A program made the translations under genes and the position numbers. A stretch of 64,000 nucleotides of DNA from Sulfurimonas hongkongensis (lineage in GTDB: Bacteria; Campylobacterota; Campylobacteria; Campylobacterales; Sulfurimonadaceae): contig NZ_AUPZ01000005.1 of assembly GCF_000445475.1 (NCBI RefSeq), positions 124,001-188,000 on the forward strand, written 5' to 3'. Below are positions 1-64,000 of the stretch, in pieces (the stretch's first letter is position 1; each line of letters begins with the position of its first letter). The notes under the pieces are model-generated. The model made no database searches. It was not told the DNA's origin and saw nothing but the letters and a program-made list of their open reading frames with translations.

Positions 1-1
1 G

Positions 2-316
2 AAACTTATAGATGATTATTTAACAAAAAACTCCCCAAAAATATTTCTTTTTGAGGCAAATGATGAAAGATTAAGCCAAAACACTCTAAGATATAGGGTT
101 AATAAAGTCTTTAAAAGAGTGGGGTTAAAAGTGTCGCCGCATCAACTTCGTCACTCTTATGCGACAGAGTTACTAAATAGTAGTGCATCTATTGCTGATG
201 TTAGTGAACTTCTAGGACACTCTAGTATGGCTACTACACAAATATATACAAAATTAGGCAGTGCATTGAAACAACAAAACTATAACAAAGCACATCCTCT
301 ATGTGGAGATGAATAG
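2..316 (+). CDS. Tyrosine recombinase (Xer family), C-terminal part only
   Basis: The frame is open from the first base of the window, so the 5' end lies outside it. The visible 104 residues are the end of a phage-integrase-type catalytic domain. The HxxR motif lies in HQLRHSYATELL, followed by LGHSSMATTQIYTKL with the second His and the nucleophilic Tyr. It would carry out site-specific strand exchange, most plausibly chromosome-dimer resolution as XerH does in Campylobacterota, but the N-terminal DNA-binding part cannot be seen. The TAG stop shares a base with the GTG start of the next gene. A mobile-element integrase cannot be excluded; no dif-like site was recognised nearby. Confidence 0.88.
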   Translation, partial: KLIDDYLTKNSPKIFLFEANDERLSQNTLRYRVNKVFKRVGLKVSPHQLRHSYATELLNSSASIADVSELLGHSSMATTQIYTKLGSALKQQNYNKAHPLCGDE

Positions 317-1323
317 TGCTCGGCAAACTTTTTGAATCCATATACAGCAAGATATTTGTAGCTATTGTTATTGAACGCTCAAAGAGTGTTGTCTACATTC
401 ATATAAGCAGTAGAAAACACACACCTAAAAACTATCACAAAAGTTTTGACTCTACAGAGTTTGGAGAAAAAATCAAAGAGTATATAGACTCTTTTATAGG
501 TGAGTCACCTTTTTCTTATATCTGTGTTTTAGACTACTCAGAGGAGCAAGGTGCTATTCCAACATGCTCAACTAAAGATATGTCTACCTTTGGTGACTTT
601 AGTGCTTCAAAAATGATGTGTCATAAAAATGGTTGGGCTTACTACACATCCGCATCAGATATTGAGACAATCAAAAAAACTTATGCACAAGTTGGTGTTG
701 ATTTTATATTTTCTTCTTTTAGCGTTTTGTCTAGCTTTTTTAAAGACAAGATAGATTCTCACCTAGGACTCTTTGTTCTTGTAGAAAATAGCTATATAAC
801 ACTAGGTGTTTTTGATAATTGTAAACTCTTGTTTGCAGAGCACCTAAATATTGAACATGACAACAATCAAGATGAGTTGATGATGGACTCATCAGATGAA
901 GAAATTGACCTTGATTTGGGCTCTAGTATTGATTTAGATGATATTGATGCTATGAGTGACATCGATGGTTTGGATGATTTTGGAGATATTGAAGATCTTG
1001 ATACTATAGATGAGATAGATGAGTTTGCACAGTCTCAAGATGATGAATTTTTAGATGAAGAGGAGGAGCTCTTAGTTCAGGATCCAAGTAGCTTCAATGA
1101 GGATTATCAAAGATTTTTAGCTATTCAAAGCTCTGTAAATAGATTTTATAAAGACTCCAAATATCAAAGCAAATTTATAGAGACTGTTTATATTGCCGAT
1201 GCGGTAGGCGTAAGTAGTGACTTAAAAACTTATCTTGAAGAAGAGATGTTTTTTAGTGTTTTTGTTAGACATATAGACTTAGGCAGTGAGATTATTGACC
1301 TTGCAAAGGCAGAGCTAAAATGA
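316..1323 (+). CDS. PilM/GspL-like protein with an acidic insert (hypothetical)
   Basis: I do not recognise the family with certainty. It is 335 residues with no signal peptide or membrane segment. The first ~185 residues alternate strands and helices (FVAIVIERSKSVVYIHI, LGLFVLVENSYITLGVF), as in the actin-like fold of PilM/GspL. Residues ~190-260 are almost entirely Asp, Glu, Ser and hydrophobics, a low-complexity acidic insert, followed by a folded tail. It starts with GTG overlapping the recombinase stop and ends 4 bases inside the next gene. The two following genes are single-pass membrane proteins with coiled coils, the PilM-PilN-PilO arrangement, so a pilus, type II secretion or DNA-uptake platform role is inferred from architecture only. 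Confidence 0.6.
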   Translation: MLGKLFESIYSKIFVAIVIERSKSVVYIHISSRKHTPKNYHKSFDSTEFGEKIKEYIDSFIGESPFSYICVLDYSEEQGAIPTCSTKDMSTFGDFSASKMMCHKNGWAYYTSASDIETIKKTYAQVGVDFIFSSFSVLSSFFKDKIDSHLGLFVLVENSYITLGVFDNCKLLFAEHLNIEHDNNQDELMMDSSDEEIDLDLGSSIDLDDIDAMSDIDGLDDFGDIEDLDTIDEIDEFAQSQDDEFLDEEEELLVQDPSSFNEDYQRFLAIQSSVNRFYKDSKYQSKFIETVYIADAVGVSSDLKTYLEEEMFFSVFVRHIDLGSEIIDLAKAELK

Positions 1324-1883
1324 AGTATAGCTACATAAAACCACGCAAAAAAAGTGTAATATCATCAGAGTTGCATCTTATTTTTAGCTTTTTTACCATC
1401 ACACTTCTTATGCTTTTTTTAACCTACTCTTTTTTACTTTTTAAAGATTATAGATTTGCCCAAAATAAAAAAGATATAGACCAAAAGATGCTTGAACTAG
1501 AGTCAAGCGTACAAAAGATGAACGCACAAATAACTTTTATAGAAAAAGAGGTACTTCTAAGTGAGAGAATTTCAACCAAAAATACAGTGTTAAAAGACTC
1601 CATTGCAAACCTCTTTGACCTTGTGCCACAAAGGATAACCCTCTCACAAGCTACACTTTTAAAAAATGGGCTTATACTTCATGGTGTAACACCTAACAAA
1701 GATGTGTATAACTTTATGCTTCAAGCTCCTCTTCGTTCTATCTTTCATAGGACTTATAGTAGTTTTTATGAGAGTGATAACGGCTGGCTAAGGTTTGTCT
1801 CAACAAACTATATAGATGAAGAAGAGTTAGCATTAGAGTCTCCTAGCTATGAGGAAAAAAAGGAGGTAGGTGATGAAGATTAA
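1320..1883 (+). CDS. PilN-like single-pass membrane protein (hypothetical)
   Basis: 187 residues: a short basic cytoplasmic N-terminus (KPRKKSVISSELH), one transmembrane helix at about residues 20-43, a coiled coil at ~50-80, and a small C-terminal domain that includes KNGLILHGVTPNKDVYNFML. This layout matches PilN/GspL periplasmic parts, where an inner-membrane helix and coiled coil lead to a ferredoxin-like fold. The gene overlaps its upstream neighbour by 4 bases and the next by 11, so the three are translated together. Function is inferred from layout and context; there is no catalytic motif. Confidence 0.6.
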   Translation: MKYSYIKPRKKSVISSELHLIFSFFTITLLMLFLTYSFLLFKDYRFAQNKKDIDQKMLELESSVQKMNAQITFIEKEVLLSERISTKNTVLKDSIANLFDLVPQRITLSQATLLKNGLILHGVTPNKDVYNFMLQAPLRSIFHRTYSSFYESDNGWLRFVSTNYIDEEELALESPSYEEKKEVGDED

Positions 1884-2403
1884 TATTACAAAACAGAGTT
1901 TATACCTTCTTTTTTTATCGATTATACTGCTTCTTTTTGTGCTAATATTTTCATTTTTAGTTCTTATACCTGAGGGAAAAAACTATAGAGAACAAAGAGG
2001 TATACTAAATAAAGAGGCAATGGAGCTTAGAAGATATGAAGAGTTTACAGAGAAGACTTTAGAGCGACTAAAAGAGTTACAGTCAGAAAATGCTCATATC
2101 ATAACCTCTTTTGATAACTCTTTTAACTCTGCAAGGTTTCAAAAGCAATTTAGAAATTACTTTATATCTTTAGAACTATCAAAACAAAAACAGCTAAGCG
2201 ATGAGGATGAATTTAGTGTTTATGAGGTAAATACAACTTCATCTATAAACTCTCCACAGAGTTTTTATAACTTTTTAGATGCTGTCAATAAAGCTGACTG
2301 GATTATAGGTGTTAACTTTCCCATAGAGTTTAAGCGAGATCATGAACTTATAAGTTCTTCTTTTACTATGAGAGTCTATAAGAACAAAAAAGTATCACAG
2401 TAG
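1873..2403 (+). CDS. PilO-like single-pass membrane protein (hypothetical)
   Basis: The start is the ATG at 1873, six bases after a strong AGGAGG at 1861-1866; a GTG one codon upstream is less well placed. The protein is ~176 residues with one transmembrane helix at ~10-33, a coiled coil at ~40-75 and a C-terminal globular part (SPQSFYNFLDAVNKADWIIGV), as in PilO and GspM. It is the last gene of the three-gene unit. Its last 9 bases overlap the end of the convergent tilS gene. A pilus or secretion platform role is an inference. Confidence 0.6.
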   Translation: MKINITKQSLYLLFLSIILLLFVLIFSFLVLIPEGKNYREQRGILNKEAMELRRYEEFTEKTLERLKELQSENAHIITSFDNSFNSARFQKQFRNYFISLELSKQKQLSDEDEFSVYEVNTTSSINSPQSFYNFLDAVNKADWIIGVNFPIEFKRDHELISSSFTMRVYKNKKVSQ

Positions 2404-3390
2404 TAGCTCTTTTACTTTCGCAAAAGTGTCTCTGTTTTTGTAGAGATATGGACGCATCTTAGGTGCTATTTTTATAACTCTACACTCCTCTTTAAACTCT
2501 TTAGTCATAGGAGTTTTTGCATCTAAATATGGCGATACAAAGACAAACTCACCCATACGACAAACTAAAAACTCTCTACCTACGACTAAGCTACTTTGCT
2601 CACGAAGTAACTCTCTCTCAGCAAAGCTAAGCATATAAGACTTTGTCTTTAGTATTTTATCTATTATAAAGATATCTGAGCGGGTATTGTTTGTGGATTT
2701 AAAATAAGTGAGTTCTTTTATATGCTCTATTTTAATCTCAGGAACAAGTGCCTCTCTATCAGCATCAAGATACTCAAAACTCTTTTTGATGCCACTTAGA
2801 TACTTATCTAAAAGAACATTTGTATGTCTATGCCTAAAATAGTTTCTTTTTATCTCTTTATCTCTGTTTGTTTCATCTTCAAAGTATTTTATATCACTTT
2901 TTTTGAGATAAGCATATAGTTCACTTTTGTCAAGATGCAGAAGTGGACGAACTAAAGTGTAGGTATCTCTTTTTTGCAACTTTTGCATTCCAGCCATCTC
3001 AGCACAACCTGCACCTCTGCAAAACTGCATCAGCATCCACTCAAATCTATCGCCTAAGTGATGGGCAGTTATTAGGTTGTCATAGGAGTGTTTTCTTATA
3101 AGAGACTCAAAAAAATCGTATCTTATCTCTCTAGCTTTTGCTTCAAAGTTAGACTCAATGCTAGGAGCCTCAAGGGTGTGGCAGAAGAGATTGTATCTTG
3201 ATGCCAACCCTTTAGCGTAACTAACTTCTAGCTCGCTTTGTTCTCTTTGTTTGTAATCAACTATAGCGATATCAAACTCTATATTTTCATTCAATAGTAG
3301 AAAAAAAAGGGCTGAAGAATCAACTCCGCCTGAAAATGCCAAGAGGTTTTTTTTGCCCCTTAATTGGTACAGAGTAGAATTCTCAAGCAT
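2395..3390 (-). CDS. tilS: tRNA(Ile)-lysidine synthase
   Basis: 331 residues. The N-terminal PP-loop ATPase motif SGGVDSSALFF is at about residues 20-30, followed by the family features TAHHLGDRFEWMLMQFCRGAG and a conserved stretch around NRDKEIKRNYFRH. TilS converts the wobble cytidine of the CAU-anticodon tRNA to lysidine so that it reads AUA as isoleucine, an essential step. The length fits the short form common in Campylobacterota. It lies 5 bases downstream of rimO on the same strand, so they are probably co-transcribed. Its 3' end runs into the convergent PilO-like gene. Confidence 0.93.
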   Translation of the reverse strand: MLENSTLYQLRGKKNLLAFSGGVDSSALFFLLLNENIEFDIAIVDYKQREQSELEVSYAKGLASRYNLFCHTLEAPSIESNFEAKAREIRYDFFESLIRKHSYDNLITAHHLGDRFEWMLMQFCRGAGCAEMAGMQKLQKRDTYTLVRPLLHLDKSELYAYLKKSDIKYFEDETNRDKEIKRNYFRHRHTNVLLDKYLSGIKKSFEYLDADREALVPEIKIEHIKELTYFKSTNNTRSDIFIIDKILKTKSYMLSFAERELLREQSSLVVGREFLVCRMGEFVFVSPYLDAKTPMTKEFKEECRVIKIAPKMRPYLYKNRDTFAKVKELLL

Positions 3391-3395
3391 AAGAT

Positions 3396-4772
3396 TTACT
3401 CTTTGTCCTCAACTGTTAGAGTGTTGCTTATAAGTTGCGAGACTGAAGCCCCACTTCCAAAAGAGTTGTCAACTGTTGCAGTTAAAGTGTCGCCTATAAG
3501 TTCAGTTATCTTTGCTTTATAGATTTTACCAAACTCTAGCTCTTTGTCCTGTGTTCTATCATTTACATAGATTTCACCATCAATCTCAGGTGCCCACATA
3601 AGCTCTTTTGCGCTTAGAAGATACTCATGTTCATCACTCTCTTTATCGATGACAATTTTTGTATCCTGTCCGACTCTTTTTTGTAAAGACTCTTTTGCTA
3701 CTTTTGAAGCTATATCGCCTAGCATCTGAGCTCTTAGAGAGATAGTCTCTTCTGAGACTTTATCACTCATATCATAAGCTGGAGTTGTCTCTTCATCGGA
3801 GTATGAGAAGACATTTATCCTATCAAAACCAAACGAAGATGCAAACTCCGTCATCTCATCAAACATCTCCTGAGTCTCTTTTGGATGCCCAACTATAAAA
3901 CTAGTTCTCAAATATGCACCTGGCAAGCTCTTCATAAAATCTAAAAGCTGTAGTGTTTTTTCTTTGCCAAAACCTCTTTTCATCAAACCTAACATCTCAT
4001 CGTTTATGTGTTGGATAGGCATATCAAAGTAGTTGTGAAAAATCTCACTCTTTGCTATGTTTTTTAAAAGTGAAATAGTTGTCGTTGATGGATAGAGGTA
4101 GAGGATTCTAGCACTTTTTACGCCCTCTATAAGCTCTATACGCTGTATAAGCAGACTTAGACCATCTTTGATATTCTGGTCTCTTAGATATGAAGAGCTA
4201 TCTTGTGAGACAAAACTAAAGTCATAATAACCTTTAGCTACTAAACCCTCTACCTCTTTTGCGATGGAGTCAAGGTTACGGGAGTTTAGTTTTCCTTTAA
4301 AAGAGGGAATTGCACAAAAACTACAAGTTTGGTTGCACCCTTCTGAGAGTTTTATGTAGGCGTGATAGCTAGACCCAGTAACCACTCTTTCGCTACCATC
4401 TATAAGAAAAACTTCATCTGAGAAACGACTCTTTTTCTCTTGTAGTAGTTCATCGATGCGGTCATAATCGCCAACACCAGTAAAGATATCAACCTCTGGC
4501 ATTTGAGCGGCTAAGTCTTTTTTATATCTCTCGCTAAGGCATCCTGCCATAACCAAGACAGAGTCCTCTTTTCTTGCTTCATGAAGAGATAAAACAGTGT
4601 TTATGGACTCCTCTTTAGCCGCATCTATAAAACCACAAGTATTTACAATGATAACATCAGCTTCGCCCTGTTCATCAGTTAGTGTAAAGTTTTGAAGTTT
4701 GCCCATCATAACTTCAGTATCGACAAGGTTTTTAGTGCATCCAAGAGAGACTATATGGAGTTTGTTGCTCAT
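3396..4772 (-). CDS. rimO: Ribosomal protein S12 methylthiotransferase
   Basis: Radical-SAM enzyme that adds a methylthio group to an Asp of ribosomal protein S12. I chose the ATG at 4772 (MSNKLHIVSLGCTKN) because family homology begins there; an in-frame start at 4817 would add 15 unrelated residues. Domains in order: UPF0004 with conserved Cys (SLGCTKNLVDTE, NTCGFIDAA, MAGCLSERY), the radical-SAM CxxxCxxC in GCNQTCSFCAIP near residue 145, and a TRAM-like C-terminus. The CAIPSFKGKLNSR stretch is more typical of RimO than MiaB. It precedes tilS on the same strand. Confidence 0.93.
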   Translation of the reverse strand: MSNKLHIVSLGCTKNLVDTEVMMGKLQNFTLTDEQGEADVIIVNTCGFIDAAKEESINTVLSLHEARKEDSVLVMAGCLSERYKKDLAAQMPEVDIFTGVGDYDRIDELLQEKKSRFSDEVFLIDGSERVVTGSSYHAYIKLSEGCNQTCSFCAIPSFKGKLNSRNLDSIAKEVEGLVAKGYYDFSFVSQDSSSYLRDQNIKDGLSLLIQRIELIEGVKSARILYLYPSTTTISLLKNIAKSEIFHNYFDMPIQHINDEMLGLMKRGFGKEKTLQLLDFMKSLPGAYLRTSFIVGHPKETQEMFDEMTEFASSFGFDRINVFSYSDEETTPAYDMSDKVSEETISLRAQMLGDIASKVAKESLQKRVGQDTKIVIDKESDEHEYLLSAKELMWAPEIDGEIYVNDRTQDKELEFGKIYKAKITELIGDTLTATVDNSFGSGASVSQLISNTLTVEDKE

Positions 4773-4840
4773 TACTACTACTTTTGTAAAAATTTTCGTA
4801 ATTATATCTAACTTCACAACTGATGTTACGAGCTTTTATA

Positions 4841-4957
4841 AAAACGGACTTGTTCGTTTTAGTGTTGTAATTCTCGAAAACTTGTTTTTCGTAGCTTTAG
4901 GGGGTTGTAGGGACGGCGAGTCCCTGCCACTAGAACGGACTTGTTCGTTTTAGTGTT
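4841..4957 (+). repeat. Pair of GACTTGTT-loop hairpins in the rimO / flavoprotein spacer
   Basis: Two direct copies of the 18-base segment AACGGACTTGTTCGTTTT, each followed by AGTGTT, lie at 4843-4866 and 4934-4957. Each folds as a small hairpin: AAAACG (4841-4846) with CGTTTT (4855-4860) around loop GACTTGTT, and AACG (4934-4937) with CGTT (4946-4949) around the same loop. Between them are two more stems, CGAAAA/TTTTCG (4875-4891) and AGGGAC/GTCCCT (4909-4925). The block fills the divergent promoter region of rimO and the next gene. Related hairpins occur at ~18.0 kb and ~36.4 kb. Function unknown. Confidence 0.8.
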
Positions 4958-4986
4958 ACATATCAATTAGATGCTACAATACGCCC

Positions 4987-6138
4987 ATGAAAATATATGA
5001 TGTTTTAATCCTCGGCGGAGGAGCTAGTTCTTTGATGTGTGGGGCTCATTTGAGCAAAAAATTAAGTGTTGGCATCATCGATGTTAATGCTAAAGTTGCA
5101 CAAAAACTTAAAATCTCTGGTGGTGGTAAGTGTAATATCACAAACACCATAATGAGCCAGAGAAACTTTGATGGAGATGAGAAGCTTATTTCAAGTGTTT
5201 TGAGTCGTTTTAGCAGAGATGATTTGTTGGAGTTTTTAAAGCAAAACTCACTTAGTCCAGTTGTGCGAAAAAACCGTTACTACTTTTGCAAAGACTCATC
5301 TGATGAGATTATAAATATCTTAAAAAAACTCACTTCAAAACTCACTTTTTTATTAAATACTGAAATCTTAGAAGTTAGTAAAGTAGAGGAAATCTTTTAT
5401 GTTAAAACCAACAAAGGCGAGATAAAAGCTTCAAGAGTTGTAGTAGCAACTGGTGCAAAGAGTTACAAGACTTTGGGAGCAAGTGAGATTGGGCTTGAAA
5501 TTGCTAAGAGTTTTGGTATCGAGACAAAAGAGTTTACCCCAGCACTAGTAGGGCTTACTCTTCAAAAAGAGCAGTTTTGGATGAAAGAGTTGAGCGGACT
5601 TAGCTGTTTTACTCGCATAAAAGTAGAAGATAGAGTCTTAGAAGAGGATTTGCTCTTTGCTCACAAAGGCATTAGTGGTCCTGTAGTCCTTAGTGCATCT
5701 CTGTACTGGAAAAAAGGCAATATCTCTATAGACTTTCTACCAGATACAGATATATTTGAGCTGATAAAGGGGAGTAAAAAACTTATAAGTTCAGTTATTC
5801 CTCTACCAAAAAGATTGAGCGTAGCTATACTTAAAGCCTTAGAGGTTTCAGATGTAGAGTGCAGAAAAATCATAAAAGAGCAAAGAGAGAAACTTAGCAA
5901 CATTCACAACTATGAGTTTGCTCCAGCTGGTAACTTTGGTTTTACTAAGGCTGAGGTCTGTCGTGGCGGAGTTTTATCAGGCGAGCTAGACTTTAAAAAC
6001 CTAGAATCAAAAAAAATAAAAAACTTACACTTTATAGGCGAGGTTGTTGATGTAACGGGAGAACTTGGAGGCTATAACTTTCAGTGGGCTTTTAGTAGTG
6101 GCGTAGTTTGTGCAAGAGAGATAAATAACTCTTTTTAA
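4987..6138 (+). CDS. BaiN/HI0933-type NAD(P)/FAD-dependent oxidoreductase
   Basis: 383 residues. An N-terminal dinucleotide-binding motif (DVLILGGGASSLMCGAHL) is followed by KISGGGKCNITN, a signature of the HI0933/BaiN flavoprotein family. Later come VVVATGAKSYKTLGASEIG, FAHKGISGPVVLSAS and the C-terminal FIGEVVDVTGELGGYNFQWAFSSG. The family binds FAD; a physiological substrate is known for only a few members, so the reaction here is open. It stands alone, reading away from rimO, with hairpin DNA upstream and a repeat element beginning 33 bases after its stop. Confidence 0.9.
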   Translation: MKIYDVLILGGGASSLMCGAHLSKKLSVGIIDVNAKVAQKLKISGGGKCNITNTIMSQRNFDGDEKLISSVLSRFSRDDLLEFLKQNSLSPVVRKNRYYFCKDSSDEIINILKKLTSKLTFLLNTEILEVSKVEEIFYVKTNKGEIKASRVVVATGAKSYKTLGASEIGLEIAKSFGIETKEFTPALVGLTLQKEQFWMKELSGLSCFTRIKVEDRVLEEDLLFAHKGISGPVVLSASLYWKKGNISIDFLPDTDIFELIKGSKKLISSVIPLPKRLSVAILKALEVSDVECRKIIKEQREKLSNIHNYEFAPAGNFGFTKAEVCRGGVLSGELDFKNLESKKIKNLHFIGEVVDVTGELGGYNFQWAFSSGVVCAREINNSF

Positions 6139-6170
6139 TCTTCCTATAAGACAAAAAAATATAATAATAT

Positions 6171-6442
6171 TATAATTGAGTGCTCTGAACAATTATTAAG
6201 GTAGATCCTGAATCAAGTTCAGGATGACGGTTTGTTTGTTCAGGATGACGGTTTGTTTGTTCAGGATGACGGTTTGTTTGTTCAGGATGACGGTTTGTTT
6301 GTTCAGGATGACAGTTTGTTTGTTCAGGATGACAGTTTGTTTGTTCAGGATGACGGTTTGTTTGTTCAGGATGACGCGTGTCCCGTCATTCCGTGCTTGA
6401 CACGGAATCTAGTTTATAAATTAATCAGAGGGTTCAATTATA
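6171..6442 (+). repeat. Dispersed repeat element with terminal inverted repeats, copy 1
   Basis: The ends are imperfect inverted repeats: 6171-6195 starts TATAATTGAGTGCTCTGA and the reverse complement of 6422-6442 starts TATAATTGAACCCTCTGA. Inside are a hairpin (CCTGAA/TTCAGG near 6207-6223), a 21-bp tandem array, and a second hairpin (ATTCCGTG/CACGGAAT near 6389-6410). The same outer parts recur at 35437-35644 and, as one arm only, at 44666-44730. It has no transposase and looks like a non-autonomous MITE-like or REP-like element. It ends 26 bases before the broken mazE. Confidence 0.8.
6220..6375 (+). repeat. 21-bp tandem array inside repeat element copy 1
   Basis: The core CAGGATGAC begins at 6220, 6241, 6262, 6283, 6304, 6325, 6346 and 6367: eight cores at an exact 21-base step. 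The filler between cores is GGTTTGTTTGTT, with a G-to-A change in two units. As the unit is a multiple of three, frames stay open across it and give a false repetitive peptide (FVQDDGL). There are no unique spacers, so it is not a CRISPR array. Copy number probably varies by replication slippage. Confidence 0.9.
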
Positions 6443-6467
6443 TAACCATTTATAAAAAGGAGTTTTT

Positions 6468-6660
6468 ATGCAAATCTCTCTTATTGATATAGGCACAAGT
6501 AAGGGGATAAGAATCCCTGCTAGTGTTTTAAAAAATGTTCAAATCTTTAAGTGCGTTTGAGTTGCATGTAAAAGGAAATCAGATTATCTTAGATACTATA
6601 GAGTCTCCTAGAGAAGGGTGGGATGAGAAGTTTAAAAGTGCTTCAAATGAGATGAACTAG
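6468..6660 (+). pseudogene. mazE: Broken mazE antitoxin gene
   Basis: From the ATG at 6468, after AAAAAGGAG, the frame reads MQISLIDIGTSKGIRIPASV, the AbrB/MazE N-terminal DNA-binding fold. It stops at TGA 6558-6560 after 30 residues. The following frame, from 6556, resumes FELHVKGNQIILDTIES and PREGWDEKFKSASNEMN before TAG at 6658, which is the MazE C-terminus with its PREGW motif. One frameshift near 6545-6556 therefore splits the gene. It sits directly before a MazF remnant, as in mazEF operons. The whole pair is decayed. Confidence 0.85.
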
Positions 6661-6860
6661 GATAATCTAATAGTCGCACATATGACATCAACAAATAAAG
6701 ACTATCCAACACAAGTAAAATTATCTAAAGACAGTTTTATAGTGCTAGATCAGATAAGAACTATATCAGTAAAAAGAGTTGTAAAAAACTCGAGATTAAA
6801 TTATCACCTAAAAATATAAAAGAAGTCAAAAATGTAATAAAGCTGATGTTGGTTGATTAG
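6661..6860 (+). pseudogene. mazF: MazF/PemK toxin remnant, N-terminus missing, frameshifted
   Basis: Immediately after the mazE stop, and in its frame, the DNA reads LIVAHMTSTNKDYPTQVKL and then SFIVLDQIRTISVKRV, the central and C-terminal part of the MazF endoribonuclease. After a frameshift near 6790-6800 it continues KLSPKNIKEVKNVIKLMLVD to TAG at 6858-6860, the MazF C-terminal helix. The first ~50 residues, including the start and the usual N-terminal GDIW-type strand, are absent, so a deletion joined the end of mazE to the middle of mazF. No active toxin can be made. Confidence 0.85.
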
Positions 6861-7011
6861 TGAGAGTCTGTGCTAGTTAATTTAATAACGAACTTAAAAG
6901 TTAGAGTGCATGATCGATCTAAAAAAAATGTTTTAAAAATCATCTATAAAAAGCTATGCAACTCTTATAAAACAAGTTAAAATATCACAAAAAATAAAGC
7001 AAGGTTCTAGC
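6861..7011 (+). other. Spacer between the mazF remnant and thiD
   Basis: 150 bases, AT-rich, with no open reading frame of note and no recognised riboswitch. The only site is a possible ribosome-binding AAGG (6999-7004) upstream of the thiD ATG. With the repeat element and the mazEF remnant it makes up an ~870-base stretch without an intact gene (6139-7011). Confidence 0.5.
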
Positions 7012-7491
7012 ATGAAATTAGTACTAACAATAGCGGGATCTGATAGTAGCGGTGGCGCTGGGATTCAAGCTGATCTTAAAACATTTGAAGCTTTTGGTGC
7101 TTTTGGAGCATCTGCTATAACTGTGCTTACTGCACAAAACACTATGGGCGTTAGTGACATCTATGAAGTAGAAGCTTTATTTGTAAAAGAGCAGATAGAG
7201 TCGGTTTTACAAGACTTTGATGTGAGTGCTATAAAGATAGGAATGCTCTACTCAAAAGAGATTATAAAACCTTTAAACATCCCAATAGTACTCGACCCAG
7301 TTTTTATCTCAAAAGCAAACTCTAAACTACTCAACCAAGATGCCATAGCTGCAAATTTGGCACTAGGCAAAACACTTGAAGAATCCATAGAAGTATCTAA
7401 AAAGTTTATCCACAATGCGATACTTAAGGCTCCTAAAATCGGACACTCAAGAGGACCGATAAACCATAAAACAGCAGGAGAGATGTTGTGA
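7012..7491 (+). CDS. thiD: Internally deleted HMP/HMP-phosphate kinase ThiD, probably inactive
   Basis: The first ~115 residues are clear ThiD: TIAGSDSSGGAGIQADLKTF, TAQNTMGV, KIGMLYSKEI and IPIVLDPVFISKA. ThiD normally phosphorylates hydroxymethylpyrimidine (phosphate) for thiamine synthesis and is ~265 residues long; this one is 159. After SKLLNQDAIA it jumps to ANLALGKTLEESI, which in normal ThiD lies just after the catalytic GTGC loop. About 100 residues, including that loop and the TPNLPEA-type segment, are missing without a frameshift. The frame survives, so a protein may be made, but catalysis is not expected. Its end overlaps the next gene by 4 bases. No TPP riboswitch was recognised upstream. 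Confidence 0.85.
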   Translation: MKLVLTIAGSDSSGGAGIQADLKTFEAFGAFGASAITVLTAQNTMGVSDIYEVEALFVKEQIESVLQDFDVSAIKIGMLYSKEIIKPLNIPIVLDPVFISKANSKLLNQDAIAANLALGKTLEESIEVSKKFIHNAILKAPKIGHSRGPINHKTAGEML

Positions 7492-8438
7492 TAAAAGTTG
7501 CAGTCTCAGCTTGTCTTTTAGGTGATAAAGTTCGTTTTGACAAAGGACACAAAAGAGACTCGTTTGTAGTAGAGGAACTTGGTAAATATGCAGAGTTTGT
7601 CTCTTTTTGTCCTGAAAATATCGCATTTTCTTCTCCACGACCCTCCATTAGAATGGTAAGAACTGAGGATAACTCACTTCGCATCATCTCAAACAAAACA
7701 GCAGAGGATTTAACGCAAGTCTTAGATGAGCACGCTAGAGCGGAGTTACAAAAGATAAAATCGCAAAATATTCGCGGACTTATACTAAAGTCAAAGTCTC
7801 CTACTTGTGGGCTTATGAGTTCTAAAGTTTACTTAGAAAATGGTTTTGCAGATGGCAAGGATGATGGAGTTTTTGCCTCAATGTGCAGGGCTGAGTTTGG
7901 TTACTTTCCTATGGAAGAAGAGGGCAGACTCTGTGATGCTTGGCTTAGAGAAAACTTTGTGATGCAACTCTTTGCTTATGATGATTTTGAAGAGTTTAAG
8001 GAAGATGCAAAGATGGGCAAGTTAGTAGAGTTTCACAAATCTTACAAGTTTTTGCTCCAATCAAAAGATGAGAAAACATATAGAGAGTTAGGTCAGATTG
8101 TAGGCAATCATGAGCAGAAGAGTTTTGATGAGATTTTACTTGAGTATGAGGCACTTTTTAAGATGGCAATCTCACAAAAGAGTAGCGTGAGTAAGACTAG
8201 AAATGTGCTTGAACACATGAGCGGATTTATAAAGAACTTTTTAGATAGCTCTGAGAAGCAGATGCTCCATGCTCAGATAGATGATTATGTGGCTAAAATC
8301 GTACCTCTTGTAGTTCCACTTAGCACACTTAGACTCTACGCTACAAAGTATAAAGTGAGCTATCTACTAGAGCAGAAATTTTTGGACCCATATCCAAAAG
8401 AGTTAGCACTTCGCTCAGAGATTAAAAGCACAAAATGA
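7488..8438 (+). CDS. DUF523 and DUF1722 domain protein (YbgA-like)
   Basis: 316 residues starting at GTG 7488, overlapping the thiD stop (TTGTGA). Residues ~1-150 are a DUF523 domain (VAVSACLLGDKVRFDKGHKR, KSKSPTCGL with its Cys). Residues ~185-300 are DUF1722 (FHKSYKFLLQSKDEKTYRELGQIVGNH, NVLEHMSGFIKNFL). The same fusion is known in gamma- and epsilonproteobacteria, often next to photolyase genes. Its biochemical role is unknown to me. It overlaps the photolyase gene by 4 bases, so the two are co-translated; a link to DNA repair or light response is only suggested by the neighbourhood. Confidence 0.88.
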   Translation: MIKVAVSACLLGDKVRFDKGHKRDSFVVEELGKYAEFVSFCPENIAFSSPRPSIRMVRTEDNSLRIISNKTAEDLTQVLDEHARAELQKIKSQNIRGLILKSKSPTCGLMSSKVYLENGFADGKDDGVFASMCRAEFGYFPMEEEGRLCDAWLRENFVMQLFAYDDFEEFKEDAKMGKLVEFHKSYKFLLQSKDEKTYRELGQIVGNHEQKSFDEILLEYEALFKMAISQKSSVSKTRNVLEHMSGFIKNFLDSSEKQMLHAQIDDYVAKIVPLVVPLSTLRLYATKYKVSYLLEQKFLDPYPKELALRSEIKSTK

Positions 8439-9793
8439 GAAGGATTCTCTGGTTTAGGCGAGATTTAAGAGTAGCTGATAATCCACTTCTGGCTTACGAG
8501 GGGGAAGTTCTACCCATCTTTATCTTTGATAGGGATATTTTAGATGCGCTAGATACGAAGGATAAAAGAGTTAGTTTTATCTATGAGAGTGTGGTTAAAT
8601 TAAAGCATGAACTCCGTAAAATTGAGCTTGATTTGAGGGTTTTTTATGGGAGTGTTGATGATGTATTTGAGCATCTTGGCAGCTACGCTTTTGATGAGGT
8701 TGTTGCATCTGGAGATTATGATGAGTACGCAAAAGAGAGAGATTTAAGAGTCTCTCACAAACTTCACTTTAGATATATCCAAGACACTTACATCTTTAGA
8801 CATAATGAAGTTTTAAAGGGTGATGGGACTATCTATTTTGTTTTTACTCCTTTTTATAAAAAAGCAAAGCTCGTCTTAGAGAGTAAAAACATAGATGTCA
8901 TCCCAAGAGCAAAACAGACTCTTTTTAGTTTAGATTATGATGGTTTGCTAAAAGTAGATGCAGATAAAAATATCTCTAAAGTAGAGTTAAATATCCAAAA
9001 TATTGGCTTTAAAAAAGTAGAACTTGAAATAATATCTCCCTATGAAAAGCTAGAAGATCTAGTAAAAAAATTCCCTAGATATAAAGAAGATAGAGATTTT
9101 TTAAGTCTTGACGCAAGCTCGCATCTTAGTGTTGATCTGAGATTTGGAACTATTGGCATCCGAGAGGTGTTAAGACGCATAATGCCATTAGAGAATTCTG
9201 AAGCATTTGTAAGGCAGCTTATCTTTAGAGATTTCTATGCTTACTTGCTTTTTCACCTGCCATATATTGAACATAAAAACTACAAATATAGTTTTAATGG
9301 CATAGAAGATGGGCAGAAGTTTAGAATATTTTGTGAGGCAAAAACTGGTGTACCAATCGTAGATGCTGGAGTGCGAGAGCTTCTAAAGAGTGGAGAGATG
9401 CATAACCGTGTCCGTATGGTTGTTGCATCTTTTTTTACAAAAGATTTGCTTCTTCCGTGGCAGTGGGGAGAGAGCTTTTTTGCAAAGCATCTCTTAGATT
9501 TTGACAAGGCTAGTAATGTTTTATCGTGGCAGTGGAGTGCAGGAACTGGGGTTGATTCACAACCTTATTTTAGAGTTTTTAACCCATATTTGCAAAGCAA
9601 AAAGTTTGATAAAGATGGCATCTATATAAAAAAACATATAAAAGAGTTAAAAGAGTTGGATTTAAAATATCTTCACAATGAAGAGTATCTTCTAAATAAC
9701 TCTATAAAAAACTATCCAAAACCGATGCTAAGACACAAAGAGGCTGCTAAAAAAGCTATAGAGATATTTAGGAGGGCAAATAGGTCCATCTAA
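8435..9793 (+). CDS. phrB: Deoxyribodipyrimidine photo-lyase
   Basis: 452 residues. The N-terminal antenna-binding Rossmann domain begins ILWFRRDLRVADNPLL. The C-terminal FAD-binding helical domain has the class I CPD photolyase features RQLIFRDFYAYLLFHLPYIE, MHNRVRMVVASFFTKDLLLPWQWGE and DFDKASNVLSWQWSAGTGVDSQPYFRVFNP. The WQW and NRVRM motifs line the flavin and lesion pocket. The enzyme repairs UV-induced pyrimidine dimers using blue light. It follows the DUF523 gene with a 4-base overlap. Confidence 0.93.
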   Translation: MRRILWFRRDLRVADNPLLAYEGEVLPIFIFDRDILDALDTKDKRVSFIYESVVKLKHELRKIELDLRVFYGSVDDVFEHLGSYAFDEVVASGDYDEYAKERDLRVSHKLHFRYIQDTYIFRHNEVLKGDGTIYFVFTPFYKKAKLVLESKNIDVIPRAKQTLFSLDYDGLLKVDADKNISKVELNIQNIGFKKVELEIISPYEKLEDLVKKFPRYKEDRDFLSLDASSHLSVDLRFGTIGIREVLRRIMPLENSEAFVRQLIFRDFYAYLLFHLPYIEHKNYKYSFNGIEDGQKFRIFCEAKTGVPIVDAGVRELLKSGEMHNRVRMVVASFFTKDLLLPWQWGESFFAKHLLDFDKASNVLSWQWSAGTGVDSQPYFRVFNPYLQSKKFDKDGIYIKKHIKELKELDLKYLHNEEYLLNNSIKNYPKPMLRHKEAAKKAIEIFRRANRSI

Positions 9794-9868
9794 ACTAAGA
9801 TTTTAATATACTAAATGTATCAATGAGTATGCTAAGATATGAGAAGTAAAAAGTACAAAGGATAAAAA

Positions 9869-10132
9869 ATGTTAAAAGAGTTATTACACACAGGTATTGG
9901 TGCGGCGGTTATTTTAAAGCAAAAAGTTGAAGATGAGTTAAAAAAGCTTGAAGATGAGGGTAAGATAAAAACTAAAGATGCAAAGAGTTTTTTAGAGTCT
10001 ATCGAGACTAAAGGAAAAGAAGAAGAGCAAAGAGTAAAAGAGCAGTTAAAATCAACTCTAAAAGAGGTTATAGATGAGCTTGGACTTGCTACTAAAGAGG
10101 ACTTGGCAAAACTAAAAGAGGATTTAAAATAG
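9869..10132 (+). CDS. Small phasin-like coiled-coil protein
   Basis: 87 residues with no Cys, mostly Lys, Glu and Leu in heptads: a short amphipathic N-terminus (LLHTGIGAAVILKQ), then long helices (VEDELKKLEDEGKIKTKDA, EDLAKLKEDLK). This is the pattern of the phasin / PHA-granule-region family, which coat polyhydroxyalkanoate granules or act as small helical chaperones. No PHA synthase is in the window, so a granule role is not shown. The gene precedes the UbiB-family gene, whose conserved reading frame begins inside its last codons. Confidence 0.7.
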   Translation: MLKELLHTGIGAAVILKQKVEDELKKLEDEGKIKTKDAKSFLESIETKGKEEEQRVKEQLKSTLKEVIDELGLATKEDLAKLKEDLK

Positions 10133-10239
10133 ACTCACGTAAGTACTACTCGCCTAGAAGAGTTTACAAGGTTTTTAACTTTTTACTTACTATCTATCTG
10201 GTTATAAAAAAGAAAAAGAGTTTTTTAGGTTTTAAAGTA

Positions 10240-11673
10240 TTGAAGCCAAAAGAGTTAAAAGAGACCATAATTTTTTTAGGTGCGAGTTTTATAAAATTAG
10301 CACAAGTTTTAGCTACTCGTTCAGACTTTTTTGATAAAGAGTACTTAGATGAGTTAAAAGAGCTCCACGACTCACTTCCTCCTATGATAAAGAGTGAGTT
10401 TGATGAGGTTTATACAAGAAGCTTTAGTGAGAACTCTTTTGCTAGGTTTGATGACAAGCCTATTGCATCTGCGTCTATTGGGCAGGTTCATGTAGCCTTT
10501 ACTCATGAAGGACAAAAAGTAGCGGTAAAACTTCGCCGCTCTAGCATCTACTCCCAAGTGATGGCAGATATTAAGATCATCAAAAGCTTTAACACTCTTT
10601 TTAAACCTCTCTTTTCCCATCATACAAAAAACTCTATAGAAGCTGTAATAGTTGAGTTTTCAAAGATGATAAAAGAAGAAGTTAGCCTTACTAAAGAGTT
10701 GAGTAACTTAGTGAAGTTTTCATCCATCTATAAAGATGCAGGCATTAAGTTTCCTGTTCCGCTACCAGAATTTTGTAGTGATGATGCACTTGTTATGAGT
10801 TTTGAAGAGGGTTTTAGGTTTGATGATAAAGAGAGTATCTTTGAGCATGAGATAGACTTTAGGGCTATCATTGCAAAACTTGTTGATTTTTATACGACTC
10901 AGATGCTCATAAATGGTTACTTTCATGCTGACCCACACCCTGGAAATCTCTTAGTCTCTAAAGATGGTGAGCTTATACTTCTTGATTTTGGGATGGTAAA
11001 GAGTGTTCCAAACTACGCAAGAGTAGCCATCATCGAGCTTATAAAAGCTGCAAATGAGCAAGATTATGAACGCTATATTGCAGCAAACAAAAAACTTGGA
11101 ACCATCGCTTATGAAGCTCCAACTGAGCTTTTAGCGGAGTTTAGTGCTAAGATGTTTGAGATATTTTCAAATGAAAATCTTAGCAGTGAGTCTATGCAAG
11201 AGTTAGCTTTTGAAGTCTTAGAGACTACAAGAGATTTGCCATTTAAACTTCCAAGTGATGCTATCTATATACTTAGAGTAAGTGCCATTATAGAGGGGCT
11301 TGGAACTACTTATATAGAGAATTTTAACGGTGTAAAAGATATCTTGCCGATTTTGCAAAAAAATATCCCAAGAGCTTTGGGTGCAAAAGATAGTATCTTA
11401 GAGACTTTGATAGACGAGATAAAAGACATCCCTTTTATAGTAAAAGATTTTAAATCTGCCATAAAAAAGATAAGTTCAAATGAACTTCAAGTAGAACTCA
11501 TAGGGGACCAATTAGAGTGGATAAAAAGAGATGCTAAAAGTGAAGTAAAATCTTATGCTATCTCATTTGCTCTTATGATAGGAGCTATTTTTATGATGAT
11601 TTATGATAAAAGTCTCAAAGAGATGGCAGTTGTTTTATTTTTAGCTGGTGTGTTTAAAGTCATATATAGATGA
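10240..11673 (+). CDS. ubiB: UbiB/AarF/ABC1 family atypical kinase
   Basis: 477 residues from the TTG at 10240. Conserved family motifs: FLGASFIKLAQVLATRSDFF (KxGQ-type N-terminal extension), IASASIGQVHVAF (the Ala-rich P-loop region), VAVKLRRSSI (ATP-site Lys), HADPHPGNLLVSKDG and LLDFGMVK (catalytic loop and metal DFG), and a C-terminal transmembrane stretch (SFALMIGAIFMMI). UbiB-family proteins are ATPases needed for isoprenoid-quinone synthesis. The frame is open upstream to 10096 and looks family-like (YYSPRRVYKVFNFL), so the protein probably begins before 10240, perhaps at ATA 10129 behind AGAGGA. No ATG, GTG or TTG occurs in frame in that stretch. Confidence 0.9.
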   Translation: MKPKELKETIIFLGASFIKLAQVLATRSDFFDKEYLDELKELHDSLPPMIKSEFDEVYTRSFSENSFARFDDKPIASASIGQVHVAFTHEGQKVAVKLRRSSIYSQVMADIKIIKSFNTLFKPLFSHHTKNSIEAVIVEFSKMIKEEVSLTKELSNLVKFSSIYKDAGIKFPVPLPEFCSDDALVMSFEEGFRFDDKESIFEHEIDFRAIIAKLVDFYTTQMLINGYFHADPHPGNLLVSKDGELILLDFGMVKSVPNYARVAIIELIKAANEQDYERYIAANKKLGTIAYEAPTELLAEFSAKMFEIFSNENLSSESMQELAFEVLETTRDLPFKLPSDAIYILRVSAIIEGLGTTYIENFNGVKDILPILQKNIPRALGAKDSILETLIDEIKDIPFIVKDFKSAIKKISSNELQVELIGDQLEWIKRDAKSEVKSYAISFALMIGAIFMMIYDKSLKEMAVVLFLAGVFKVIYR

Positions 11674-11701
11674 GTGTAGAAATTGTAAAAAGAGGCAAAA
11701 G

Positions 11702-12091
11702 ATGAGTAAAAAAATAGCGGTGGTTTTAATAGCACATGGAAGCAAAAGAAGCGAATCAAATGAAGAGTTTATCAGACTTGTTAAAAAAGTAAAAGAAGAA
11801 GATACTCATTTTTGTGCGGTAGAGTTTGCTTTTTTAGAATTAGCCAAGCCAAGCATAGAAGATAGCATAGATAAGCTGCACCAAATGAAAATGGATGAAG
11901 TATATCTCTATCCATACTTTTTAAATAGTGGAAAACATGTGGCTGTAGATATTCCAAAAATTGCTCGAGAGATGCAACTAGGCATAGAAGATATGAAGAT
12001 AGAGGTTTTAAAACATTTTGGAGAGTCCCAAAGTATCGCAAAAATAATCTCACACGATTTAAAATCTTTGAGCTTTTTAAAACTTAATTGA
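11702..12091 (+). CDS. cbiX: CbiX/SirB-type sirohydrochlorin chelatase
   Basis: The start is ATG 11702, behind AAGAGGCAAAAG; the frame is open further back to 11648 but those residues are not family-like. The product is 129 residues, the single-domain CbiX-small size. Motifs are VVLIAHGSKRSESNEEF with the metal-binding His, FLELAKPSIEDSID, and YLYPYFLNSGKHVAVDIP with the second His. It inserts cobalt or ferrous iron into sirohydrochlorin for cobalamin or siroheme. Its last 15 bases overlap the end of the convergent AraC-type gene. Confidence 0.88.
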   Translation: MSKKIAVVLIAHGSKRSESNEEFIRLVKKVKEEDTHFCAVEFAFLELAKPSIEDSIDKLHQMKMDEVYLYPYFLNSGKHVAVDIPKIAREMQLGIEDMKIEVLKHFGESQSIAKIISHDLKSLSFLKLN

Positions 12092-12952
12092 TAGGTAATA
12101 ACTTATGTCAAATAAATTTTCACTGTTTAGATAGTTGTTTTTATGATAAATAACAAATGAAGGTTTTGTTGTAGTCTCATACCCACTGTCAACTAGCCAA
12201 TCATGATATACCCATTGCATAAATCTTAGTATATCTTCACCCTTGCCTTGCAAATCAAACCTTGCATATACACCATCAGAGATTTTAAATTTAGGCAATC
12301 TTTTTGTAAATATCTCCTCTTGCTCATTTGTGATTATACAAGCTATATATTGGCAACTATTGAGGTCTGTGATGGTTGGATTATCGTGTAAAAGTGCCAT
12401 CATTTGATAGTTTTTTATTTTATTATCCAAAATCAAAGTATATAGTTTTTGCCAAGTCTCTTTGATATTGTTTATATATCCATTATTGCGAATGTAGTAA
12501 CTCTCTATTGAGGGCATATTTACTATTGTTGCAGATAGTTTTGAGTAATCTACACTAGAGTTTGTAGGTATATTTGACGCTTGTAAAATGGAGTTTGAAT
12601 AGTTTTTATATGCACCATTTCTCCAATCTTTTGGCGTGGCATCAAACTTCCCTCTAAAGGCTTTTATAAAAGAAGAGTGGGAACTATATCCACATAGATT
12701 AGCCACTTCTGATATTGTAGAGTATCTGTTAGTCAAAAGTAGGCTGGCTGCTTTTTGTAGTCTTATAGATTTAATACTCTCATATATATTTTTTCCAAAA
12801 GTATTTTTAAATACCTTATGCATATGAAACTTACTTATACCAAGATTGTGGCTTAGTTCGTTTAGGTCAATATTTACATCTATATGAGTATAGATATAAT
12901 ACATTATACTATTTGATATTTTAGTATTATTTTGTAGAGTAACTTTATTCAT
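12077..12952 (-). CDS. AraC-family regulator with GyrI-like effector domain
   Basis: I use ATG 12952 (MNKVTLQNNTKIS); the open frame reaches a TTG at 13000 but those residues are hydrophobic and unlike the family. 291 residues. The DNA-binding domain is N-terminal (DLNELSHNLGISKFHMHKVFKNTFGKN, then EVANLCGYSSHSSFIKAFRGKFDATPKDWR), two helix-turn-helix motifs of the SoxS/Rob type. Residues ~130-290 form a GyrI-like/AraC effector-binding domain (IESYYIRNNGY). This order resembles Rob and drug-sensing relatives. A TATAAT on the minus strand (12964-12959) lies only six bases before the ATG, so the mRNA could be leaderless. It converges on cbiX and diverges from the carboxylase gene, a possible target. 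Confidence 0.85.
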   Translation of the reverse strand: MNKVTLQNNTKISNSIMYYIYTHIDVNIDLNELSHNLGISKFHMHKVFKNTFGKNIYESIKSIRLQKAASLLLTNRYSTISEVANLCGYSSHSSFIKAFRGKFDATPKDWRNGAYKNYSNSILQASNIPTNSSVDYSKLSATIVNMPSIESYYIRNNGYINNIKETWQKLYTLILDNKIKNYQMMALLHDNPTITDLNSCQYIACIITNEQEEIFTKRLPKFKISDGVYARFDLQGKGEDILRFMQWVYHDWLVDSGYETTTKPSFVIYHKNNYLNSENLFDISYYLSIKF

Positions 12953-13102
12953 AAAATAATTATAGCACCAAAGGATAATAAAAATAGCAATTATAGACAA
13001 TTTTAACTGTTTTAATAAACAAATAAATTGACAAAAAAAAAGAAGAATTTCCTCCTACTAATCTACTAAAATAACATCTAAATTTAATACTAGGATATGT
13101 TT

Positions 13103-14572
13103 ATGCAAAAGATAACTAAGATTTTAGTAGCCAATAGAGGCGAGATTGCCCTAAGAATCATAAGAGCTTGCAGGGAGCTTGAAATAAAATCAGTAGTTGT
13201 TTTCTCAGAAGCCGATGTAAATGGGATTTGGGTTGCAAGAGCTGATGAGAGCTACCCAATAGTTGGAAATGCAATAGATGTATATCTCAAGTATGACAAA
13301 ATAATTGATATAGCAAAAAGAACAAAGTGTGATGCCATACATCCTGGGTATGGTTTTTTATCAGAGAGTGCAGAGTTTGCACAAGCGTGCATGGATAAGG
13401 ATTTGATCTTCATAGGGCCAAAGCCACACCATATAGAACTCTTTGGAGATAAAATGGCTTCAAAAGTTGCTATGAAAAAGATAGGAGTCCCTGTCTTAGA
13501 GGGAACAAGCTCTCCTATCATAGATGAAGAAGAAGGGAGAAAGATTGCCCTAGAGATAGGTTATCCCATCATAATAAAAGCAGCATTTGGTGGTGGTGGA
13601 AGGGGTATGAGAATTGTCCATTTTGCTGATGATTTTTCTAAAATGTTTGCCTCTGCTACAAATGAATCTATAAAATATTTTGGTAAAGGAGATGTTTTTA
13701 TAGAAAAGTATGTTCAAAATCCTAGACATATTGAGATCCAAATTATTGCTGATAAATACGCAAATGTACTCCATTTAGGTGAGCGGGATTGCTCAATTCA
13801 AAGACGACATCAAAAAGTTATAGAGATAACTCCATCGCCACTTTTAAATGATGAAGTTAGACAAAAACTTTGCACTATCTCTGTAAATGCTATGAAAAAA
13901 CTTGGATATGAGAGTGTAGGGACTGTTGAGTTTTTAGTTGATGAGAGGAATAATATATACTTTATAGAGATGAATACCAGAGTTCAAGTAGAACATCCTG
14001 TCACTGAGATAGTAACAGGAGTTGATATTATTCAAAGAATGATAGAGATAGCTGCTGGTGATAAGCTAAAATATTTGCAAAGCGAGATACAATTTAGAGG
14101 ATATGCTATAGAGTTTAGAATCAACTCAGAAGATCCGCAAAATAACTTTATGCCCACAGCTGGAGTAGTAAAAAAATATTTAACACCAGGTGGACCTGGA
14201 GTAAGACTTGATACCAGCCTATATAGCGGATATGAGACACCAACTTGTTATGACTCTATGCTAGCGAAGTTGATTGTGTGGGCACTTGATTGGGATGGGG
14301 CAGTTGCTAAGGCTAGACGAGCATTGGATGAGTTTCATATAGAGGGCTTTAAAACAAATATACCACTTCATAGAGAGATAGTAAGAGATGAGGGTTTTAA
14401 AGAGGCAAAATTTGATACTGGATATTTAGATGCAAATATGAATATGTTTAATCTAGATGCACAAAGCTCAATCGCTAATGAAGAGCAAACAGTTTTAAAA
14501 TTAGCAGAAGTTGTTAAGCAAATAAAAGGAAATAACTTAGTTAAACTTGAAAATGATTTTACTCTTTATTAA
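13103..14572 (+). CDS. Biotin carboxylase subunit (AccC/PycA/CfiB type)
   Basis: The ATG at 13103 is seven bases after AGGA; an ATG two codons earlier lies too close to it. ~489 residues. Biotin carboxylase motifs: KILVANRGEIALRIIRACREL, AIHPGYGFLSES, the ATP-grasp glycine loop AAFGGGGRGMRIV, ERDCSIQRRHQKVIEITPS, IEMNTRVQVEHPVTE and a C-terminal FDTGYLDANMN. It uses ATP and bicarbonate to carboxylate biotin on a partner. The extra C-terminal length and the YLKYDKIIDIAKRTKCDAIHP wording suggest the pyruvate or 2-oxoglutarate carboxylase small subunit rather than plain AccC. No biotin-carrier or transferase gene is adjacent, so the substrate is open. Confidence 0.88.
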   Translation: MQKITKILVANRGEIALRIIRACRELEIKSVVVFSEADVNGIWVARADESYPIVGNAIDVYLKYDKIIDIAKRTKCDAIHPGYGFLSESAEFAQACMDKDLIFIGPKPHHIELFGDKMASKVAMKKIGVPVLEGTSSPIIDEEEGRKIALEIGYPIIIKAAFGGGGRGMRIVHFADDFSKMFASATNESIKYFGKGDVFIEKYVQNPRHIEIQIIADKYANVLHLGERDCSIQRRHQKVIEITPSPLLNDEVRQKLCTISVNAMKKLGYESVGTVEFLVDERNNIYFIEMNTRVQVEHPVTEIVTGVDIIQRMIEIAAGDKLKYLQSEIQFRGYAIEFRINSEDPQNNFMPTAGVVKKYLTPGGPGVRLDTSLYSGYETPTCYDSMLAKLIVWALDWDGAVAKARRALDEFHIEGFKTNIPLHREIVRDEGFKEAKFDTGYLDANMNMFNLDAQSSIANEEQTVLKLAEVVKQIKGNNLVKLENDFTLY

Positions 14573-14713
14573 GAAGTGATTTTTTGCTAGATTTGCTAAA
14601 AATATCTTCTTTTAAAAGAACCTGAGTAAAGTTGGGGCAAAAGCTTTTAGAGATAGATAGTAACTAGCAATGTTTAAGAGCCGAGATTCAGTCGCTTATT
14701 AATCATTTTTTTG

Positions 14714-14719
14714 TATAAT
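14714..14719 (+). promoter_or_regulatory. Sigma-70 -10 box upstream of yajC-secDF
   Basis: TATAAT preceded by TG and a T-rich run (CATTTTTTTG), 31 bases before the yajC ATG. Campylobacterota housekeeping promoters usually have a strong -10 and T-rich upstream DNA without a clear -35, which fits. A nearly identical context (TTTTTTTTGTATAATCACCCAATTTT) recurs at 17946-17971. Confidence 0.6.
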
Positions 14720-14750
14720 CGCCACAATTTAATAAAAGGACACCACACCC

Positions 14751-15017
14751 ATGGAAATTATAGGTCAATTATTACCGTTTGTTTTTTTAATCGCAATCAT
14801 GTATTTCGTAATCATCCGCCCACAACAAAAAGAGGCTAAAGCTAGAAAAGAGATGATAGAAGCCCTTCAAAAAGGCGATAAAGTCGTTACAAATGGCGGG
14901 TTTATTGTAGTTATTCATAAAGTTGAAGAGAAATTTTTAAGCATTAAGATGAATGATGATGTAATCGTTAAAATATCAAGAGACGCAATAGCAAGAAAGT
15001 ATGAGGATGAAGCTTAA
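14751..15017 (+). CDS. yajC: Sec translocon accessory protein YajC
   Basis: 88 residues: one N-terminal transmembrane helix (LLPFVFLIAIMYFVIIRPQQ) ending in the typical RPQQKEAKARKEMIEAL, then a small cytoplasmic domain (LQKGDKVVTNGGFIVVIHKVEE). YajC associates with SecDF and SecYEG in the inner membrane. It overlaps secD by 17 bases at the assigned start, so the two are translationally coupled. Confidence 0.95.
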   Translation: MEIIGQLLPFVFLIAIMYFVIIRPQQKEAKARKEMIEALQKGDKVVTNGGFIVVIHKVEEKFLSIKMNDDVIVKISRDAIARKYEDEA

Positions 15018-16578
15018 TTACCGCACAGTAATCTTTGCTATTGCTATAGTTTTTGGAGTTTTTTTCTCAGCTCCATCACTCTTGCAACTCCAAGATGGAA
15101 AAAAAATAACATTAGGACTAGATTTACAAGGTGGTTTGCATCTTCTTTTGGGTGTTAAAACTGAGGAAGCTACAAAGTCTCGCATCAAGTCAATAACAGC
15201 TAGTATAAAGCACTTCACTGAGAGAGAAGATATCTTAGTAGATGCTCTAAGTTTTGATGAATCATCCATCACATTTACACTTCTTGATATTGACGATGTT
15301 AAGCGTGTAAAAAACTATCTAAAAGATACAACTGGTATTAGCGTAGATGTAAATGCAGAATCCTTTTTGCTTGAACTCACACCTGAGGAAGTTATAAGGA
15401 CACAAAAGCAAGCAGTTGATCAAGCTATTGAGACTATAAGAAATAGACTAGACCAGTTTGGTTTGACAGAACCTGTAGTAGCTCGTCAAGGAGATGAGAA
15501 AATTCTTGTTCAACTAGCTGGTATCAAAACGCAAGAGGATGAGCAAAGAGCAAGAGAGCTTATATCTCGTGCTGCGAAACTTGAACTTATGGCGGTTGAT
15601 GAAGATAGAGCTGCAAGAGTTCAAAATATGAGCCATGCTGATGCGGCTGCTTATGGTGATATTATCTTAGATGATGTTAAAAACCCTGCTATTAAGTACC
15701 TTGTTCGTGAGATTCCTATCCTTGATGGTGGAATGCTAACAGATGCTTCTATGGGCTTTGATCAAAATAACAGACCACTTATAAACTTTAAGCTAAATGC
15801 TGAGGGTGCTGAAATATTTGGAGATTTTACGGGTAAAAATGTCGGGAAAAGGCTAGCTGTAGTTCTTGATGGCAAGGTATATTCTGCTCCAAATATAAAT
15901 GAGAGAATCGGTGGAGGCTCAGGGCAAATCTCTGGAAGCTACACTGTAGAAGAGGCAAAAGATTTAGCTATTGCACTTCGCTCAGGTGCACTTTTAGCTC
16001 CCATATATGTAATGGAAAAACGCTCAGTTGGTCCAAGTTTAGGGGCTGATAGTATAGAAGCTAGTATGGTTGCACTAATAGGCGGTTTTGTCTTAGTAAT
16101 ACTCTTTATGATGCTTTACTACAGAGCTGCTGGGGTTGTTGCAAATATTGCACTTATTGCTAACTTGTTTATCATTTTAGCTGTTATGAGCCTTTTTGGT
16201 GCAACTCTAACACTTCCCGGTATGGCTGGAATCGTTCTAACTGTTGGTATGGCAGTTGATGCCAATGTTATTATAACTGAGAGGATAAGAGAGCTTCTGC
16301 TTGAGGGCAAATCTATCCATAAAGCTATAGAAGAGGGTTATGCAAATGCTGTAAGAGCTATACTTGATGCCAATATTACTACGTTAATTGCCGCAATTGT
16401 TCTTTACGCTTATGGAACTGGTGCCATCAAGGGTTTTGCCATAACTATTAGTATTGGGATTTTAGCATCAATGCTAACAGCTATTTTAGGTACTCATGGT
16501 ATTTATCAACTCCTAGAATCTAAAATACACAAGAGCAAAAACAATAATTTTTGGTTTGGAATAAGGGAGTCTAAATGA
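15001..16578 (+). CDS. secD: Protein translocase subunit SecD
   Basis: 525 residues: one N-terminal membrane helix, GLDLQGGLHLLLGV, a large periplasmic domain (AIETIRNRLDQFGLTEP, LVQLAGI, P1 base), and a C-terminal five-helix bundle with IVLTVGMAVDANVIITERIRELL. The Asp in that bundle belongs to the proton-coupled motor shared with SecF. It pulls preproteins across the inner membrane using proton motive force. An alternative ATG two codons downstream cannot be excluded. secF follows after 18 bases. Confidence 0.95.
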   Translation: MRMKLNYRTVIFAIAIVFGVFFSAPSLLQLQDGKKITLGLDLQGGLHLLLGVKTEEATKSRIKSITASIKHFTEREDILVDALSFDESSITFTLLDIDDVKRVKNYLKDTTGISVDVNAESFLLELTPEEVIRTQKQAVDQAIETIRNRLDQFGLTEPVVARQGDEKILVQLAGIKTQEDEQRARELISRAAKLELMAVDEDRAARVQNMSHADAAAYGDIILDDVKNPAIKYLVREIPILDGGMLTDASMGFDQNNRPLINFKLNAEGAEIFGDFTGKNVGKRLAVVLDGKVYSAPNINERIGGGSGQISGSYTVEEAKDLAIALRSGALLAPIYVMEKRSVGPSLGADSIEASMVALIGGFVLVILFMMLYYRAAGVVANIALIANLFIILAVMSLFGATLTLPGMAGIVLTVGMAVDANVIITERIRELLLEGKSIHKAIEEGYANAVRAILDANITTLIAAIVLYAYGTGAIKGFAITISIGILASMLTAILGTHGIYQLLESKIHKSKNNNFWFGIRESK

Positions 16579-16596
16579 CTCTAGTTAGGAAGATAT

Positions 16597-17568
16597 ATGG
16601 AATTTTTTAAATATACAAGAGCCTTTAACTTTATGGGTAAATCAAAGATAGCTTTGATATTATCTGTTTTTATGGTGTTAGCATCTTTTGTAATTCTTAT
16701 GACAAAGGGGTTAAACTACGGTGTTGACTTTGCTGGTGGAACTATAGTTCAAGTTAAGTATGACAGAGCGGCTCCAATAGATGAGATGAGAGAAAGACTA
16801 AAGTCAAATGAGCTCTTTGATGGTGCATCTATTACAAAATTTGGTAGTGTTGATGAAGTAGTTATTCGTATGAAGAGTACTACGAGTAGTATCAGTGTAG
16901 ATATTGGAGATGTTACCCGCGAGACATTAGAGGGAACTGGAAATTATGAGATTAGAAGAGTAGATATAGTAGGACCAAAGGTTGGTAATGAGCTAAAGGA
17001 AAAAGGGATGATGTCTCTTGTCTTAGCAGTTATTGGGATCCTTGTCTATGTAGCTTTTAGGTTTGAGTGGCGTTTTGCTGTTGCATCTATAATTGCACTT
17101 GTGCATGATGTCTCTATAGCCCTTGGAGCTATTGCACTTGTGGGACTAGATGTAAACCTTGATGTCTTAGCTGCGCTTTTAACCATACTGGGTTACTCAC
17201 TAAATGATACTATTATCGTTTTTGACCGTATTCGTGAGAGTGTAACGGGCAGTAAAAACACAGAATTAAGCGAAGTTATAAATGAGTCAGTGACACGAAC
17301 ACTTGCTAGAACTACTCTAACTTCACTCACAACTTTCTTTGTGGTCTTTATGCTCTTTATGTTTGGTGGAGAGATAATTCACGCCTTTGCATTTACTCTT
17401 TTAGTTGGGGTGATAGTTGGTACTTACTCTTCTATTTTTGTGGCATCACCTATACTTTTATGGTTTGGCTTTGATATAAAAGCTTATCATGTAAAACTAG
17501 CTGAGAAGACAAAAAGAGAGGTTGAGAAGCAAAAAATGCGAGAGCAATTTGAATCTGGAGTGATGTAA
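16597..17568 (+). CDS. secF: Protein translocase subunit SecF
   Basis: 323 residues behind AGGA at 16587. Family motifs: an N-terminal helix, GLNYGVDFAGGTIVQV, a short periplasmic domain with VGPKVGNELKEKG, then five helices including ILGYSLNDTIIVFDRIRES and TSLTTFFVVFMLFMFGGEIIHAFAF. It pairs with SecD as the heterodimeric translocation motor. It is the last gene of the yajC-secD-secF unit; two hairpins follow its stop, the second a typical terminator. Confidence 0.95.
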   Translation: MEFFKYTRAFNFMGKSKIALILSVFMVLASFVILMTKGLNYGVDFAGGTIVQVKYDRAAPIDEMRERLKSNELFDGASITKFGSVDEVVIRMKSTTSSISVDIGDVTRETLEGTGNYEIRRVDIVGPKVGNELKEKGMMSLVLAVIGILVYVAFRFEWRFAVASIIALVHDVSIALGAIALVGLDVNLDVLAALLTILGYSLNDTIIVFDRIRESVTGSKNTELSEVINESVTRTLARTTLTSLTTFFVVFMLFMFGGEIIHAFAFTLLVGVIVGTYSSIFVASPILLWFGFDIKAYHVKLAEKTKREVEKQKMREQFESGVM

Positions 17569-17587
17569 AATTATTTTATAAACTCAG

Positions 17588-17614
17588 CTTGGCTCATATT
17601 TAACATGAGTCAAG
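17588..17614 (+). terminator. Stem-loop after secF
   Basis: CTTGGCTCAT (17588-17597) pairs with ATGAGTCAAG (17605-17614), ten pairs including one G-U, around a 7-base loop. No T-run follows directly, so it may protect the mRNA 3' end or act together with the terminator 15 bases downstream. Confidence 0.55.
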
Positions 17615-17628
17615 CCTAGATCTTCATT

Positions 17629-17663
17629 AAAAGAGACTAATCTCTTTTCTTTTTCTTTTTTTA
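17629..17663 (+). terminator. Rho-independent terminator of yajC-secDF
   Basis: AAAAGAGA (17629-17636) pairs with TCTCTTTT (17641-17648) around loop CTAA, followed by CTTTTTCTTTTTTT. This classical terminator separates secF from the next small gene. Confidence 0.8.
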
Positions 17664-17676
17664 ATCATATTGATAC

Positions 17677-17682
17677 TATAAT
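17677..17682 (+). promoter_or_regulatory. Sigma-70 -10 box for the small membrane protein gene
   Basis: TATAAT in the context GATACTATAATCGC, 21 bases before the ATG at 17704, with the Shine-Dalgarno AAGGAG at 17692-17697. It follows immediately after the secF terminator. Confidence 0.55.
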
Positions 17683-17703
17683 CGCTAGCATAAGGAGAAT
17701 ATC

Positions 17704-17892
17704 ATGAGCAATTCTACAATCGTATTTATGCTTCTATTTATAGTAGTGTGGGTTTATTCTTTAATTTCTATAGTTACTGGTGAGTTTAGGGAGCAAAAGG
17801 CAAAAGTTTTCTGGATGATAGGCGTCTTTTTTGTTCCATTTCTAGCCTTTTTCTATCTATTTATGAAAAAAAACCTACTTGTAGAGAAGTGA
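17704..17892 (+). CDS. Small two-helix membrane protein (PLDc_N-like)
   Basis: 62 residues behind AAGGAG with good spacing. There are two hydrophobic helices (TIVFMLLFIVVWVYSLISI and FWMIGVFFVPFLAFFYLF) joined by a short charged loop (TGEFREQKAKV). The wording KVFWMIGVFFVPFLAFFYL resembles the phospholipase-D/cardiolipin-synthase N-terminal (PLDc_N) membrane module, here without any catalytic domain. It has its own promoter between the secF terminator and the repeat-bearing spacer. Function unknown. Confidence 0.75.
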   Translation: MSNSTIVFMLLFIVVWVYSLISIVTGEFREQKAKVFWMIGVFFVPFLAFFYLFMKKNLLVEK

Positions 17893-17954
17893 AAGACTCT
17901 AAGTTCTGAGTCAAGAAGCAGAGCCTATTCAGTAGTCACTTAAGATTTTTTTTG

Positions 17955-17960
17955 TATAAT
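17955..17960 (+). promoter_or_regulatory. Putative -10 box after the small membrane protein gene
   Basis: TATAAT in the context TTTTTTTTGTATAATCACCC, nearly the same as the yajC promoter. It lies ~195 bases before the next gene start, so transcription would pass through the paired hairpins at 17.99-18.10 kb as a long leader, or make a short transcript. Confidence 0.45.
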
Positions 17961-17994
17961 CACCCAATTTTAGCCTTAAGTATTTTTGGGACCT

Positions 17995-18120
17995 CGAACT
18001 TGTTCGTTTTGCGTGAGAAAATATAAGAGGCACTAGTGCCGAGAGCTTCCTGCCGAAGGAAACTTAGCATAGCTAAACGGACTTGTTCGTTTTGCGTGAT
18101 AAAATAGATGAAGGGTTTCT
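17995..18120 (+). repeat. Second pair of (G/A)ACTTGTT-loop hairpins, upstream of the DUF6394 gene
   Basis: The shared segment ACTTGTTCGTTTTGCGTGA occurs at 17998-18016 and 18081-18099, 83 bases apart. The second copy folds as AAACG (18075-18079) and CGTTT (18088-18092) around loop GACTTGTT; the first has loop AACTTGTT with a weak two-pair stem. Between them are the perfect palindrome GGCACTAGTGCC (18029-18040) and a short stem TTCC/GGAA. A further hairpin, AGATGAA/TTCATCT, lies at ~18106-18127. The layout copies that at 4841-4957. Confidence 0.75.
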
Positions 18121-18155
18121 TTCATCTTATGAAATAAAATTAAGGACATTATGCA

Positions 18156-18494
18156 ATGGATTGGGGTAAAGTAATATATGTGTTTTTCTCGCTAATGAGT
18201 TTGACATCAATAGCGGGATTTTTGTATGAACATAGTGCGGTTGCACTCTTTGTGGCTGCTAGTTTGAACCTTGTTTCTACAGTTCTTAAAATTGGTGTTA
18301 GAAACTTGCTCTCTGCTGAGCTTTTAGCATCATCACTTGTGGCTGATTTGCATCTTATTCCAGCTTTTATCTACTTAGAGGTTGTTGGAAACTTAGAGTG
18401 GGCTATAGCACTAACTATTGGTGCACTCATTGCAAATCTTTTTTCTGTTGGGCTTGTCTATATAGAGAGTTCCAAAACACACGAAGAATATTAA
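18156..18494 (+). CDS. Conserved integral membrane protein (DUF6394-like)
   Basis: 112 residues with about four hydrophobic segments (VIYVFFSLMSLTSIAGFLY, VALFVAASLNLVSTVLKI, LLASSLVADLHLIPAFIYL, AIALTIGALIANLFSVGLV). There are no charged catalytic residues. A conserved gene between secF and leuS is also present, as I recall, in Helicobacter and Campylobacter, so the position is informative but the role is unknown. It ends 14 bases before leuS. TAAGGA lies upstream of the start at 18156, in a long leader with hairpins. Confidence 0.8.
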   Translation: MDWGKVIYVFFSLMSLTSIAGFLYEHSAVALFVAASLNLVSTVLKIGVRNLLSAELLASSLVADLHLIPAFIYLEVVGNLEWAIALTIGALIANLFSVGLVYIESSKTHEEY

Positions 18495-18508
18495 TTTAGG
18501 AACTTTTT

Positions 18509-20959
18509 TTGGATTATAACTTTAAGACTATAGAGAAAAAATGGCAAGAGTTCTGGACTCAAAACGATAGTTTTGAGCCTAGCGAAGACTTTAGTAAAAA
18601 GAAAAAATACATACTTAGTATGTTTCCATTTCCAAGTGGAAGACTCCATATGGGGCATGTTAGAAACTACTCTATTAGTGATGCTTTTGCACGCTATTAC
18701 CGTCAACAAAACTTCAATGTACTTCACCCCATAGGCTTTGATAGTTTTGGAATGCCAGCTGAGAACGCGGCTATTAAAAACAAGGCTAACCCAAAAGAGT
18801 GGACTTATAACAACATAGATTATATGAAGGATGAGTTTAAATCTTTGGGATTTTCTTTTTCAAAAAAAAGAGAGTTTGCGACAAGTGATGAGCTATATAC
18901 TAAGTTTGAGCAAGGCTTCATTATAGATATGTATGAAAAAGGTTTGATGTATAGTCAAAAAGGACTACTCAACTGGTGCCCACATGATCAAACTGTTTTA
19001 GCAAATGAACAAGTTATCGATGGATGTTGTTGGAGATGTGATACTCCGATAGTTAAAAAAGATATGAGTCAGTACTACTTTAAGATAAGCCAATACACTG
19101 ATGAACTTTTAGACTCGCTTAGTAAACTAGAAGGTGGTTGGCCAAAACAAGTTTTAACTATGCAAGAGAACTGGATAGGAAAGTCTAATGGCTTAGCATT
19201 TAATCTCTTTTTTGACTCTGCATCTAAAGAGAAGCTAAACAACGCATTTGAATCATTTAATGTATTTACAACTCGCCCTGATACCATCTATGGTGTAACT
19301 TACACAGCTCTTGCACCTGAGCATAAAATTGTAACCTATATGATAGAAAACAAGTTGCTAAGTGATGAAGTAATAGCTAAAATCCAAGTGATGAAAAACA
19401 CATCTTCCATAGATAGACAAAAAGAAAAATTGGGTGTGCCTATAGGTATTAACGTAATACATCCTCTTACAAAAAAAGAGATTCCTGTTTGGGTGGCTAA
19501 CTTTGTTTTAATGGACTATGGAAGTGGTGCTGTTATGGCAGTTCCTGCTCATGATGAGAGAGATTTTGAGTTTGCAAAAAAGTATGATTTGGATATAAAA
19601 TCAGTTATCAAACCTTTTGATGGAGAAGTTAAAGGTGATGTTGCATTTACAGAAATTGGAGAGCTATTTAACTCTGAGAGTTTTGATGGACAAAACTCAC
19701 AAGAGTCTCAAAAAGAGATCATAAAGTATTTTGAAGATGCAAAAATAGGCCAAAAAACAACTAACTACAAACTCAAAGACTGGGGAGTGAGTCGTCAGAG
19801 ATATTGGGGTGCGCCTATTCCTTTTGTACATTGTGATAGTTGTGGCTTAGTTATGGAGAAAAAAGAGAATCTCCCCATTGCACTTCCTGCAGATGCAGAG
19901 ATAACAGGAGAGGGCAATCCGCTTGAGAGGCATCCAACTTGGAAATATTGTAAGTGCCCAAAATGCGGTTGTGATGCTACAAGAGAGACTGATACAATGG
20001 ATACTTTTGTTGAGTCCTCATGGTACTTTTTACGCTTTTGTGCTTCAGAAGCGAACTGGCAAGATGAGGCTTTTTCAAAAGAGCAATTAGCTTACTGGAT
20101 GGGAGTTGATCAATATATTGGCGGGATTGAGCATGCAATACTGCACCTTTTATACGCAAGATTTTTTACAAAAGTATTTCGTGATTTGGGGTATCTTGAT
20201 TTTGATGAACCTTTTGATAGGCTTTTAACTCAAGGTATGGTGCTAAAAGATGGTGCAAAGATGTCAAAATCTAAAGGCAACACTGTAGATCCTGATGCCA
20301 TCATAAAAAAATATGGTGCAGATACAGCAAGACTATTTATACTCTTTGCAGCTCCTCCTACTCAAGAGTTAGAGTGGAATGACAATGCAGTTGAGGGTGC
20401 GTTTAGATTTATAAAAAGATTTTATGAGAGAAGTGCAAATGTTGTAAAAAGAGATGCTATCCCTAAGATAGAACACTCAAAACTTAGTAAAGAAGAGAAG
20501 TTTGCAAGACAAAAAGTCTACGAAGCGTTAGTCCGTGCCAATGATGTTTATAAAGAGAGATACACTTTTAACACTCTTATAGCTGGTGTTATGGAGGCTA
20601 TAAATGCACTAAACTTGCAAAGCAACAGTGATGTTTGGAGTGAAGCTTACTGGATACTTAGCTCCATCATGGAACCTATTATTCCTCATGTTTGTTATGA
20701 GATAAGTAGTAAGTACTTTGAACTTGCTAACTTAACTCCTCAGATAGTACTAGATGAAGTATTTGTTCAAGACTCTCTTATGCTAGGAGTATCTATAAAT
20801 GGGAAAAGAAGAACTGAGATAGAAGTTAGCATAGACGCAACAAATGAAGAGATAATTACTCTTGCCAAAGAGGCAGCAGTCAAATGGCTTGAAGATAAAA
20901 CTATAATAAAAGAGATAGTAGTTCCTAAAAAACTTGTAAATATCGTAGTAAAGGGATAG
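18509..20959 (+). CDS. leuS: Leucyl-tRNA synthetase
   Basis: 816 residues from TTG 18509, preceded by TTTAGG; there is no in-frame ATG before the conserved [12 protein letters not shown]. Class I signatures: the HIGH-type [14 protein letters not shown] near residue 48 and KMSKS near residue 584. The CP1 editing domain lies between ([28 protein letters not shown]), zinc-knuckle cysteines are in [14 protein letters not shown] and [13 protein letters not shown], and an anticodon-binding domain ends the protein. It charges tRNA-Leu. It starts the run leuS-lptE-GGDEF-folC-M23-bactofilin-mfd, all with tiny gaps or overlaps. Confidence 0.96.
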
Positions 20960-20961
20960 AT

Positions 20962-21483
20962 GTGAGAGTCATATTGTCGCTTATTTTAGTTTTAACTATT
21001 AGTGGGTGTGGATATACTCCAAGTTCAAAATTTGCCCGCACGGTGATGGGCGAAAAAATAAGTACAAGTATCCGCATATCTGCACAAGACCCTGAAAATA
21101 CCGTTCTCATAAAAGATGCGGTAGATGAGGCAATTATAGAGGTTTTTCACGCCTCTTTAAGGAGTAGAGATGAGTCAGACACACACTTAGATATCTCTAT
21201 CTCAAATCCAATATACGTGCCTATTGTTTATGATAAAGATGGTTTTGTTATAGGCTACAAAATGAGTCTAAATTTAAATATAATTAGGCATCATAGTGGT
21301 GTGAGTAAGAGCTACTCTCATAGTGGGACTTATGATTTTGCAGTCTCTCCTAATGCTGTTGTAACTGACCAAGAGAGGTTTGAGGCTATTAAGTTTAGTG
21401 CGGCTAAAGCTATAGAGTCTTTTGTTGCGAAGGTCTCTGCTGAGGGTGCTACTGCACAAAAAAAGAGTAAATCTAAGGGGTAG
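20962..21483 (+). CDS. lptE: LPS-assembly lipoprotein LptE
   Basis: 173 residues from GTG 20962, two bases after the leuS stop. The N-terminus is a lipoprotein signal (VILSLILVLTISGCGY) with the lipobox ending at Cys ~17. The rest is a small mixed fold with AISPNAVV-like and YDFAVSPNAV segments and a Lys/Ser-rich tail. LptE plugs the LptD outer-membrane channel that inserts lipopolysaccharide. The assignment rests on lipobox, size, and position between leuS and folC; the sequence is weakly conserved in general. Confidence 0.8.
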   Translation: MRVILSLILVLTISGCGYTPSSKFARTVMGEKISTSIRISAQDPENTVLIKDAVDEAIIEVFHASLRSRDESDTHLDISISNPIYVPIVYDKDGFVIGYKMSLNLNIIRHHSGVSKSYSHSGTYDFAVSPNAVVTDQERFEAIKFSAAKAIESFVAKVSAEGATAQKKSKSKG

Positions 21484-21486
21484 GCT

Positions 21487-23037
21487 ATGACAGTTGGGAC
21501 GATTATAAAAAAAGCTATTAAAAGGCTTGATTTAGAAGGCAAACTACTTACACCTGATTTTTATGCAGATGCTTTTTGCAAGGAAGCCCAAAAGGCTGGA
21601 GTACAGTATGAGGACTGTAACCATGTCACAAAATTTACTAAAACTCTAAATCCAGAATTTCAAAAAGAGCTGACACAGTATAGAATAACCACTATAGCAG
21701 AGCTAGCTAGGTTTTTAATCTCAAGATTAAATAGAACAAAACCTACTATTTGTACAGAGCTCTTAGATGCACAAAACACTCTTATAAGACGAATTCTTCA
21801 AGTTGTAGAGGTTTTACACAATGCCGAAGCATCTGCACTTGCAAAAGAGGGTATCAAGCTATTAAACTCAAACCCAAGTGCGATGGAGTATGAACTTTAC
21901 AGACAACACTGGATAAACTTTATAACTACTTATGATGACTCTTTTTTGGAGAAACTAAAACTATTTGCAAGTGTAGATAGAACAAATCTTAAAAAAACCG
22001 TGCAAAGCATAGACTTATCAAAGTTACACTCACAGAAAGATTCACAAGAAAAAGAGCTTAAAAGAGTTGTTTCTCTTTTGGCCTCATCTTTTGTACCATC
22101 TATTGCATCTAGTGTAAATGAAAAGATTGCAGATCTAAGTAAAAGACTAAATGATAACCCGGCTCTAATAGAAAACTCAAGTATAGAAGATGAGATAAAA
22201 TCGATCATTATGCTCAGAATTGCACTAGATAAAAACAGTGTAAAAGAGATGATAAAGTCTATAGATGGCGTCTTAGATAAGCTCTCGCTTAGACTCATAG
22301 AGATGATAGAGCGTTCAGATGATTCAACGCTTGAGATTCAAAAAATAAAAAAAGAGCTAGAGTCTTACAATGAAGATGCAGGGACAAGCTTTAGCTTAGC
22401 TCATAAAAAACTCTTTATAATTGCTACTGCATTAGAAGAAAATACTCAAATCTTAAGCAAGGACCTTAAAAATCAAAATGGCGAAATAAAAATACTCAGT
22501 GAGAAAATCAATAAACTTGAACTAGAACTCCAAGAGGCAAAAAATGCTTCAAAAGAGGACTTTTTAACAAAACTTTTTAACAAACGAGCCCTAGATGAGT
22601 TTTTAAAAATAAAAGAGGGGGAGTTTGAGAGATATGGGCATAACTTTAGCATAGTTATGTTTGATCTTGATCATTTTAAAGACGTAAATGACAACTTTGG
22701 ACACGAAGCAGGAGATGCAATTCTTAGTGCTTTTGCAAAGATACTTAAAAAAGAGGCTAGAAGTGTTGATATAGTTGGAAGATTTGGAGGAGAAGAGTTT
22801 ATAGCACTTCTTAGTGAAACAGATACAGCAGGCGGAGTTGTTTTTGCTCAGAAGATAAGAAAGCATGTTCAAGATGCTCGTTTTATGTACAGAGGTAAAC
22901 GAATAGAAATAACAGTGAGTGCTGGAGTTAGCGAAAGGGTGAAGCACACATCTTTGCAAAACCTTATAAATTCAGCAGATGAGTATCTGTATCAAGCTAA
23001 AAAAGAAGGTCGCAATAGAGTTGCGTATAAAAAATAG
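21487..23037 (+). CDS. Diguanylate cyclase (GGDEF domain) with helical sensory N-terminus
   Basis: 516 residues. Residues ~1-340 are soluble and largely helical, ending in a coiled coil (KILSEKINKLELELQEAK) that would dimerise the C-terminal GGDEF domain (DFLTKLFNKRALDEFLK, FDLDHFKDVNDNFGHEAGD). The active-site signature is GGEEF at ~434-438, competent for cyclic-di-GMP synthesis. An RxxD product-inhibition site, RSVD, lies at ~425-428. There is no transmembrane segment. It sits between lptE and folC, overlapping folC by one base, inside a housekeeping and cell-shape run where H. pylori, as I recall, has no such gene. Confidence 0.9.
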   Translation: MTVGTIIKKAIKRLDLEGKLLTPDFYADAFCKEAQKAGVQYEDCNHVTKFTKTLNPEFQKELTQYRITTIAELARFLISRLNRTKPTICTELLDAQNTLIRRILQVVEVLHNAEASALAKEGIKLLNSNPSAMEYELYRQHWINFITTYDDSFLEKLKLFASVDRTNLKKTVQSIDLSKLHSQKDSQEKELKRVVSLLASSFVPSIASSVNEKIADLSKRLNDNPALIENSSIEDEIKSIIMLRIALDKNSVKEMIKSIDGVLDKLSLRLIEMIERSDDSTLEIQKIKKELESYNEDAGTSFSLAHKKLFIIATALEENTQILSKDLKNQNGEIKILSEKINKLELELQEAKNASKEDFLTKLFNKRALDEFLKIKEGEFERYGHNFSIVMFDLDHFKDVNDNFGHEAGDAILSAFAKILKKEARSVDIVGRFGGEEFIALLSETDTAGGVVFAQKIRKHVQDARFMYRGKRIEITVSAGVSERVKHTSLQNLINSADEYLYQAKKEGRNRVAYKK

Positions 23038-24197
23038 TGCAACTTCAAACATTCTTAGGTAAAAAACCACTCTTCTACAGTGAGATAGACTACACTCGTA
23101 TGCCTCGCATTTATGAGAGCATAAAATATAAATTAGCAAAGCCTAAAATCATACATCTCATTGGTACAAATGCAAAAGGAACAACGGGGCGGTTTCTTGC
23201 ATCAGCACTTTATAAAGCCCGCTTTAGTGTAGGTCACTACACATCCCCACATATCTTAAAGTTTAATGAGAGGGTATGGATAGATGGAAGTGATGCAAGC
23301 GATAAGGTTTTAGAAGAAGCACATAAAAAACTACAAAGCATTTTAAAAAAAGAAGACTCTGATTCGCTTTCGTATTTTGAGTACACAACTCTACTTTCAC
23401 TCGTAGTTTTTAGAAGATGCGAATTTGTGGTGATGGAAGCAGGGCTAGGTGGAGAGTATGATGCCACAGCTGTTTTTGATAAGACTTTAACTCTTGTTAC
23501 TCCTATAGCATATGACCATCAGGCATTTTTGGGTGAGACTATAGAAGAGATTGCAGCTACGAAACTCCGTGCTATACAAAACCACGCTATATTGGCTACG
23601 CAGAGTGATGAAGTTTATGGTGTTGCCGAAGAGTTAGCACTTAAAAACTCTTTAGATATTAAAAAATATCAAGATTTCCTTAATTTTGAGGATGAGAAAA
23701 AGATACAAAAGATAGAACAAGAGTTAAAGCTAGCTTCCTATCTTGTCGATAATCTCTCACTTAGCATAGCAGCTTTGAAGTTTCTTGGCATAAATTATGC
23801 TGTAGAGGACTTTAGAGATGCTAAACTTTTTGGAAGACTAAGTAGCCTTAGTGAGAACATCATAGTTGATGTCGGTCACAATCCTTTAGCTGCACAGGCT
23901 ATAAAAAAAGCACTAGAGCCTAAAAAGTATGTTTTGGTTTATAACTCTTACAAAGATAAAAACCATTTAGAGATACTAAAAATCTTAAAACCAATAGTTC
24001 ATAGTGTAGAACTTATAGAGATAAATGATAACAGAGCACAGACATTTGAGGTACTTAAAAGAACTTTAAATGAATTAGAGATAGAATATACTAAGTTTAA
24101 AAGAGTAAACAAAGATACTCCCTATCTAGTTTTTGGCTCTTTTAGTGTTGTGGAAGCTTTTATGAAAAGTTACAAAAGAGTGGAAAGTAAAATATGA
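23037..24197 (+). CDS. folC: Bifunctional folylpolyglutamate / dihydrofolate synthase
   Basis: 386 residues from GTG 23037, sharing one base with the upstream stop. Mur-ligase-type motifs: IHLIGTNAKGTTGRFLASALY (P-loop), HYTSPHILKFNERVWIDG, VMEAGLGGEYDATAVF, VTPIAYDHQAFLG and a C-terminal VDVGHNPLAAQAIKKAL. It adds glutamate to folates, and usually dihydropteroate to glutamate as well in bacteria with one gene. It overlaps the M23 peptidase gene by 4 bases. Confidence 0.92.
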   Translation: MQLQTFLGKKPLFYSEIDYTRMPRIYESIKYKLAKPKIIHLIGTNAKGTTGRFLASALYKARFSVGHYTSPHILKFNERVWIDGSDASDKVLEEAHKKLQSILKKEDSDSLSYFEYTTLLSLVVFRRCEFVVMEAGLGGEYDATAVFDKTLTLVTPIAYDHQAFLGETIEEIAATKLRAIQNHAILATQSDEVYGVAEELALKNSLDIKKYQDFLNFEDEKKIQKIEQELKLASYLVDNLSLSIAALKFLGINYAVEDFRDAKLFGRLSSLSENIIVDVGHNPLAAQAIKKALEPKKYVLVYNSYKDKNHLEILKILKPIVHSVELIEINDNRAQTFEVLKRTLNELEIEYTKFKRVNKDTPYLVFGSFSVVEAFMKSYKRVESKI

Positions 24198-25150
24198 ATA
24201 ATCACTTTACAATTACCATCAATGATGACAATGGTGTTAAGCAGTTTAATTTGCATCAGATAGTTAAAAAGTTTTTATGGTATATAGCGATGTTTGTTGG
24301 CTTTGTAGCTCTTATAGCAGTGGGAACTATTCTTTATCTCAATCACTCTGTTGATCAAATAGAGTTAAAACGACAAAATACCCAATTAGCCTTCGAAGAG
24401 CTAAAAGATAAAAATATAGAGCTTGATCTAAGTATGAAAGATACTAAGATGAAGCTTTTAACTAAGAAAAAAGAGTTAACTGAAGTCTCAGATTATCTCT
24501 CCGAGATAGAGACGCTTATAGGCTTGGCACCAGTTGCAGAGATGTCTTTAAAAGAGAGAGTTAGTTTGACAAAGTTAAACTCTGAGCATATGGCTACACT
24601 TTTGCAATTTATCCCAAGTGGTTCTCCTATTGAGTATAATGGAATTACGAGTAAATACGGCTATAGAGTCCATCCTACATTAAAAAGAAAAGAATTTCAT
24701 CGCGGTCTTGATATGAAAGCACCAATGAAAACGCCTGTTTATGCTACAGCAGATGGCATAGTAGAGTATGCTGGATACCATGAAAAAAGTGGTTTTGGGA
24801 ATCTTGTAATCATTCAACATAATTATGGATTTAAGGCTTATTTTGCTCATTTAAATAGTGTTGTAACAAAAGCGGGTAAATTTGTAAAAAAAGGTGATCT
24901 TATCGCATATACTGGCAACTCAGGAATGAGTAGCGGACCGCATTTACACTATGAAATAAGATTTGTTCAAAGAACAGTAAATCCATTTTATTTTGTAAAA
25001 TGGAATGTACAAAACTATAAAACTATATTTGAAAAGGAAAATACAGTACCATGGCAATCTTTAATAACAGCGACAGCACACATAAAAATACCAAACCCGA
25101 CGCAAACACCACCATCATCACAGCTGGCTCTACGATTAAAGGAGAAATGA
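24194..25150 (+). CDS. Membrane-anchored M23 peptidoglycan endopeptidase (Csd1/Csd2-like)
   Basis: 318 residues: a transmembrane helix at ~30-55, a coiled coil at ~60-110, and a LytM/M23 domain from ~150. All zinc ligands are present: HRGLDMK (H169, D173) and HLHYE (H250, H252). It would cut peptide cross-links in the periplasm. In H. pylori two such proteins, Csd1 and Csd2, sit between folC and the bactofilin ccmA and set helical shape; here there is one, with intact catalytic residues. Its last 100 bases overlap the bactofilin start in another frame, encoding a tail of ~33 residues. Confidence 0.9.
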   Translation: MNNHFTITINDDNGVKQFNLHQIVKKFLWYIAMFVGFVALIAVGTILYLNHSVDQIELKRQNTQLAFEELKDKNIELDLSMKDTKMKLLTKKKELTEVSDYLSEIETLIGLAPVAEMSLKERVSLTKLNSEHMATLLQFIPSGSPIEYNGITSKYGYRVHPTLKRKEFHRGLDMKAPMKTPVYATADGIVEYAGYHEKSGFGNLVIIQHNYGFKAYFAHLNSVVTKAGKFVKKGDLIAYTGNSGMSSGPHLHYEIRFVQRTVNPFYFVKWNVQNYKTIFEKENTVPWQSLITATAHIKIPNPTQTPPSSQLALRLKEK

Positions 25151-25470
25151 ATCTCTCCTGCAATCTATATGTAGATGGCGAATTTGAGGGTATTATACAC
25201 TCTAAAAAAGAGGTAAATATCGGTAAAAATGGTCATATAAAGGGTGATGTTCACACTCAAAGATTAGTAGTCCAAGGCTATATAGAAGGAAGTGTGAGTG
25301 CTCAAAGAGTGGAGATAAAGGCTGCTGGACGTGTCAATGGAACTATAGAATCAGCTGAACTTGTTATAGAAGCAAAAGGTATATTTGAGGGAAGTAGCAT
25401 TGTAAAGGATGCAACTCCCGCTCCAACCCCACAAACACTAGAAATAAAAAAACAAGAGCTTAAAGCATAA
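25051..25470 (+). CDS. ccmA: Bactofilin (CcmA-like)
   Basis: 139 residues. After a disordered N-terminus (~20 residues), six-residue beta-helix repeats run from TTIITAGSTIKGEMNLSCNL through VDGEFEGIIHSKKEVNIG, GHIKGDVHTQRLVVQGYIEG and AGRVNGTIESAELVIEAKG, ending in a Pro/Ala-rich tail. Bactofilins polymerise without nucleotide and position cell-wall enzymes. It begins inside the M23 peptidase gene, so expression of the two is tied and they probably work together in cell shape. mfd follows after 57 bases. Confidence 0.92.
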   Translation: MAIFNNSDSTHKNTKPDANTTIITAGSTIKGEMNLSCNLYVDGEFEGIIHSKKEVNIGKNGHIKGDVHTQRLVVQGYIEGSVSAQRVEIKAAGRVNGTIESAELVIEAKGIFEGSSIVKDATPAPTPQTLEIKKQELKA

Positions 25471-25527
25471 GAGTTAGCTCTTTGCGTTAGCTCTAAACTC
25501 CACAAAACAAAATCCACTAGGAAACCG

Positions 25528-28521
25528 ATGTCACAAAATAGACTCTTTGAGTACTTCAAAACACAAAAAAAACAAGATTTAGAACTTCTGATTTGTCAAG
25601 ATGCTAAAGAAGCAGAAGCTCTTAGTAGTGTTGCAATATTTTTTAATCGCGAGGTTATAGTTTTCCCAGACTTTCGTGCTAGTTTTGGAGATGATTTAAG
25701 AGTATATACAGAAGAGCTTCATCAACTCTTTTTAGGGCTTAAAGAGTATTATGAAAAGAAGCAAAAGCCTCTTGTTATATCTCCACTAAAGACTCTTTTG
25801 TTTGAACTACCACACGCTTCACTCTTGCAAACAAAAACTATAGAATTTGGCTCAGATATTAATCTTAGTGGCTTTAAAGAGCAGATGCTGTTTTGGGGAT
25901 ATAGCTTTGTGGATATGGTTCAAGTCCAAGGAGAGATATCTTTTCGTGGTGATATTATAGATATCTATACGCCAGCCTCAAAACTCCCTGTTCGCATCTC
26001 TTTGTTTGATGAGACTATAGAGCAGATTAAGTACTTTGAGCTTGAATCTCAAAGAACACACAAAGAGGAGCTAGAGTGCATTGAGATAAGTCCAGCTTTT
26101 TACTCTTTAGATGAGAAAGGTTTTAATGCTCTTGATAAAAGAGTGAAGCTAAGTGAGTTTGACTCTTTGGTTAAAGATATCTCATCTCTAGGCTTTTGGT
26201 ATCTCCAAGATAGGGCTTCAAACTTTCTAACAAACAAAGTAGCAAAATTCTCAAGAAATCTTGACTCACTCTTAGTAGATGCCTATGCACTAAACAGTCC
26301 AACTGTTCCAAGAGAAGATTTTAACCTTGAGATTTTAGCATCTAGTGATGAGTTTAGAGAGGTGGTTGTAACGGATATACGCGCGCTACTAAAGGTTCAC
26401 AAAAACAAAAAAATAACCATCATCGCTGCAAATAAAGCCTTGATGAAGCAAGCAGGGCTTTTTAATTTTGATGGTATAAAAGAAGTTTATGCACCATATA
26501 TACTAAATGTTGTCTCAAAAGATGAGCTAATTATCTCACTAAACAAGCCAGAGAAGATTAGGCGAAGAAGAAAAAGTTCAATACTCCTAGATGATTTAAA
26601 GACTGGAGATTATGTTGTTCATGAAGACTATGGTGTGGGAATTTTTGAGAAGATTGAGCAGACTGAAATTTTAGGTGGCATAAAAGATTTTATAGTTATT
26701 AAGTATGTAGGCGATGATAAAATACTTCTGCCAGTTGAGAACTTAGACTTTATAGATCGATATATCGCATCAGGAGGTTCTACTCCTGTTCTTGACAGGC
26801 TTGGAAAAGGAAGTTTTGGTAAGCTAAAAGACAAAGTTAAAAAGCGACTTATGGAGATAGCAGGCGTGATAGTAAATACTGCTGCTGCTCGCGAGCTTAT
26901 AAAAGCACCTAAAATCTCTATAGATAAACAAGAACTAGAAGAGTTTCAAAAACTCTCAGGGTTTGATTATACTGATGACCAAACTAAGTCAATAGATGAG
27001 ATACTCTCCCAAATGGCTTCTGGGCATATTATGGATAGGCTTCTTAGCGGAGATGTGGGTTTTGGTAAGACTGAAGTGGCACTAAACACCATCTATGCAG
27101 CCTACAAATCAGGATTTCAATCAGCTTTTATAGTCCCAACTACACTGCTCTCAGCCCAGCACTTTCGCTCACTGCATGAGAGGTTTAGCACCCTTGGCAT
27201 CAAGTATGCAAAGCTAGATAGATTTGTAAGCACAAAAGATAAAAATGCCATCATTAAAGGACTAGCCTCTGGCGAGATAGATGCCGTTGTTGGAACTCAC
27301 GCGCTCTTTGGTTTAGCTTTTAAAAACTTAGGTGTAGTCATCATAGATGAAGAGCATAAGTTTGGAGTAAAGCAAAAAGAGAAGATAAAAGAGATTTATC
27401 ACAATGTACATCTTCTCTCAATGAGTGCAACTCCAATCCCTCGTTCACTAAATCAAGCACTAAGTTCCATCAAGACTATGAGTCAGCTACTAACTCCTCC
27501 GAGTGAGAGACAAGGAGTTAGAACCTTTGTAAAAGAGTATAATGACAAGCTTATAAAAGAGGTCATCATGCGTGAGCTTCGCCGTGGTGGACAGGTTTTT
27601 TATGTGCATAACAGCATTGACCATATGCCTATAAAACTAGGAGAGCTAAAAGCCCTTATGCCAGAACTTAGGATGCTAATGCTTCACTCTAAAATCTCAG
27701 CTATAGAGACTGAAAAAGAGCTTTTAAAGTTTGAAGCAAAAGAGTATGACCTAATGATAGCTACTTCTATAATAGAGTCAGGGATTCATATGCCAAATGT
27801 AAACACTATGATAGTTGATGGTGCAGATAGATTTGGAATAGCAGACTTGCACCAGCTTCGTGGCCGTGTTGGTCGTGGGCATAGCGAGGGTTTTGCTTAC
27901 TTTATCATTGAAAATAAAGAAAATCTTACAGATGAAGCAAAAAAACGACTTTTAGCACTTGAATCTAACTCATTTTTAGGAAGTGGTTCAGTGCTAGCTT
28001 ATCATGACTTAGAGATTAGAGGCGGAGGAAATTTAGTAGGAGATGCACAGAGTGGTCATATCAAAAATATAGGCTACTCTTTGTATATTAGAATGCTCGA
28101 AGATGCCATCAAAATCCTAAGTAACACAGTTGAGAGCCAAAGAGCAAAGGTAGATATTAAACTCACTATTTCAGCTTTTGTTTCAGATGAAGTTGTAAAA
28201 GAGGATAGACTTAGACTTGATCTATATAGGAGGCTTTCGCAATGTGAAGATTCTTTTGAGATTTACGAGATAGAAGAAGAGATGATGGATAGATTTGGAG
28301 AGTTAGACACTCCAACTAAGCAGTTTATAGAGTTAATGGTTATAAAGCTTCTTAGTTTGCAAATGAAGATAAAGAGTATTATGAATTATGGGCAAAACAT
28401 AACTATAACTTATCAAAATGACATCAAAGAGAGCATCAAATCTGCCTCAAAAGATGATGATGATATTATCAAAGCGACTCTTACTTATCTAAGAGGGTTA
28501 AAAAAGGAAACAAATATATGA
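25528..28521 (+). CDS. mfd: Transcription-repair coupling factor
   Basis: 997 residues, shorter than the ~1150 of E. coli, as usual in Campylobacterota. Order: degenerate UvrB-like N-terminus (FRGDIIDIYTPASKLPVRI), RNA-polymerase interaction domain (LKTGDYVVHEDYGVGIFEKI), then a RecG-like translocase with Walker A GDVGFGKTE, DEEH in VIIDEEHKFGVKQKEK, SATPIPRSL and QLRGRVGRG, and a C-terminal regulatory domain. It removes stalled RNA polymerase and recruits UvrA to lesions. Its stop overlaps the next start by 4 bases. Confidence 0.96.
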   Translation: MSQNRLFEYFKTQKKQDLELLICQDAKEAEALSSVAIFFNREVIVFPDFRASFGDDLRVYTEELHQLFLGLKEYYEKKQKPLVISPLKTLLFELPHASLLQTKTIEFGSDINLSGFKEQMLFWGYSFVDMVQVQGEISFRGDIIDIYTPASKLPVRISLFDETIEQIKYFELESQRTHKEELECIEISPAFYSLDEKGFNALDKRVKLSEFDSLVKDISSLGFWYLQDRASNFLTNKVAKFSRNLDSLLVDAYALNSPTVPREDFNLEILASSDEFREVVVTDIRALLKVHKNKKITIIAANKALMKQAGLFNFDGIKEVYAPYILNVVSKDELIISLNKPEKIRRRRKSSILLDDLKTGDYVVHEDYGVGIFEKIEQTEILGGIKDFIVIKYVGDDKILLPVENLDFIDRYIASGGSTPVLDRLGKGSFGKLKDKVKKRLMEIAGVIVNTAAARELIKAPKISIDKQELEEFQKLSGFDYTDDQTKSIDEILSQMASGHIMDRLLSGDVGFGKTEVALNTIYAAYKSGFQSAFIVPTTLLSAQHFRSLHERFSTLGIKYAKLDRFVSTKDKNAIIKGLASGEIDAVVGTHALFGLAFKNLGVVIIDEEHKFGVKQKEKIKEIYHNVHLLSMSATPIPRSLNQALSSIKTMSQLLTPPSERQGVRTFVKEYNDKLIKEVIMRELRRGGQVFYVHNSIDHMPIKLGELKALMPELRMLMLHSKISAIETEKELLKFEAKEYDLMIATSIIESGIHMPNVNTMIVDGADRFGIADLHQLRGRVGRGHSEGFAYFIIENKENLTDEAKKRLLALESNSFLGSGSVLAYHDLEIRGGGNLVGDAQSGHIKNIGYSLYIRMLEDAIKILSNTVESQRAKVDIKLTISAFVSDEVVKEDRLRLDLYRRLSQCEDSFEIYEIEEEMMDRFGELDTPTKQFIELMVIKLLSLQMKIKSIMNYGQNITITYQNDIKESIKSASKDDDDIIKATLTYLRGLKKETNI

Positions 28522-29327
28522 GAGTAGCTTTTATTGGCGATATAGTTGGACGTCCAGGGCGTGATATGATACAAAAATATCTAAAAAAGATAAGAGCTGA
28601 GTATGAGGTTGATTTTGTAATAGCAAACTATGAAAATGCATCTCATGGTTTTGGTTTAACTAAAAAAAATGCAGATGAATTAGTCTCTTTTGGTGTTGAC
28701 TCTATGACTGGTGGGAACCATACTTGGGATAAAAAAGAGATAGTACCACTACTGAGTACTCATGAGCTACTACGCCCTGATAACTACCCAGATGAAGTGG
28801 GTGGAACTGGATGTAAGGTTTATGAAGTAGCAGGGGAGCGTTTAGCTATTATAAATCTTATGGGACATTTTTGTATGCCACAAGTAGATAATGCTTTTAG
28901 AAAGGCTAAAGAGAGAGTAGCAGAGTTAAGAGCAGATGGAGTTAAAAATATTTTTATAGATTTTCATGCAGAAGCAACAAGTGAAAAAAGAGCGATGCTT
29001 ATGATGCTCAAAGGTGAAGTAAGCGCCATCATAGGAACGCATACTCATGTGGGTACAGATGACTTACAAATCGTAGAATCAACTGCATATTTAAGTGATA
29101 TAGGGCTTAGCGGATGTAGAGATAATGTTATAGGGATGGATAAAGAAGCACCTATAAAGCAGTTTTTAACTGGATTGAAATCACACTTTGATATACCAAA
29201 AAATTGTAAAAAGATACTTCAAATTGCCATCATGGATATAAACGATGGGAAATGTTTGAATGCTTTTAAGCTAAAATATTTTTGTGATGGACGTATTTTA
29301 AAGACTGAGGCTTGGGTAGAGTCTTAA
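28518..29327 (+). CDS. YmdB-family metallophosphoesterase
   Basis: 269 residues of the TIGR00282 family: RVAFIGDIVGRPGRDMI, VIANYENASHGFGLT, MTGGNHTWDKKEI, FIDFHAEATSEKRAM and IIGTHTHVGTDD contribute the two-metal site (Asp, Glu, Asn, His). Relatives are cyclic-nucleotide phosphodiesterases such as YmdB of Bacillus; the substrate here is not known. It is translationally coupled to mfd (ATGA) and ends 4 bases into the convergent small gene. Confidence 0.9.
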   Translation: MRVAFIGDIVGRPGRDMIQKYLKKIRAEYEVDFVIANYENASHGFGLTKKNADELVSFGVDSMTGGNHTWDKKEIVPLLSTHELLRPDNYPDEVGGTGCKVYEVAGERLAIINLMGHFCMPQVDNAFRKAKERVAELRADGVKNIFIDFHAEATSEKRAMLMMLKGEVSAIIGTHTHVGTDDLQIVESTAYLSDIGLSGCRDNVIGMDKEAPIKQFLTGLKSHFDIPKNCKKILQIAIMDINDGKCLNAFKLKYFCDGRILKTEAWVES

Positions 29328-29782
29328 GCAGTTATTTTGTAATAACTATCATTTGCTAAATAAGTGTTTACCATAGTGTGGCGAAGTTGTCTCTCTTGTG
29401 CAACTTGTAGCTCTGATGGCAGAGTTTTATCTATCTGTGGAGTTTGACTTTGGGTGATTTTTGGCTCTAAAAACAGAGAAAATAGTTTTGAATTTTCATC
29501 ATAAGCATCTTTTGCACTATTTAGGGTGTTTATTTTAGAAAACTTTTGAGTCTCTTTATCTTCAAAATCTTTTTGCATTTTTTGTTTGTTACTAAGCACT
29601 TTATAGTTTGAGATATAGTTTATAGGTAAACTCTGAGTGCTTTTTGACTCTAATGGAGTATGCTCTTTAGGTTTTGATTCAAAGGATTCACTAGAAGAAG
29701 ATACTCTCTTCTCTAACTTCTCAGTAGAACTCTTCTCGGTGGGATTTGTAGTTATGTAAGTATTATATGATTTAACAAACAT
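29324..29782 (-). CDS. Disordered small protein, hypothetical
   Basis: I do not recognise it. 152 residues, rich in Ser, Lys, Gln and Thr, with no membrane segment or Cys. Most of it appears disordered; only the C-terminus (LQVAQERQLRHTMVNTYLANDSYYKITA) looks folded and conserved-like. A minus-strand AGGGAGAG lies about ten bases before the ATG at 29782. It stands alone, converging with the YmdB-like gene. A flagellar or secretion accessory role is possible from composition but not supported. Confidence 0.65.
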   Translation of the reverse strand: MFVKSYNTYITTNPTEKSSTEKLEKRVSSSSESFESKPKEHTPLESKSTQSLPINYISNYKVLSNKQKMQKDFEDKETQKFSKINTLNSAKDAYDENSKLFSLFLEPKITQSQTPQIDKTLPSELQVAQERQLRHTMVNTYLANDSYYKITA

Positions 29783-29880
29783 AGCACTCTCCCTCTAACA
29801 AAATATACCCATTATAAGTCATTTTAGCTTACTAAATTCTTTTGCTAAATAATTTTCAACATAAATAAGATTTAATATAT

Positions 29881-30234
29881 TTAAGTTTTAAATTGCGATA
29901 GCTTCTCACTTAAAGCCAATGCATTGTTTTCTAGCCTTTTTATTTCTGTAGAAATAGTGTTACTACTGCTTATATTTTTTATAGTTTTCTCATTTATTTG
30001 ACAAATTTTATTTATTATATGATTAGTGCTTTCTCCTGTCTTATGAAGTGTATTTAAAGATATATTCATAGCTACAGTAGTTTCACCCATTGTTTTAACG
30101 GTTAATTCTACTTGGTCTTTAGCGTTTGAAGATACTTGCATCAAATTTTTTATATTTTTAGCATTATACATAATGTGATTTGAAACAGATAGACAATCTA
30201 CGGTAACCTTTTTGTAATCAAACCAAATCAACAT
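29881..30234 (-). pseudogene. Chemoreceptor (MCP) C-terminal remnant
   Basis: 117 residues. From IKNLMQVSSNAKDQVELTVK onward it reads as the last helix of a methyl-accepting chemotaxis protein signalling bundle: heptads with Gln, Glu and Thr, then NHIINKICQINEKTIKNIS and a coiled end. The signalling tip that binds CheA/CheW and the sensor half are absent, and the first ~15 residues (MLIWFDYKKVTVD) are unlike a receptor. It looks like the 3' remnant of a deleted receptor gene. It lies divergent to the response regulator, whose promoter region it borders. Confidence 0.65.
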
Positions 30235-30272
30235 TTTGCTACAATAATAAAATATTTTTTAAGGCAAGATAG

Positions 30273-30947
30273 ATGAGTGCTAAAATAGTTATCGTTGAAG
30301 ATGAAGAGGATTTACTAGAACTTCTTGAGTACACTCTAACAAAAGAGGGCTTTGAAGTTATAGGTTTTTTAAATACTAAAATAGTCACTCAAATACTGCT
30401 AGAAGAGGAGATAGACCTTCTTATTATGGATAGAAATCTACCCGGTATTGAGGGAAGTGAGTTTGTGTCACAGTTGCGAAGAGATGGCTTCTTAATACCT
30501 GTTATATATCTAAGTGCTAAAAATAGAGATGTAGATATAGAGGAGGGTTTTTTACGAGGTGCTGATGACTATATAACAAAACCTTTTAATATGAAAGAGC
30601 TTACTCTAAGAATCAAAGCGGTCCTAAAAAGAAGTAGTAGAAAATTTCAAGATTCAAAAATAACTCATAGAGACTTGAGCTTAGATAGTAGAACTAGAGA
30701 GGTATTTGTAGATAACAAAAAGGTAAGTGTAACTAAGTTAGAGTTTGATTTGCTCTATGAGTTTGTACTAAATAGTGGTAGTGTCTTAGAGCGTGATTAT
30801 CTACTTGAGAATGTCTGGAGAGATTCAGACGAGTATCAGTATAAAACTGTAAATGTGGCTATAAATCGTCTAAAAGAGAAGATAGATCCACAAAAGAAAA
30901 AAGACTACATTCAAACAGTTCGTGGAGTTGGATACAGACTGTGTTAA
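30273..30947 (+). CDS. OmpR/PhoB-type response regulator
   Basis: 224 residues. Receiver domain: acidic pair in IVIVEDEEDLLELL, phospho-acceptor D53 in LLIMDRNLPGIEG, Thr/Ser in YLSAKNRD and Lys in YITKPFNMKEL. A winged-helix domain follows (LSLDSRTREVFVDNKKVSVTK, then TVNVAINRLKEKIDP and IQTVRGVGYRLC). It would bind DNA as a dimer when phosphorylated by the kinase encoded next, which it overlaps by 7 bases. Target genes are unknown; ArsR/PhoB-like roles are typical in this phylum. Confidence 0.93.
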   Translation: MSAKIVIVEDEEDLLELLEYTLTKEGFEVIGFLNTKIVTQILLEEEIDLLIMDRNLPGIEGSEFVSQLRRDGFLIPVIYLSAKNRDVDIEEGFLRGADDYITKPFNMKELTLRIKAVLKRSSRKFQDSKITHRDLSLDSRTREVFVDNKKVSVTKLEFDLLYEFVLNSGSVLERDYLLENVWRDSDEYQYKTVNVAINRLKEKIDPQKKKDYIQTVRGVGYRLC

Positions 30948-32335
30948 AAATACATCAAATATTTATCATAAAATTTTTATTTCTTTTTGTAGGTACCCTT
31001 TTTGTAGCATCTTTGATCGGCTATATGACTCTAAAATCAACAATCATAAATCATAATGAAAAAAATCTTCAAAACTCGATATCTCTGATAGAACTAGAGT
31101 TGCAAAATATAGAAAACTTGCAAGAGTATGCCACAAAGGTGAGCCAAACAACAGAGTTAAGAGTAACAATGATAGATAAAGATGGCAAAATCATTGCAGA
31201 GTCTTTAGCAGATGAGTCGACCATGGACAACCATAGTTCAAGATATGAGATTTTACATGCAGATAGAGACTCTTTTGCACATGCAATAAGATACTCTAAG
31301 ACATTAAAAGTTGACTTTTTATATGTAGCAAAAGCAGTAAAATATAGAGATAGTTCAATCTATATAAGACTCTCTATGCGTTTAGATACGATTATGAGTG
31401 AGTTCTACTCTTTGTACTCAAAGCTCTTTTTACTCTTTTTGGTTGTTGTTGTTTTGGCTTTTTATATCTCAAAGAGAATGAGTGAGAAAGTGCTTTTAGA
31501 TATAGCACAAATCACAAACTATTTGGATGAAATATCTAGTAAAAACTATAAAGCTGTCATAAAAATAAAGTATTTTTATGAATTTTTACAGATATCTTTG
31601 ATGCTAAAAAATCTTGTTAAAAAACTTCACTCAAGAGAGAGGCAAAAAAGAAAATATACTGCAAAACTTAGACTAATAAACAAGCAAAGAAACGATATGC
31701 TCTCTGCTATCTCTCATGAGTTTAAAAATCCTATAGCTGCTATAATTGGCTATGCACAAACACTACAAGAAGATGAAGATATAGACTCTAAAATAAGACA
31801 AAAATTTTTGGGCAAAATCAACTCAAATGCAGATAAAATAACACAGATGATAGATCGTCTAGCTCTGTCTATAAAGCTTGACAACGATGACTTGAAGATG
31901 CAAAGAAGCTCTTTTGATATCAAAGAGTTATGTCAAGAAGTTGTCTCTAATCTCTTGCTTAAATACAAAGACAGGAAGATATCTCTTGATGTAAAAAGCC
32001 TTATAGTAGATGCAGATAAAACTATGATAGAGTTAGTTCTTATAAACCTTATTGACAATGCTTTGAAGTACTCTAGTGATGAAGTAAAAGTCATCTTAGA
32101 TGGAAATAATTTGCAAGTTATTGATAAAGGCATAGGGATACAAGAGAAGCATATAGATAAGATAACTTCAAAGTTTTATAGAGTGAACAAAAACTCTTGG
32201 GATAACTCTATGGGTATAGGTTTGGCGATGGTTAAATATATACTCAAGCTGCACAAATCTAAACTAGTTATAGAGTCTAGATTTGCTAAGGGCTCACTAT
32301 TTAGTTTTTCTATAAAAGAGATGTTGAAAAAATAG
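30941..32335 (+). CDS. Sensor histidine kinase partner of the upstream regulator
   Basis: 464 residues from GTG 30941. Two transmembrane helices (~7-29 and ~160-178) enclose a ~130-residue periplasmic sensor. A HAMP-like linker leads to the HisKA motif AISHEFKNPIAAIIGYAQ (H259) and an HATPase domain with N-box NLIDNALKYS, G1 VIDKGIGI and G2 GIGLAMVKYI. The kinase core is complete. The sensor resembles PhoR-like periplasmic PAS folds but its ligand cannot be read from sequence. Confidence 0.92.
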   Translation: MLKIHQIFIIKFLFLFVGTLFVASLIGYMTLKSTIINHNEKNLQNSISLIELELQNIENLQEYATKVSQTTELRVTMIDKDGKIIAESLADESTMDNHSSRYEILHADRDSFAHAIRYSKTLKVDFLYVAKAVKYRDSSIYIRLSMRLDTIMSEFYSLYSKLFLLFLVVVVLAFYISKRMSEKVLLDIAQITNYLDEISSKNYKAVIKIKYFYEFLQISLMLKNLVKKLHSRERQKRKYTAKLRLINKQRNDMLSAISHEFKNPIAAIIGYAQTLQEDEDIDSKIRQKFLGKINSNADKITQMIDRLALSIKLDNDDLKMQRSSFDIKELCQEVVSNLLLKYKDRKISLDVKSLIVDADKTMIELVLINLIDNALKYSSDEVKVILDGNNLQVIDKGIGIQEKHIDKITSKFYRVNKNSWDNSMGIGLAMVKYILKLHKSKLVIESRFAKGSLFSFSIKEMLKK

Positions 32336-32407
32336 CAAATTGCCATATATTTATAGGTTTGTTTTTTCTTTGGTTATATTTTTACTACTTATTTAGTAGG
32401 AGAAAAT

Positions 32408-32620
32408 ATGCGAGACTTTCATGGAGTTATAGAAGCCCTAAAGTTCTACTTAGCAAAAGATAAAAAAACAAAAATCTTAGATAAAGATGTGGCTACTGCA
32501 CTAAAAATGACTCAAGCAAACTTTGCAACCACAAAACGAAGAAATTCAACCCCTTACAAAAATGTATTGGAATTTTGCAAGGATAAAGATCTTTGTTGTG
32601 GAGAGGTTTTTTTTGATTAA
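32408..32620 (+). CDS. Small HTH (CI-repressor-like) protein
   Basis: 70 residues behind AGGAGA. The sequence HGVIEALKFYLAKDKKTKIL, then DVATALKMTQANFATTKRRNS, matches the bacteriophage-CI-repressor-type helix-turn-helix: a catalogue of short helices with an ALKMTQANFAT recognition region. Two Cys (DLCCGEVFF) end it. There is no oligomerisation domain. It stands alone between the histidine kinase and the convergent dnaX, with two bases between stops. It could be a phage-derived or housekeeping transcription factor. Confidence 0.7.
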   Translation: MRDFHGVIEALKFYLAKDKKTKILDKDVATALKMTQANFATTKRRNSTPYKNVLEFCKDKDLCCGEVFFD

Positions 32621-32621
32621 G

Positions 32622-34271
32622 CTATATTTTTGACTGTATGGTTATCTTTGTAGCTTCAAAAAGTTCTATGGCTTTTTGTACCATCGGCTCATCTTGTATA
32701 GATGAGCTATCTATCTCTTTTGTATCTTGTCCAGATGATGAGCAGGAAGTTACACAGCTAGCACTTCCTCCTATCTCAGCATCTTCTATCATAGAAGTGC
32801 TTTGCTCATACTCTTCTTTCTCTTCTAGGGTTTCATTTTTTTTTTGAGTTATCTCTTTAGTGCAAGGTTCGTGCTTTATCTTTGTCTCAAAACCAAAGGT
32901 CTCACGCACAAGTTGTTTTATGACTGAAAAACCATGAGTCAAGACTTTTTTGCACTCTGTATCTGCACAACTCTCCCATGTCAGAGTTTCATCAATATAA
33001 GAAACAAAGCTAATAGACTCTTCAAAGCAGGTTCCAAGATCTGCATTTCTATCTTTTATGCTCTGTTTTAATTCATCAAACATCTTAAGTGAAAGATTTG
33101 GGAGTTTTTCTTTAGTTTGAGTCTCTTGTTCTGGTTTGATGTCTTGTGATGGTGGCTCACTTATATCTTCTTTAACACTTGAGATTTGAGGTCTTTGTAT
33201 CTCTTTTTGCAAAGACTCTATCATCTGGTCAACCTCTTTAATGCGGAGAGCTTCAACCATCTTAAAAAAGATTAAAGAGAGAACAAAAGAGCCATCAGCG
33301 TTGATGCTAAAGAGATATTTTGAGTCGCTTAAAATCCTAAAAAATCTCTCTATTACTAGAGTAGAGAACAAAGCATCTTGGTTGTACATTCTCTCTTTTA
33401 AATAGGCTATTAGCTCATCTACAACCATCTCAGCTTCATAATCTTCTAGTATCTTAGTAAATTCAACAAGCCTTGCATAGTCTTTTGCAAAAACTGCACT
33501 AAATAAATCCATGATAAACTTAGGATCCACTAGTCCCAACATATCTGTAACAGTATTTACATCAACATGGTTTTTAGAATAGATGATGGCTTGATCAAGC
33601 AGAGTTAAAGTGTCTCTTAGACTTCCATTTCCACTTCTTGCGAGTATTTCAAGAGCATCATTTTCATACTCTATCTCTTCAAGATTTAAGATGTGTGCTA
33701 TGTGGTCTACTATTTTTTTAGTGGCAATGGACTTAAATCTAAAATGTTGAGTACGGCTAAGTATGGTAGCTGGAAGTTTTAGTGGGTCTGTTGTTGCTAG
33801 GATGAACTTCACATAACTAGGAGGTTCTTCAAGAGTCTTCAAAAGGGCGTTAAAAGCCTCTTTTGTGAGCATATGAACTTCATCTATAATAAATATTTTA
33901 AACCTTGCAGATGCCGGTTTATACTTAGTTTGCTCTATGAGATCTCTTATGTCATCAATCTTTCTAGAAGATGCAGCATCCATTTCAACTATATCCATAT
34001 GGCGGTTTTCTAGAGCTAAAATGCAGTTTTGACAGACTCCACAAGGGTTGTGTGAGATGCCATTTTCACAAATGAGCGCTTTTGCAAAGATGCGAGCTGT
34101 TGAAGTCTTTCCGCTTCCCCTTAGTCCTGAGAAAAGGTAAGCATGAGAGAGTCTTTTTGAATCAAGTGCTAAAGAGAGAGTTTGAGAAATAGTCTCTTGG
34201 CCTATAAGCTCATCAAAGTTTGATGGTCGATACTTTCTTGCTAATACTTCCAAAGACTCTTTCACATACAA
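32622..34271 (-). CDS. dnaX: DNA polymerase III subunit gamma/tau
   Basis: 549 residues. AAA+ clamp-loader domain: LARKYRPSNFDELIGQE, Walker A GLRGSGKTSTARIFAK, zinc-binding Cys (CENGISHNPCGVCQNC), Walker B IFIIDEVHML and sensor-1 ILATTDPLKLPATILSR. A helical collar follows, then a poorly conserved C-terminal tau-like part rich in Glu and Ser. It loads the beta clamp in the replisome. No slippery frameshift heptamer was obvious, so a separate short gamma form is not suggested. Confidence 0.94.
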   Translation of the reverse strand: MYVKESLEVLARKYRPSNFDELIGQETISQTLSLALDSKRLSHAYLFSGLRGSGKTSTARIFAKALICENGISHNPCGVCQNCILALENRHMDIVEMDAASSRKIDDIRDLIEQTKYKPASARFKIFIIDEVHMLTKEAFNALLKTLEEPPSYVKFILATTDPLKLPATILSRTQHFRFKSIATKKIVDHIAHILNLEEIEYENDALEILARSGNGSLRDTLTLLDQAIIYSKNHVDVNTVTDMLGLVDPKFIMDLFSAVFAKDYARLVEFTKILEDYEAEMVVDELIAYLKERMYNQDALFSTLVIERFFRILSDSKYLFSINADGSFVLSLIFFKMVEALRIKEVDQMIESLQKEIQRPQISSVKEDISEPPSQDIKPEQETQTKEKLPNLSLKMFDELKQSIKDRNADLGTCFEESISFVSYIDETLTWESCADTECKKVLTHGFSVIKQLVRETFGFETKIKHEPCTKEITQKKNETLEEKEEYEQSTSMIEDAEIGGSASCVTSCSSSGQDTKEIDSSSIQDEPMVQKAIELFEATKITIQSKI

Positions 34272-34395
34272 CTCCAGATTTGATTTAGGAAGAGTTTAAC
34301 ATCTAAAGGGTTAAATTATGATTTAAAAAGAATCTTTATAGGAGATTTTAAAGCAAGCGATGATAGAATTTCATTATCACAATTGAGAGTATGAG

Positions 34396-35439
34396 ATGAA
34401 TGTAAAGAGTAGAAATATTGCAGTTGTAAACTTTATAGGTGTTATTGAAGAGCGTAATGCTAGGCTGATACAAAGTTTGATAGTCTCTAAGTTAGAGATG
34501 TATAAAGAGCAGAAGATAAAAGCCATTTTAGTCTCTTTTAAGAGTGCTGTATATAAGGAAAACTCTAAAGGTTTAGCCTCCTTAATAAAAATCTTAGATG
34601 CACTAGCTAGAAGTACTGGACTTAGTATTGCCATTATTGACTATGATATTGAACTTTTTAAAATACTAAAAAGAGTAGCAAAAGGTACAAAAGTAAAACT
34701 CTTTAAAAATGAAAATGTTGCGACTCTTTTTTTAGATCCAAAAGTATATAAAAAAACTATTTGTGTTTTAGTTTATGATGAAGATGAGCAAAACTCAAAA
34801 GACTTGGCATCTGAACTTTCAAAGTATGGTTACTCTGTTATTCGTGCAAAAGATTCAAAAGAGTTTCAAGAGAGGATGAATGAGAAAGCACACGATATTA
34901 TTATCACTCAAAGTGCTTTAAATGAAAAAATCAACAAAGAGGTTGAGTCAAAAAACAAGCTACTTCTATCTAAGAAACTTATAGTTAATCTTCCTGTGTT
35001 TATGGACACTGCAGTTGAGACTCTTGTCTCTTTTACAGGACTTCAAGCACAAAAATCAGCTCACAGTATAAAAGGTTTTGATACAGGTATAGATGTAGAT
35101 AATATCTGTGCAGTTATGCACTTTAAAGGTGATTTAGAGGGATTTTTCACACTTGTGTTTCCAAAAAGCTTAGCTATTATAGCATTAGAATCACTTTTAG
35201 GTGAGAAGATTAGCGATAATGATATGGATACGCTAAGAGATGGAGTAGGTGAGTTTTGTAACATCATAACAGGTTCTACAAAGACCGCTTTTGATAAAAA
35301 AGATATAAAAATCTTGTTTGATCTTCCAAAGACTTACAACTCTTTAAAAGCAACTCAAGGACATATTGGCGAAAATAATGGTGTTTGGATAGATATGCAA
35401 CTAGCCGATAAGCCTTTTTATATGTTTATAACAAAATAA
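34396..35439 (+). CDS. CheX-type phosphatase-like protein with STAS-like and receiver-like domains
   Basis: 347 residues in three parts. Residues ~1-115 resemble a STAS or anti-anti-sigma fold (NIAVVNFIGVIEERNARLIQ, IKAILVSFKSAV, LDALARSTGLSIAII). Residues ~118-195 are receiver-like (CVLVYDEDEQNSKDLASELSKYGY, AHDIIITQSAL) but lack the canonical phospho-Asp context. Residues ~200-347 match CheX/CheC-like proteins (MHFKGDLEGFFTLVFPKSLA, DGVGEFCNIITGSTKTAF, where the E..N pair acts on CheY-P). It probably works with the CheV/CheA/CheW proteins at 53-57 kb. Its TAA stop is also the first base of a repeat element. Confidence 0.8.
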   Translation: MNVKSRNIAVVNFIGVIEERNARLIQSLIVSKLEMYKEQKIKAILVSFKSAVYKENSKGLASLIKILDALARSTGLSIAIIDYDIELFKILKRVAKGTKVKLFKNENVATLFLDPKVYKKTICVLVYDEDEQNSKDLASELSKYGYSVIRAKDSKEFQERMNEKAHDIIITQSALNEKINKEVESKNKLLLSKKLIVNLPVFMDTAVETLVSFTGLQAQKSAHSIKGFDTGIDVDNICAVMHFKGDLEGFFTLVFPKSLAIIALESLLGEKISDNDMDTLRDGVGEFCNIITGSTKTAFDKKDIKILFDLPKTYNSLKATQGHIGENNGVWIDMQLADKPFYMFITK

Positions 35440-35644
35440 TTGAATGTTCTGAAGAATTAGCGAACTAGATCCTGAATCAAGTTCAGGATGACGAGACAGG
35501 AATTCAGGATGACGAGACAGGAATTCAGGATGACGAGACAGGAGTTCAGGATGACGAGACAGGAGTTCAGGATGACACCTCTTCACCGTCATTCCGTGCT
35601 TGACACGGAATCTAGTTTGTATATTAATCAGAGGGTTCAATTTA
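35437..35644 (+). repeat. Dispersed repeat element, copy 2, with its own 21-bp array
   Basis: The left end (35437-35458, TAATTGAATGTTCTGAAGAA) and right end (35625-35644, TAATCAGAGGGTTCAATTTA) match copy 1 at 6171-6442, as do the two inner hairpins CCTGAA/TTCAGG and ATTCCGTG/CACGGAAT. The inner array has cores CAGGATGAC at 35484, 35505, 35526, 35547 and 35568, again at 21-base steps, but the filler is GAGACAGGAATT or GAGACAGGAGTT instead of the copy 1 filler. It begins at the stop of the CheX-like gene and ends 8 bases before the murI stop. Confidence 0.85.
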
Positions 35645-35652
35645 ACCTAAGA

Positions 35653-36396
35653 CTAAAGAGATAACCACTTAGTTGCGATAGCCCTTAGTGCATCTGGGTT
35701 TTCTGATGCAAAGAACTTTAAAGTAGGTTTTTTATACTTATAAGTAAACTCAAACTCCTCTTGTAAATACTCCACAATAGCATCCCCAGAGTGAATAATC
35801 GTACAATCATTTGAGAAGTAATTTTTTATAGACTCTGAGACAAGTGGAAAGTGAGTGCATCCAAGAATGATGGCATGAGGTTCTTGCACATCTTTGAAGT
35901 AGTGTTTTAGCGTTGCATCTAGGATCTCACCGCTATATATCTCTTCTTCGACTATTGGCACAAAAAGGCCTGTAGCTTTTGCTTGAAGATTTTTATAACC
36001 TCTCTCATTTAATCCTAGTTCATAGGCTTTTGAGTTGATGGTAGCTTTTGTGGCGATGATTAGGATGTTAGAGTCTTTTTCACTAAGTGAGTTTATAGTA
36101 GCTAAGATGCCAGCTTCAACAACGCCTATAACTGGGCAAGATGCACTCTCTCTCATCTCATCAAGTGCGTAAGCACTCACAGTATTACAAGCTACGATAA
36201 TGAGGTCAAGTTCAAAGTTTTTAAAAAACTCAACTGCTTCTATAGCGTAGCGAATGATGGTGTTTTTGTCCTTGATACCATAAGGCACGCGAGCGGTATC
36301 TCCAAAGTATATAATCTCTTCAAAAAGATTATGTTCTAGAAGTGATTTTACAACTGTTAAACCACCAATACCGCTATCAAATACACCTATTTTCAT
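35653..36396 (-). CDS. murI: Glutamate racemase
   Basis: 247 residues. Catalytic features: IGVFDSGIGGLTVVKSLL, YFGDTARVPYG, the first Cys in IIVACNTVSAYAL and the second in AIILGCTHFPLVSESI. It makes D-glutamate for peptidoglycan. It is downstream of rho on the minus strand, separated by a 174-base duplicated hairpin spacer, and faces the CheX-like gene across repeat element copy 2. Confidence 0.95.
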   Translation of the reverse strand: MKIGVFDSGIGGLTVVKSLLEHNLFEEIIYFGDTARVPYGIKDKNTIIRYAIEAVEFFKNFELDLIIVACNTVSAYALDEMRESASCPVIGVVEAGILATINSLSEKDSNILIIATKATINSKAYELGLNERGYKNLQAKATGLFVPIVEEEIYSGEILDATLKHYFKDVQEPHAIILGCTHFPLVSESIKNYFSNDCTIIHSGDAIVEYLQEEFEFTYKYKKPTLKFFASENPDALRAIATKWLSL

Positions 36397-36398
36397 TA

Positions 36399-36569
36399 TT
36401 GTCTGTCTCCTTAAAGAGGAACAAGTCCCTCTTCAATTCCTCTCACTAAAGCTACGCCTATCGGCGAGAGAGTATGTTGTCTGTCTCCTTAAAGAGGAAC
36501 AAGTCCCTCTTTAATTCCTCTCACTAAAGGCTTGCCTTTCTTTAAAAAAGCTACGCCTATCGGCTAGAG
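36399..36569 (-). repeat. Tandem duplicated hairpin spacer between rho and murI
   Basis: Two units begin with TTGTCTGTCTCCTTAAAGAG at 36399 and 36477, 78 bases apart, and both continue to a CTACGCCTATCGGC segment; the second unit carries ~14 extra bases. Each holds a 7-bp stem around an 8-base loop. Read on the plus strand this is AAAGAGG, AACAAGTC, CCTCTTT (or CCTCTTC) at 36413-36434 and 36491-36512; on the minus (gene) strand the loop is GACTTGTT, the same as in the hairpins at 4.8 and 18.1 kb. A short stem with T-run (AGCTTTTTT) just after rho on the minus strand could terminate it. Confidence 0.8.
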
Positions 36570-36570
36570 T

Positions 36571-37911
36571 CTATTTATCAGTATTCATGCTCTCTAAGAA
36601 CTCGGCGTTAGTCTCTTTTTTGCCCATCGTTGTGTAGATAAACTTTAGAGCTTCAACCTCATTGTCCTGTTTGTGTAGCATTTGACGTAGGATAAATACT
36701 TTTTGAAGAGTATCAGGGCCGATAAGAAGTTCATCTTTTCTAGTCCCAGATTTTAGTATATCAATAGCTGGGAAGATTCTTCTCTCAGCTATCTTTCTAT
36801 CTAGGACTACCTCAGAGTTTCCAGTACCTTTGAACTCCTCAAAGATAACTTCATCCATTCTACTTCCAGTATCTACAAGTGCAGTAGCGATGATAGTTAA
36901 GCTTCCACCATTTTCAATGTTTCTAGCAGCTCCAAAAAATCTCTTTGGTTTATGTAGAGCATTTGCATCAACACCACCAGAGAGAACTTTACCGCTTGAA
37001 GGTGTTACAGTGTTATAAGCACGAGCAAGACGGGTGATGGAGTCGAGTAAGATGACAACATCTTTACCTAATTCAACTCTTCTTTTTGCTTTTTCTATAA
37101 CCATCTCAGCAACTTTAACATGGTTTTTTGCCGGCATATCAAAAGTAGAGCTATAAACATCTCCCTTTACACTTCTCTCCATATCTGTAACCTCTTCAGG
37201 TCTCTCATCAACGAGTAAAACCATCAAGTCAATGTCTGGATGGTTTGCAGCTATACCGTGAGCTATCTCTTTTAAAAGCTCAGTTTTACCACTTCTTGGG
37301 GGTGCAACAATCAAGCCCCTTTGACCCTTGCCAATAGGAGCAAAAAGATCCATCATACGACCTGTTAAGCCTTTTTCTCTGTATTCTAATTTGATTTGGT
37401 CTAGTGCATAAAGAGGAGTAAGGTTTTCAAAAAGAGGTCTTTTTTTGCTCTCTTCTGGAGGCAAGCCATTTACTGCTTCTATCTTTATAAGTGCATAGTA
37501 GCGTTCTTGGTCTTTTGGAGGTCTTACTTGACCAGTTACCACATCCCCATTTCTTAAGGCGAAACGGCGGATTTGAGTATTTGATACATAAGCATCATTT
37601 ATACTCTCATTAAAACTTTTATCTATAGAGCGGATAAATCCGTATCCATCTTGCATAATCTCTAAAATCCCACTAAATAGGATAAAACCACCCTGTGCAG
37701 TCTGAGCCTTTAAGATTTCAAATATAACATCTTGTCTTTTTAACTCATTTGGATGTTCTACGTTTAGTTCAGTGGCTATTGATACAAGCTCTTCTATGCT
37801 TTTTGTGCGTAACTCTTCTACGCTTGTACCTTTGACTGGTTTGTGAGTTCTTGATTTTGGGCTAGTTCTTGTGTTGTTCTTGCGGGGTGTTTGTGAATTG
37901 TTTTCACTCAT
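36571..37911 (-). CDS. rho: Transcription termination factor Rho
   Basis: 446 residues. After a basic, Ser/Thr/Asn-rich N-terminus of ~30 residues come the Rho N-domain ([20 protein letters not shown]), the RNA-binding cold-shock fold ([14 protein letters not shown]) and the hexameric ATPase: Walker [17 protein letters not shown], Walker [18 protein letters not shown]-loop [14 protein letters not shown]. It terminates transcription by translocating on RNA. It is followed by murI on the same strand. Confidence 0.96.
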
Positions 37912-38021
37912 AAAGTATTTACCTTAGTTTAGTTTTGGATATGTTTTGCAGGGGATTATTTTAAGTTTAATGGCGAGATTTTACAATAATAAACCCTCTA
38001 AAGTCAAGTAAGCAGGCTATT

Positions 38022-38516
38022 TTACTCTTTAATACCATCAAAAGTTTTAAATAAAAGCCTAGAGAGCGACTCTCTATCTTTGGCATCTACATGCCCAAAC
38101 ATCTCTTCTTCAAGCTCTATAACATCGCTAAGAGACTTCTCAACTATCTCTTTTCCACTCTTTGTTAGACGAACAAGTTTACTTCTCTTGTCTTCTTTGT
38201 TATCTAGTCTTTTTATAAAGCCTTTTGCCTCTAATTTTTTTAAAACTTTTGTCATCCCACCAGAGGAGAAAAAAAGTCTCTCATAGAGCTTTGTAGGGCT
38301 TAGTGTGTGCTTCTCATCTACACATGAGTGAAGCGAGGAGAGGACATCAAGTTCACTAGTTGAGATGGAGTATTTTTTTTCTAAAAGGATAGTGATGCGA
38401 GCTAAAATCTTCTCCGATATAAGGATGAGAGGTAGTGTTACATAGCCTATGTCGCTACCTTTAGAGATTTTTTTGTCTTTACTGCTTAAGTGTAAGATTA
38501 ACTCATTTGAATTCAT
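38022..38516 (-). CDS. MarR-family transcriptional regulator
   Basis: 164 residues. The winged helix-turn-helix core is STSELDVLSSLHSC, LSPTKLYERLFFSSGGMTKVLKKLEAKGFIKRLDNKEDKRSKLVRLTKSG, with the DKRSKLVRLT beta-wing typical of MarR. N- and C-terminal helices form the dimer interface. It begins ~36 bases after the hydrogenase protease gene on the same strand, so it may be the last gene of the hydrogenase operon or a separate unit. Its ligand and targets are unknown. Confidence 0.9.
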   Translation of the reverse strand: MNSNELILHLSSKDKKISKGSDIGYVTLPLILISEKILARITILLEKKYSISTSELDVLSSLHSCVDEKHTLSPTKLYERLFFSSGGMTKVLKKLEAKGFIKRLDNKEDKRSKLVRLTKSGKEIVEKSLSDVIELEEEMFGHVDAKDRESLSRLLFKTFDGIKE

Positions 38517-38555
38517 AAGACGAATTATACTCTTATAATGCTTTTAAGTAAATGT

Positions 38556-38993
38556 CTATCCAAATATTGCTTTATCTACTTTTGGGGCTAGTTTCTCTGC
38601 AACCGAATCTACACACTCATTATATCTTTTTATATCTTCAATTTCATCAAAATTTTTACTCATCATTGAGTATATAAAAAACTTTGGTTCATTTGCATAT
38701 AAACTCTTTAACATGTGGATTATAGTTTTTGGCGAGATATGGTGGCTAAGATTGGAAGTGTTTTGCTCAGTCAAAGAGCAGGCTAGGGCGTAATGATTTT
38801 TTTCATTATAACAAGCATCTATAAAGATTATCTCATCAGCTTCTAAAAGCTCTAAAACAATCTCTGGGGTGAGTTGATGCATGGAGATCAACTTTGTGTT
38901 TTTTAAACATAACTTTTGGAGTTTTTTTATAGTATCGACTCCAAAAGCATCTTCGCCTCTTAACTCATTTCCATAACCGATGATTACTCTCAT
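38556..38993 (-). CDS. hoxW: NiFe hydrogenase maturation endopeptidase (HoxW/HycI type)
   Basis: 145 residues. The nickel-sensing protease fold starts VIIGYGNELRGEDAFGVDTI, with the conserved Glu and Asp, then DEIIFIDACYNEKN and SHHISPKTIIHML, where the second metal ligands (Asp, His) lie. It removes the C-terminal tail of the large subunit after nickel insertion. It overlaps the hoxH stop by one base. HoxH has a 25-residue tail after its final His, a fitting substrate. Confidence 0.88.
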   Translation of the reverse strand: MRVIIGYGNELRGEDAFGVDTIKKLQKLCLKNTKLISMHQLTPEIVLELLEADEIIFIDACYNEKNHYALACSLTEQNTSNLSHHISPKTIIHMLKSLYANEPKFFIYSMMSKNFDEIEDIKRYNECVDSVAEKLAPKVDKAIFG

Positions 38994-40423
38994 CAGCTTC
39001 TCTCAATCACCCTGATTATTTTTTTGTTATGATCTCTTATTTCTATTTTTGAAGAGACAATTCCTAAAGCATGAGTGGAGCAACTAAGACAAGGGTCAAA
39101 ACATCTAATCACCGCCTCAACTCTGTTTAGTGCGCCATCAGTTATATTTTTTGTATCTACAAATTTTTGAGCTACTTGTTTTACTCCTGCATTCATAGCT
39201 AAGTTGTTGTTCCCAGTGGCAATAATAAGATTTACTGCCGTGATAATGCCATCTTTTGTTACATGATACTCATGAAAAAGAGTTCCTCTTGGAGCTTCTG
39301 AGCACCCTACACCTTTGTCATAACTGACCGTTGAAGTTGATCTTACATTAGCACTCATCGTCTCATCACTCTTTAAAAGCTCTTCTATCTTCTCAAGAGC
39401 ATAAACCATCTCTATAAGTCTTGCATAGTGGTAGTAAAATGTGTTTAGTACAGGTTTACCAGCACCTAGAGCTTTAAACTTTTTAAGCTCCTTATCAGCC
39501 AAAGGAGTTCCACATGTTTTTGCGATGTTTAGCCTTGCTAATGCTCCTACTCTATACATTCCTTGCGGATATCCTAAAGGTTTGTAGTAGGGTGATTTTA
39601 GGTAGCTATCTTCTTCAACTGTTTCACCTATAAACTCTTTATAATCCCTTGGTTCAATCCTATCTTTTAAGATATTTCCTTCGCTATCCATAAAGCATAG
39701 CTTTCCATCATAGTGTTCAAGTGTGCCCTCTTTGTTTGTTAGCGCCATAAAAAGTGATGGAAATGCACCTAAGTAGTCTATCTCTTCTTGAAATTTATGC
39801 AGATTATCTCTAAAAAATTCTAAAGCACTCTGTGCTATTTTTAGCATTGCGGGAATCTGCTCTAAAATTGCCTCTTTTGTGGACTCATCTATCTTGTGTG
39901 CTGCGCCACCGGGGATTATTCCTGTAGGATGAATCCTTTTGCCTGCTAAATCTTCTATGATTTTTTGTCCAAATGCTCTTAGGTTTATACCATCTCTTGC
40001 CATCTCGGGATGTGTCTGCATCATCTTAAAGATATTTCTATCCTCTTTTGGAGCATCAAAGCCGTAGATAAAATCAGGACTTGAGAGATGGTAAAAGTTT
40101 AGCGTGTGAGATTGAAGCAACTGTGCAAGGTTTACAATTTTTCTTATATTTGTGCCTGCTTTTGGAGGAGTGACACCTAGTATTTCATCTATGGCTTTTG
40201 TAGCTGAGATTACATGGCTTACTGGACAGATTCCGCATGTTCTTGCTGTTAGAGCTGGCATCTCTGTGTACATTCTGCCCTCGCAAAATTTCTCAAAACC
40301 ACGATACTGCGTTACATGTATCTTTGCATCTTTAACTTTATCGCTCTTATCTATATCTATAGTTATCTTTGCATGTCCCTCAATTCGTGTTACTGGGTCT
40401 ATGACTATTGTTCTGTTTTGCAT
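38993..40423 (-). CDS. hoxH: NAD-linked NiFe hydrogenase large subunit
   Basis: 476 residues. The active-site ligands are complete: RTCGICPVSH (C63, C66, H70) and DPCLSCSTH (C445, C448, H451), which bind Ni-Fe. The 25 residues after H451 are the tail removed by the protease encoded next. Other group 3 features include VTRIEGHAKITID and GAAHKIDESTKE-like segments. It splits or forms H2 and passes electrons through HoxY to the diaphorase subunits. The context hoxE-F-U-Y-H-W supports a bidirectional, NAD-reducing (group 3d-like) enzyme; F420 or NADP use (3a, 3b) is less likely. Confidence 0.92.
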   Translation of the reverse strand: MQNRTIVIDPVTRIEGHAKITIDIDKSDKVKDAKIHVTQYRGFEKFCEGRMYTEMPALTARTCGICPVSHVISATKAIDEILGVTPPKAGTNIRKIVNLAQLLQSHTLNFYHLSSPDFIYGFDAPKEDRNIFKMMQTHPEMARDGINLRAFGQKIIEDLAGKRIHPTGIIPGGAAHKIDESTKEAILEQIPAMLKIAQSALEFFRDNLHKFQEEIDYLGAFPSLFMALTNKEGTLEHYDGKLCFMDSEGNILKDRIEPRDYKEFIGETVEEDSYLKSPYYKPLGYPQGMYRVGALARLNIAKTCGTPLADKELKKFKALGAGKPVLNTFYYHYARLIEMVYALEKIEELLKSDETMSANVRSTSTVSYDKGVGCSEAPRGTLFHEYHVTKDGIITAVNLIIATGNNNLAMNAGVKQVAQKFVDTKNITDGALNRVEAVIRCFDPCLSCSTHALGIVSSKIEIRDHNKKIIRVIERS

Positions 40424-40425
40424 AA

Positions 40426-40959
40426 TTATTTTCCAAATCTTGTTAGTTCATGTATTTTTATCTCTGTGCCCTCAATGAGTGATTTTAGCATCTCATAAAT
40501 TGCATCTGCTGGAGTAGGGCAACCCGGCAAAAAGTAGTCCACTTTTACAGCCTCATGTAGAGGTATAACACTCTCAAGCAGTGTTGGCACTACTTTAGAT
40601 GGATACTTTTGGTTCAAATCAGCAAGCTCAAAATAGCCTCTTTGCAAAACTGCCTCACTACCGTAGAGATTTTTCATAGCAGATACATTTCCCGTAATCG
40701 CACAATCCCCCAGGGCTAATATCAGCTTAGAGTTTTCTCTTATTTTTTTTATAATCCTTAGGTCATGGTCGGTACTTAATGCTCCTTCGACTATAGTTAA
40801 GTCAACACTCTCTGGAAACTCTTTCATATCAACATAGGGGCTATAGACAACATCTACATACTCGGCTATCTCAATGAGTCTCTCATCCATATCTAAAAAT
40901 GACATATGACAGCCAGAACAGCCATCAAGCCAGATAGTTCCTAGGCGTATTTTTTTCAT
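40426..40959 (-). CDS. hoxY: NAD-linked NiFe hydrogenase small subunit
   Basis: 177 residues, the short form with one [4Fe-4S] cluster. Cys ligands: DGCSGCHMSFLD (C14, C17), LALGDCAITGN and FLPGCPTPADAIYEML. There is no twin-arginine signal or C-terminal membrane anchor, so the enzyme is cytoplasmic. It carries electrons from the HoxH active site to HoxU/HoxF. It overlaps hoxU by 4 bases and lies 2 bases before hoxH. Confidence 0.92.
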   Translation of the reverse strand: MKKIRLGTIWLDGCSGCHMSFLDMDERLIEIAEYVDVVYSPYVDMKEFPESVDLTIVEGALSTDHDLRIIKKIRENSKLILALGDCAITGNVSAMKNLYGSEAVLQRGYFELADLNQKYPSKVVPTLLESVIPLHEAVKVDYFLPGCPTPADAIYEMLKSLIEGTEIKIHELTRFGK

Positions 40960-41675
40960 CTTTGACCCCTGTTTTTAACAAGTTCTGTAATAATCTCTCG
41001 TTTTTTTACAACCTCTTCTTCGCTTATATCTTTTTCATAAAGTGCTCCCGTTGGGCAGACATAGACACATTTTCCACAGCTTGTACAGCTTGTTGAATCT
41101 GCCCAAGGCTCATCCATATCGTGGATTATTCTTGTGTTTAGTCCTCTGCCAAAGAGATCAAGTGCATGAGCTCCCTCTATCTCATCACAAACTCTTATAC
41201 ATCTCGTACATAAGATACATCTGTTTGGGTCATTTACAAAGTTTTTATGTGAAGCATCTACCTCAAATCTCTGATTTAGATAAGGGGTGAAACTGTGTCC
41301 AAGTTCAAGTTCTACGGATTTGCTTTGAAGCTGGCAATCTCCATTAACCACGCAAGTGCTGCATGTATGAGAACGCTCTGAGAACATCATAGAGAGTATC
41401 ATCTCTCTTGCGGCTTTTATCCTAGGTGAAGAGGTAGTTACTTCCATCCCCTCTTTTATCTTTGCAGTACATGAGGGTATGGGTTCATGTCTTCCTTCTA
41501 TCTCAACTATGCACATTCTGCATGAGCCAACATTGCTAAGACCCCGTAGATGACACATAGTTGGAATCTCAATATCGTTGTCATGAGCAACTTCAAGTAT
41601 AGTTTGGTTTGATTGCCCCGTGACGCAGACACCATCTATCTTGAAATTTTTGACTCTTACTTTTTCTTTAATCAT
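40956..41675 (-). CDS. hoxU: Hydrogenase diaphorase iron-sulfur subunit
   Basis: 239 residues, like the N-terminal part of NuoG. A [2Fe-2S] domain ([19 protein letters not shown] and an upstream Cys) precedes the HxxxCxxC cluster region ([15 protein letters not shown]). Two [4Fe-4S] ferredoxin motifs follow ([13 protein letters not shown] and [16 protein letters not shown]). It wires HoxF to HoxY. It overlaps hoxF by 8 bases and hoxY by 4, so it is co-translated. The gene end lacks the molybdopterin-like domain of full NuoG, as expected for HoxU. Confidence 0.92.
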
Positions 41676-43026
41676 CTTTTATTCCTGCTAGATATTCATC
41701 TTCAAAGTATCTTATGGTACTTAAAACTGGATTTGGAGCAGTTTGTCCAAGTCCGCAAAGACTTGTACTCTTTACTACCAAACACATCTCTTTTAAAAGG
41801 ACAAAATCATGCATTGTCGCCTCTTTTGCTATAAACTTGTCAAGTAGTTGTGTAAGCTGTGTTGTCCCTACACGACAAGGTGTGCACTTACCACATGATT
41901 CGCTTGCACAAAAGTCCATAAAAAATCGTGCAATTTCTACCATATTAGAGCTATCATCCATCACTATAAGTCCACCGCTTCCCATCATAGAGTCCACTTC
42001 TTTAAGTGACTCATAATCAACTCTTAAATCTAAGAGTTCTTCGGGGATACATCCTCCACTAGGACCGCCTGATTGGATAGCTTTAAATTTTCTACCATTT
42101 TCAACTCCGCCACCAATATCATAAACAAGTTCTCTTAATGTCGTCCCCATAGGAACTTCAACAAGTCCAGTATTTTTTATAAGCCCAGAGAGTGCAAAGA
42201 CCTTTGTTCCGCTTGAGTTTTTTGTGCCTATGGTCTTAAACCACGCGCCACCATTTTTAATGATAGGAGCTATATTTGCAAAGGTTTCAACATTGTTTAA
42301 AAGAGTAGGACTTCCCCACAAACCGTGATCACTTAGATGTGGTGGTTTTTGTCTAGGATGTCCACGCCCACCCTCTATGGAGGCTATAAGAGCAGTTCCT
42401 TCTCCGCATACATAGGCACCTGCACCAAGTCTTATCTCTATGTTAAAACCAAATCCGCTTTGAGCGATATTTGCCCCTAAAATACCAAGTCTAGTAGCCT
42501 GTTTTATAGCCCTAGTTAATCTTTTTACAGCTATGGGATATTCTGCTCTAATATATATATAACCTTTGTTTGCACCACACGCAAAGCCAGCTATTGCCAT
42601 TCCCTCTAAGACTTTGTGAGGGTCACTCTCCATAACAGCTCTATCCATAAAAGCACCCGGGTCTCCCTCATCGCCGTTGCAGATGATGTACTTTTGCTCG
42701 CTTTGAACTTTTGAGACGCTCTCCCATTTTAAACCAGTTGGATAACCTCCACCACCACGACCGCGAAGTCCGCTTATCTTTATCTCCTCTATAACATCTT
42801 TTGGGCTCATCTCATCTAAGACTTTAAAGAGCGACATATAGCCACCATGTGTTATATAATCTTCTATATCTTCAGGGTCTATTATCCCCTCGTTCTCAAG
42901 AACGATTCTTGTTTGTTTTGTGTAAAAATCACAACTCATATCGATAGTTGGCTCTTTTGGGTTGTTTTCATTATGACTCTTTTTCATTTGGGCTAATTCT
43001 TGAAGCTCTTCTATAGAGGTAATCAT
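41668..43026 (-). CDS. hoxF: Hydrogenase diaphorase flavin subunit (NuoF-like)
   Basis: 452 residues. NADH site [20 protein letters not shown] site region ([33 protein letters not shown]) and the N3-type [4Fe-4S] ligands [12 protein letters not shown] with a later Cys in [15 protein letters not shown]. It transfers electrons between the hydrogenase and NAD. It has no fused HoxE/thioredoxin domain at the N-terminus; that function is in the separate hoxE gene, which it overlaps by 4 bases. Confidence 0.93.
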
Positions 43027-43496
43027 TTTATACTCTCCTCAATATCGCAAAGAGGATTTTCAAGCGAAACATTTGCTTTTATCTGCTCATCAAAAACTAT
43101 GACAGGGGCAACCGAACATGTGCCAACACATCTAGCTGTTAAAAGGGATAAAGCCTCATCTGAAGTTGTACCTCCTGCCTTTATGCCGTATCTCTGCTCG
43201 ATTTTTTGAAGGATTTTCTCAGAGCCTTTTATATGACATGCAGTTCCTGTGCAGACAACAATGTTGTGTCTGCCTTTTGGTTTTAGCTTAAAGTTATTGT
43301 AAAATGTGGCGACTCCGTAAACTTTGGAGTAGGGCAGTTGTAGTCGTTTTGCAATGAATTTAAGGGTATCAATTCCCAAGTAGCCAAAAATTCCCTGAGC
43401 ACTATTGAGAACTTCTAAAAGAGAACTCTTCTCATATCCGAGTTTTTTTATAGCTTTTTCAAGCGCTTTGTATCTATCGTCAGTAGCTGTTGACAT
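43023..43496 (-). CDS. hoxE: Hydrogenase [2Fe-2S] subunit (NuoE-like)
   Basis: 157 residues. Thioredoxin-like NuoE fold with four Cys ligands: CTGTAC (C82, C87) and CVGTC (C123, C127). The N-terminal helical part ([22 protein letters not shown]) is typical. It is the first gene of the operon hoxE-F-U-Y-H-W, read on the minus strand, with coupled starts throughout. A minus-strand TACAAT ~40 bases upstream could be its -10. Presence of HoxE matches the HoxEFUYH form known from cyanobacteria. Confidence 0.92.
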
Positions 43497-43646
43497 TCTA
43501 GACTCCGATTTAAAAGAGATTTTCTATATTGTAAGTCATAATTGATTAAAATAGTATAATCTTTTAAATAAAAGCAGAGATAATTTACCTTCTATCTCTA
43601 ATAGGCAGATAATTAGTATAGTACTGAAAATGGTATAATTGTTGGA

Positions 43647-44657
43647 TTAGTTATGAAGCATCTTGATAAAAGTATTGACAATTTCCATATCTAAATGTTT
43701 ATACATATGCGTCTTCATCAAGTAGATGGCATCATAAGAGTTTAGGGCACTCTTATAGGAACGTCGCGTTGTTAGTGCGTCAAATATATCGCATATTCCT
43801 ATAATACGTGCAAAAAGTGTTATCTCTTTACCTTTGAGTCCATCAGGATAACCCATACCGTTAAGTTTTTCATGATGGTGACGTATACCATCTAATATAT
43901 TTTTATCTGTGATGCCTATCTTGAGTGCGGTTTCATAACCAAGAGTGGGATGCCTTTTCATTTTGTCAAACTCAAAATGACTAAGTAGACCTGTTTTGTT
44001 TACTATTTTGCGGTCTATACTACTTTTGCCAAGGTCATGAAGCAGTGCAGAGCATCCTAGTGCGTTAAGTGTTGTTTGGCTAAGTCCAAGTTCTGAACCA
44101 AGACACAGAGAATATATACTGACATTAAGTGAGTGTGTGTGAGTGTAGTAATCATACTCGATTATTTTCATAAATGATTTTATGGCCTTATCATCATAGA
44201 TAATACTTTGTAAAATCGGCTTAACTATATTCTTTGAACGCTGTACATTCTCTAGGGCGTTTGGGTCTTCATAGAGTGAGTTTGTAAGTTCTGAGGTGGA
44301 GGTGTAGATTATATCTCTTTTGTCTTCTATGGAGAGCAGTTCACTCTCAATCGTATCTTGGAGCTTTTTTTCTATAAAATGTTCATACTCACCCTTTTGT
44401 TCTTTGTTAACATAGAGTCTCTCAACTTCCATCAGACTATTTTTATGTTTTTTATCAATTACGGTATTGCTTTGCAAATATAGCGACATATGTGTTACAT
44501 AGTCATTAATGTAGAGATGGAATTTTAGGCTGTCTCCGACATTAATAAGGCGTTTATCAAACATCATATAAGAGGAGAGTGTGTTGCTCTTAGCATTAGT
44601 ATAGTTTGATTTTATATCAGTCTGGAGTATTTTTTTATATTTCATATATTTTGCCAA
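43647..44657 (-). CDS. HD-GYP domain protein
   Basis: 336 residues from TTG 44657; ATG 44645, four codons in, is an equally good start. The N-terminal ~140 residues hold a PilZ-like or DUF3391-type strand region ([28 protein letters not shown]). The C-terminal HD-GYP domain has [20 protein letters not shown], the HD pair in [48 protein letters not shown] (the GYP) and [17 protein letters not shown]. Such domains hydrolyse cyclic-di-GMP; all metal ligands appear present. It may oppose the diguanylate cyclase at 21.5 kb. Repeat element copy 3 lies upstream. Confidence 0.9.
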
Positions 44658-44665
44658 TTTATATT

Positions 44666-44730
44666 AATTGAACTATCTGATTAATTTATAAACTAGATTC
44701 CGTATCAAGCATAAAATGACGGAACACGCG
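44666..44730 (-). repeat. Half copy (one arm) of the dispersed repeat element, copy 3
   Basis: This segment matches the reverse complement of the right arm of copy 1 (6376-6440): AATTGAACTATCTGATTAAT, then TTATAAACTAGATTCCGT, ATCAAGCATAAAATGACGG and AACACGCG. The match ends about where the 21-bp array would begin, so one whole arm is present without array or left arm. Substitutions break the ATTCCGTG/CACGGAAT stem, a sign of age. It lies in the divergent spacer between the HD-GYP gene and the efflux operon. Confidence 0.8.
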
Positions 44731-44908
44731 TTACAACTACCTTTAAGTAAATTTCTCAAATAATGGTGTTTTTATGTAGCTTTTAAATTATATCGATTAT
44801 GTTATGAAGATTATATTAAAAGCTATAATGGTGAAACTATAAAACAAAGATAATTTAAGAGAGTATGTGATATCTTTCGAGCAAGATAAATATAAGGAAA
44901 AGTAACAT

Positions 44909-45946
44909 ATGAAATACTTACTATTATGCGTAGTTTTGTTTTTAAATATACAAGCAGCAGATGAGAAACCTCAAGCCTCTTTAGTTGTGACAAAGAGTGT
45001 AAAAGAGGGCTATGCATCAGCACTACAAAGCTATGTAGGCTCTCTATATTATGACATTAACTCAAACTTAGCATCACAAAGTGCAGGGGCTGTAAGTAGA
45101 GTTTTTGTAAAAGAGTCTCAAAAAGTAAGAAAGGGCGAAGTTTTAGTAAAACTTGATAGCTCAATCCTTGAAGCAAATATAAAAGCAAAAAGAGCGATGT
45201 TAGACTCTTTTTTGGCTGAATTTAAAAAACAGCAAAAAGATCTACAAAGAGCAGATGCACTACTAGAGAAAAACTCTATAGCTCAAAGCTCACATGACAA
45301 TACCTTTTATAAACTAGAATCTTTAAAAGCTGAGATAGAGGCGCAAAAAGCCGAGCTTTTGTCTATGAATATACAACTTGATAAGATGAGCATAAAAGCA
45401 CCATTTGATGGTGTGGTTGTAAAGAGAAACGTAGATGTTGGCGAGTGGGTGACTGAGGGAAGTAGTGTTTTAAATATAGTAGATCCAAAGAGTATAGAGG
45501 CTGTGGTAAATGTCCCAAGCCAGTTTTTAAGTATCTTAAAAGAGGGGCAAAAGCTTCAAGCAAAGATAGATGCAAGAGATATAGAAGTTAGCATAAAAAG
45601 CATAGTCCCACTAGCAGATAAAGCGAGTCGAACCCTTCCACTAAAACTCTCTTTTGCATCCCAAAATAGCCTAATAGAAGGTATGCGAATAGATGTAGAA
45701 GTTCCAACTCTAAAAAAACAAAAAGTCCTGTTAGTTCCTCGTGATGCAGTTATTAAAAGGTTTGGTAGTTATGTAGTCTTTAGTGTAGTAGATGCAAAAG
45801 CAATTATGATAAATGTAAAAGTAGTAAACTATAATGAAAATGAAGCTGCAATTCTTAGTGATAAACTCAGCGTCGGTCAGAGAGTTGTTACAAAAGGAAA
45901 TGAGAGAATCTTCCCAAATATGAGCGTAGTTGAGAAAGGCAATTAA
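44909..45946 (+). CDS. RND efflux membrane-fusion (adaptor) protein
   Basis: 345 residues behind AAGGAAAAG. The N-terminal signal peptide (MKYLLLCVVLFLNIQAADE) leads to a lipoyl half (SAGAVSRVFVKESQKVRKGEVLVKLDSS), a coiled coil at ~75-125 (LDSFLAEFKKQQKDLQRADALLEKN), the second lipoyl half (IKAPFDGVVVKRNVDVGEWV) and a beta barrel. It bridges the inner-membrane pump and the outer-membrane channel. Its stop overlaps the pump start (TAATG). Confidence 0.93.
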   Translation: MKYLLLCVVLFLNIQAADEKPQASLVVTKSVKEGYASALQSYVGSLYYDINSNLASQSAGAVSRVFVKESQKVRKGEVLVKLDSSILEANIKAKRAMLDSFLAEFKKQQKDLQRADALLEKNSIAQSSHDNTFYKLESLKAEIEAQKAELLSMNIQLDKMSIKAPFDGVVVKRNVDVGEWVTEGSSVLNIVDPKSIEAVVNVPSQFLSILKEGQKLQAKIDARDIEVSIKSIVPLADKASRTLPLKLSFASQNSLIEGMRIDVEVPTLKKQKVLLVPRDAVIKRFGSYVVFSVVDAKAIMINVKVVNYNENEAAILSDKLSVGQRVVTKGNERIFPNMSVVEKGN

Positions 45947-48900
45947 TGAACTTTATTGATATATCTATCAAAAAACCTGTAACCATTTTTGTTGGTGTTG
46001 TCTTAATCATCATGTTTGGTTTAGTAGCCCTCTCACAGCTTCCGTATAAACTTACGCCAAATGTTGTAGAGCCAGAAATTGGCGTTATTACAGTGTGGAC
46101 AGGCGCTACTCCTAGTGAGATTGAACGAGATATTGTTCAAAAGCAAGAAGAGCAACTAAAATCAACTCCCGGTTTAGTTCACTATGAGGCTATGGCATCA
46201 GATAATATGTCTGAGATCACTCTAACTTTTGATGTTTCAACCGACATGAATAAGGCCCTGCTAGAAGTCTCAAACAAGTTAAATCAAGTTGAAAACTATC
46301 CTGAGAATGTAGAAAAACCAATCATTCAATCAGCAGGTTCAACTGCTTCTCCTACTATCTGGATGGGATTTATCGCAGATGAAGATAATGATAGAGATAT
46401 TGACACATACTTAACTTATTTAGATAACGAGATAAAAGAGCAATTTGAGCGTATAAAAGGAGTCGCTGGTATTTTTGTTCCTGGTGGAACACTAGATGAG
46501 CTTCACATAAGACTCTCGCCTGCAAAACTAGCAGCTCACGCTTTAACTATAGATGAAGTTGCAGATAGGATTGTAGATGAAAATATCGATACAGCAGCTG
46601 GAACGGTAGATATTGATAGACGAACTTATCGTGTTAGAACCTCTGCTAGATTTAAGAATTTAGAAGAGTTAGAGCAGATGGTACTCTTTAATGATGGAGT
46701 AAAAAGTATTCGCTTAGGTGAGGTGGCTACAATCAAAAAAGGTTATGCAAAAGTAGTTGCAAATATCCTACAAGCAAGGGGAGATAAACTAAACAAAGCA
46801 CTTATCTATGGTGTTAGAATGGAACCATCAGCTAATGTTGTAGAGACTACAAATAAAGTTGAAGAGGTCTTTAACCATCTAAACGCAAATGTCTTGCCAG
46901 AGCATAAGATTCATCTTGATTGGTTTTTTGACCAAAGAGGCTATATACAAGGGGCAATTGAATTAGTTCAGCAAAATATTGCAGTTGGTGGAGTCTTAGC
47001 TATCATTATCTTGCTACTTTTCTTGCGTTCATTTTTGCCTACTGCGGTGGTCTCAGCCGCCATCCCTATCAGCGTAATTGCAACTTTTATAGTCCTAAAT
47101 GCAATGGATAGAAGCTTAAACACAATCTCACTAGCAGGAATCTCGTTTGCTGTTGGGATGCTCCTTGATAGTGCCATTGTAGTTTTAGAAAACATAGACA
47201 GACATTTAAAGATGGGTAAAAAACCTTTTGATGCTGCTCATGATGGGACTATAGAAGTATGGGGAGCTTTAGTTGCATCTGCGCTTACTACTATTGCTGT
47301 TTTTCTGCCTGTTATATTTTTACAATCAGAAGCAGGGCAACTCTTCAAAGATATAGCCATTGCGGTAACTGCTGCTATTTCATTTTCTCTTTTTGTTTCT
47401 ATCTCTGTTATACCGATGTTATGGACACAGTTTTTAAAAATAAGTAAGATAGATCATGAAAAAGAGCATGAGCTAAGAACTAAACCAAGAGACTCTTTTT
47501 TAGTAGCTATGGCTAAAAAAATTGGTGCTTTTTTTATGCATGGAGTAAATTGGAGTTTAAAAAAAAGAGCAAATCAGTTTATAATTATCACAGCTTTGGC
47601 AGCTCTTTCAGGCTTTATGATTTATATTTTTTTTCCAAAGATGGAGTACTTGCCACAAGGTAACCAAAATCTGGTGATGAACATACTTATACCACCTCCA
47701 GGACTCTCAGAAGATGAGAAAAAAGATATAGGAAAAAAACTCCACGAACATATGAAACCTCACTATCAAAAGGAAGTAGGAGGTATTCCGCCTATTAAGC
47801 ATACGTTTTATGTCTCATATCAAGACCTCATTATCCAAGGAATGATATCCACCAAGGAGAGCAGAGCGGCAGAGTATGTTCCTTTTATGATGCCAGCGGT
47901 AAACAGCTTTCCCGGGATATTTGGTATCTCACTTCAAAGAGGTGTTTTTGAGCAAGGAATAGGTGAGGGTAGAAATATCGACATCGATATAAGCGGTCAA
48001 GATATGCAAAAGTTAACTCAAATAGGAGGAATGCTCTTTGGTGCAATTACTAAAGAGATGAAGGGTGCTCAAACTCGTCCAGTTCCCTCCATAGAGGTTC
48101 TTTTTCCAGAAGCACTTCTTATCCCAGATAGAAATGCACTAGCAAGTGTTGGGATGAGTAGTAGAAGTTTTGGTTTTGCAGCAGATGTCTTGCTTGATGG
48201 TAGAAAGATTAGTGAATATACAGCAGATGGAGAAAAATCAATAGATTTGATACTAAAGTCAGATGATACACTTATAAACTCTCCAGAAGCACTATACTTA
48301 ACTCAAATAGCAACGCCAAATGCAGGACTAGTTCCTATCTCTGAACTCTCTCGTTTAAAACATACTACAAGTATCACTAAGATTCGGCATGTTGAGGGGA
48401 AAAGAACCATCACACTTCAAGTGACACCGCCAACGACCATGACACTAGAAGAGAGTATAGAAATATTGGGTGCTATTATCGAAAAAACAGTACCAGTAAC
48501 TATGTTAGAGGACTCAACTAAAGTAAGATTAGCAGGAAAAGCGGATAAACTAGCCCAGACTATAGAGTCTATGAAGTACAATTTGCTTTTTGCTTTAGTT
48601 ATTATATATCTTTTAATGAGTGCACTCTTTGCCAACTTCTTATACCCCTTGGTTATCATGTTTACAGTTCCGATGGCTACAGCTGGAGGATTTATTGGAC
48701 TCAAACTTACAAATATGTTTGTAGCCCCACAACCACTTGATGTTCTTACAATGCTTGGGTTTATTATCCTCATCGGCATCGTTGTAAACAACGCTATTTT
48801 GATAGTCCATCAGTCACTAAACAACATTCGAAATAGTGCTATGCCTTACAAAGAAGCTATAGTAGAAGCGACTAACTCCAGACTTAGACCGATATTTATG

Positions 48901-49098
48901 AGTTCACTAACCTCTGTTTTTGGAATGCTGCCACTTGTGTTAGTTCCAGGACCTGGAAGTGAATTTTATAGAGGTTTAGGTTCAGTCATCACTGGTGGTT
49001 TGGCCTTTTCTATGGTTTTTACCATCTTTGTAACACCAGCACTTCTATATATGTTCTTAAGTTTTAAAAAAGATGATAACACAAAGGAGATTTCATGA
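45946..49098 (+). CDS. RND (AcrB/HAE1-type) efflux transporter
   Basis: 1050 residues, normal length. It has twelve membrane helices and two large periplasmic loops. The N-terminal MNFIDISIKKPVTIFVGVVLIIMFGLV is followed by GATPSEIERDIVQKQEEQL. The proton-relay region GISFAVGMLLDSAIVVLENIDRH keeps the conserved Asp, and the second half has TMLGFIILIGIVVNNAILIVHQ and RPIFMSSLTSVFGMLPLVLVPG. It exports small molecules using proton motive force; substrate unknown. It overlaps the adaptor and channel genes by 1 and 4 bases. Confidence 0.94.
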   Translation: MNFIDISIKKPVTIFVGVVLIIMFGLVALSQLPYKLTPNVVEPEIGVITVWTGATPSEIERDIVQKQEEQLKSTPGLVHYEAMASDNMSEITLTFDVSTDMNKALLEVSNKLNQVENYPENVEKPIIQSAGSTASPTIWMGFIADEDNDRDIDTYLTYLDNEIKEQFERIKGVAGIFVPGGTLDELHIRLSPAKLAAHALTIDEVADRIVDENIDTAAGTVDIDRRTYRVRTSARFKNLEELEQMVLFNDGVKSIRLGEVATIKKGYAKVVANILQARGDKLNKALIYGVRMEPSANVVETTNKVEEVFNHLNANVLPEHKIHLDWFFDQRGYIQGAIELVQQNIAVGGVLAIIILLLFLRSFLPTAVVSAAIPISVIATFIVLNAMDRSLNTISLAGISFAVGMLLDSAIVVLENIDRHLKMGKKPFDAAHDGTIEVWGALVASALTTIAVFLPVIFLQSEAGQLFKDIAIAVTAAISFSLFVSISVIPMLWTQFLKISKIDHEKEHELRTKPRDSFLVAMAKKIGAFFMHGVNWSLKKRANQFIIITALAALSGFMIYIFFPKMEYLPQGNQNLVMNILIPPPGLSEDEKKDIGKKLHEHMKPHYQKEVGGIPPIKHTFYVSYQDLIIQGMISTKESRAAEYVPFMMPAVNSFPGIFGISLQRGVFEQGIGEGRNIDIDISGQDMQKLTQIGGMLFGAITKEMKGAQTRPVPSIEVLFPEALLIPDRNALASVGMSSRSFGFAADVLLDGRKISEYTADGEKSIDLILKSDDTLINSPEALYLTQIATPNAGLVPISELSRLKHTTSITKIRHVEGKRTITLQVTPPTTMTLEESIEILGAIIEKTVPVTMLEDSTKVRLAGKADKLAQTIESMKYNLLFALVIIYLLMSALFANFLYPLVIMFTVPMATAGGFIGLKLTNMFVAPQPLDVLTMLGFIILIGIVVNNAILIVHQSLNNIRNSAMPYKEAIVEATNSRLRPIFMSSLTSVFGMLPLVLVPGPGSEFYRGLGSVITGGLAFSMVFTIFVTPALLYMFLSFKKDDNTKEIS

Positions 49099-50336
49099 GA
49101 TTAGCACTACTATTTGCACTTTTTTATAGTACGCTATCTGCCTTAACACTAGAGAGATCTTTGGAATTAGCCCTACAAAACTCCCCAAAAGCTATGATAT
49201 CTAAGAGCAATGTAAGATATAGTGAGCTCAAAAAAGACGAAGCAAGTTCAGCTTATCACCCAACTCTAGATGCTGGTTTTGAGTACAAAGAACTAAAAAA
49301 TACAACAGCCTTCTCTTTTAGCCCAACTCATAACTATAACCTAAGCTTAAAGTACAATCTCTTTAGAGGTTTTAGTGACTATTCAACTATAGACTCAAAA
49401 GATGCAGAAATCATGTCCGCTAGACTTGAAAGAAAGGCAATAATCGCAGACTTGAAGCTAGATGTTATAGTAGCCTATACAAACTACTTAAAAGCACAAA
49501 AACTTATAGTTTCGCAAGAAGCAGAGTTTGCATCACTTACAAAGCAGTATGAAGATACAAAAAACAGATATGAGCAGGGCATCATCGCAAAAAACGACTT
49601 GCTTATGATAGATGTTGAGAGGCTAAAGTCCAAACAAGCTCTTATAAAAGCAAAGAGTGACTTTGTAGTGGCTAAAAGTGCTTTAGAGAACATCATCGCT
49701 ACAAAAATTCCAAAAGATGAGACTATTTCTGATTTTGATGCAAGTGTTGATGAGGTTGCTAGTTTACAAGAGCTAGAAGTTGAGATGATGAAGAGTCGTA
49801 GTGAATTAAAAGCTATGGTATTTAAAAGTAAATCTCTTGTTGCTCAAAGAGATGCTGTAGAGGGCAGATACTTACCAACTGTAGATCTGTTAGCGAGATA
49901 TGACCTTAATGATAAAGAGAGAAAATCGGGAACTAATATTGTCCAATCAAAAGACCAAACAACTTATATGGTAAATGTCTCATGGAATCTCTACTCTGGT
50001 GGAAAAGATTTTGCAGCACAAAAAGCTCTTTTAGAAAAGGACAATGAGCAAAATTATGAGTTAAATCAACTAAAGTTGGATTTATCAAGCCAGTTAACGA
50101 AGGCCTATCAAGATCTCATTGTAGCAAAGAGTGCAAAAGTTGTGGCAAAAAAAGCAAAAGAGAGTGCAGAAGAAAACTATCGTATCACCTCAGATAGATA
50201 TAGTTATGGAGATGTAGACACACTTACACTTTTAGTCTCACAAACTAGTCTAACTCAAGCTACAAATGGACATAATAATGCCTACTATAATCTATATGTA
50301 GCTTATAAAACTCTTCTTAGAGTAGTAGGAGAGTAA
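49095..50336 (+). CDS. TolC-family outer-membrane efflux protein
   Basis: 413 residues. A signal peptide (MRLALLFALFYSTLSALT) precedes a duplicated OEP fold: SLELALQNSPKAMISKSNVRYSE, LVAYTNYLKAQKLI-like helices, and a second half with MVNVSWNLYSGGKDFAAQKAL and AYQDLIVAKSAKVVAKKAKESAEENYRI. It forms the trimeric channel through the outer membrane for the pump encoded just before. The start overlaps the transporter stop (ATGA). Confidence 0.92.
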   Translation: MRLALLFALFYSTLSALTLERSLELALQNSPKAMISKSNVRYSELKKDEASSAYHPTLDAGFEYKELKNTTAFSFSPTHNYNLSLKYNLFRGFSDYSTIDSKDAEIMSARLERKAIIADLKLDVIVAYTNYLKAQKLIVSQEAEFASLTKQYEDTKNRYEQGIIAKNDLLMIDVERLKSKQALIKAKSDFVVAKSALENIIATKIPKDETISDFDASVDEVASLQELEVEMMKSRSELKAMVFKSKSLVAQRDAVEGRYLPTVDLLARYDLNDKERKSGTNIVQSKDQTTYMVNVSWNLYSGGKDFAAQKALLEKDNEQNYELNQLKLDLSSQLTKAYQDLIVAKSAKVVAKKAKESAEENYRITSDRYSYGDVDTLTLLVSQTSLTQATNGHNNAYYNLYVAYKTLLRVVGE

Positions 50337-50340
50337 GTTT

Positions 50341-50658
50341 ATGGCATGGTTTTGGTTAGTCTTAGCGGGGCTCTTTGAGATACTTTTTGCAACATTTTTA
50401 AAGCTCTCTGATGGCTTTACAAAGTTTGGTTTTACACTAGCATTTATAGTTGCAGCTGCTTTTTCTTTTTACTTTTTGACAAAAGCTATGCAAGTTATTC
50501 CAGTTGGCACTGCTTATGCAGTTTGGACTGGCATCGGGGCTGCTGGAGTAGCAATCTTTGGCATTATATTTTTTGCAGAAACACTAAGTTTTGCAAGAGT
50601 CTTTTTTATCTCAACTCTCATACTCTCCATCATCGGACTAAAAGCAGTCTCAAGCTAA
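50341..50658 (+). CDS. SMR-family small multidrug resistance transporter (SugE/Gdx-like)
   Basis: 105 residues with four helices: AWFWLVLAGLFEILFATFLKL with the essential Glu (E14-type), then TKAMQVIPVGTAYAVWTGIGAAGVAIFGIIFF and ILSIIGLKAVSS. The WVGLFEI-like GLFEILFA motif and VWTGIGAAG place it in the SMR family, closer to SugE/Gdx (guanidinium exporters) than EmrE by the AGLFEI context, but not firmly. It starts 4 bases after the TolC-like stop and probably belongs to the same operon. Confidence 0.9.
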   Translation: MAWFWLVLAGLFEILFATFLKLSDGFTKFGFTLAFIVAAAFSFYFLTKAMQVIPVGTAYAVWTGIGAAGVAIFGIIFFAETLSFARVFFISTLILSIIGLKAVSS

Positions 50659-50715
50659 GTCTTGTAAGCAAAAACCAAACGATTCGTATTAACGAACATT
50701 CTACTAAATCTTTGC

Positions 50716-50721
50716 TATAAT
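50716..50721 (+). promoter_or_regulatory. Sigma-70 -10 box upstream of greA
   Basis: TATAAT in TTTGCTATAATCATC, 30 bases before the greA ATG at 50752, with AGAGAAG as Shine-Dalgarno. The T-rich upstream stretch and lack of a clear -35 fit the promoters of this phylum. It separates the efflux operon from greA-argC. Confidence 0.6.
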
Positions 50722-50751
50722 CATCAAAATAATAATGAAAAAAGAGAAGTA

Positions 50752-51249
50752 ATGCAAAAAATTGAACCTATGACACTATTTGGATATGAAAAACTTCAAG
50801 CAGAGGTTAGAGACTTAAAAGAAGTAAAGCGTCCTGCTATTGTAAAGGCCATCGAAGAGGCATTAGAACATGGAGATCTAAGTGAAAATGCTGAATATCA
50901 CGCTGCAAAAGAGGCTCAAAAAAATATAGATAACCGACTAGGGGAGCTCTCAAGTCTGCTAACAAACTCTCGCATTGTAGATCCTACCGAGCTTGATCAT
51001 TCAAGAGTTAGTTTTGGCTCAACTGTGGTTATGACGGATATGGATAGCGATGAAGAGGTAACTTATACTATAGTTGGAGGTTGTGAGAGTAACCCTGACA
51101 TGGGACTTATCTCTTTTGGCTCACCTCTTGCTAAACAACTCTTAGGAAAAAAAGAGGGCGATGAGGTAAAAGTAAGATTACCAAATGGTACAAAAGAGTA
51201 TGAGCTTGAAGAGGTTAGATATCAGGAGATAGTCTTTGAATGTAACTAG
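50752..51249 (+). CDS. greA: Transcription elongation factor GreA
   Basis: 165 residues. The N-terminal coiled coil carries MTLFGYEKLQAEVRDLKEVKRP, AIEEALEHGDLSENAEYHAAKE with the acidic tip residues, and RLGELSSLL. The C-terminal FKBP-like domain has TYTIVGGCESNPDMGLISFGSPLAKQLLGKKEGD. It stimulates transcript cleavage in backtracked RNA polymerase. It overlaps argC by 14 bases. Confidence 0.95.
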   Translation: MQKIEPMTLFGYEKLQAEVRDLKEVKRPAIVKAIEEALEHGDLSENAEYHAAKEAQKNIDNRLGELSSLLTNSRIVDPTELDHSRVSFGSTVVMTDMDSDEEVTYTIVGGCESNPDMGLISFGSPLAKQLLGKKEGDEVKVRLPNGTKEYELEEVRYQEIVFECN

Positions 51250-52258
51250 AGTTGGAGTTATCGGTGCTAGTGGGTATACAGGGCTAGAGCTTATAAAAAT
51301 TTTACTAAATCATCCATATTTTAAACTCTCATATCTTGCAAACTCTGAGGGAAATATCTCCCTTGATGAGTTGCATCCATCTCTTAAAAATGTTTGTGAT
51401 ATGCAAGTTCAAAAAGTTGATGTTGATGATGTTGCATCTTCGTGTGAACTTGTCTTTTTAGCACTTCCACACAAGACTGCTATGGAGTTTGTTAAGCCTC
51501 TTATAGCAAAAGGTTTAAAGGTAGTTGACCTCTCAGCTGACTATAGACTCTCTTTAGAAGCTTATGAGGAATTTTATACGACTCATACAGATAAAAAAAA
51601 CCTAGAACATGTGGTTTATGGACTTCCTGAGATGTTTAGAGACAAAATTAAGAGTGCATCATTAGTTGCAAATCCTGGATGTTTCCCTACTTGTGCACTT
51701 CTTGGACTTCTGCCTTTTATGTCAAAAAGAGTGCCAAATACGCCTATAATTATAGATGCAAAGACAGGAGTTAGTGGAGCTGGAAAAAAACTAAGTGATG
51801 TTACTCACTTTGTAAATGTAAATGATAACTTGTTTGCTTACAACCCTCTTACGCACAGACACGCTCCAGAGATAGCTCAAAAACTAGGAGTTAGTTTTGA
51901 TGAAGTGAACTTTGTTCCGCATCTCATTCCCTTAACTCGCGGTATGATATCTTCTATCTATATTCAGGTGCAAAAAGATATTGATGCCTTTAGTATCTTA
52001 AAAGAGTTTTACAAAGATGAGCCTTTTGTTCGTATTAGCAAAAATCCTGTTGATATGAAAAATGTTGCAGGAACTAACTTCTGTGATATTTATGTAAAAC
52101 AAAATAGAACTTCTTTAGAAAAAGGCAACATTGTTTTTATATCTAGTGCGATTGATAACCTCCTAAGAGGTGCTTCATCTCAAGCTGTTGTAAATGCAAA
52201 CCTTATGATGGGACTTGATGAATCTTGTGGAATCCCAAATATTGCTTATGTGCCATAA
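51236..52258 (+). CDS. argC: N-acetyl-gamma-glutamyl-phosphate reductase
   Basis: 340 residues from TTG 51236, seven bases after AGGAG (51224-51228), inside greA. NADP site VGVIGASGYTGLELIKILL, catalytic Cys in ANPGCFPTCALLGLLP, and a later SGAGKKLSDVTHFV with HRHAPEIAQKL. It performs the third step of arginine synthesis. It overlaps the next gene by 11 bases. Confidence 0.95.
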   Translation: MNVTRVGVIGASGYTGLELIKILLNHPYFKLSYLANSEGNISLDELHPSLKNVCDMQVQKVDVDDVASSCELVFLALPHKTAMEFVKPLIAKGLKVVDLSADYRLSLEAYEEFYTTHTDKKNLEHVVYGLPEMFRDKIKSASLVANPGCFPTCALLGLLPFMSKRVPNTPIIIDAKTGVSGAGKKLSDVTHFVNVNDNLFAYNPLTHRHAPEIAQKLGVSFDEVNFVPHLIPLTRGMISSIYIQVQKDIDAFSILKEFYKDEPFVRISKNPVDMKNVAGTNFCDIYVKQNRTSLEKGNIVFISSAIDNLLRGASSQAVVNANLMMGLDESCGIPNIAYVP

Positions 52259-52997
52259 CTTAAAAGAGGGTGCTTTTGTTGTCTCAGATGCACACTATTC
52301 ACATATACGAAAGGATTTTTTAGACTTTTTAAAAGCTATAAAAGAAAAGCAATTGCTTCCCACTCAGCTTATACTTTTAGGCGACATATTTGACACTCTT
52401 TTTGGACAAGTCTCTTTCACTTTAGAGATAAATAGAGAAGCTATAGATATCTTAAATGAGATCTCAAAAGAGATAGAAGTTATCTATCTTGAGGGAAATC
52501 ATGACTTCAATCTTAAAAAAATATTTCCTTACATTAAAGTTTTTAACATCAAAAGCCAACCTGTTGAGATGAGTTTTAATAAGCAAAAAATTCTACTTAG
52601 TCATGGAGATATAGAGAGCCCTCTTGGCTATAACATATATACAGCTATTATCAGAAATCGTTTTGTTCTTAGCATTTTAAATCTGTTTAATAATCTATTT
52701 AATCACATCATAGTCAAAAAACTAGATGAGTATTTGAGTAAAAAAGATGACTGTATAGAGTTAGTAGGCTTTGAAGAATATATAAAGAGGAGACTTTTGG
52801 ATAAGTATAGTTGCGATTTCTTTATTGAGGGACATTTTCATCAAAATAAAAGTTTTAAATTAAAAGATTTTAGATATATAAACCTAGCAGCTTTTGCTTG
52901 CAATCAAAGATACTTTATAGTAAAATCTTCCAAAGATGTTGGACTTTTACTGCAAGAGGATACTTTTACAAAAGCCCAACAATATCAGGAGACATAA
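52248..52997 (+). CDS. LpxH-like UDP-2,3-diacylglucosamine pyrophosphatase / metallophosphoesterase
   Basis: I use ATG 52248; the open frame starts at 52215 inside argC but family homology begins after MCHNLKEGAF. ~249 residues. Calcineurin-type metal ligands are complete: VSDAHYSH, LLGDIFDTLF, LEGNHDF, LLSHGDIE and IEGHFHQNK. The family makes lipid X in LPS synthesis; the GHFHQ form and region SPLGYNIYTAIIRNRFV agree with LpxH-like proteins of Campylobacterota, though a general phosphoesterase role is possible. It overlaps argC by 11 bases and is followed at once by cheV. Confidence 0.85.
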   Translation: MCHNLKEGAFVVSDAHYSHIRKDFLDFLKAIKEKQLLPTQLILLGDIFDTLFGQVSFTLEINREAIDILNEISKEIEVIYLEGNHDFNLKKIFPYIKVFNIKSQPVEMSFNKQKILLSHGDIESPLGYNIYTAIIRNRFVLSILNLFNNLFNHIIVKKLDEYLSKKDDCIELVGFEEYIKRRLLDKYSCDFFIEGHFHQNKSFKLKDFRYINLAAFACNQRYFIVKSSKDVGLLLQEDTFTKAQQYQET

Positions 52998-53000
52998 AAT

Positions 53001-53942
53001 ATGCATATGGATAATTCGCTAAAAGTCGGTTCCAATGAGATGGAACTTGTTGACTTTCGTATTCTAAAAGAAGAAGATGGCGAAGTATATGAGGGGATTT
53101 ATGGCATCAATGTTTCAAAAGTTCGTGAAATAATTAAGATGCCAACATTAACAGAACTTCCAGGAACACCTAATTATATAGAGGGTATTTTTGATCTAAG
53201 AAGTATAGTTATTCCTGTTGTAAACTTGGCTAAATGGATGGGGATAACTGAGCCCGAAAGTGCTCATAAAAATTTAAGAGTCATTATAACAGAGTTTAAC
53301 AATGTTCTCATTGGTTTTGTAGTTCATGAAGCAAAAAGAATCAGAAGAATAAACTGGGCAGACATAGAGCCAGCTTCATTTGCAAGTGGTGGAGGCTCAC
53401 TAGATGGTAGTAAAATCACTGGTGTGACTAAGATAGAGGATGATAATGTGCTTCTTATCTTGGACCTAGAGAGCGTAGTTCAAGACTTAGGACTCTATCA
53501 GCCAAATATCGAACATGTATCAGAAGAGATGGAAAACTTTAGTGGTTTAGCTCTTATACTAGATGATAGTGCAACGGCTAGAAAAATAGTAAAAGAGGCA
53601 CTTGTGAAAATGGGCTTTAGTGTTGTAGAAGCTGGCGATGGAGAAGAAGGGCTAGAGAAGTTAGATGATCTTTACAATATGTATGAAGAAGAGCTCTCAA
53701 AGAAACTAAAGATAATTATATCAGATGTTGAGATGCCAAAGATGGATGGATTTCACTTTGCAGCAAATGTTAAAGAAGATGGTAGGTTTGACAAAATTCC
53801 TATAGTTTTTAACTCTTCTATTAGTGATCACTTTAGTGAAGATAGAGGAAAAGAAGCTGGAGCTGAGGCTTATCTTGTTAAGTTTGAAGCGACAGCATTT
53901 TATGATGAAATAGCACGAATAGTTCGTGCTCATATGAAATAG
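53001..53942 (+). CDS. cheV: Chemotaxis coupling protein CheV
   Basis: 313 residues from ATG 53001 (a second ATG at 53007 is possible) behind AGGAGA. The N-terminal CheW domain (YGINVSKVREIIKMPTLTELPG, IEGIFDLRSIVIPVVNLAKW) is joined to a receiver domain (ALILDDSATARKIVKEALVKMGF, phospho-Asp in IIISDVEMPKMDGF, Lys in AYLVKFEA). It couples receptors to CheA and can accept phosphate. It heads the cheV-cheA-cheW unit. Confidence 0.93.
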   Translation: MHMDNSLKVGSNEMELVDFRILKEEDGEVYEGIYGINVSKVREIIKMPTLTELPGTPNYIEGIFDLRSIVIPVVNLAKWMGITEPESAHKNLRVIITEFNNVLIGFVVHEAKRIRRINWADIEPASFASGGGSLDGSKITGVTKIEDDNVLLILDLESVVQDLGLYQPNIEHVSEEMENFSGLALILDDSATARKIVKEALVKMGFSVVEAGDGEEGLEKLDDLYNMYEEELSKKLKIIISDVEMPKMDGFHFAANVKEDGRFDKIPIVFNSSISDHFSEDRGKEAGAEAYLVKFEATAFYDEIARIVRAHMK

Positions 53943-53952
53943 GAGTGTAAAT

Positions 53953-56379
53953 ATGGATGAATTTCAAGAAATATTGCAAGATTTTTTAGTTGAAGCTTTT
54001 GAGCTTGTTGAAAAGCTAGATGAGGATTTAGTTGAATTAGAATCGACACCAGAGGACTTAGAACTTCTAAATGGAATTTTTCGCGTAGCACATACTATTA
54101 AAGGTGCTTCATCATTTTTAAACTTTGATATTTTGACACATTTGACCCATCACATGGAAGATGTTTTAAACAAGGCTAGACATGGCGAGTTAACCATCAC
54201 TCCGGAGGTAATGGATGTTGTTTTGGAGTCTATTGACCTTATGAAATCGCTCTTAAATACTATCCGCGATACAAGTTCTGATGGAGGCATCGATGTATCT
54301 GAGTGTGTCGCTAGGCTAGATAAGATCAGTGGTGGAGATGGAGATGTTCCTATGCCAGAAGTGTCAGAGCCAATTGAGGAAGTTGCGGTGGAAGAGCCAC
54401 AAGAGAGTGAAGATGAGCTAGACTATGAAAATATGTCTGATGAAGATGTAGAAGCTGAGATACAAAGACTACTAGAACAAAGACAAGCAGAAGATAAGGC
54501 TAAAAGAGAAGCTAAAGTCGCAGCAGGTGAGGATGTCTTAGCACCTCCTCCAGATCCAGAAGATGAAGCCCCATCAGAGCCTGCAAAAGCATCAAAACCA
54601 GAGAAAAAATCTGAGCCAAAAGAAGAGCCTGCTAAAGCTCCCGTTCCAAGAGCTAAAACAAATGCTAAATCGGTGAATGATAATGAAGACTTAGGTGCAA
54701 AAGCAGCAGCTCCAGCTAAAAGATCTAACACTACAGTAGATCAGACTATCCGTGTTGATGTTAAGAGACTTGATCATCTTATGAACCTTATTGGAGAGTT
54801 AGTTCTTGCTAAAAACAGACTTATAAAGATAAATGATGATGTTGAAGAGAGATATGAGGGCGAAGAGTTCTTAGAAGAGCTAAATCAGGTTGTCTCAATA
54901 GTTTCACTTGTTACAACAGACTTACAAATCGCAGTCATGAAGACAAGAATGCTCCCAATAGGAAAAGTTTTTAATAAGTTCCCTAGAATGATTCGAGATT
55001 TAAGTAGAGAGTTAAACAAAAAGATAGAACTAACAATAAAAGGTGAAGATACAGAACTTGACAAGTCTATAGTCGAAGAGATAGGTGATCCATTAGTTCA
55101 TATCATTAGAAACTCTTGTGACCATGGTATAGAGACTCCAGAGGTAAGACTTGCAAATGGTAAGAGTGAAACAGGTACTATATCTTTAAAAGCTTACAAT
55201 GAAGGTAACCAAATCGTTATCCAAATAGATGATGATGGAAAAGGTCTTGATGCAGACTCACTAAAAAACAAAGCACTTGAAAAAGGACTTATCAGCGAAA
55301 AAGAGGCTGATAATATGGGCGAAAAAGAAGCTTTTATGCTCATCATGAAACCAGGTTTTTCTACTGCTGCTGCTGTAACAAATGTCTCTGGTCGTGGTGT
55401 TGGTATGGATGTTGTAAAAACAAACATAGAAAAAGTAAATGGTATCATTGATGTAGATAGTGAAACTGGAGTTGGAAGTAGCGTTAAGCTAAAGATTCCT
55501 CTAACTCTAGCTATCATTCAAGCTCTTTTAGTCGGTGTTCAAGAAGAGGCTTATGCTATTCCGCTCTCATCAGTTTTAGAGACAGTTAGAATCTCAAAAG
55601 ATGAGATATATACAGTTGAGAGTCGCTCAGTTATGAGACTGCGTGATGATGTTTTATCTCTAGTTCATATTGGAGATATCTTTGAAGTTGAGAGAATTTT
55701 AGACTCAAGTGAACACGCTTATGTTGTTGTACTTGGTTTAGGCGCTCAAAAGCTTGGTCTCATAGTTGACTCACTAGTTGGTCAAGAAGAGATAGTTATC
55801 AAGTCTCTTGGTGAGTACCTAAAAGGAATAGAGGGAATTGCCGGTGCCACAATTAGAGGAGATGGGGGTGTGACACTTATTGTTGATGTTGTTGCACTCA
55901 TGGATATAGCGAAAAATGTAAAAGCTACTTCTATGATATCTGATCAAAAGTCAGGAGCGGAACAGTCTCTTGAGAAAACTAAAGCAAGCGACTATACTAT
56001 CATGATAGTAGATGATTCTAAAACCGATAGAATGATTATGAGAAAGTCACTTGAAGCAACAGGAATGACTCTTGTTGAAGCGTCAGATGGACAAGAAGCG
56101 CTAAATATCTTAAAACAAGGTGATCATCACTTTGATGCAATGCTTATAGATATTGAGATGCCAAGAATGGATGGTTATACACTAGCTACAGAGATTAAAA
56201 AATACAATAGATATAAGCAGATGCCTCTAATAGCAGTTACTTCAAGAACTGGTAAATCTGATAGGATGAGAGGTGTTGAGTCTGGAATGGTTGAGTATAT
56301 CACTAAACCATACTCATCAGACTACCTATCTAGTGTAGTTCAAAGAAATGTTAACTTTAAATCGGAGTTCTTATCATGA
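53953..56379 (+). CDS. cheA: Chemotaxis histidine kinase CheA with C-terminal receiver (CheAY)
   Basis: 808 residues. P1 Hpt domain with H47 in FRVAHTIKGASSFLNFD, an acidic and Pro/Ala/Lys-rich linker (~135-265), P3 dimerisation, P4 kinase (HIIRNSCDHGIETPEVR, IDDDGKGLD, NVSGRGVGMDVVKTNI), P5 CheW-like domain, and a receiver at ~680-808 (IMIVDDSKTDRMIM, Asp in MLIDIEMPRMDGY, YITKPYSSD). The fused receiver is the form typical of Helicobacter and Campylobacter and acts as a phosphate sink or modulator. It overlaps cheW by 4 bases. Confidence 0.94.
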   Translation: MDEFQEILQDFLVEAFELVEKLDEDLVELESTPEDLELLNGIFRVAHTIKGASSFLNFDILTHLTHHMEDVLNKARHGELTITPEVMDVVLESIDLMKSLLNTIRDTSSDGGIDVSECVARLDKISGGDGDVPMPEVSEPIEEVAVEEPQESEDELDYENMSDEDVEAEIQRLLEQRQAEDKAKREAKVAAGEDVLAPPPDPEDEAPSEPAKASKPEKKSEPKEEPAKAPVPRAKTNAKSVNDNEDLGAKAAAPAKRSNTTVDQTIRVDVKRLDHLMNLIGELVLAKNRLIKINDDVEERYEGEEFLEELNQVVSIVSLVTTDLQIAVMKTRMLPIGKVFNKFPRMIRDLSRELNKKIELTIKGEDTELDKSIVEEIGDPLVHIIRNSCDHGIETPEVRLANGKSETGTISLKAYNEGNQIVIQIDDDGKGLDADSLKNKALEKGLISEKEADNMGEKEAFMLIMKPGFSTAAAVTNVSGRGVGMDVVKTNIEKVNGIIDVDSETGVGSSVKLKIPLTLAIIQALLVGVQEEAYAIPLSSVLETVRISKDEIYTVESRSVMRLRDDVLSLVHIGDIFEVERILDSSEHAYVVVLGLGAQKLGLIVDSLVGQEEIVIKSLGEYLKGIEGIAGATIRGDGGVTLIVDVVALMDIAKNVKATSMISDQKSGAEQSLEKTKASDYTIMIVDDSKTDRMIMRKSLEATGMTLVEASDGQEALNILKQGDHHFDAMLIDIEMPRMDGYTLATEIKKYNRYKQMPLIAVTSRTGKSDRMRGVESGMVEYITKPYSSDYLSSVVQRNVNFKSEFLS

Positions 56380-56873
56380 GTGACAAACTAAAACAAGTAC
56401 TAAGCAAACAAAGTAGACAACAAGAAAACGAATCTATTGACCAGTCAGATGATATAGTTCAACTAGTTGGCTTCATTATAGGTGAGGAAGAGTATGCCGT
56501 GCCTATTCTTTCTATTCAGGAGATTATAAAACCTTTTACTTGGACTAGAGTTCCTCAAGTACCTAAGTATGTTATGGGAGTGTTTAACTTGCGTGGCGCG
56601 GTCATTCCTCTTATAGATCTTCGTTTGAAATTTGGCTTAAGTGAAAAAAAACATAGTGATGAGACTCGTTTTATTGTTATGAAAGATAGAGATGATGTAG
56701 CTGGGTTTGTAATAGACAGACTAACGATGGCTATTAGAATCAAAAAAGAAAATATTGGACCTGCACCTGATACAATAAATGGAGATAACACTATGATAGA
56801 TGGCGTTGGCAAGCAAGAAGACAGAATCATAACCATACTAAAAGTAAACAAACTACTAGAGAGAGATTTTTAA
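56376..56873 (+). CDS. cheW: Chemotaxis adaptor CheW
   Basis: 165 residues. CheW fold: VQLVGFIIGEEEYAVPILSIQEIIKP, VPKYVMGVFNLRGAVIPLIDLRLKFGL, then VAGFVIDRLTMAIRI. It links receptors to CheA in the polar array. It overlaps cheA by 4 bases. Downstream is a 10-bp perfect inverted repeat (GTAAACTCTC 56895-56904 and GAGAGTTTAC 56919-56928). Confidence 0.94.
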   Translation: MSDKLKQVLSKQSRQQENESIDQSDDIVQLVGFIIGEEEYAVPILSIQEIIKPFTWTRVPQVPKYVMGVFNLRGAVIPLIDLRLKFGLSEKKHSDETRFIVMKDRDDVAGFVIDRLTMAIRIKKENIGPAPDTINGDNTMIDGVGKQEDRIITILKVNKLLERDF

Positions 56874-56938
56874 TCAATTATGAACTCTTAGATGGTAAAC
56901 TCTCTTTAATTTTTTTTGGAGAGTTTACGCATTACACT

Positions 56939-57979
56939 GTGACTACTTATCAAAAACAGATAGACAAAATTAGCCTCTTTGGAGTCAAAGAAGTTGATTT
57001 TAACTTTGAAGACGTCATCTACTTTGACACTGCAGCGTCTATCTTCATAAACTCCCTTAGGGAGGACTTTTTTCAAAAAAATATCAAAACCAATATCCTG
57101 ACAAATAACAAAGATATCTTAGATACTTTAGAGTTAGTGAAACGTACAAAGCAAAAATCTGAGCCCTTTGTTAAAGAGATAAACAAAACATATCTAGAGT
57201 ATTTTGGCAAAGTTTTTTGTAGCTATTACAAGGGGTTTTTAGCTTTTATACTCTTTTTGGGTAAAGTTTTTGTATCAATCCTAAGTTACCTTAGATCCAT
57301 AAAAAACATAAGATATAAAGAGATAATCTTTGAGATAAATGAAAATGCAATAAAGGCTCTTGGAATTATTGCTTTAACAAGTTTTCTTATAGGTCTAGTA
57401 ACAGCCTATCAATCAGCCTATCAACTAAAGCTATATGGAGCAAATATATTTATAGTTGATATACTTGGGATCTCTATATTTAGAGAGCTAGCACCTTTGA
57501 TAACAGCCATCGTTATAGCTGGTAGAAGCGGCTCAGCATTTACCGCTCAAATAGGTGCTATGAAGATAACTGAGGAGCTAGATGCAATGAAGACTATGGG
57601 CTTTGACCCCTATCTCTTTTTAGTTTTACCACGAATCATAGCACTAATGATTACAATGCCCCTACTTATCTTTGCAGCCGATATTATGGGACTTCTTGGT
57701 GGAATGATTGTCTCATACATTGATCTTGGTATCTCTGTTTCATTTTTTATAGAGAGACTAAATGAAGTAGTAGCTCCAAAGCACTTTTTTGTAGGCTTGA
57801 TTAAGGGTCCTTTTTTTGCATTTTTGATTGCATCTATCGGAGTCTATAGAGGGCTGATGGTTAAAAATGATACACAAAGTATAGGTTTTAACACAACAAA
57901 GAGCGTAGTTGAGTCCATCTTTGCAGTCATTATTTGTGATGCAGTTTTTTCTATCATATTTACAAATCTGGGGATATGA
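56939..57979 (+). CDS. mlaE: MlaE-type ABC permease with N-terminal STAS-like region
   Basis: 346 residues from GTG 56939. The N-terminal ~85 residues resemble a STAS fold (DFNFEDVIYFDTAASIFINSLR). The permease then has five or six helices with the MlaE signatures YQSAYQLKLYGANIFIVDILGISIFRELAPLITAI, IAGRSGSAFTAQIGAMKITEELDAMKTMGFDP and FIKGPFFAFLIASIGVYRG-like segments. It works with MlaF and MlaD in phospholipid transport between the membranes. The frame is open back through 56873 and its peptide (YELLDGKLSLIFFGEFTHYT) completes the first STAS strands, so the true start may lie upstream, although no standard start codon is there. Confidence 0.9.
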   Translation: MTTYQKQIDKISLFGVKEVDFNFEDVIYFDTAASIFINSLREDFFQKNIKTNILTNNKDILDTLELVKRTKQKSEPFVKEINKTYLEYFGKVFCSYYKGFLAFILFLGKVFVSILSYLRSIKNIRYKEIIFEINENAIKALGIIALTSFLIGLVTAYQSAYQLKLYGANIFIVDILGISIFRELAPLITAIVIAGRSGSAFTAQIGAMKITEELDAMKTMGFDPYLFLVLPRIIALMITMPLLIFAADIMGLLGGMIVSYIDLGISVSFFIERLNEVVAPKHFFVGLIKGPFFAFLIASIGVYRGLMVKNDTQSIGFNTTKSVVESIFAVIICDAVFSIIFTNLGI

Positions 57980-58722
57980 TGCAAAGCCTTATAAAATTAA
58001 GAGATGTCAGAACTGTATTTGGTACAAAAGTAGTTCATGATGGCTTAAATATTACAGTAAATGAAGGCGAAATATATGGGCTTGTTGGACCATCTGGATG
58101 TGGAAAGACTACCGTTTTGCGAGAGATGGTGATGCTCCAAGAGATTAGTGGTGGCAAGATAGAAGTTTTAGGCCATGATCTTAGCACAATTTCAAGCACA
58201 GATGCACAAAAACTAAGAAGTGAGTGGGGCGTTTTATTTCAAGCAGGGGCCCTATTTTCATCTCTAAATATCAAAGAAAATATCTCACTACCATTAAGAG
58301 AGTATACAGATCTTTCGCAAAAAATGATAGATGAAGTGGTTAAATTTAAGATAAATCTTGTTGGATTAAAATCAAGCGATGCACACCTGTATCCATCACA
58401 GATAAGTGGTGGTATGAAGAAAAAGTCAGCTCTTGCCCGTGCGCTGGCAATGGATCCAAAACTACTTTTTTTAGATGAGCCAACAAGTGGACTTGACCCA
58501 ATCTCAGCTAGAGAATTTGACGCTTTGATACTTAAACTTAGAGACTTGCTTGACCTTAGTATCGTGATGGTTTCACACGATTTACAATCCGTTTATGCTA
58601 CACTTGACAGAGTTGCTGTGATAGATGAAAAAAAAATAATCTATGAGGGTGATCTCAAAAATATTAAAAACTCTACAAATAAGTTTATGAAAACATTTTT
58701 TAGGAGCGATTTTGAACAATAA
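57976..58722 (+). CDS. mlaF: MlaF-type ABC ATPase
   Basis: 248 residues, starting at ATG 57976 (ATGATG; either codon). Walker A GPSGCGKTTVLREM, Q-loop WGVLFQAGALFSS, signature QISGGMKKKSALARALA and Walker B LLFLDEPTSGLDP, with SHD in VMVSHDLQSV. The LFQAGALF and SGGMKK wording is typical of Mla/MCE ATPases. It powers the transport complex and overlaps mlaE by 4 bases and mlaD by 11. Confidence 0.94.
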   Translation: MMQSLIKLRDVRTVFGTKVVHDGLNITVNEGEIYGLVGPSGCGKTTVLREMVMLQEISGGKIEVLGHDLSTISSTDAQKLRSEWGVLFQAGALFSSLNIKENISLPLREYTDLSQKMIDEVVKFKINLVGLKSSDAHLYPSQISGGMKKKSALARALAMDPKLLFLDEPTSGLDPISAREFDALILKLRDLLDLSIVMVSHDLQSVYATLDRVAVIDEKKIIYEGDLKNIKNSTNKFMKTFFRSDFEQ

Positions 58723-59674
58723 AGTAAATTATACACTAGTTGGTTTTTTAGTCCTTTTTGGTGTTACTTTGATGAGTGCCTTTACTTACTGGTTGCTAAA
58801 GCCAACAATGGATGAAGATACACAAAAGTACAATATACTCTTTAATGAGTCTGTTTTGGGTCTAAATATAGATTCGGCTGTAAAATTTAGAGGCATAGAT
58901 GTAGGTAAAGTTACAGGACTTAGGATAAATCCAAAAGATTCCGAGCAAGTTGAAGTGCAGGTAACCATCTTAAAGACTACTCCTATAAAAGAGACCACAG
59001 TGGCAAAACTTACATCTCAAGGAATTACAGGACTTAGCTATATAAATCTTAGTTTAGGCGATAAGGACTCTCCAAGGCTTGTTGCAAAAGAGGGTGAAGA
59101 GTATCCAGTTATAAAGGCTGAGTCATCATTCTTAGAGAAGCTTGAAGAGTCATTTGGAAGTGTCTCAACAAAACTATCTATAATTCTAAGCAGGGCAGAA
59201 AGATTGCTAGATGAGAAAAACCAAAAAGAGATAACATCTATACTAGAGTCAAGTGCATCTTTTATGAAAAAGATGGACAGACTTATGAGTGAGGAGGCAA
59301 TAGTCAACCTTCACTCATCACTTAAAAACCTAAATAGTGCATCTGAAAAACTAGACTTGATGATGCCAAAAGTTGATAAACTTATAGATAATAGCATAGA
59401 GTGGGAAGATAAAATCTCTAGCTCTTTAGAGTCTATTATGAACAGTTATCTTGGTATTGAAGAGGCTATGTATAAGTTTAAAAAAGCAATCGAAAATGGC
59501 GAGTTTAATCTAAAAGATATAACTAGTGATGTAGTTCCAACTGTAAACAACGCATTCCTTGAATTTGAGTATCTTATTATTAGGCTAAAAGAGACACTAA
59601 ATCAATATGAGAGAAGTCCAAGCGATATACTCTTTATGAAAGAAGAGATTAAAAAAGGTCCAGGAGAAAAATGA
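58712..59674 (+). CDS. mlaD: MlaD-type MCE domain lipid-binding protein
   Basis: 320 residues from TTG 58712 behind TAGGAGCG. One N-terminal helix (TLVGFLVLFGVTLMSAFTYWLL) anchors it, then the MCE domain at ~35-115 (ESVLGLNIDSAVKFRGIDVGKV, TSQGITGLSYINLSLG). A long helical C-terminal part (~130-290) follows, much longer than E. coli MlaD, suggesting a tunnel extension as in other MCE proteins. It overlaps mlaF and the next lipoprotein gene. Confidence 0.92.
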   Translation: MNNKVNYTLVGFLVLFGVTLMSAFTYWLLKPTMDEDTQKYNILFNESVLGLNIDSAVKFRGIDVGKVTGLRINPKDSEQVEVQVTILKTTPIKETTVAKLTSQGITGLSYINLSLGDKDSPRLVAKEGEEYPVIKAESSFLEKLEESFGSVSTKLSIILSRAERLLDEKNQKEITSILESSASFMKKMDRLMSEEAIVNLHSSLKNLNSASEKLDLMMPKVDKLIDNSIEWEDKISSSLESIMNSYLGIEEAMYKFKKAIENGEFNLKDITSDVVPTVNNAFLEFEYLIIRLKETLNQYERSPSDILFMKEEIKKGPGEK

Positions 59675-60273
59675 TGAAAAAAATCTATCTTATAGCTATA
59701 CTGATGTTTTTACTCTCAGGTTGTTCCATCACAAGGCCAGCTATTACTGAGTATAGACTATCTTTAAAAGATTTCAGTTCAAAAAACTATCCCAACTCTT
59801 GCAAAGACAAGTCTTTAAAGGTATCCTCAGCTTTTAGCTCAAACTCGCTTATGACGTTAGAGATGAACTATATGCAAGACAGACATAAAATCTACTCATA
59901 CTCTCAGTCACGATGGAACAACTCACCAAACCAAGAGATATCATCACAAATATTTTCAGCTCTAAGAGATGCAAAGATATTTGATAGTGTACATAATGCA
60001 AAATCAAGGAACAAGAGTGATTTGATATTAGAGATAAATATACAAGACTTTATGCAGTATTACAGTGATGATTTGAGTGCATCTTATGTTAATATAGCTA
60101 TTTGTTTTACCCTTATAGATGCAAAAACAAACAAAACCATGGCTACCAAAAGTTTTAGTGCAAAAAAAGATGTTAAAAGCCTAGATGCAGCTGGTGGAGT
60201 TGAAGCTCTAGATACTGCACTTGGAGAGATTATAGATGAAAGTTTAGATTTTCTTAGTGGAGTTTGTTTATGA
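59671..60273 (+). CDS. ABC-type auxiliary lipoprotein (PqiC/MlaB-like partner)
   Basis: 200 residues. Lipoprotein signal with lipobox LLSGC (KKIYLIAILMFLLSGCSIT), then a domain of the ABC_trans_aux type (TEYRLSLKDFS, SLKVSSAFSSNSLMTLEM, YSYSQSRWNNSPNQEISSQI). Such proteins sit in the outer membrane beside MCE transporters and may receive lipid. It overlaps mlaD by 4 bases, and pepP by 4. Confidence 0.85.
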   Translation: MMKKIYLIAILMFLLSGCSITRPAITEYRLSLKDFSSKNYPNSCKDKSLKVSSAFSSNSLMTLEMNYMQDRHKIYSYSQSRWNNSPNQEISSQIFSALRDAKIFDSVHNAKSRNKSDLILEINIQDFMQYYSDDLSASYVNIAICFTLIDAKTNKTMATKSFSAKKDVKSLDAAGGVEALDTALGEIIDESLDFLSGVCL

Positions 60274-61556
60274 TAAAAGAGAGTGAGTATAAAAAAAGAA
60301 GAGAAAAATTAGCAAAAAAACTTTTAAATAATTCGGTTACACTTCTTGCAAGTTCAAAGCCAAAAGTTCGCTCAAACGATACTAACTATCCATATAGACA
60401 AGATAGTAACTTCTACTATCTTACAGGATTCAAAGAAGACAATGCTTGTTTGGTTTTTTTAAAGTCAAGCAAAAAAATAAAAACAATACTCTTTGTACAA
60501 AAAAAAGATACACAAGAAGAGCTTTGGAATGGCAAAAGACTCGGAGTTGTTGAAGCAAAAAAGAGATTTTTAGTTGATGAAGTAAGGGTTAGTTCTAACT
60601 TTAAAGAGAGCATCGAAGAGTTTTGTAAAGATAAGAAAAATCTCTATTATGATTTTTCTAAAAAAATTCCAAAGATAAAAAAGAGCCTTAAGAGCTCTTT
60701 TGATGCACACTATGATATCTCGCCTTTTATAAAAGAGATGAGACTTATAAAATCAAAAGCAGAGATAAAACTTATAAAAAAAGCTATTAAAATCACAAAA
60801 AAAGCTCATCATAATGCGATGAAATTTAACAAAGATAACAGAGGAGAAAGCGATCTTCTTGCAAAAATAGAGTACACATTTAAAAAAAATGGAGCCTATA
60901 GCGATGCTTACACTTCCGTAGTCGCCTGCGCAGATAATGCAAACACCCTTCATTACATTTCAAATAATAAAGAGTTAAAAAATAGAGAGCTTATACTTAT
61001 AGATGCTGGGTGTGAGTATGAGTACTATGCGAGTGATATCACAAGAACAATTCCCGTAGATGGTAAGTATACAAAGGCTCAAAAAGAGCTTTATGAGTTA
61101 GTTTTAGATACTCAAAAACAAGTTATAAAGATGATAAAACCTAAAGTTTTAAGAAGTGAATTGCAGAAAAAAGCAGAAATTTTACTTGTAGATGGAATGA
61201 TAAAACTTGGCATCATTAGTGGTAAGAGAGACAAACTTATAAAAAGATTAAAACATAAAAAATACTATCCACATGGAATAGGTCACTGGATGGGACTAGA
61301 TGTTCATGACGCGGCACCCTATTTTGATGAAAATAAAAAAGAGATACCTTTGAGAAAAAATATGGTTTTAACGATAGAGCCGGGAATCTATATAAGCAAG
61401 GATGATAAGAGTGTGCCAAAGAGGTTTCGTGGGATTGGAATCCGCATAGAAGATGATATACAAGTCACTAAAAACTCTCATAAAAATCTATCAAAAAAAA
61501 TAGTAAAGAGTGTAGAGGAGATAGAGACAATGAGTCGCAGAACTTGTAAGCTTTAA
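60270..61556 (+). CDS. pepP: Xaa-Pro aminopeptidase (M24B)
   Basis: The start is ATG 60270, overlapping the lipoprotein stop; an upstream in-frame TTG at 60264 is unlikely. ~428 residues. An N-terminal creatinase-like domain (PYRQDSNFYYLTGFKEDNACLVF) precedes the pita-bread catalytic domain. Metal ligands: LIDAGCEYEYYASDITRTIP (two Asp), GIGHWMGLDVHD (His), TIEPGIY (Glu) and IRIEDDI (Glu). It removes N-terminal residues before proline. It is the last gene of the Mla run; a stretch without clear genes separates it from the convergent nap-end genes. Confidence 0.93.
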   Translation: MIKESEYKKRREKLAKKLLNNSVTLLASSKPKVRSNDTNYPYRQDSNFYYLTGFKEDNACLVFLKSSKKIKTILFVQKKDTQEELWNGKRLGVVEAKKRFLVDEVRVSSNFKESIEEFCKDKKNLYYDFSKKIPKIKKSLKSSFDAHYDISPFIKEMRLIKSKAEIKLIKKAIKITKKAHHNAMKFNKDNRGESDLLAKIEYTFKKNGAYSDAYTSVVACADNANTLHYISNNKELKNRELILIDAGCEYEYYASDITRTIPVDGKYTKAQKELYELVLDTQKQVIKMIKPKVLRSELQKKAEILLVDGMIKLGIISGKRDKLIKRLKHKKYYPHGIGHWMGLDVHDAAPYFDENKKEIPLRKNMVLTIEPGIYISKDDKSVPKRFRGIGIRIEDDIQVTKNSHKNLSKKIVKSVEEIETMSRRTCKL

Positions 61557-61627
61557 AGCCCCACAGTGGAAAATGTGCCATTGATTAGCTCCTAAAAGCC
61601 TTTATCCCTGGTTTTAAGACTCTCTGG

Positions 61628-62059
61628 CTAAGAGTTATACTTGTAACTCCAACCTGTAAGTTTATGCTCTTTTGTCTCTATAAACCCATCACTATCAGCT
61701 AAAAAGTCCATTACATGCATAAGAGCATAAGGGATACTTCGCTGGTCTTCTGGTTTGACTAAAAGTAGTGGCATGGCCGTATCTTGTTGACTCATAGAAA
61801 AACCTACTGACATAAGCTGACTCATAATCTCTTTAGGGTTTTTGATACTGTTTTCCTTTAAAAACTTCTCAAAAACTGCATCTTTTATATCTTTTGGTAA
61901 CTCATCACTAGTGTTTAAAAAGATAGTAAAGTGAATGGGAGTATCAATAAAATGGCTAGGTGCAGGCGTTGCCATAATTATATACTCTACATTTTTAAGA
62001 TGTGCTTCTATCTCTTGGTGTTCATAATATTTATCTGTGTTTATAGCCTTTGCAATCAA
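61628..62059 (-). CDS. Hypothetical protein at the distal end of the nap cluster
   Basis: 143 residues, cytoplasmic, no Cys cluster. I do not recognise it. It has a compact mixed fold (VEYIIMATPAPSHFIDTPIHFTIFLN, then IPYALMHVMDFLADSDGFIE). It overlaps the preceding small gene by 4 bases and is co-translated with napD and its neighbours. A maturation or stress role linked to periplasmic nitrate reductase is inferred from position alone. Confidence 0.7.
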   Translation of the reverse strand: MIAKAINTDKYYEHQEIEAHLKNVEYIIMATPAPSHFIDTPIHFTIFLNTSDELPKDIKDAVFEKFLKENSIKNPKEIMSQLMSVGFSMSQQDTAMPLLLVKPEDQRSIPYALMHVMDFLADSDGFIETKEHKLTGWSYKYNS

Positions 62060-62331
62060 CTTTTTTGTTCCTTTGCATCTTCTATCTCTTGTTGGTGCTT
62101 AGCCATAAGAAGTCTTATTTCATCCATAGCTTGTGGAGAGACGTTGTCATCTTTGCTCCATTTAACTTCATCAATATGACCACCATAATCAGCACCAAAA
62201 TCTTCTATTTTTTGTAAAAACTCATCCATATCTAAGCAGTTGTGACTCCTCCCAACTACAGTGTCTTTTAGCACAATATACCAGTCTAGCTTTTCATCAA
62301 CTTTTATAACCGCCTCGAAGATTACGCTCAT
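62056..62331 (-). CDS. Small hypothetical protein downstream of napD
   Basis: 91 residues: a strand-rich N-terminus (VIFEAVIKVDEKLDWYIVLKD) and a charged, helical C-terminus (QAMDEIRLLMAKHQQEIEDAKEQ). There are no signal peptide or metal motifs beyond one Cys. It begins immediately after the napD stop and overlaps the next gene by 4 bases. Not recognised; context ties it to the nap cluster. Confidence 0.7.
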   Translation of the reverse strand: MSVIFEAVIKVDEKLDWYIVLKDTVVGRSHNCLDMDEFLQKIEDFGADYGGHIDEVKWSKDDNVSPQAMDEIRLLMAKHQQEIEDAKEQKS

Positions 62332-62727
62332 TTACTTTACTCCTCTTGAAGTATCAGTAAAACTCTTTGCAAAACTCTCCAAATCTTTTTTCTTTAAGTC
62401 GCCATTATAAACTATATTTCTTGGATCTATATTGTCATCATTTAGCATTTTTGGAACCACGTCTGCATTGTTTATAACTTCCATATGAGCATCTAGTTCA
62501 TCTTCACTATAAGCCATCTGCATATCAGCAGATATTACATGAGGAATAGCCTCTATGACTGAGAGTTTTTTCAACTCCTCTTCAACGCCCGTGCCTTCTA
62601 TAGTAATAATTATTCTTCCTATTTCATCATGCAGGTGATAATCACAAACCTCACAACTCTTTAGACTCTCTACAACTTCTTCTAGATATTTTGGTAGACA
62701 CTTAACTACTATACTTGATATATTCAT
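62332..62727 (-). CDS. napD: NapD chaperone for periplasmic nitrate reductase
   Basis: I use ATG 62727 (NISSIVVKCLPKYLEEVVES), seven bases after AAGGAAAA; an upstream in-frame ATG at 62748 overlaps the PAS gene. ~131 residues. The ferredoxin-like NapD fold has LHDEIGRIIITIEG and VIEAIPHVISADMQMAYSED. NapD binds the twin-arginine signal of NapA and holds it during cofactor insertion. The C-terminal ~45 residues (NADVVPKMLNDDNIDPRN) go beyond the usual NapD core. Confidence 0.88.
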   Translation of the reverse strand: MNISSIVVKCLPKYLEEVVESLKSCEVCDYHLHDEIGRIIITIEGTGVEEELKKLSVIEAIPHVISADMQMAYSEDELDAHMEVINNADVVPKMLNDDNIDPRNIVYNGDLKKKDLESFAKSFTDTSRGVK

Positions 62728-62728
62728 A

Positions 62729-63190
62729 CTATTTTCCTTTTTTTTCATAAATGATTTTTCTTATGTTTTCGCCGTTTTCTTCGCGCATTTTATCATACAA
62801 TCTTTGATATTTGAACTTTTCGTCTCGACTAATCGGGCTTCTAATAGATTTGTATTCAACTAATTTACCATCTTTAAAAACTCCAGAGACAATAGCCTCA
62901 ACCCAGTAGTAGCCTTTGTCCTTTCGCAAATTTTTGATAACACCTCTCCACTGCTCACCGTTATGAAGAGCCTCCCACAACTCACTAAAAACAATGCTTG
63001 GCATATCTGGATGCCTTACAATACTGTGAGGTTTTCCTAGAAGCTCATCTTCTTCATATCCACTTATCTCGCAAAATGTCTCATTTGCATATGTGATATT
63101 TCCATCTAAGTCAGTTCTTGAGATGATTATCTCTTCTAAGGGAACCTCAGTCTCAAACAAAAACTCACTTTCGTTGTATTGCATGCTCAT
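62729..63190 (-). CDS. Standalone PAS-domain (Aer-type) protein in the nap cluster
   Basis: 153 residues, almost wholly one PAS domain: IIISRTDLDGNITYANETFCEISGYEEDELLGKPHSIVRHPDM, FSELWEALHNGEQWRGVIKNLRKDKGYYWVEAIVSG and YKSIRSPISRDEKFKYQ. The NGEQWRG and KGYYWV wording is of the Aer/FAD-binding type. There is no output domain. It lies between napL (4-base gap) and napD (1-base gap), so it is translated with the nitrate reductase genes. It could sense redox state or signal to chemotaxis partners in trans. Confidence 0.88.
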   Translation of the reverse strand: MSMQYNESEFLFETEVPLEEIIISRTDLDGNITYANETFCEISGYEEDELLGKPHSIVRHPDMPSIVFSELWEALHNGEQWRGVIKNLRKDKGYYWVEAIVSGVFKDGKLVEYKSIRSPISRDEKFKYQRLYDKMREENGENIRKIIYEKKGK

Positions 63191-63194
63191 CCTT

Positions 63195-64000
63195 TTAATT
63201 GATTTTATAGTAGTTTAGAGTTGTTGAATCACTACCTATAAAAAATTCTTTTTCATTTAAAAAAAGAATTTTTGAAATAGTTCCTTTGTTCCCTCCAAAA
63301 TGACCAATACTACTATGTGTAGAGATTTTAAAGACTTCTACATTGTTTTGCTCATCATTGGAATACGCAACTAATTGAGCATTAGGCGAGATAGCTACAC
63401 TATAGATAAGAAATTCAGCCATTTTATAGAAATTTGAGCCATTGTTTAGGTTGTAAACTACTGTTTTTCTATCTTGTCCAGCAGTAACTACGATACCCTT
63501 TTGGCTATCTACTTGAAAAACATTATCTAAGTTTTGACCACTTAGCATTTTGACAAATGATCCATCTTTTGTCTTGTGTATTTTTAAGTTACCACTCTCA
63601 TCTGCTATAACCACTCTAGTTTTATCATCTATAAGAACAAAATCAGAAAACTTTGATTGTGATATTTGGGTCTTATAATTTTGCTTTTTATTTTTTATAT
63701 CATATGAGATGATTTCATTACTTAAGAGACCTAGTAGCAGAGTGTCTTTATCTAAAAATTTTGCTTTTGCAATAAAAAGCCCATCAGTATAAGGAATGAT
63801 AAGTTCGAGTTTTTTATCTCTGTATATATGAACTCTTCTAGCACCTTTTTTAGCTTGTGATAAAATCATAACCATGTCACCAATCACATCTACAGAGTAG
63901 ATTTTAGAGTCTATGATATCTCCCATAAAGTCTGTTATTTGTGATACTTTTATCTTTTTGAGTAGCTCTTTAGTCTCAAGATCAAAAATATCAACACTGC
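63195..64000 (-). CDS. napL: NapL-like beta-propeller protein, 5' end outside the window
   Basis: The frame is open to the right edge, beyond the internal Met at 63926, so the N-terminus is missing; ~268 residues are visible. It is a WD-like repeat protein with blade strands such as VDVIGDMVMILSQAKKGARR, DTLLLGLLSNEIISYDIKNK, VLIDDKTRVVIADESGNLKI, VVTAGQDRKTVVYNL and VAYSNDEQNNVEVF. NapL is an uncharacterised propeller found in the nap operons of Campylobacterota (order napAGHBFLD as I recall). It is assigned from fold plus neighbourhood of napD. Confidence 0.8.
   Translation of the reverse strand, partial: SVDIFDLETKELLKKIKVSQITDFMGDIIDSKIYSVDVIGDMVMILSQAKKGARRVHIYRDKKLELIIPYTDGLFIAKAKFLDKDTLLLGLLSNEIISYDIKNKKQNYKTQISQSKFSDFVLIDDKTRVVIADESGNLKIHKTKDGSFVKMLSGQNLDNVFQVDSQKGIVVTAGQDRKTVVYNLNNGSNFYKMAEFLIYSVAISPNAQLVAYSNDEQNNVEVFKISTHSSIGHFGGNKGTISKILFLNEKEFFIGSDSTTLNYYKIN

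Follow-up and report, generated by a model that had tools for sequence, protein, structure and literature searches.

The gene between napL and napD in the analysed 64,000-nucleotide stretch of Sulfurimonas hongkongensis DNA (the window), here called nap-PAS, probably encodes a cytoplasmic FAD-binding redox sensor which is dedicated to periplasmic nitrate respiration and acts locally on Nap, not through chemoreceptors. What counts for this reading was obtained by computation: the operon position and the conserved tie to nap, the invariant flavin contacts, the selection that persists in genomes without chemotaxis, the monophyly of the nap-linked copies (99/99), and the ribbon-helix-helix (RHH)-like fold predicted for the tails of the long forms. 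Counted against it were the weak RHH scores, the short forms without helices, the nap-bearing genomes of the genus without a copy near napD (9 of 28), and the 16 copies away from napD.

The nap-PAS gene, its operon and its flavin pocket

The initial annotation had placed an Aer-type PAS gene between napL and napD, and this placement was confirmed. napL ends at 63195, with a gap of four bases to nap-PAS, and a single base separates nap-PAS from the napD start at 62727 (Table 1). An in-frame ATG at 62748 lies upstream of this napD start and, if used, would make napD overlap nap-PAS. A ribosome-binding-like AAAAGG was found ahead of the nap-PAS ATG. The gene order in the genome is crp224-pilJN336-napA-napG-napH-napB-napF-napL-PAS-napD-hyp91-hyp143. 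Upstream of napA (L022:14014-17110), a Crp/Fnr-type regulator gene and the gene of a PilJ-N-domain protein have the same orientation as nap, whereas a 4HB-GGDEF protein is encoded divergently; homologues of the Crp and PilJ-N genes were again located beside nap in the loci L094, L176, L183 and L189.

Table 1 Coordinates of nap-PAS, its sequence features and the neighbouring genes in the window
Feature	Position	Strand	Evidence or remark
nap-PAS gene, stand-alone Aer-type PAS protein, 153 aa	62729..63190	-	ORF; PAS_3 E=1.3e-18; Aer PAS 8dik E=3.5e-32
PAS domain core, residues 22-120	62831..63127	-	Pfam and PDB matches
RHPDMP motif, residues 59-64 (R59 = Aer R57)	62999..63016	-	Mapping onto Aer; invariant in 83 nap-PAS sequences except P61 (0.99)
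Conserved C-terminal strand I-R-K-I-I-Y (RxVxY), residues 143-148	62747..62764	-	R144 0.99, V146 0.81 (I in the window copy), Y148 0.96
napL, WD40-like propeller, 317 aa, runs beyond the window end	63195..64000	-	
napD, NapA-specific chaperone	62332..62727	-	PF03927 E=3e-21 (Pfam)
hyp91, small conserved nap-linked protein, no assigned function	62056..62331	-	Recurs beside napD in Sulfurimonas-type loci L087, L089, L189
hyp143, nap-linked protein, no assigned function	61628..62059	-	Recurs beside hyp91 in L087, L089, L189

Pfam matched PAS_3 in the window copy and no further domain, in agreement with the earlier statement that the protein has no output domain. The solved structures closest to it were the Aer PAS domain 8dik, full-length Aer 31cj, MmoS (E=7.7e-29) and NifL (E=1.8e-17), and the PAS fold was nearest to those of FAD-binding Aer, NifL and MmoS both by sequence (window copy) and by fold (a long orthologue). 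It has been reported that FAD is contacted in Aer by H53, R57, W70, N85 and R115, of which R57 forms a salt bridge to the FAD phosphates (PMC9668731). These five residues map to H55, R59, W72, N87 and R117 of nap-PAS; all five are present in the window copy and invariant across the 83 aligned orthologues. The assignment to the FAD-binding Aer kind was borne out at the sequence level, and nap-PAS is predicted to bind FAD in an Aer-like pocket.

Linkage to nap and independence from chemotaxis

Conservation of the gene order, which the annotation had put forward as a check, was found within the genus, and linkage to nap extends over the order. The genus is represented by 28 genomes with nap, the present one among them. 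In 18 of these the order is napL-PAS-napD, and in one the PAS gene follows napD; no PAS gene was found in the vicinity of napD in the other nine. The recurrence of the arrangement in 18 genomes indicates that it is not due to chance, and the nine genomes without a copy near napD suggest that nap does not depend on nap-PAS there.

For the order, a profile built from 24 nap-PAS copies was searched against 249 genomes with a completeness of at least 90%. This yielded 91 copies in 89 genomes, all scoring at least 194 bits and clearly set apart from the paralogues, which reached at most 183 bits. NapD was detected in 88 of the 89 carriers and in 203 of the 249 genomes overall (raw counts that ignore kinship), with G159 as the sole carrier showing no NapD. 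For the 86 copies with a located napD, again with kinship ignored, the order was napD-PAS in 59 and PAS-napD in 11, so nap-PAS adjoins napD on either side in 70; the remaining 16 lie elsewhere and belong to the families f4 (nine, all of f4), f6 (three) and f7 (four). Linkage to nap was seen at named loci of Sulfurimonas, Arcobacter/Aliarcobacter and Sulfurospirillum and in some MAGs labelled Aquificota. On the MAG contigs labelled Aquificota or Hydrogenothermaceae (L096, L100, L107, L110) the gene lies within nap clusters, which could reflect either gene transfer or a binning error.

The adjacency to napD would also fit a partner in Nap biogenesis or activity, in which the flavin PAS protein acts on NapD, on NapA export or on the quinol-oxidising NapGH module for redox gating of maturation, with the C-terminal strand as docking element. 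Such a role would account for the short forms and for retention without chemotaxis, and it is favoured by the presence of the strand in forms without RHH helices. Against it stand the 16 copies away from napD, the carrier G159, in which NapD was not detected, the many nap operons that lack nap-PAS, and the DNA-binding-like fold predicted for the long forms. We regard this explanation as rather unlikely overall, although for the short form the strongest competing view is a protein partner, for instance NapD or NapGH.

The initial annotation had further proposed that the protein may signal to a chemoreceptor in trans. Under this proposal nap-PAS would dock, like CetB, on a CetA-type receptor and couple nitrate respiration to swimming, perhaps just as one of its roles and only where a species is chemotactic. 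A protein which feeds only a chemoreceptor is expected to be lost together with chemotaxis. MCPs were absent in 14 of the 80 nap-PAS carriers searched, namely G012, G020, G205 and G270 in f1, nine genomes in f6 (every carrier of that family), and G255 in f9. CheW was searched in all 14 and found in none, and no CheA was detected in G012, G020 and G041 in a search that covered the first 60 relatives. The exact RHPDMP string occurs in 13 of the 14 copies of these genomes; in the G205 copy it was not found as such, and the five contact residues are still kept. The dN/dS of nap-PAS was 0.093-0.155 between the MCP-less sisters G114, G125 and G243, and 0.047-0.076 between the MCP-less sisters G061, G193 and G248. 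Values of about 0.05-0.16 point to purifying selection on nap-PAS in these species. Since the gene is kept under selection in species without a chemotaxis system, steering cannot be its conserved job, and energy taxis was rejected as the conserved output on account of the carriers without chemotaxis genes. Conversely, eight nap-bearing genomes of the genus possess CheA and have no copy near napD (G005, G009, G017, G021, G024, G025, G026 and G036). A cheV-cheA-cheW cluster is located at 53001-56873 of the window, with a distance of about 5 kb to the nap operon; this closeness was rejected as evidence for taxis, because nap and cheA are likewise separated by ~7-8 kb in members of the genus that lack a PAS gene near napD, for example G005, G021, G024 and G025.

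The receptors of the genome itself were also considered. The genome encodes 20 MCPs (E<=1e-12) and 17 Aer-type PAS domains, and CetA-like receptors, which the annotation had suggested looking for, do exist. Three have a stand-alone PAS gene directly before the MCP gene (L074/L016, L078/L007 and L080/L003), so that there are three CetBA-like pairs, each with its own PAS. Some short receptors that have hydrophobic segments at the N-terminus lack a PAS gene next to them (L010 and L004), which leaves room for docking of nap-PAS in trans. The genes flanking nap-PAS are nap genes, with no adjoining CetA-type receptor. In the pair L080/L003 (contig C7, about 77 kb), a gene for a sulfide:quinone oxidoreductase-like flavoprotein is followed by the stand-alone PAS gene and then by an MCP gene with a CZB zinc-binding domain.

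A tree was built from 117 PAS sequences, and its 74 nap-linked members formed one clade (99/99). A branch with support of 98/90, in a tree that has long branches and does not include C. jejuni CetB, parts nap-PAS and the PAS domains of larger proteins of the same genome from MCP-fused Aer and from the MCP-, uvrC- and nos-linked PAS sequences. Signalling to a chemoreceptor in trans was not upheld as the conserved function, in view of the carriers without MCP and CheW, the persisting selection, the receptors with a PAS of their own and the separate position in the tree. What speaks for energy taxis is the Aer type of the domain, the many MCPs of the genome, among them L010 and L004, and the finding that CetC of C. 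jejuni makes good the loss of CetB in trans (PMC3558505); on the other side, CetB levels in C. jejuni depend on CetA (PMC2628428). On balance, energy taxis was judged an unlikely role, although nap-PAS may serve taxis as well where a species is chemotactic.

The position of nap-PAS in the tree, next to PAS domains from larger proteins of its own genome that are for the most part signalling proteins, would also be compatible with an operon hitch-hiker, i.e. a member of a general redox-signalling network (with, for example, c-di-GMP or kinase partners) that resides in nap merely for co-expression. A GGDEF gene is present near napA in this genome, and the f4 copies at L178 and L179 have a diguanylate cyclase, or its relative, as neighbour. 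However, a constant partner gene was looked for beside the orphan copies and none was found, and this explanation is considered very improbable.

The C-terminal strand and the RHH-like tail of long forms

The window copy ends just after the conserved RxVxY strand, with which a predicted RHH domain starts in long orthologues. The long forms, which were found in f4, f17, f18, f20, f22 and some other families, continue for about 30 residues beyond the strand, and some f6 and f7 copies have tails of intermediate length. The extension has a predicted strand-helix-helix layout as in RHH (CopG/Arc) repressors. When the G039 copy was compared with Pfam, RHH families took all of the first five places (E values of 0.0014-0.033), with matches that do not reach the curated cut-offs. 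A profile of 24 tails matched the RHH proteins ORF56 (E=0.004), HP0222 (0.18), AvtR (0.21) and MazE6 (0.96) in the PDB, alongside designed proteins and unrelated chains; the designed-toroid matches were taken as repeat artefacts. AF2 placed helices at the expected positions, whether the full long form was modelled or the 50-residue tail alone. With the predicted tail fragment, CopG chains took ranks 1-7 in Foldseek, with 37-41 residues superposed at an rmsd of 0.7-1.3 A and probabilities of 0.97-0.99; most of the remaining listed matches were RHH proteins, the best E for this fragment of 50 residues being 0.19. The VIA-align result agreed with the RHH match, with Z up to 6.4.

The window protein has no strand-helix-helix domain, as both RHH helices are missing. 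Short forms like this keep R144, V/I146 and Y148 and end there or soon after. Since forms without the RHH helices also retain the strand, its role should be independent of those helices, and DNA binding does not explain its conservation there. According to the fold prediction, the long orthologues should be one-component redox transcription regulators. A wider reading, which we offer tentatively as possible, is that nap-PAS represents a family of redox transcription factors of the order's nap operons, composed of an FAD-PAS and an RHH domain, and that the relatives in Sulfurimonas and Arcobacter were trimmed, with the sensor and the strand kept and the output switched.

For the local sensor as a whole, we infer FAD binding, the signal and the target as follows. 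The Aer-like FAD pocket would sense the redox state of the cytoplasm or of the quinone pool, and the C-terminal helix together with the RxVxY strand would pass the signal locally to the Nap system. In the long forms the strand would open the RHH domain and the output would be transcription. In the short form of the window the output would probably run via a protein partner, or the protein may be a derived regulator without DNA contact; this is the weakest step of the proposal.

Relation to known systems and other PAS genes of the genome

CetB and CetB2, which work with CetA receptors in Campylobacter jejuni and Magnetospirillum gryphiswaldense, are also stand-alone Aer-type PAS proteins, and CetB2 uses FAD (PMC12442639). 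In contrast to them, nap-PAS has no adjacent receptor, has orthologues in genomes without MCP or CheW, carries an RxVxY strand or an RHH-like domain at the C-terminus, and forms a clade separate from the receptor-linked PAS sequences tested, to which C. jejuni CetB did not belong. The PAS domain of E. coli Aer (8dik_A) shares 41% identity with the long-form nap-PAS model over 126 columns and the FAD contacts are kept, whereas nap-PAS lacks the TM, HAMP and MCP modules of Aer. NifL and MmoS, which control metabolic genes, sense redox state with an FAD-type PAS and act via kinase-like or NifA-binding modules. nap-PAS resembles them in its FAD-type PAS and differs in its output, which would be the tail or the RHH-like domain. 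The strand-helix-helix layout of the long-form tail is common to the RHH regulators CopG, Arc and NikR, with CopG at the top of the Foldseek matches; unlike in these proteins, the RHH-like part of the long forms is fused behind a PAS domain, and the window copy is without both helices.

The nap clusters of Sulfurimonas, Arcobacter and Sulfurospirillum have been given as napAGHBFLD in papers on these genera, a listing without the PAS gene. A literature search limited to open-licence papers found neither a nap-linked PAS gene nor a description of a PAS-RHH protein. The type of sensor is already known; the operon-bound, chemotaxis-independent family and the PAS-RHH architecture appear to be new as far as the open-licence literature goes. 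If the proposal is true, a conserved flavin sensor in the nap operon, retained without chemotaxis and sometimes fused to a DNA-binding fold, would show how these vent and sediment bacteria adjust nitrate respiration to the redox state of the cell. It also calls for caution, as a stand-alone Aer-type PAS protein need not be an energy-taxis protein.

Other stand-alone PAS genes were observed in the same genome. On contig C7 (L187:1022-8432), uvrC is followed by a stand-alone PAS gene, a gene for an Hpt-domain protein, a gene for a hybrid histidine kinase of 1075 aa that contains a nitrate/nitrite-sensing NIT domain, and a response-regulator gene; the order uvrC-PAS-orf-~1070-aa occurs again in other Campylobacterota loci. 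On contig C2 (L186:5182-5721, about 319.2 kb), the nitrous-oxide reductase cluster contains a second stand-alone Aer-type PAS gene, flanked by a NosL-domain gene on one side and nosD on the other. This nos-linked PAS has copies with at least 70% identity in 11 other members of the genus and in G047, and its carriers G012 and G047 have no MCP and no CheW.
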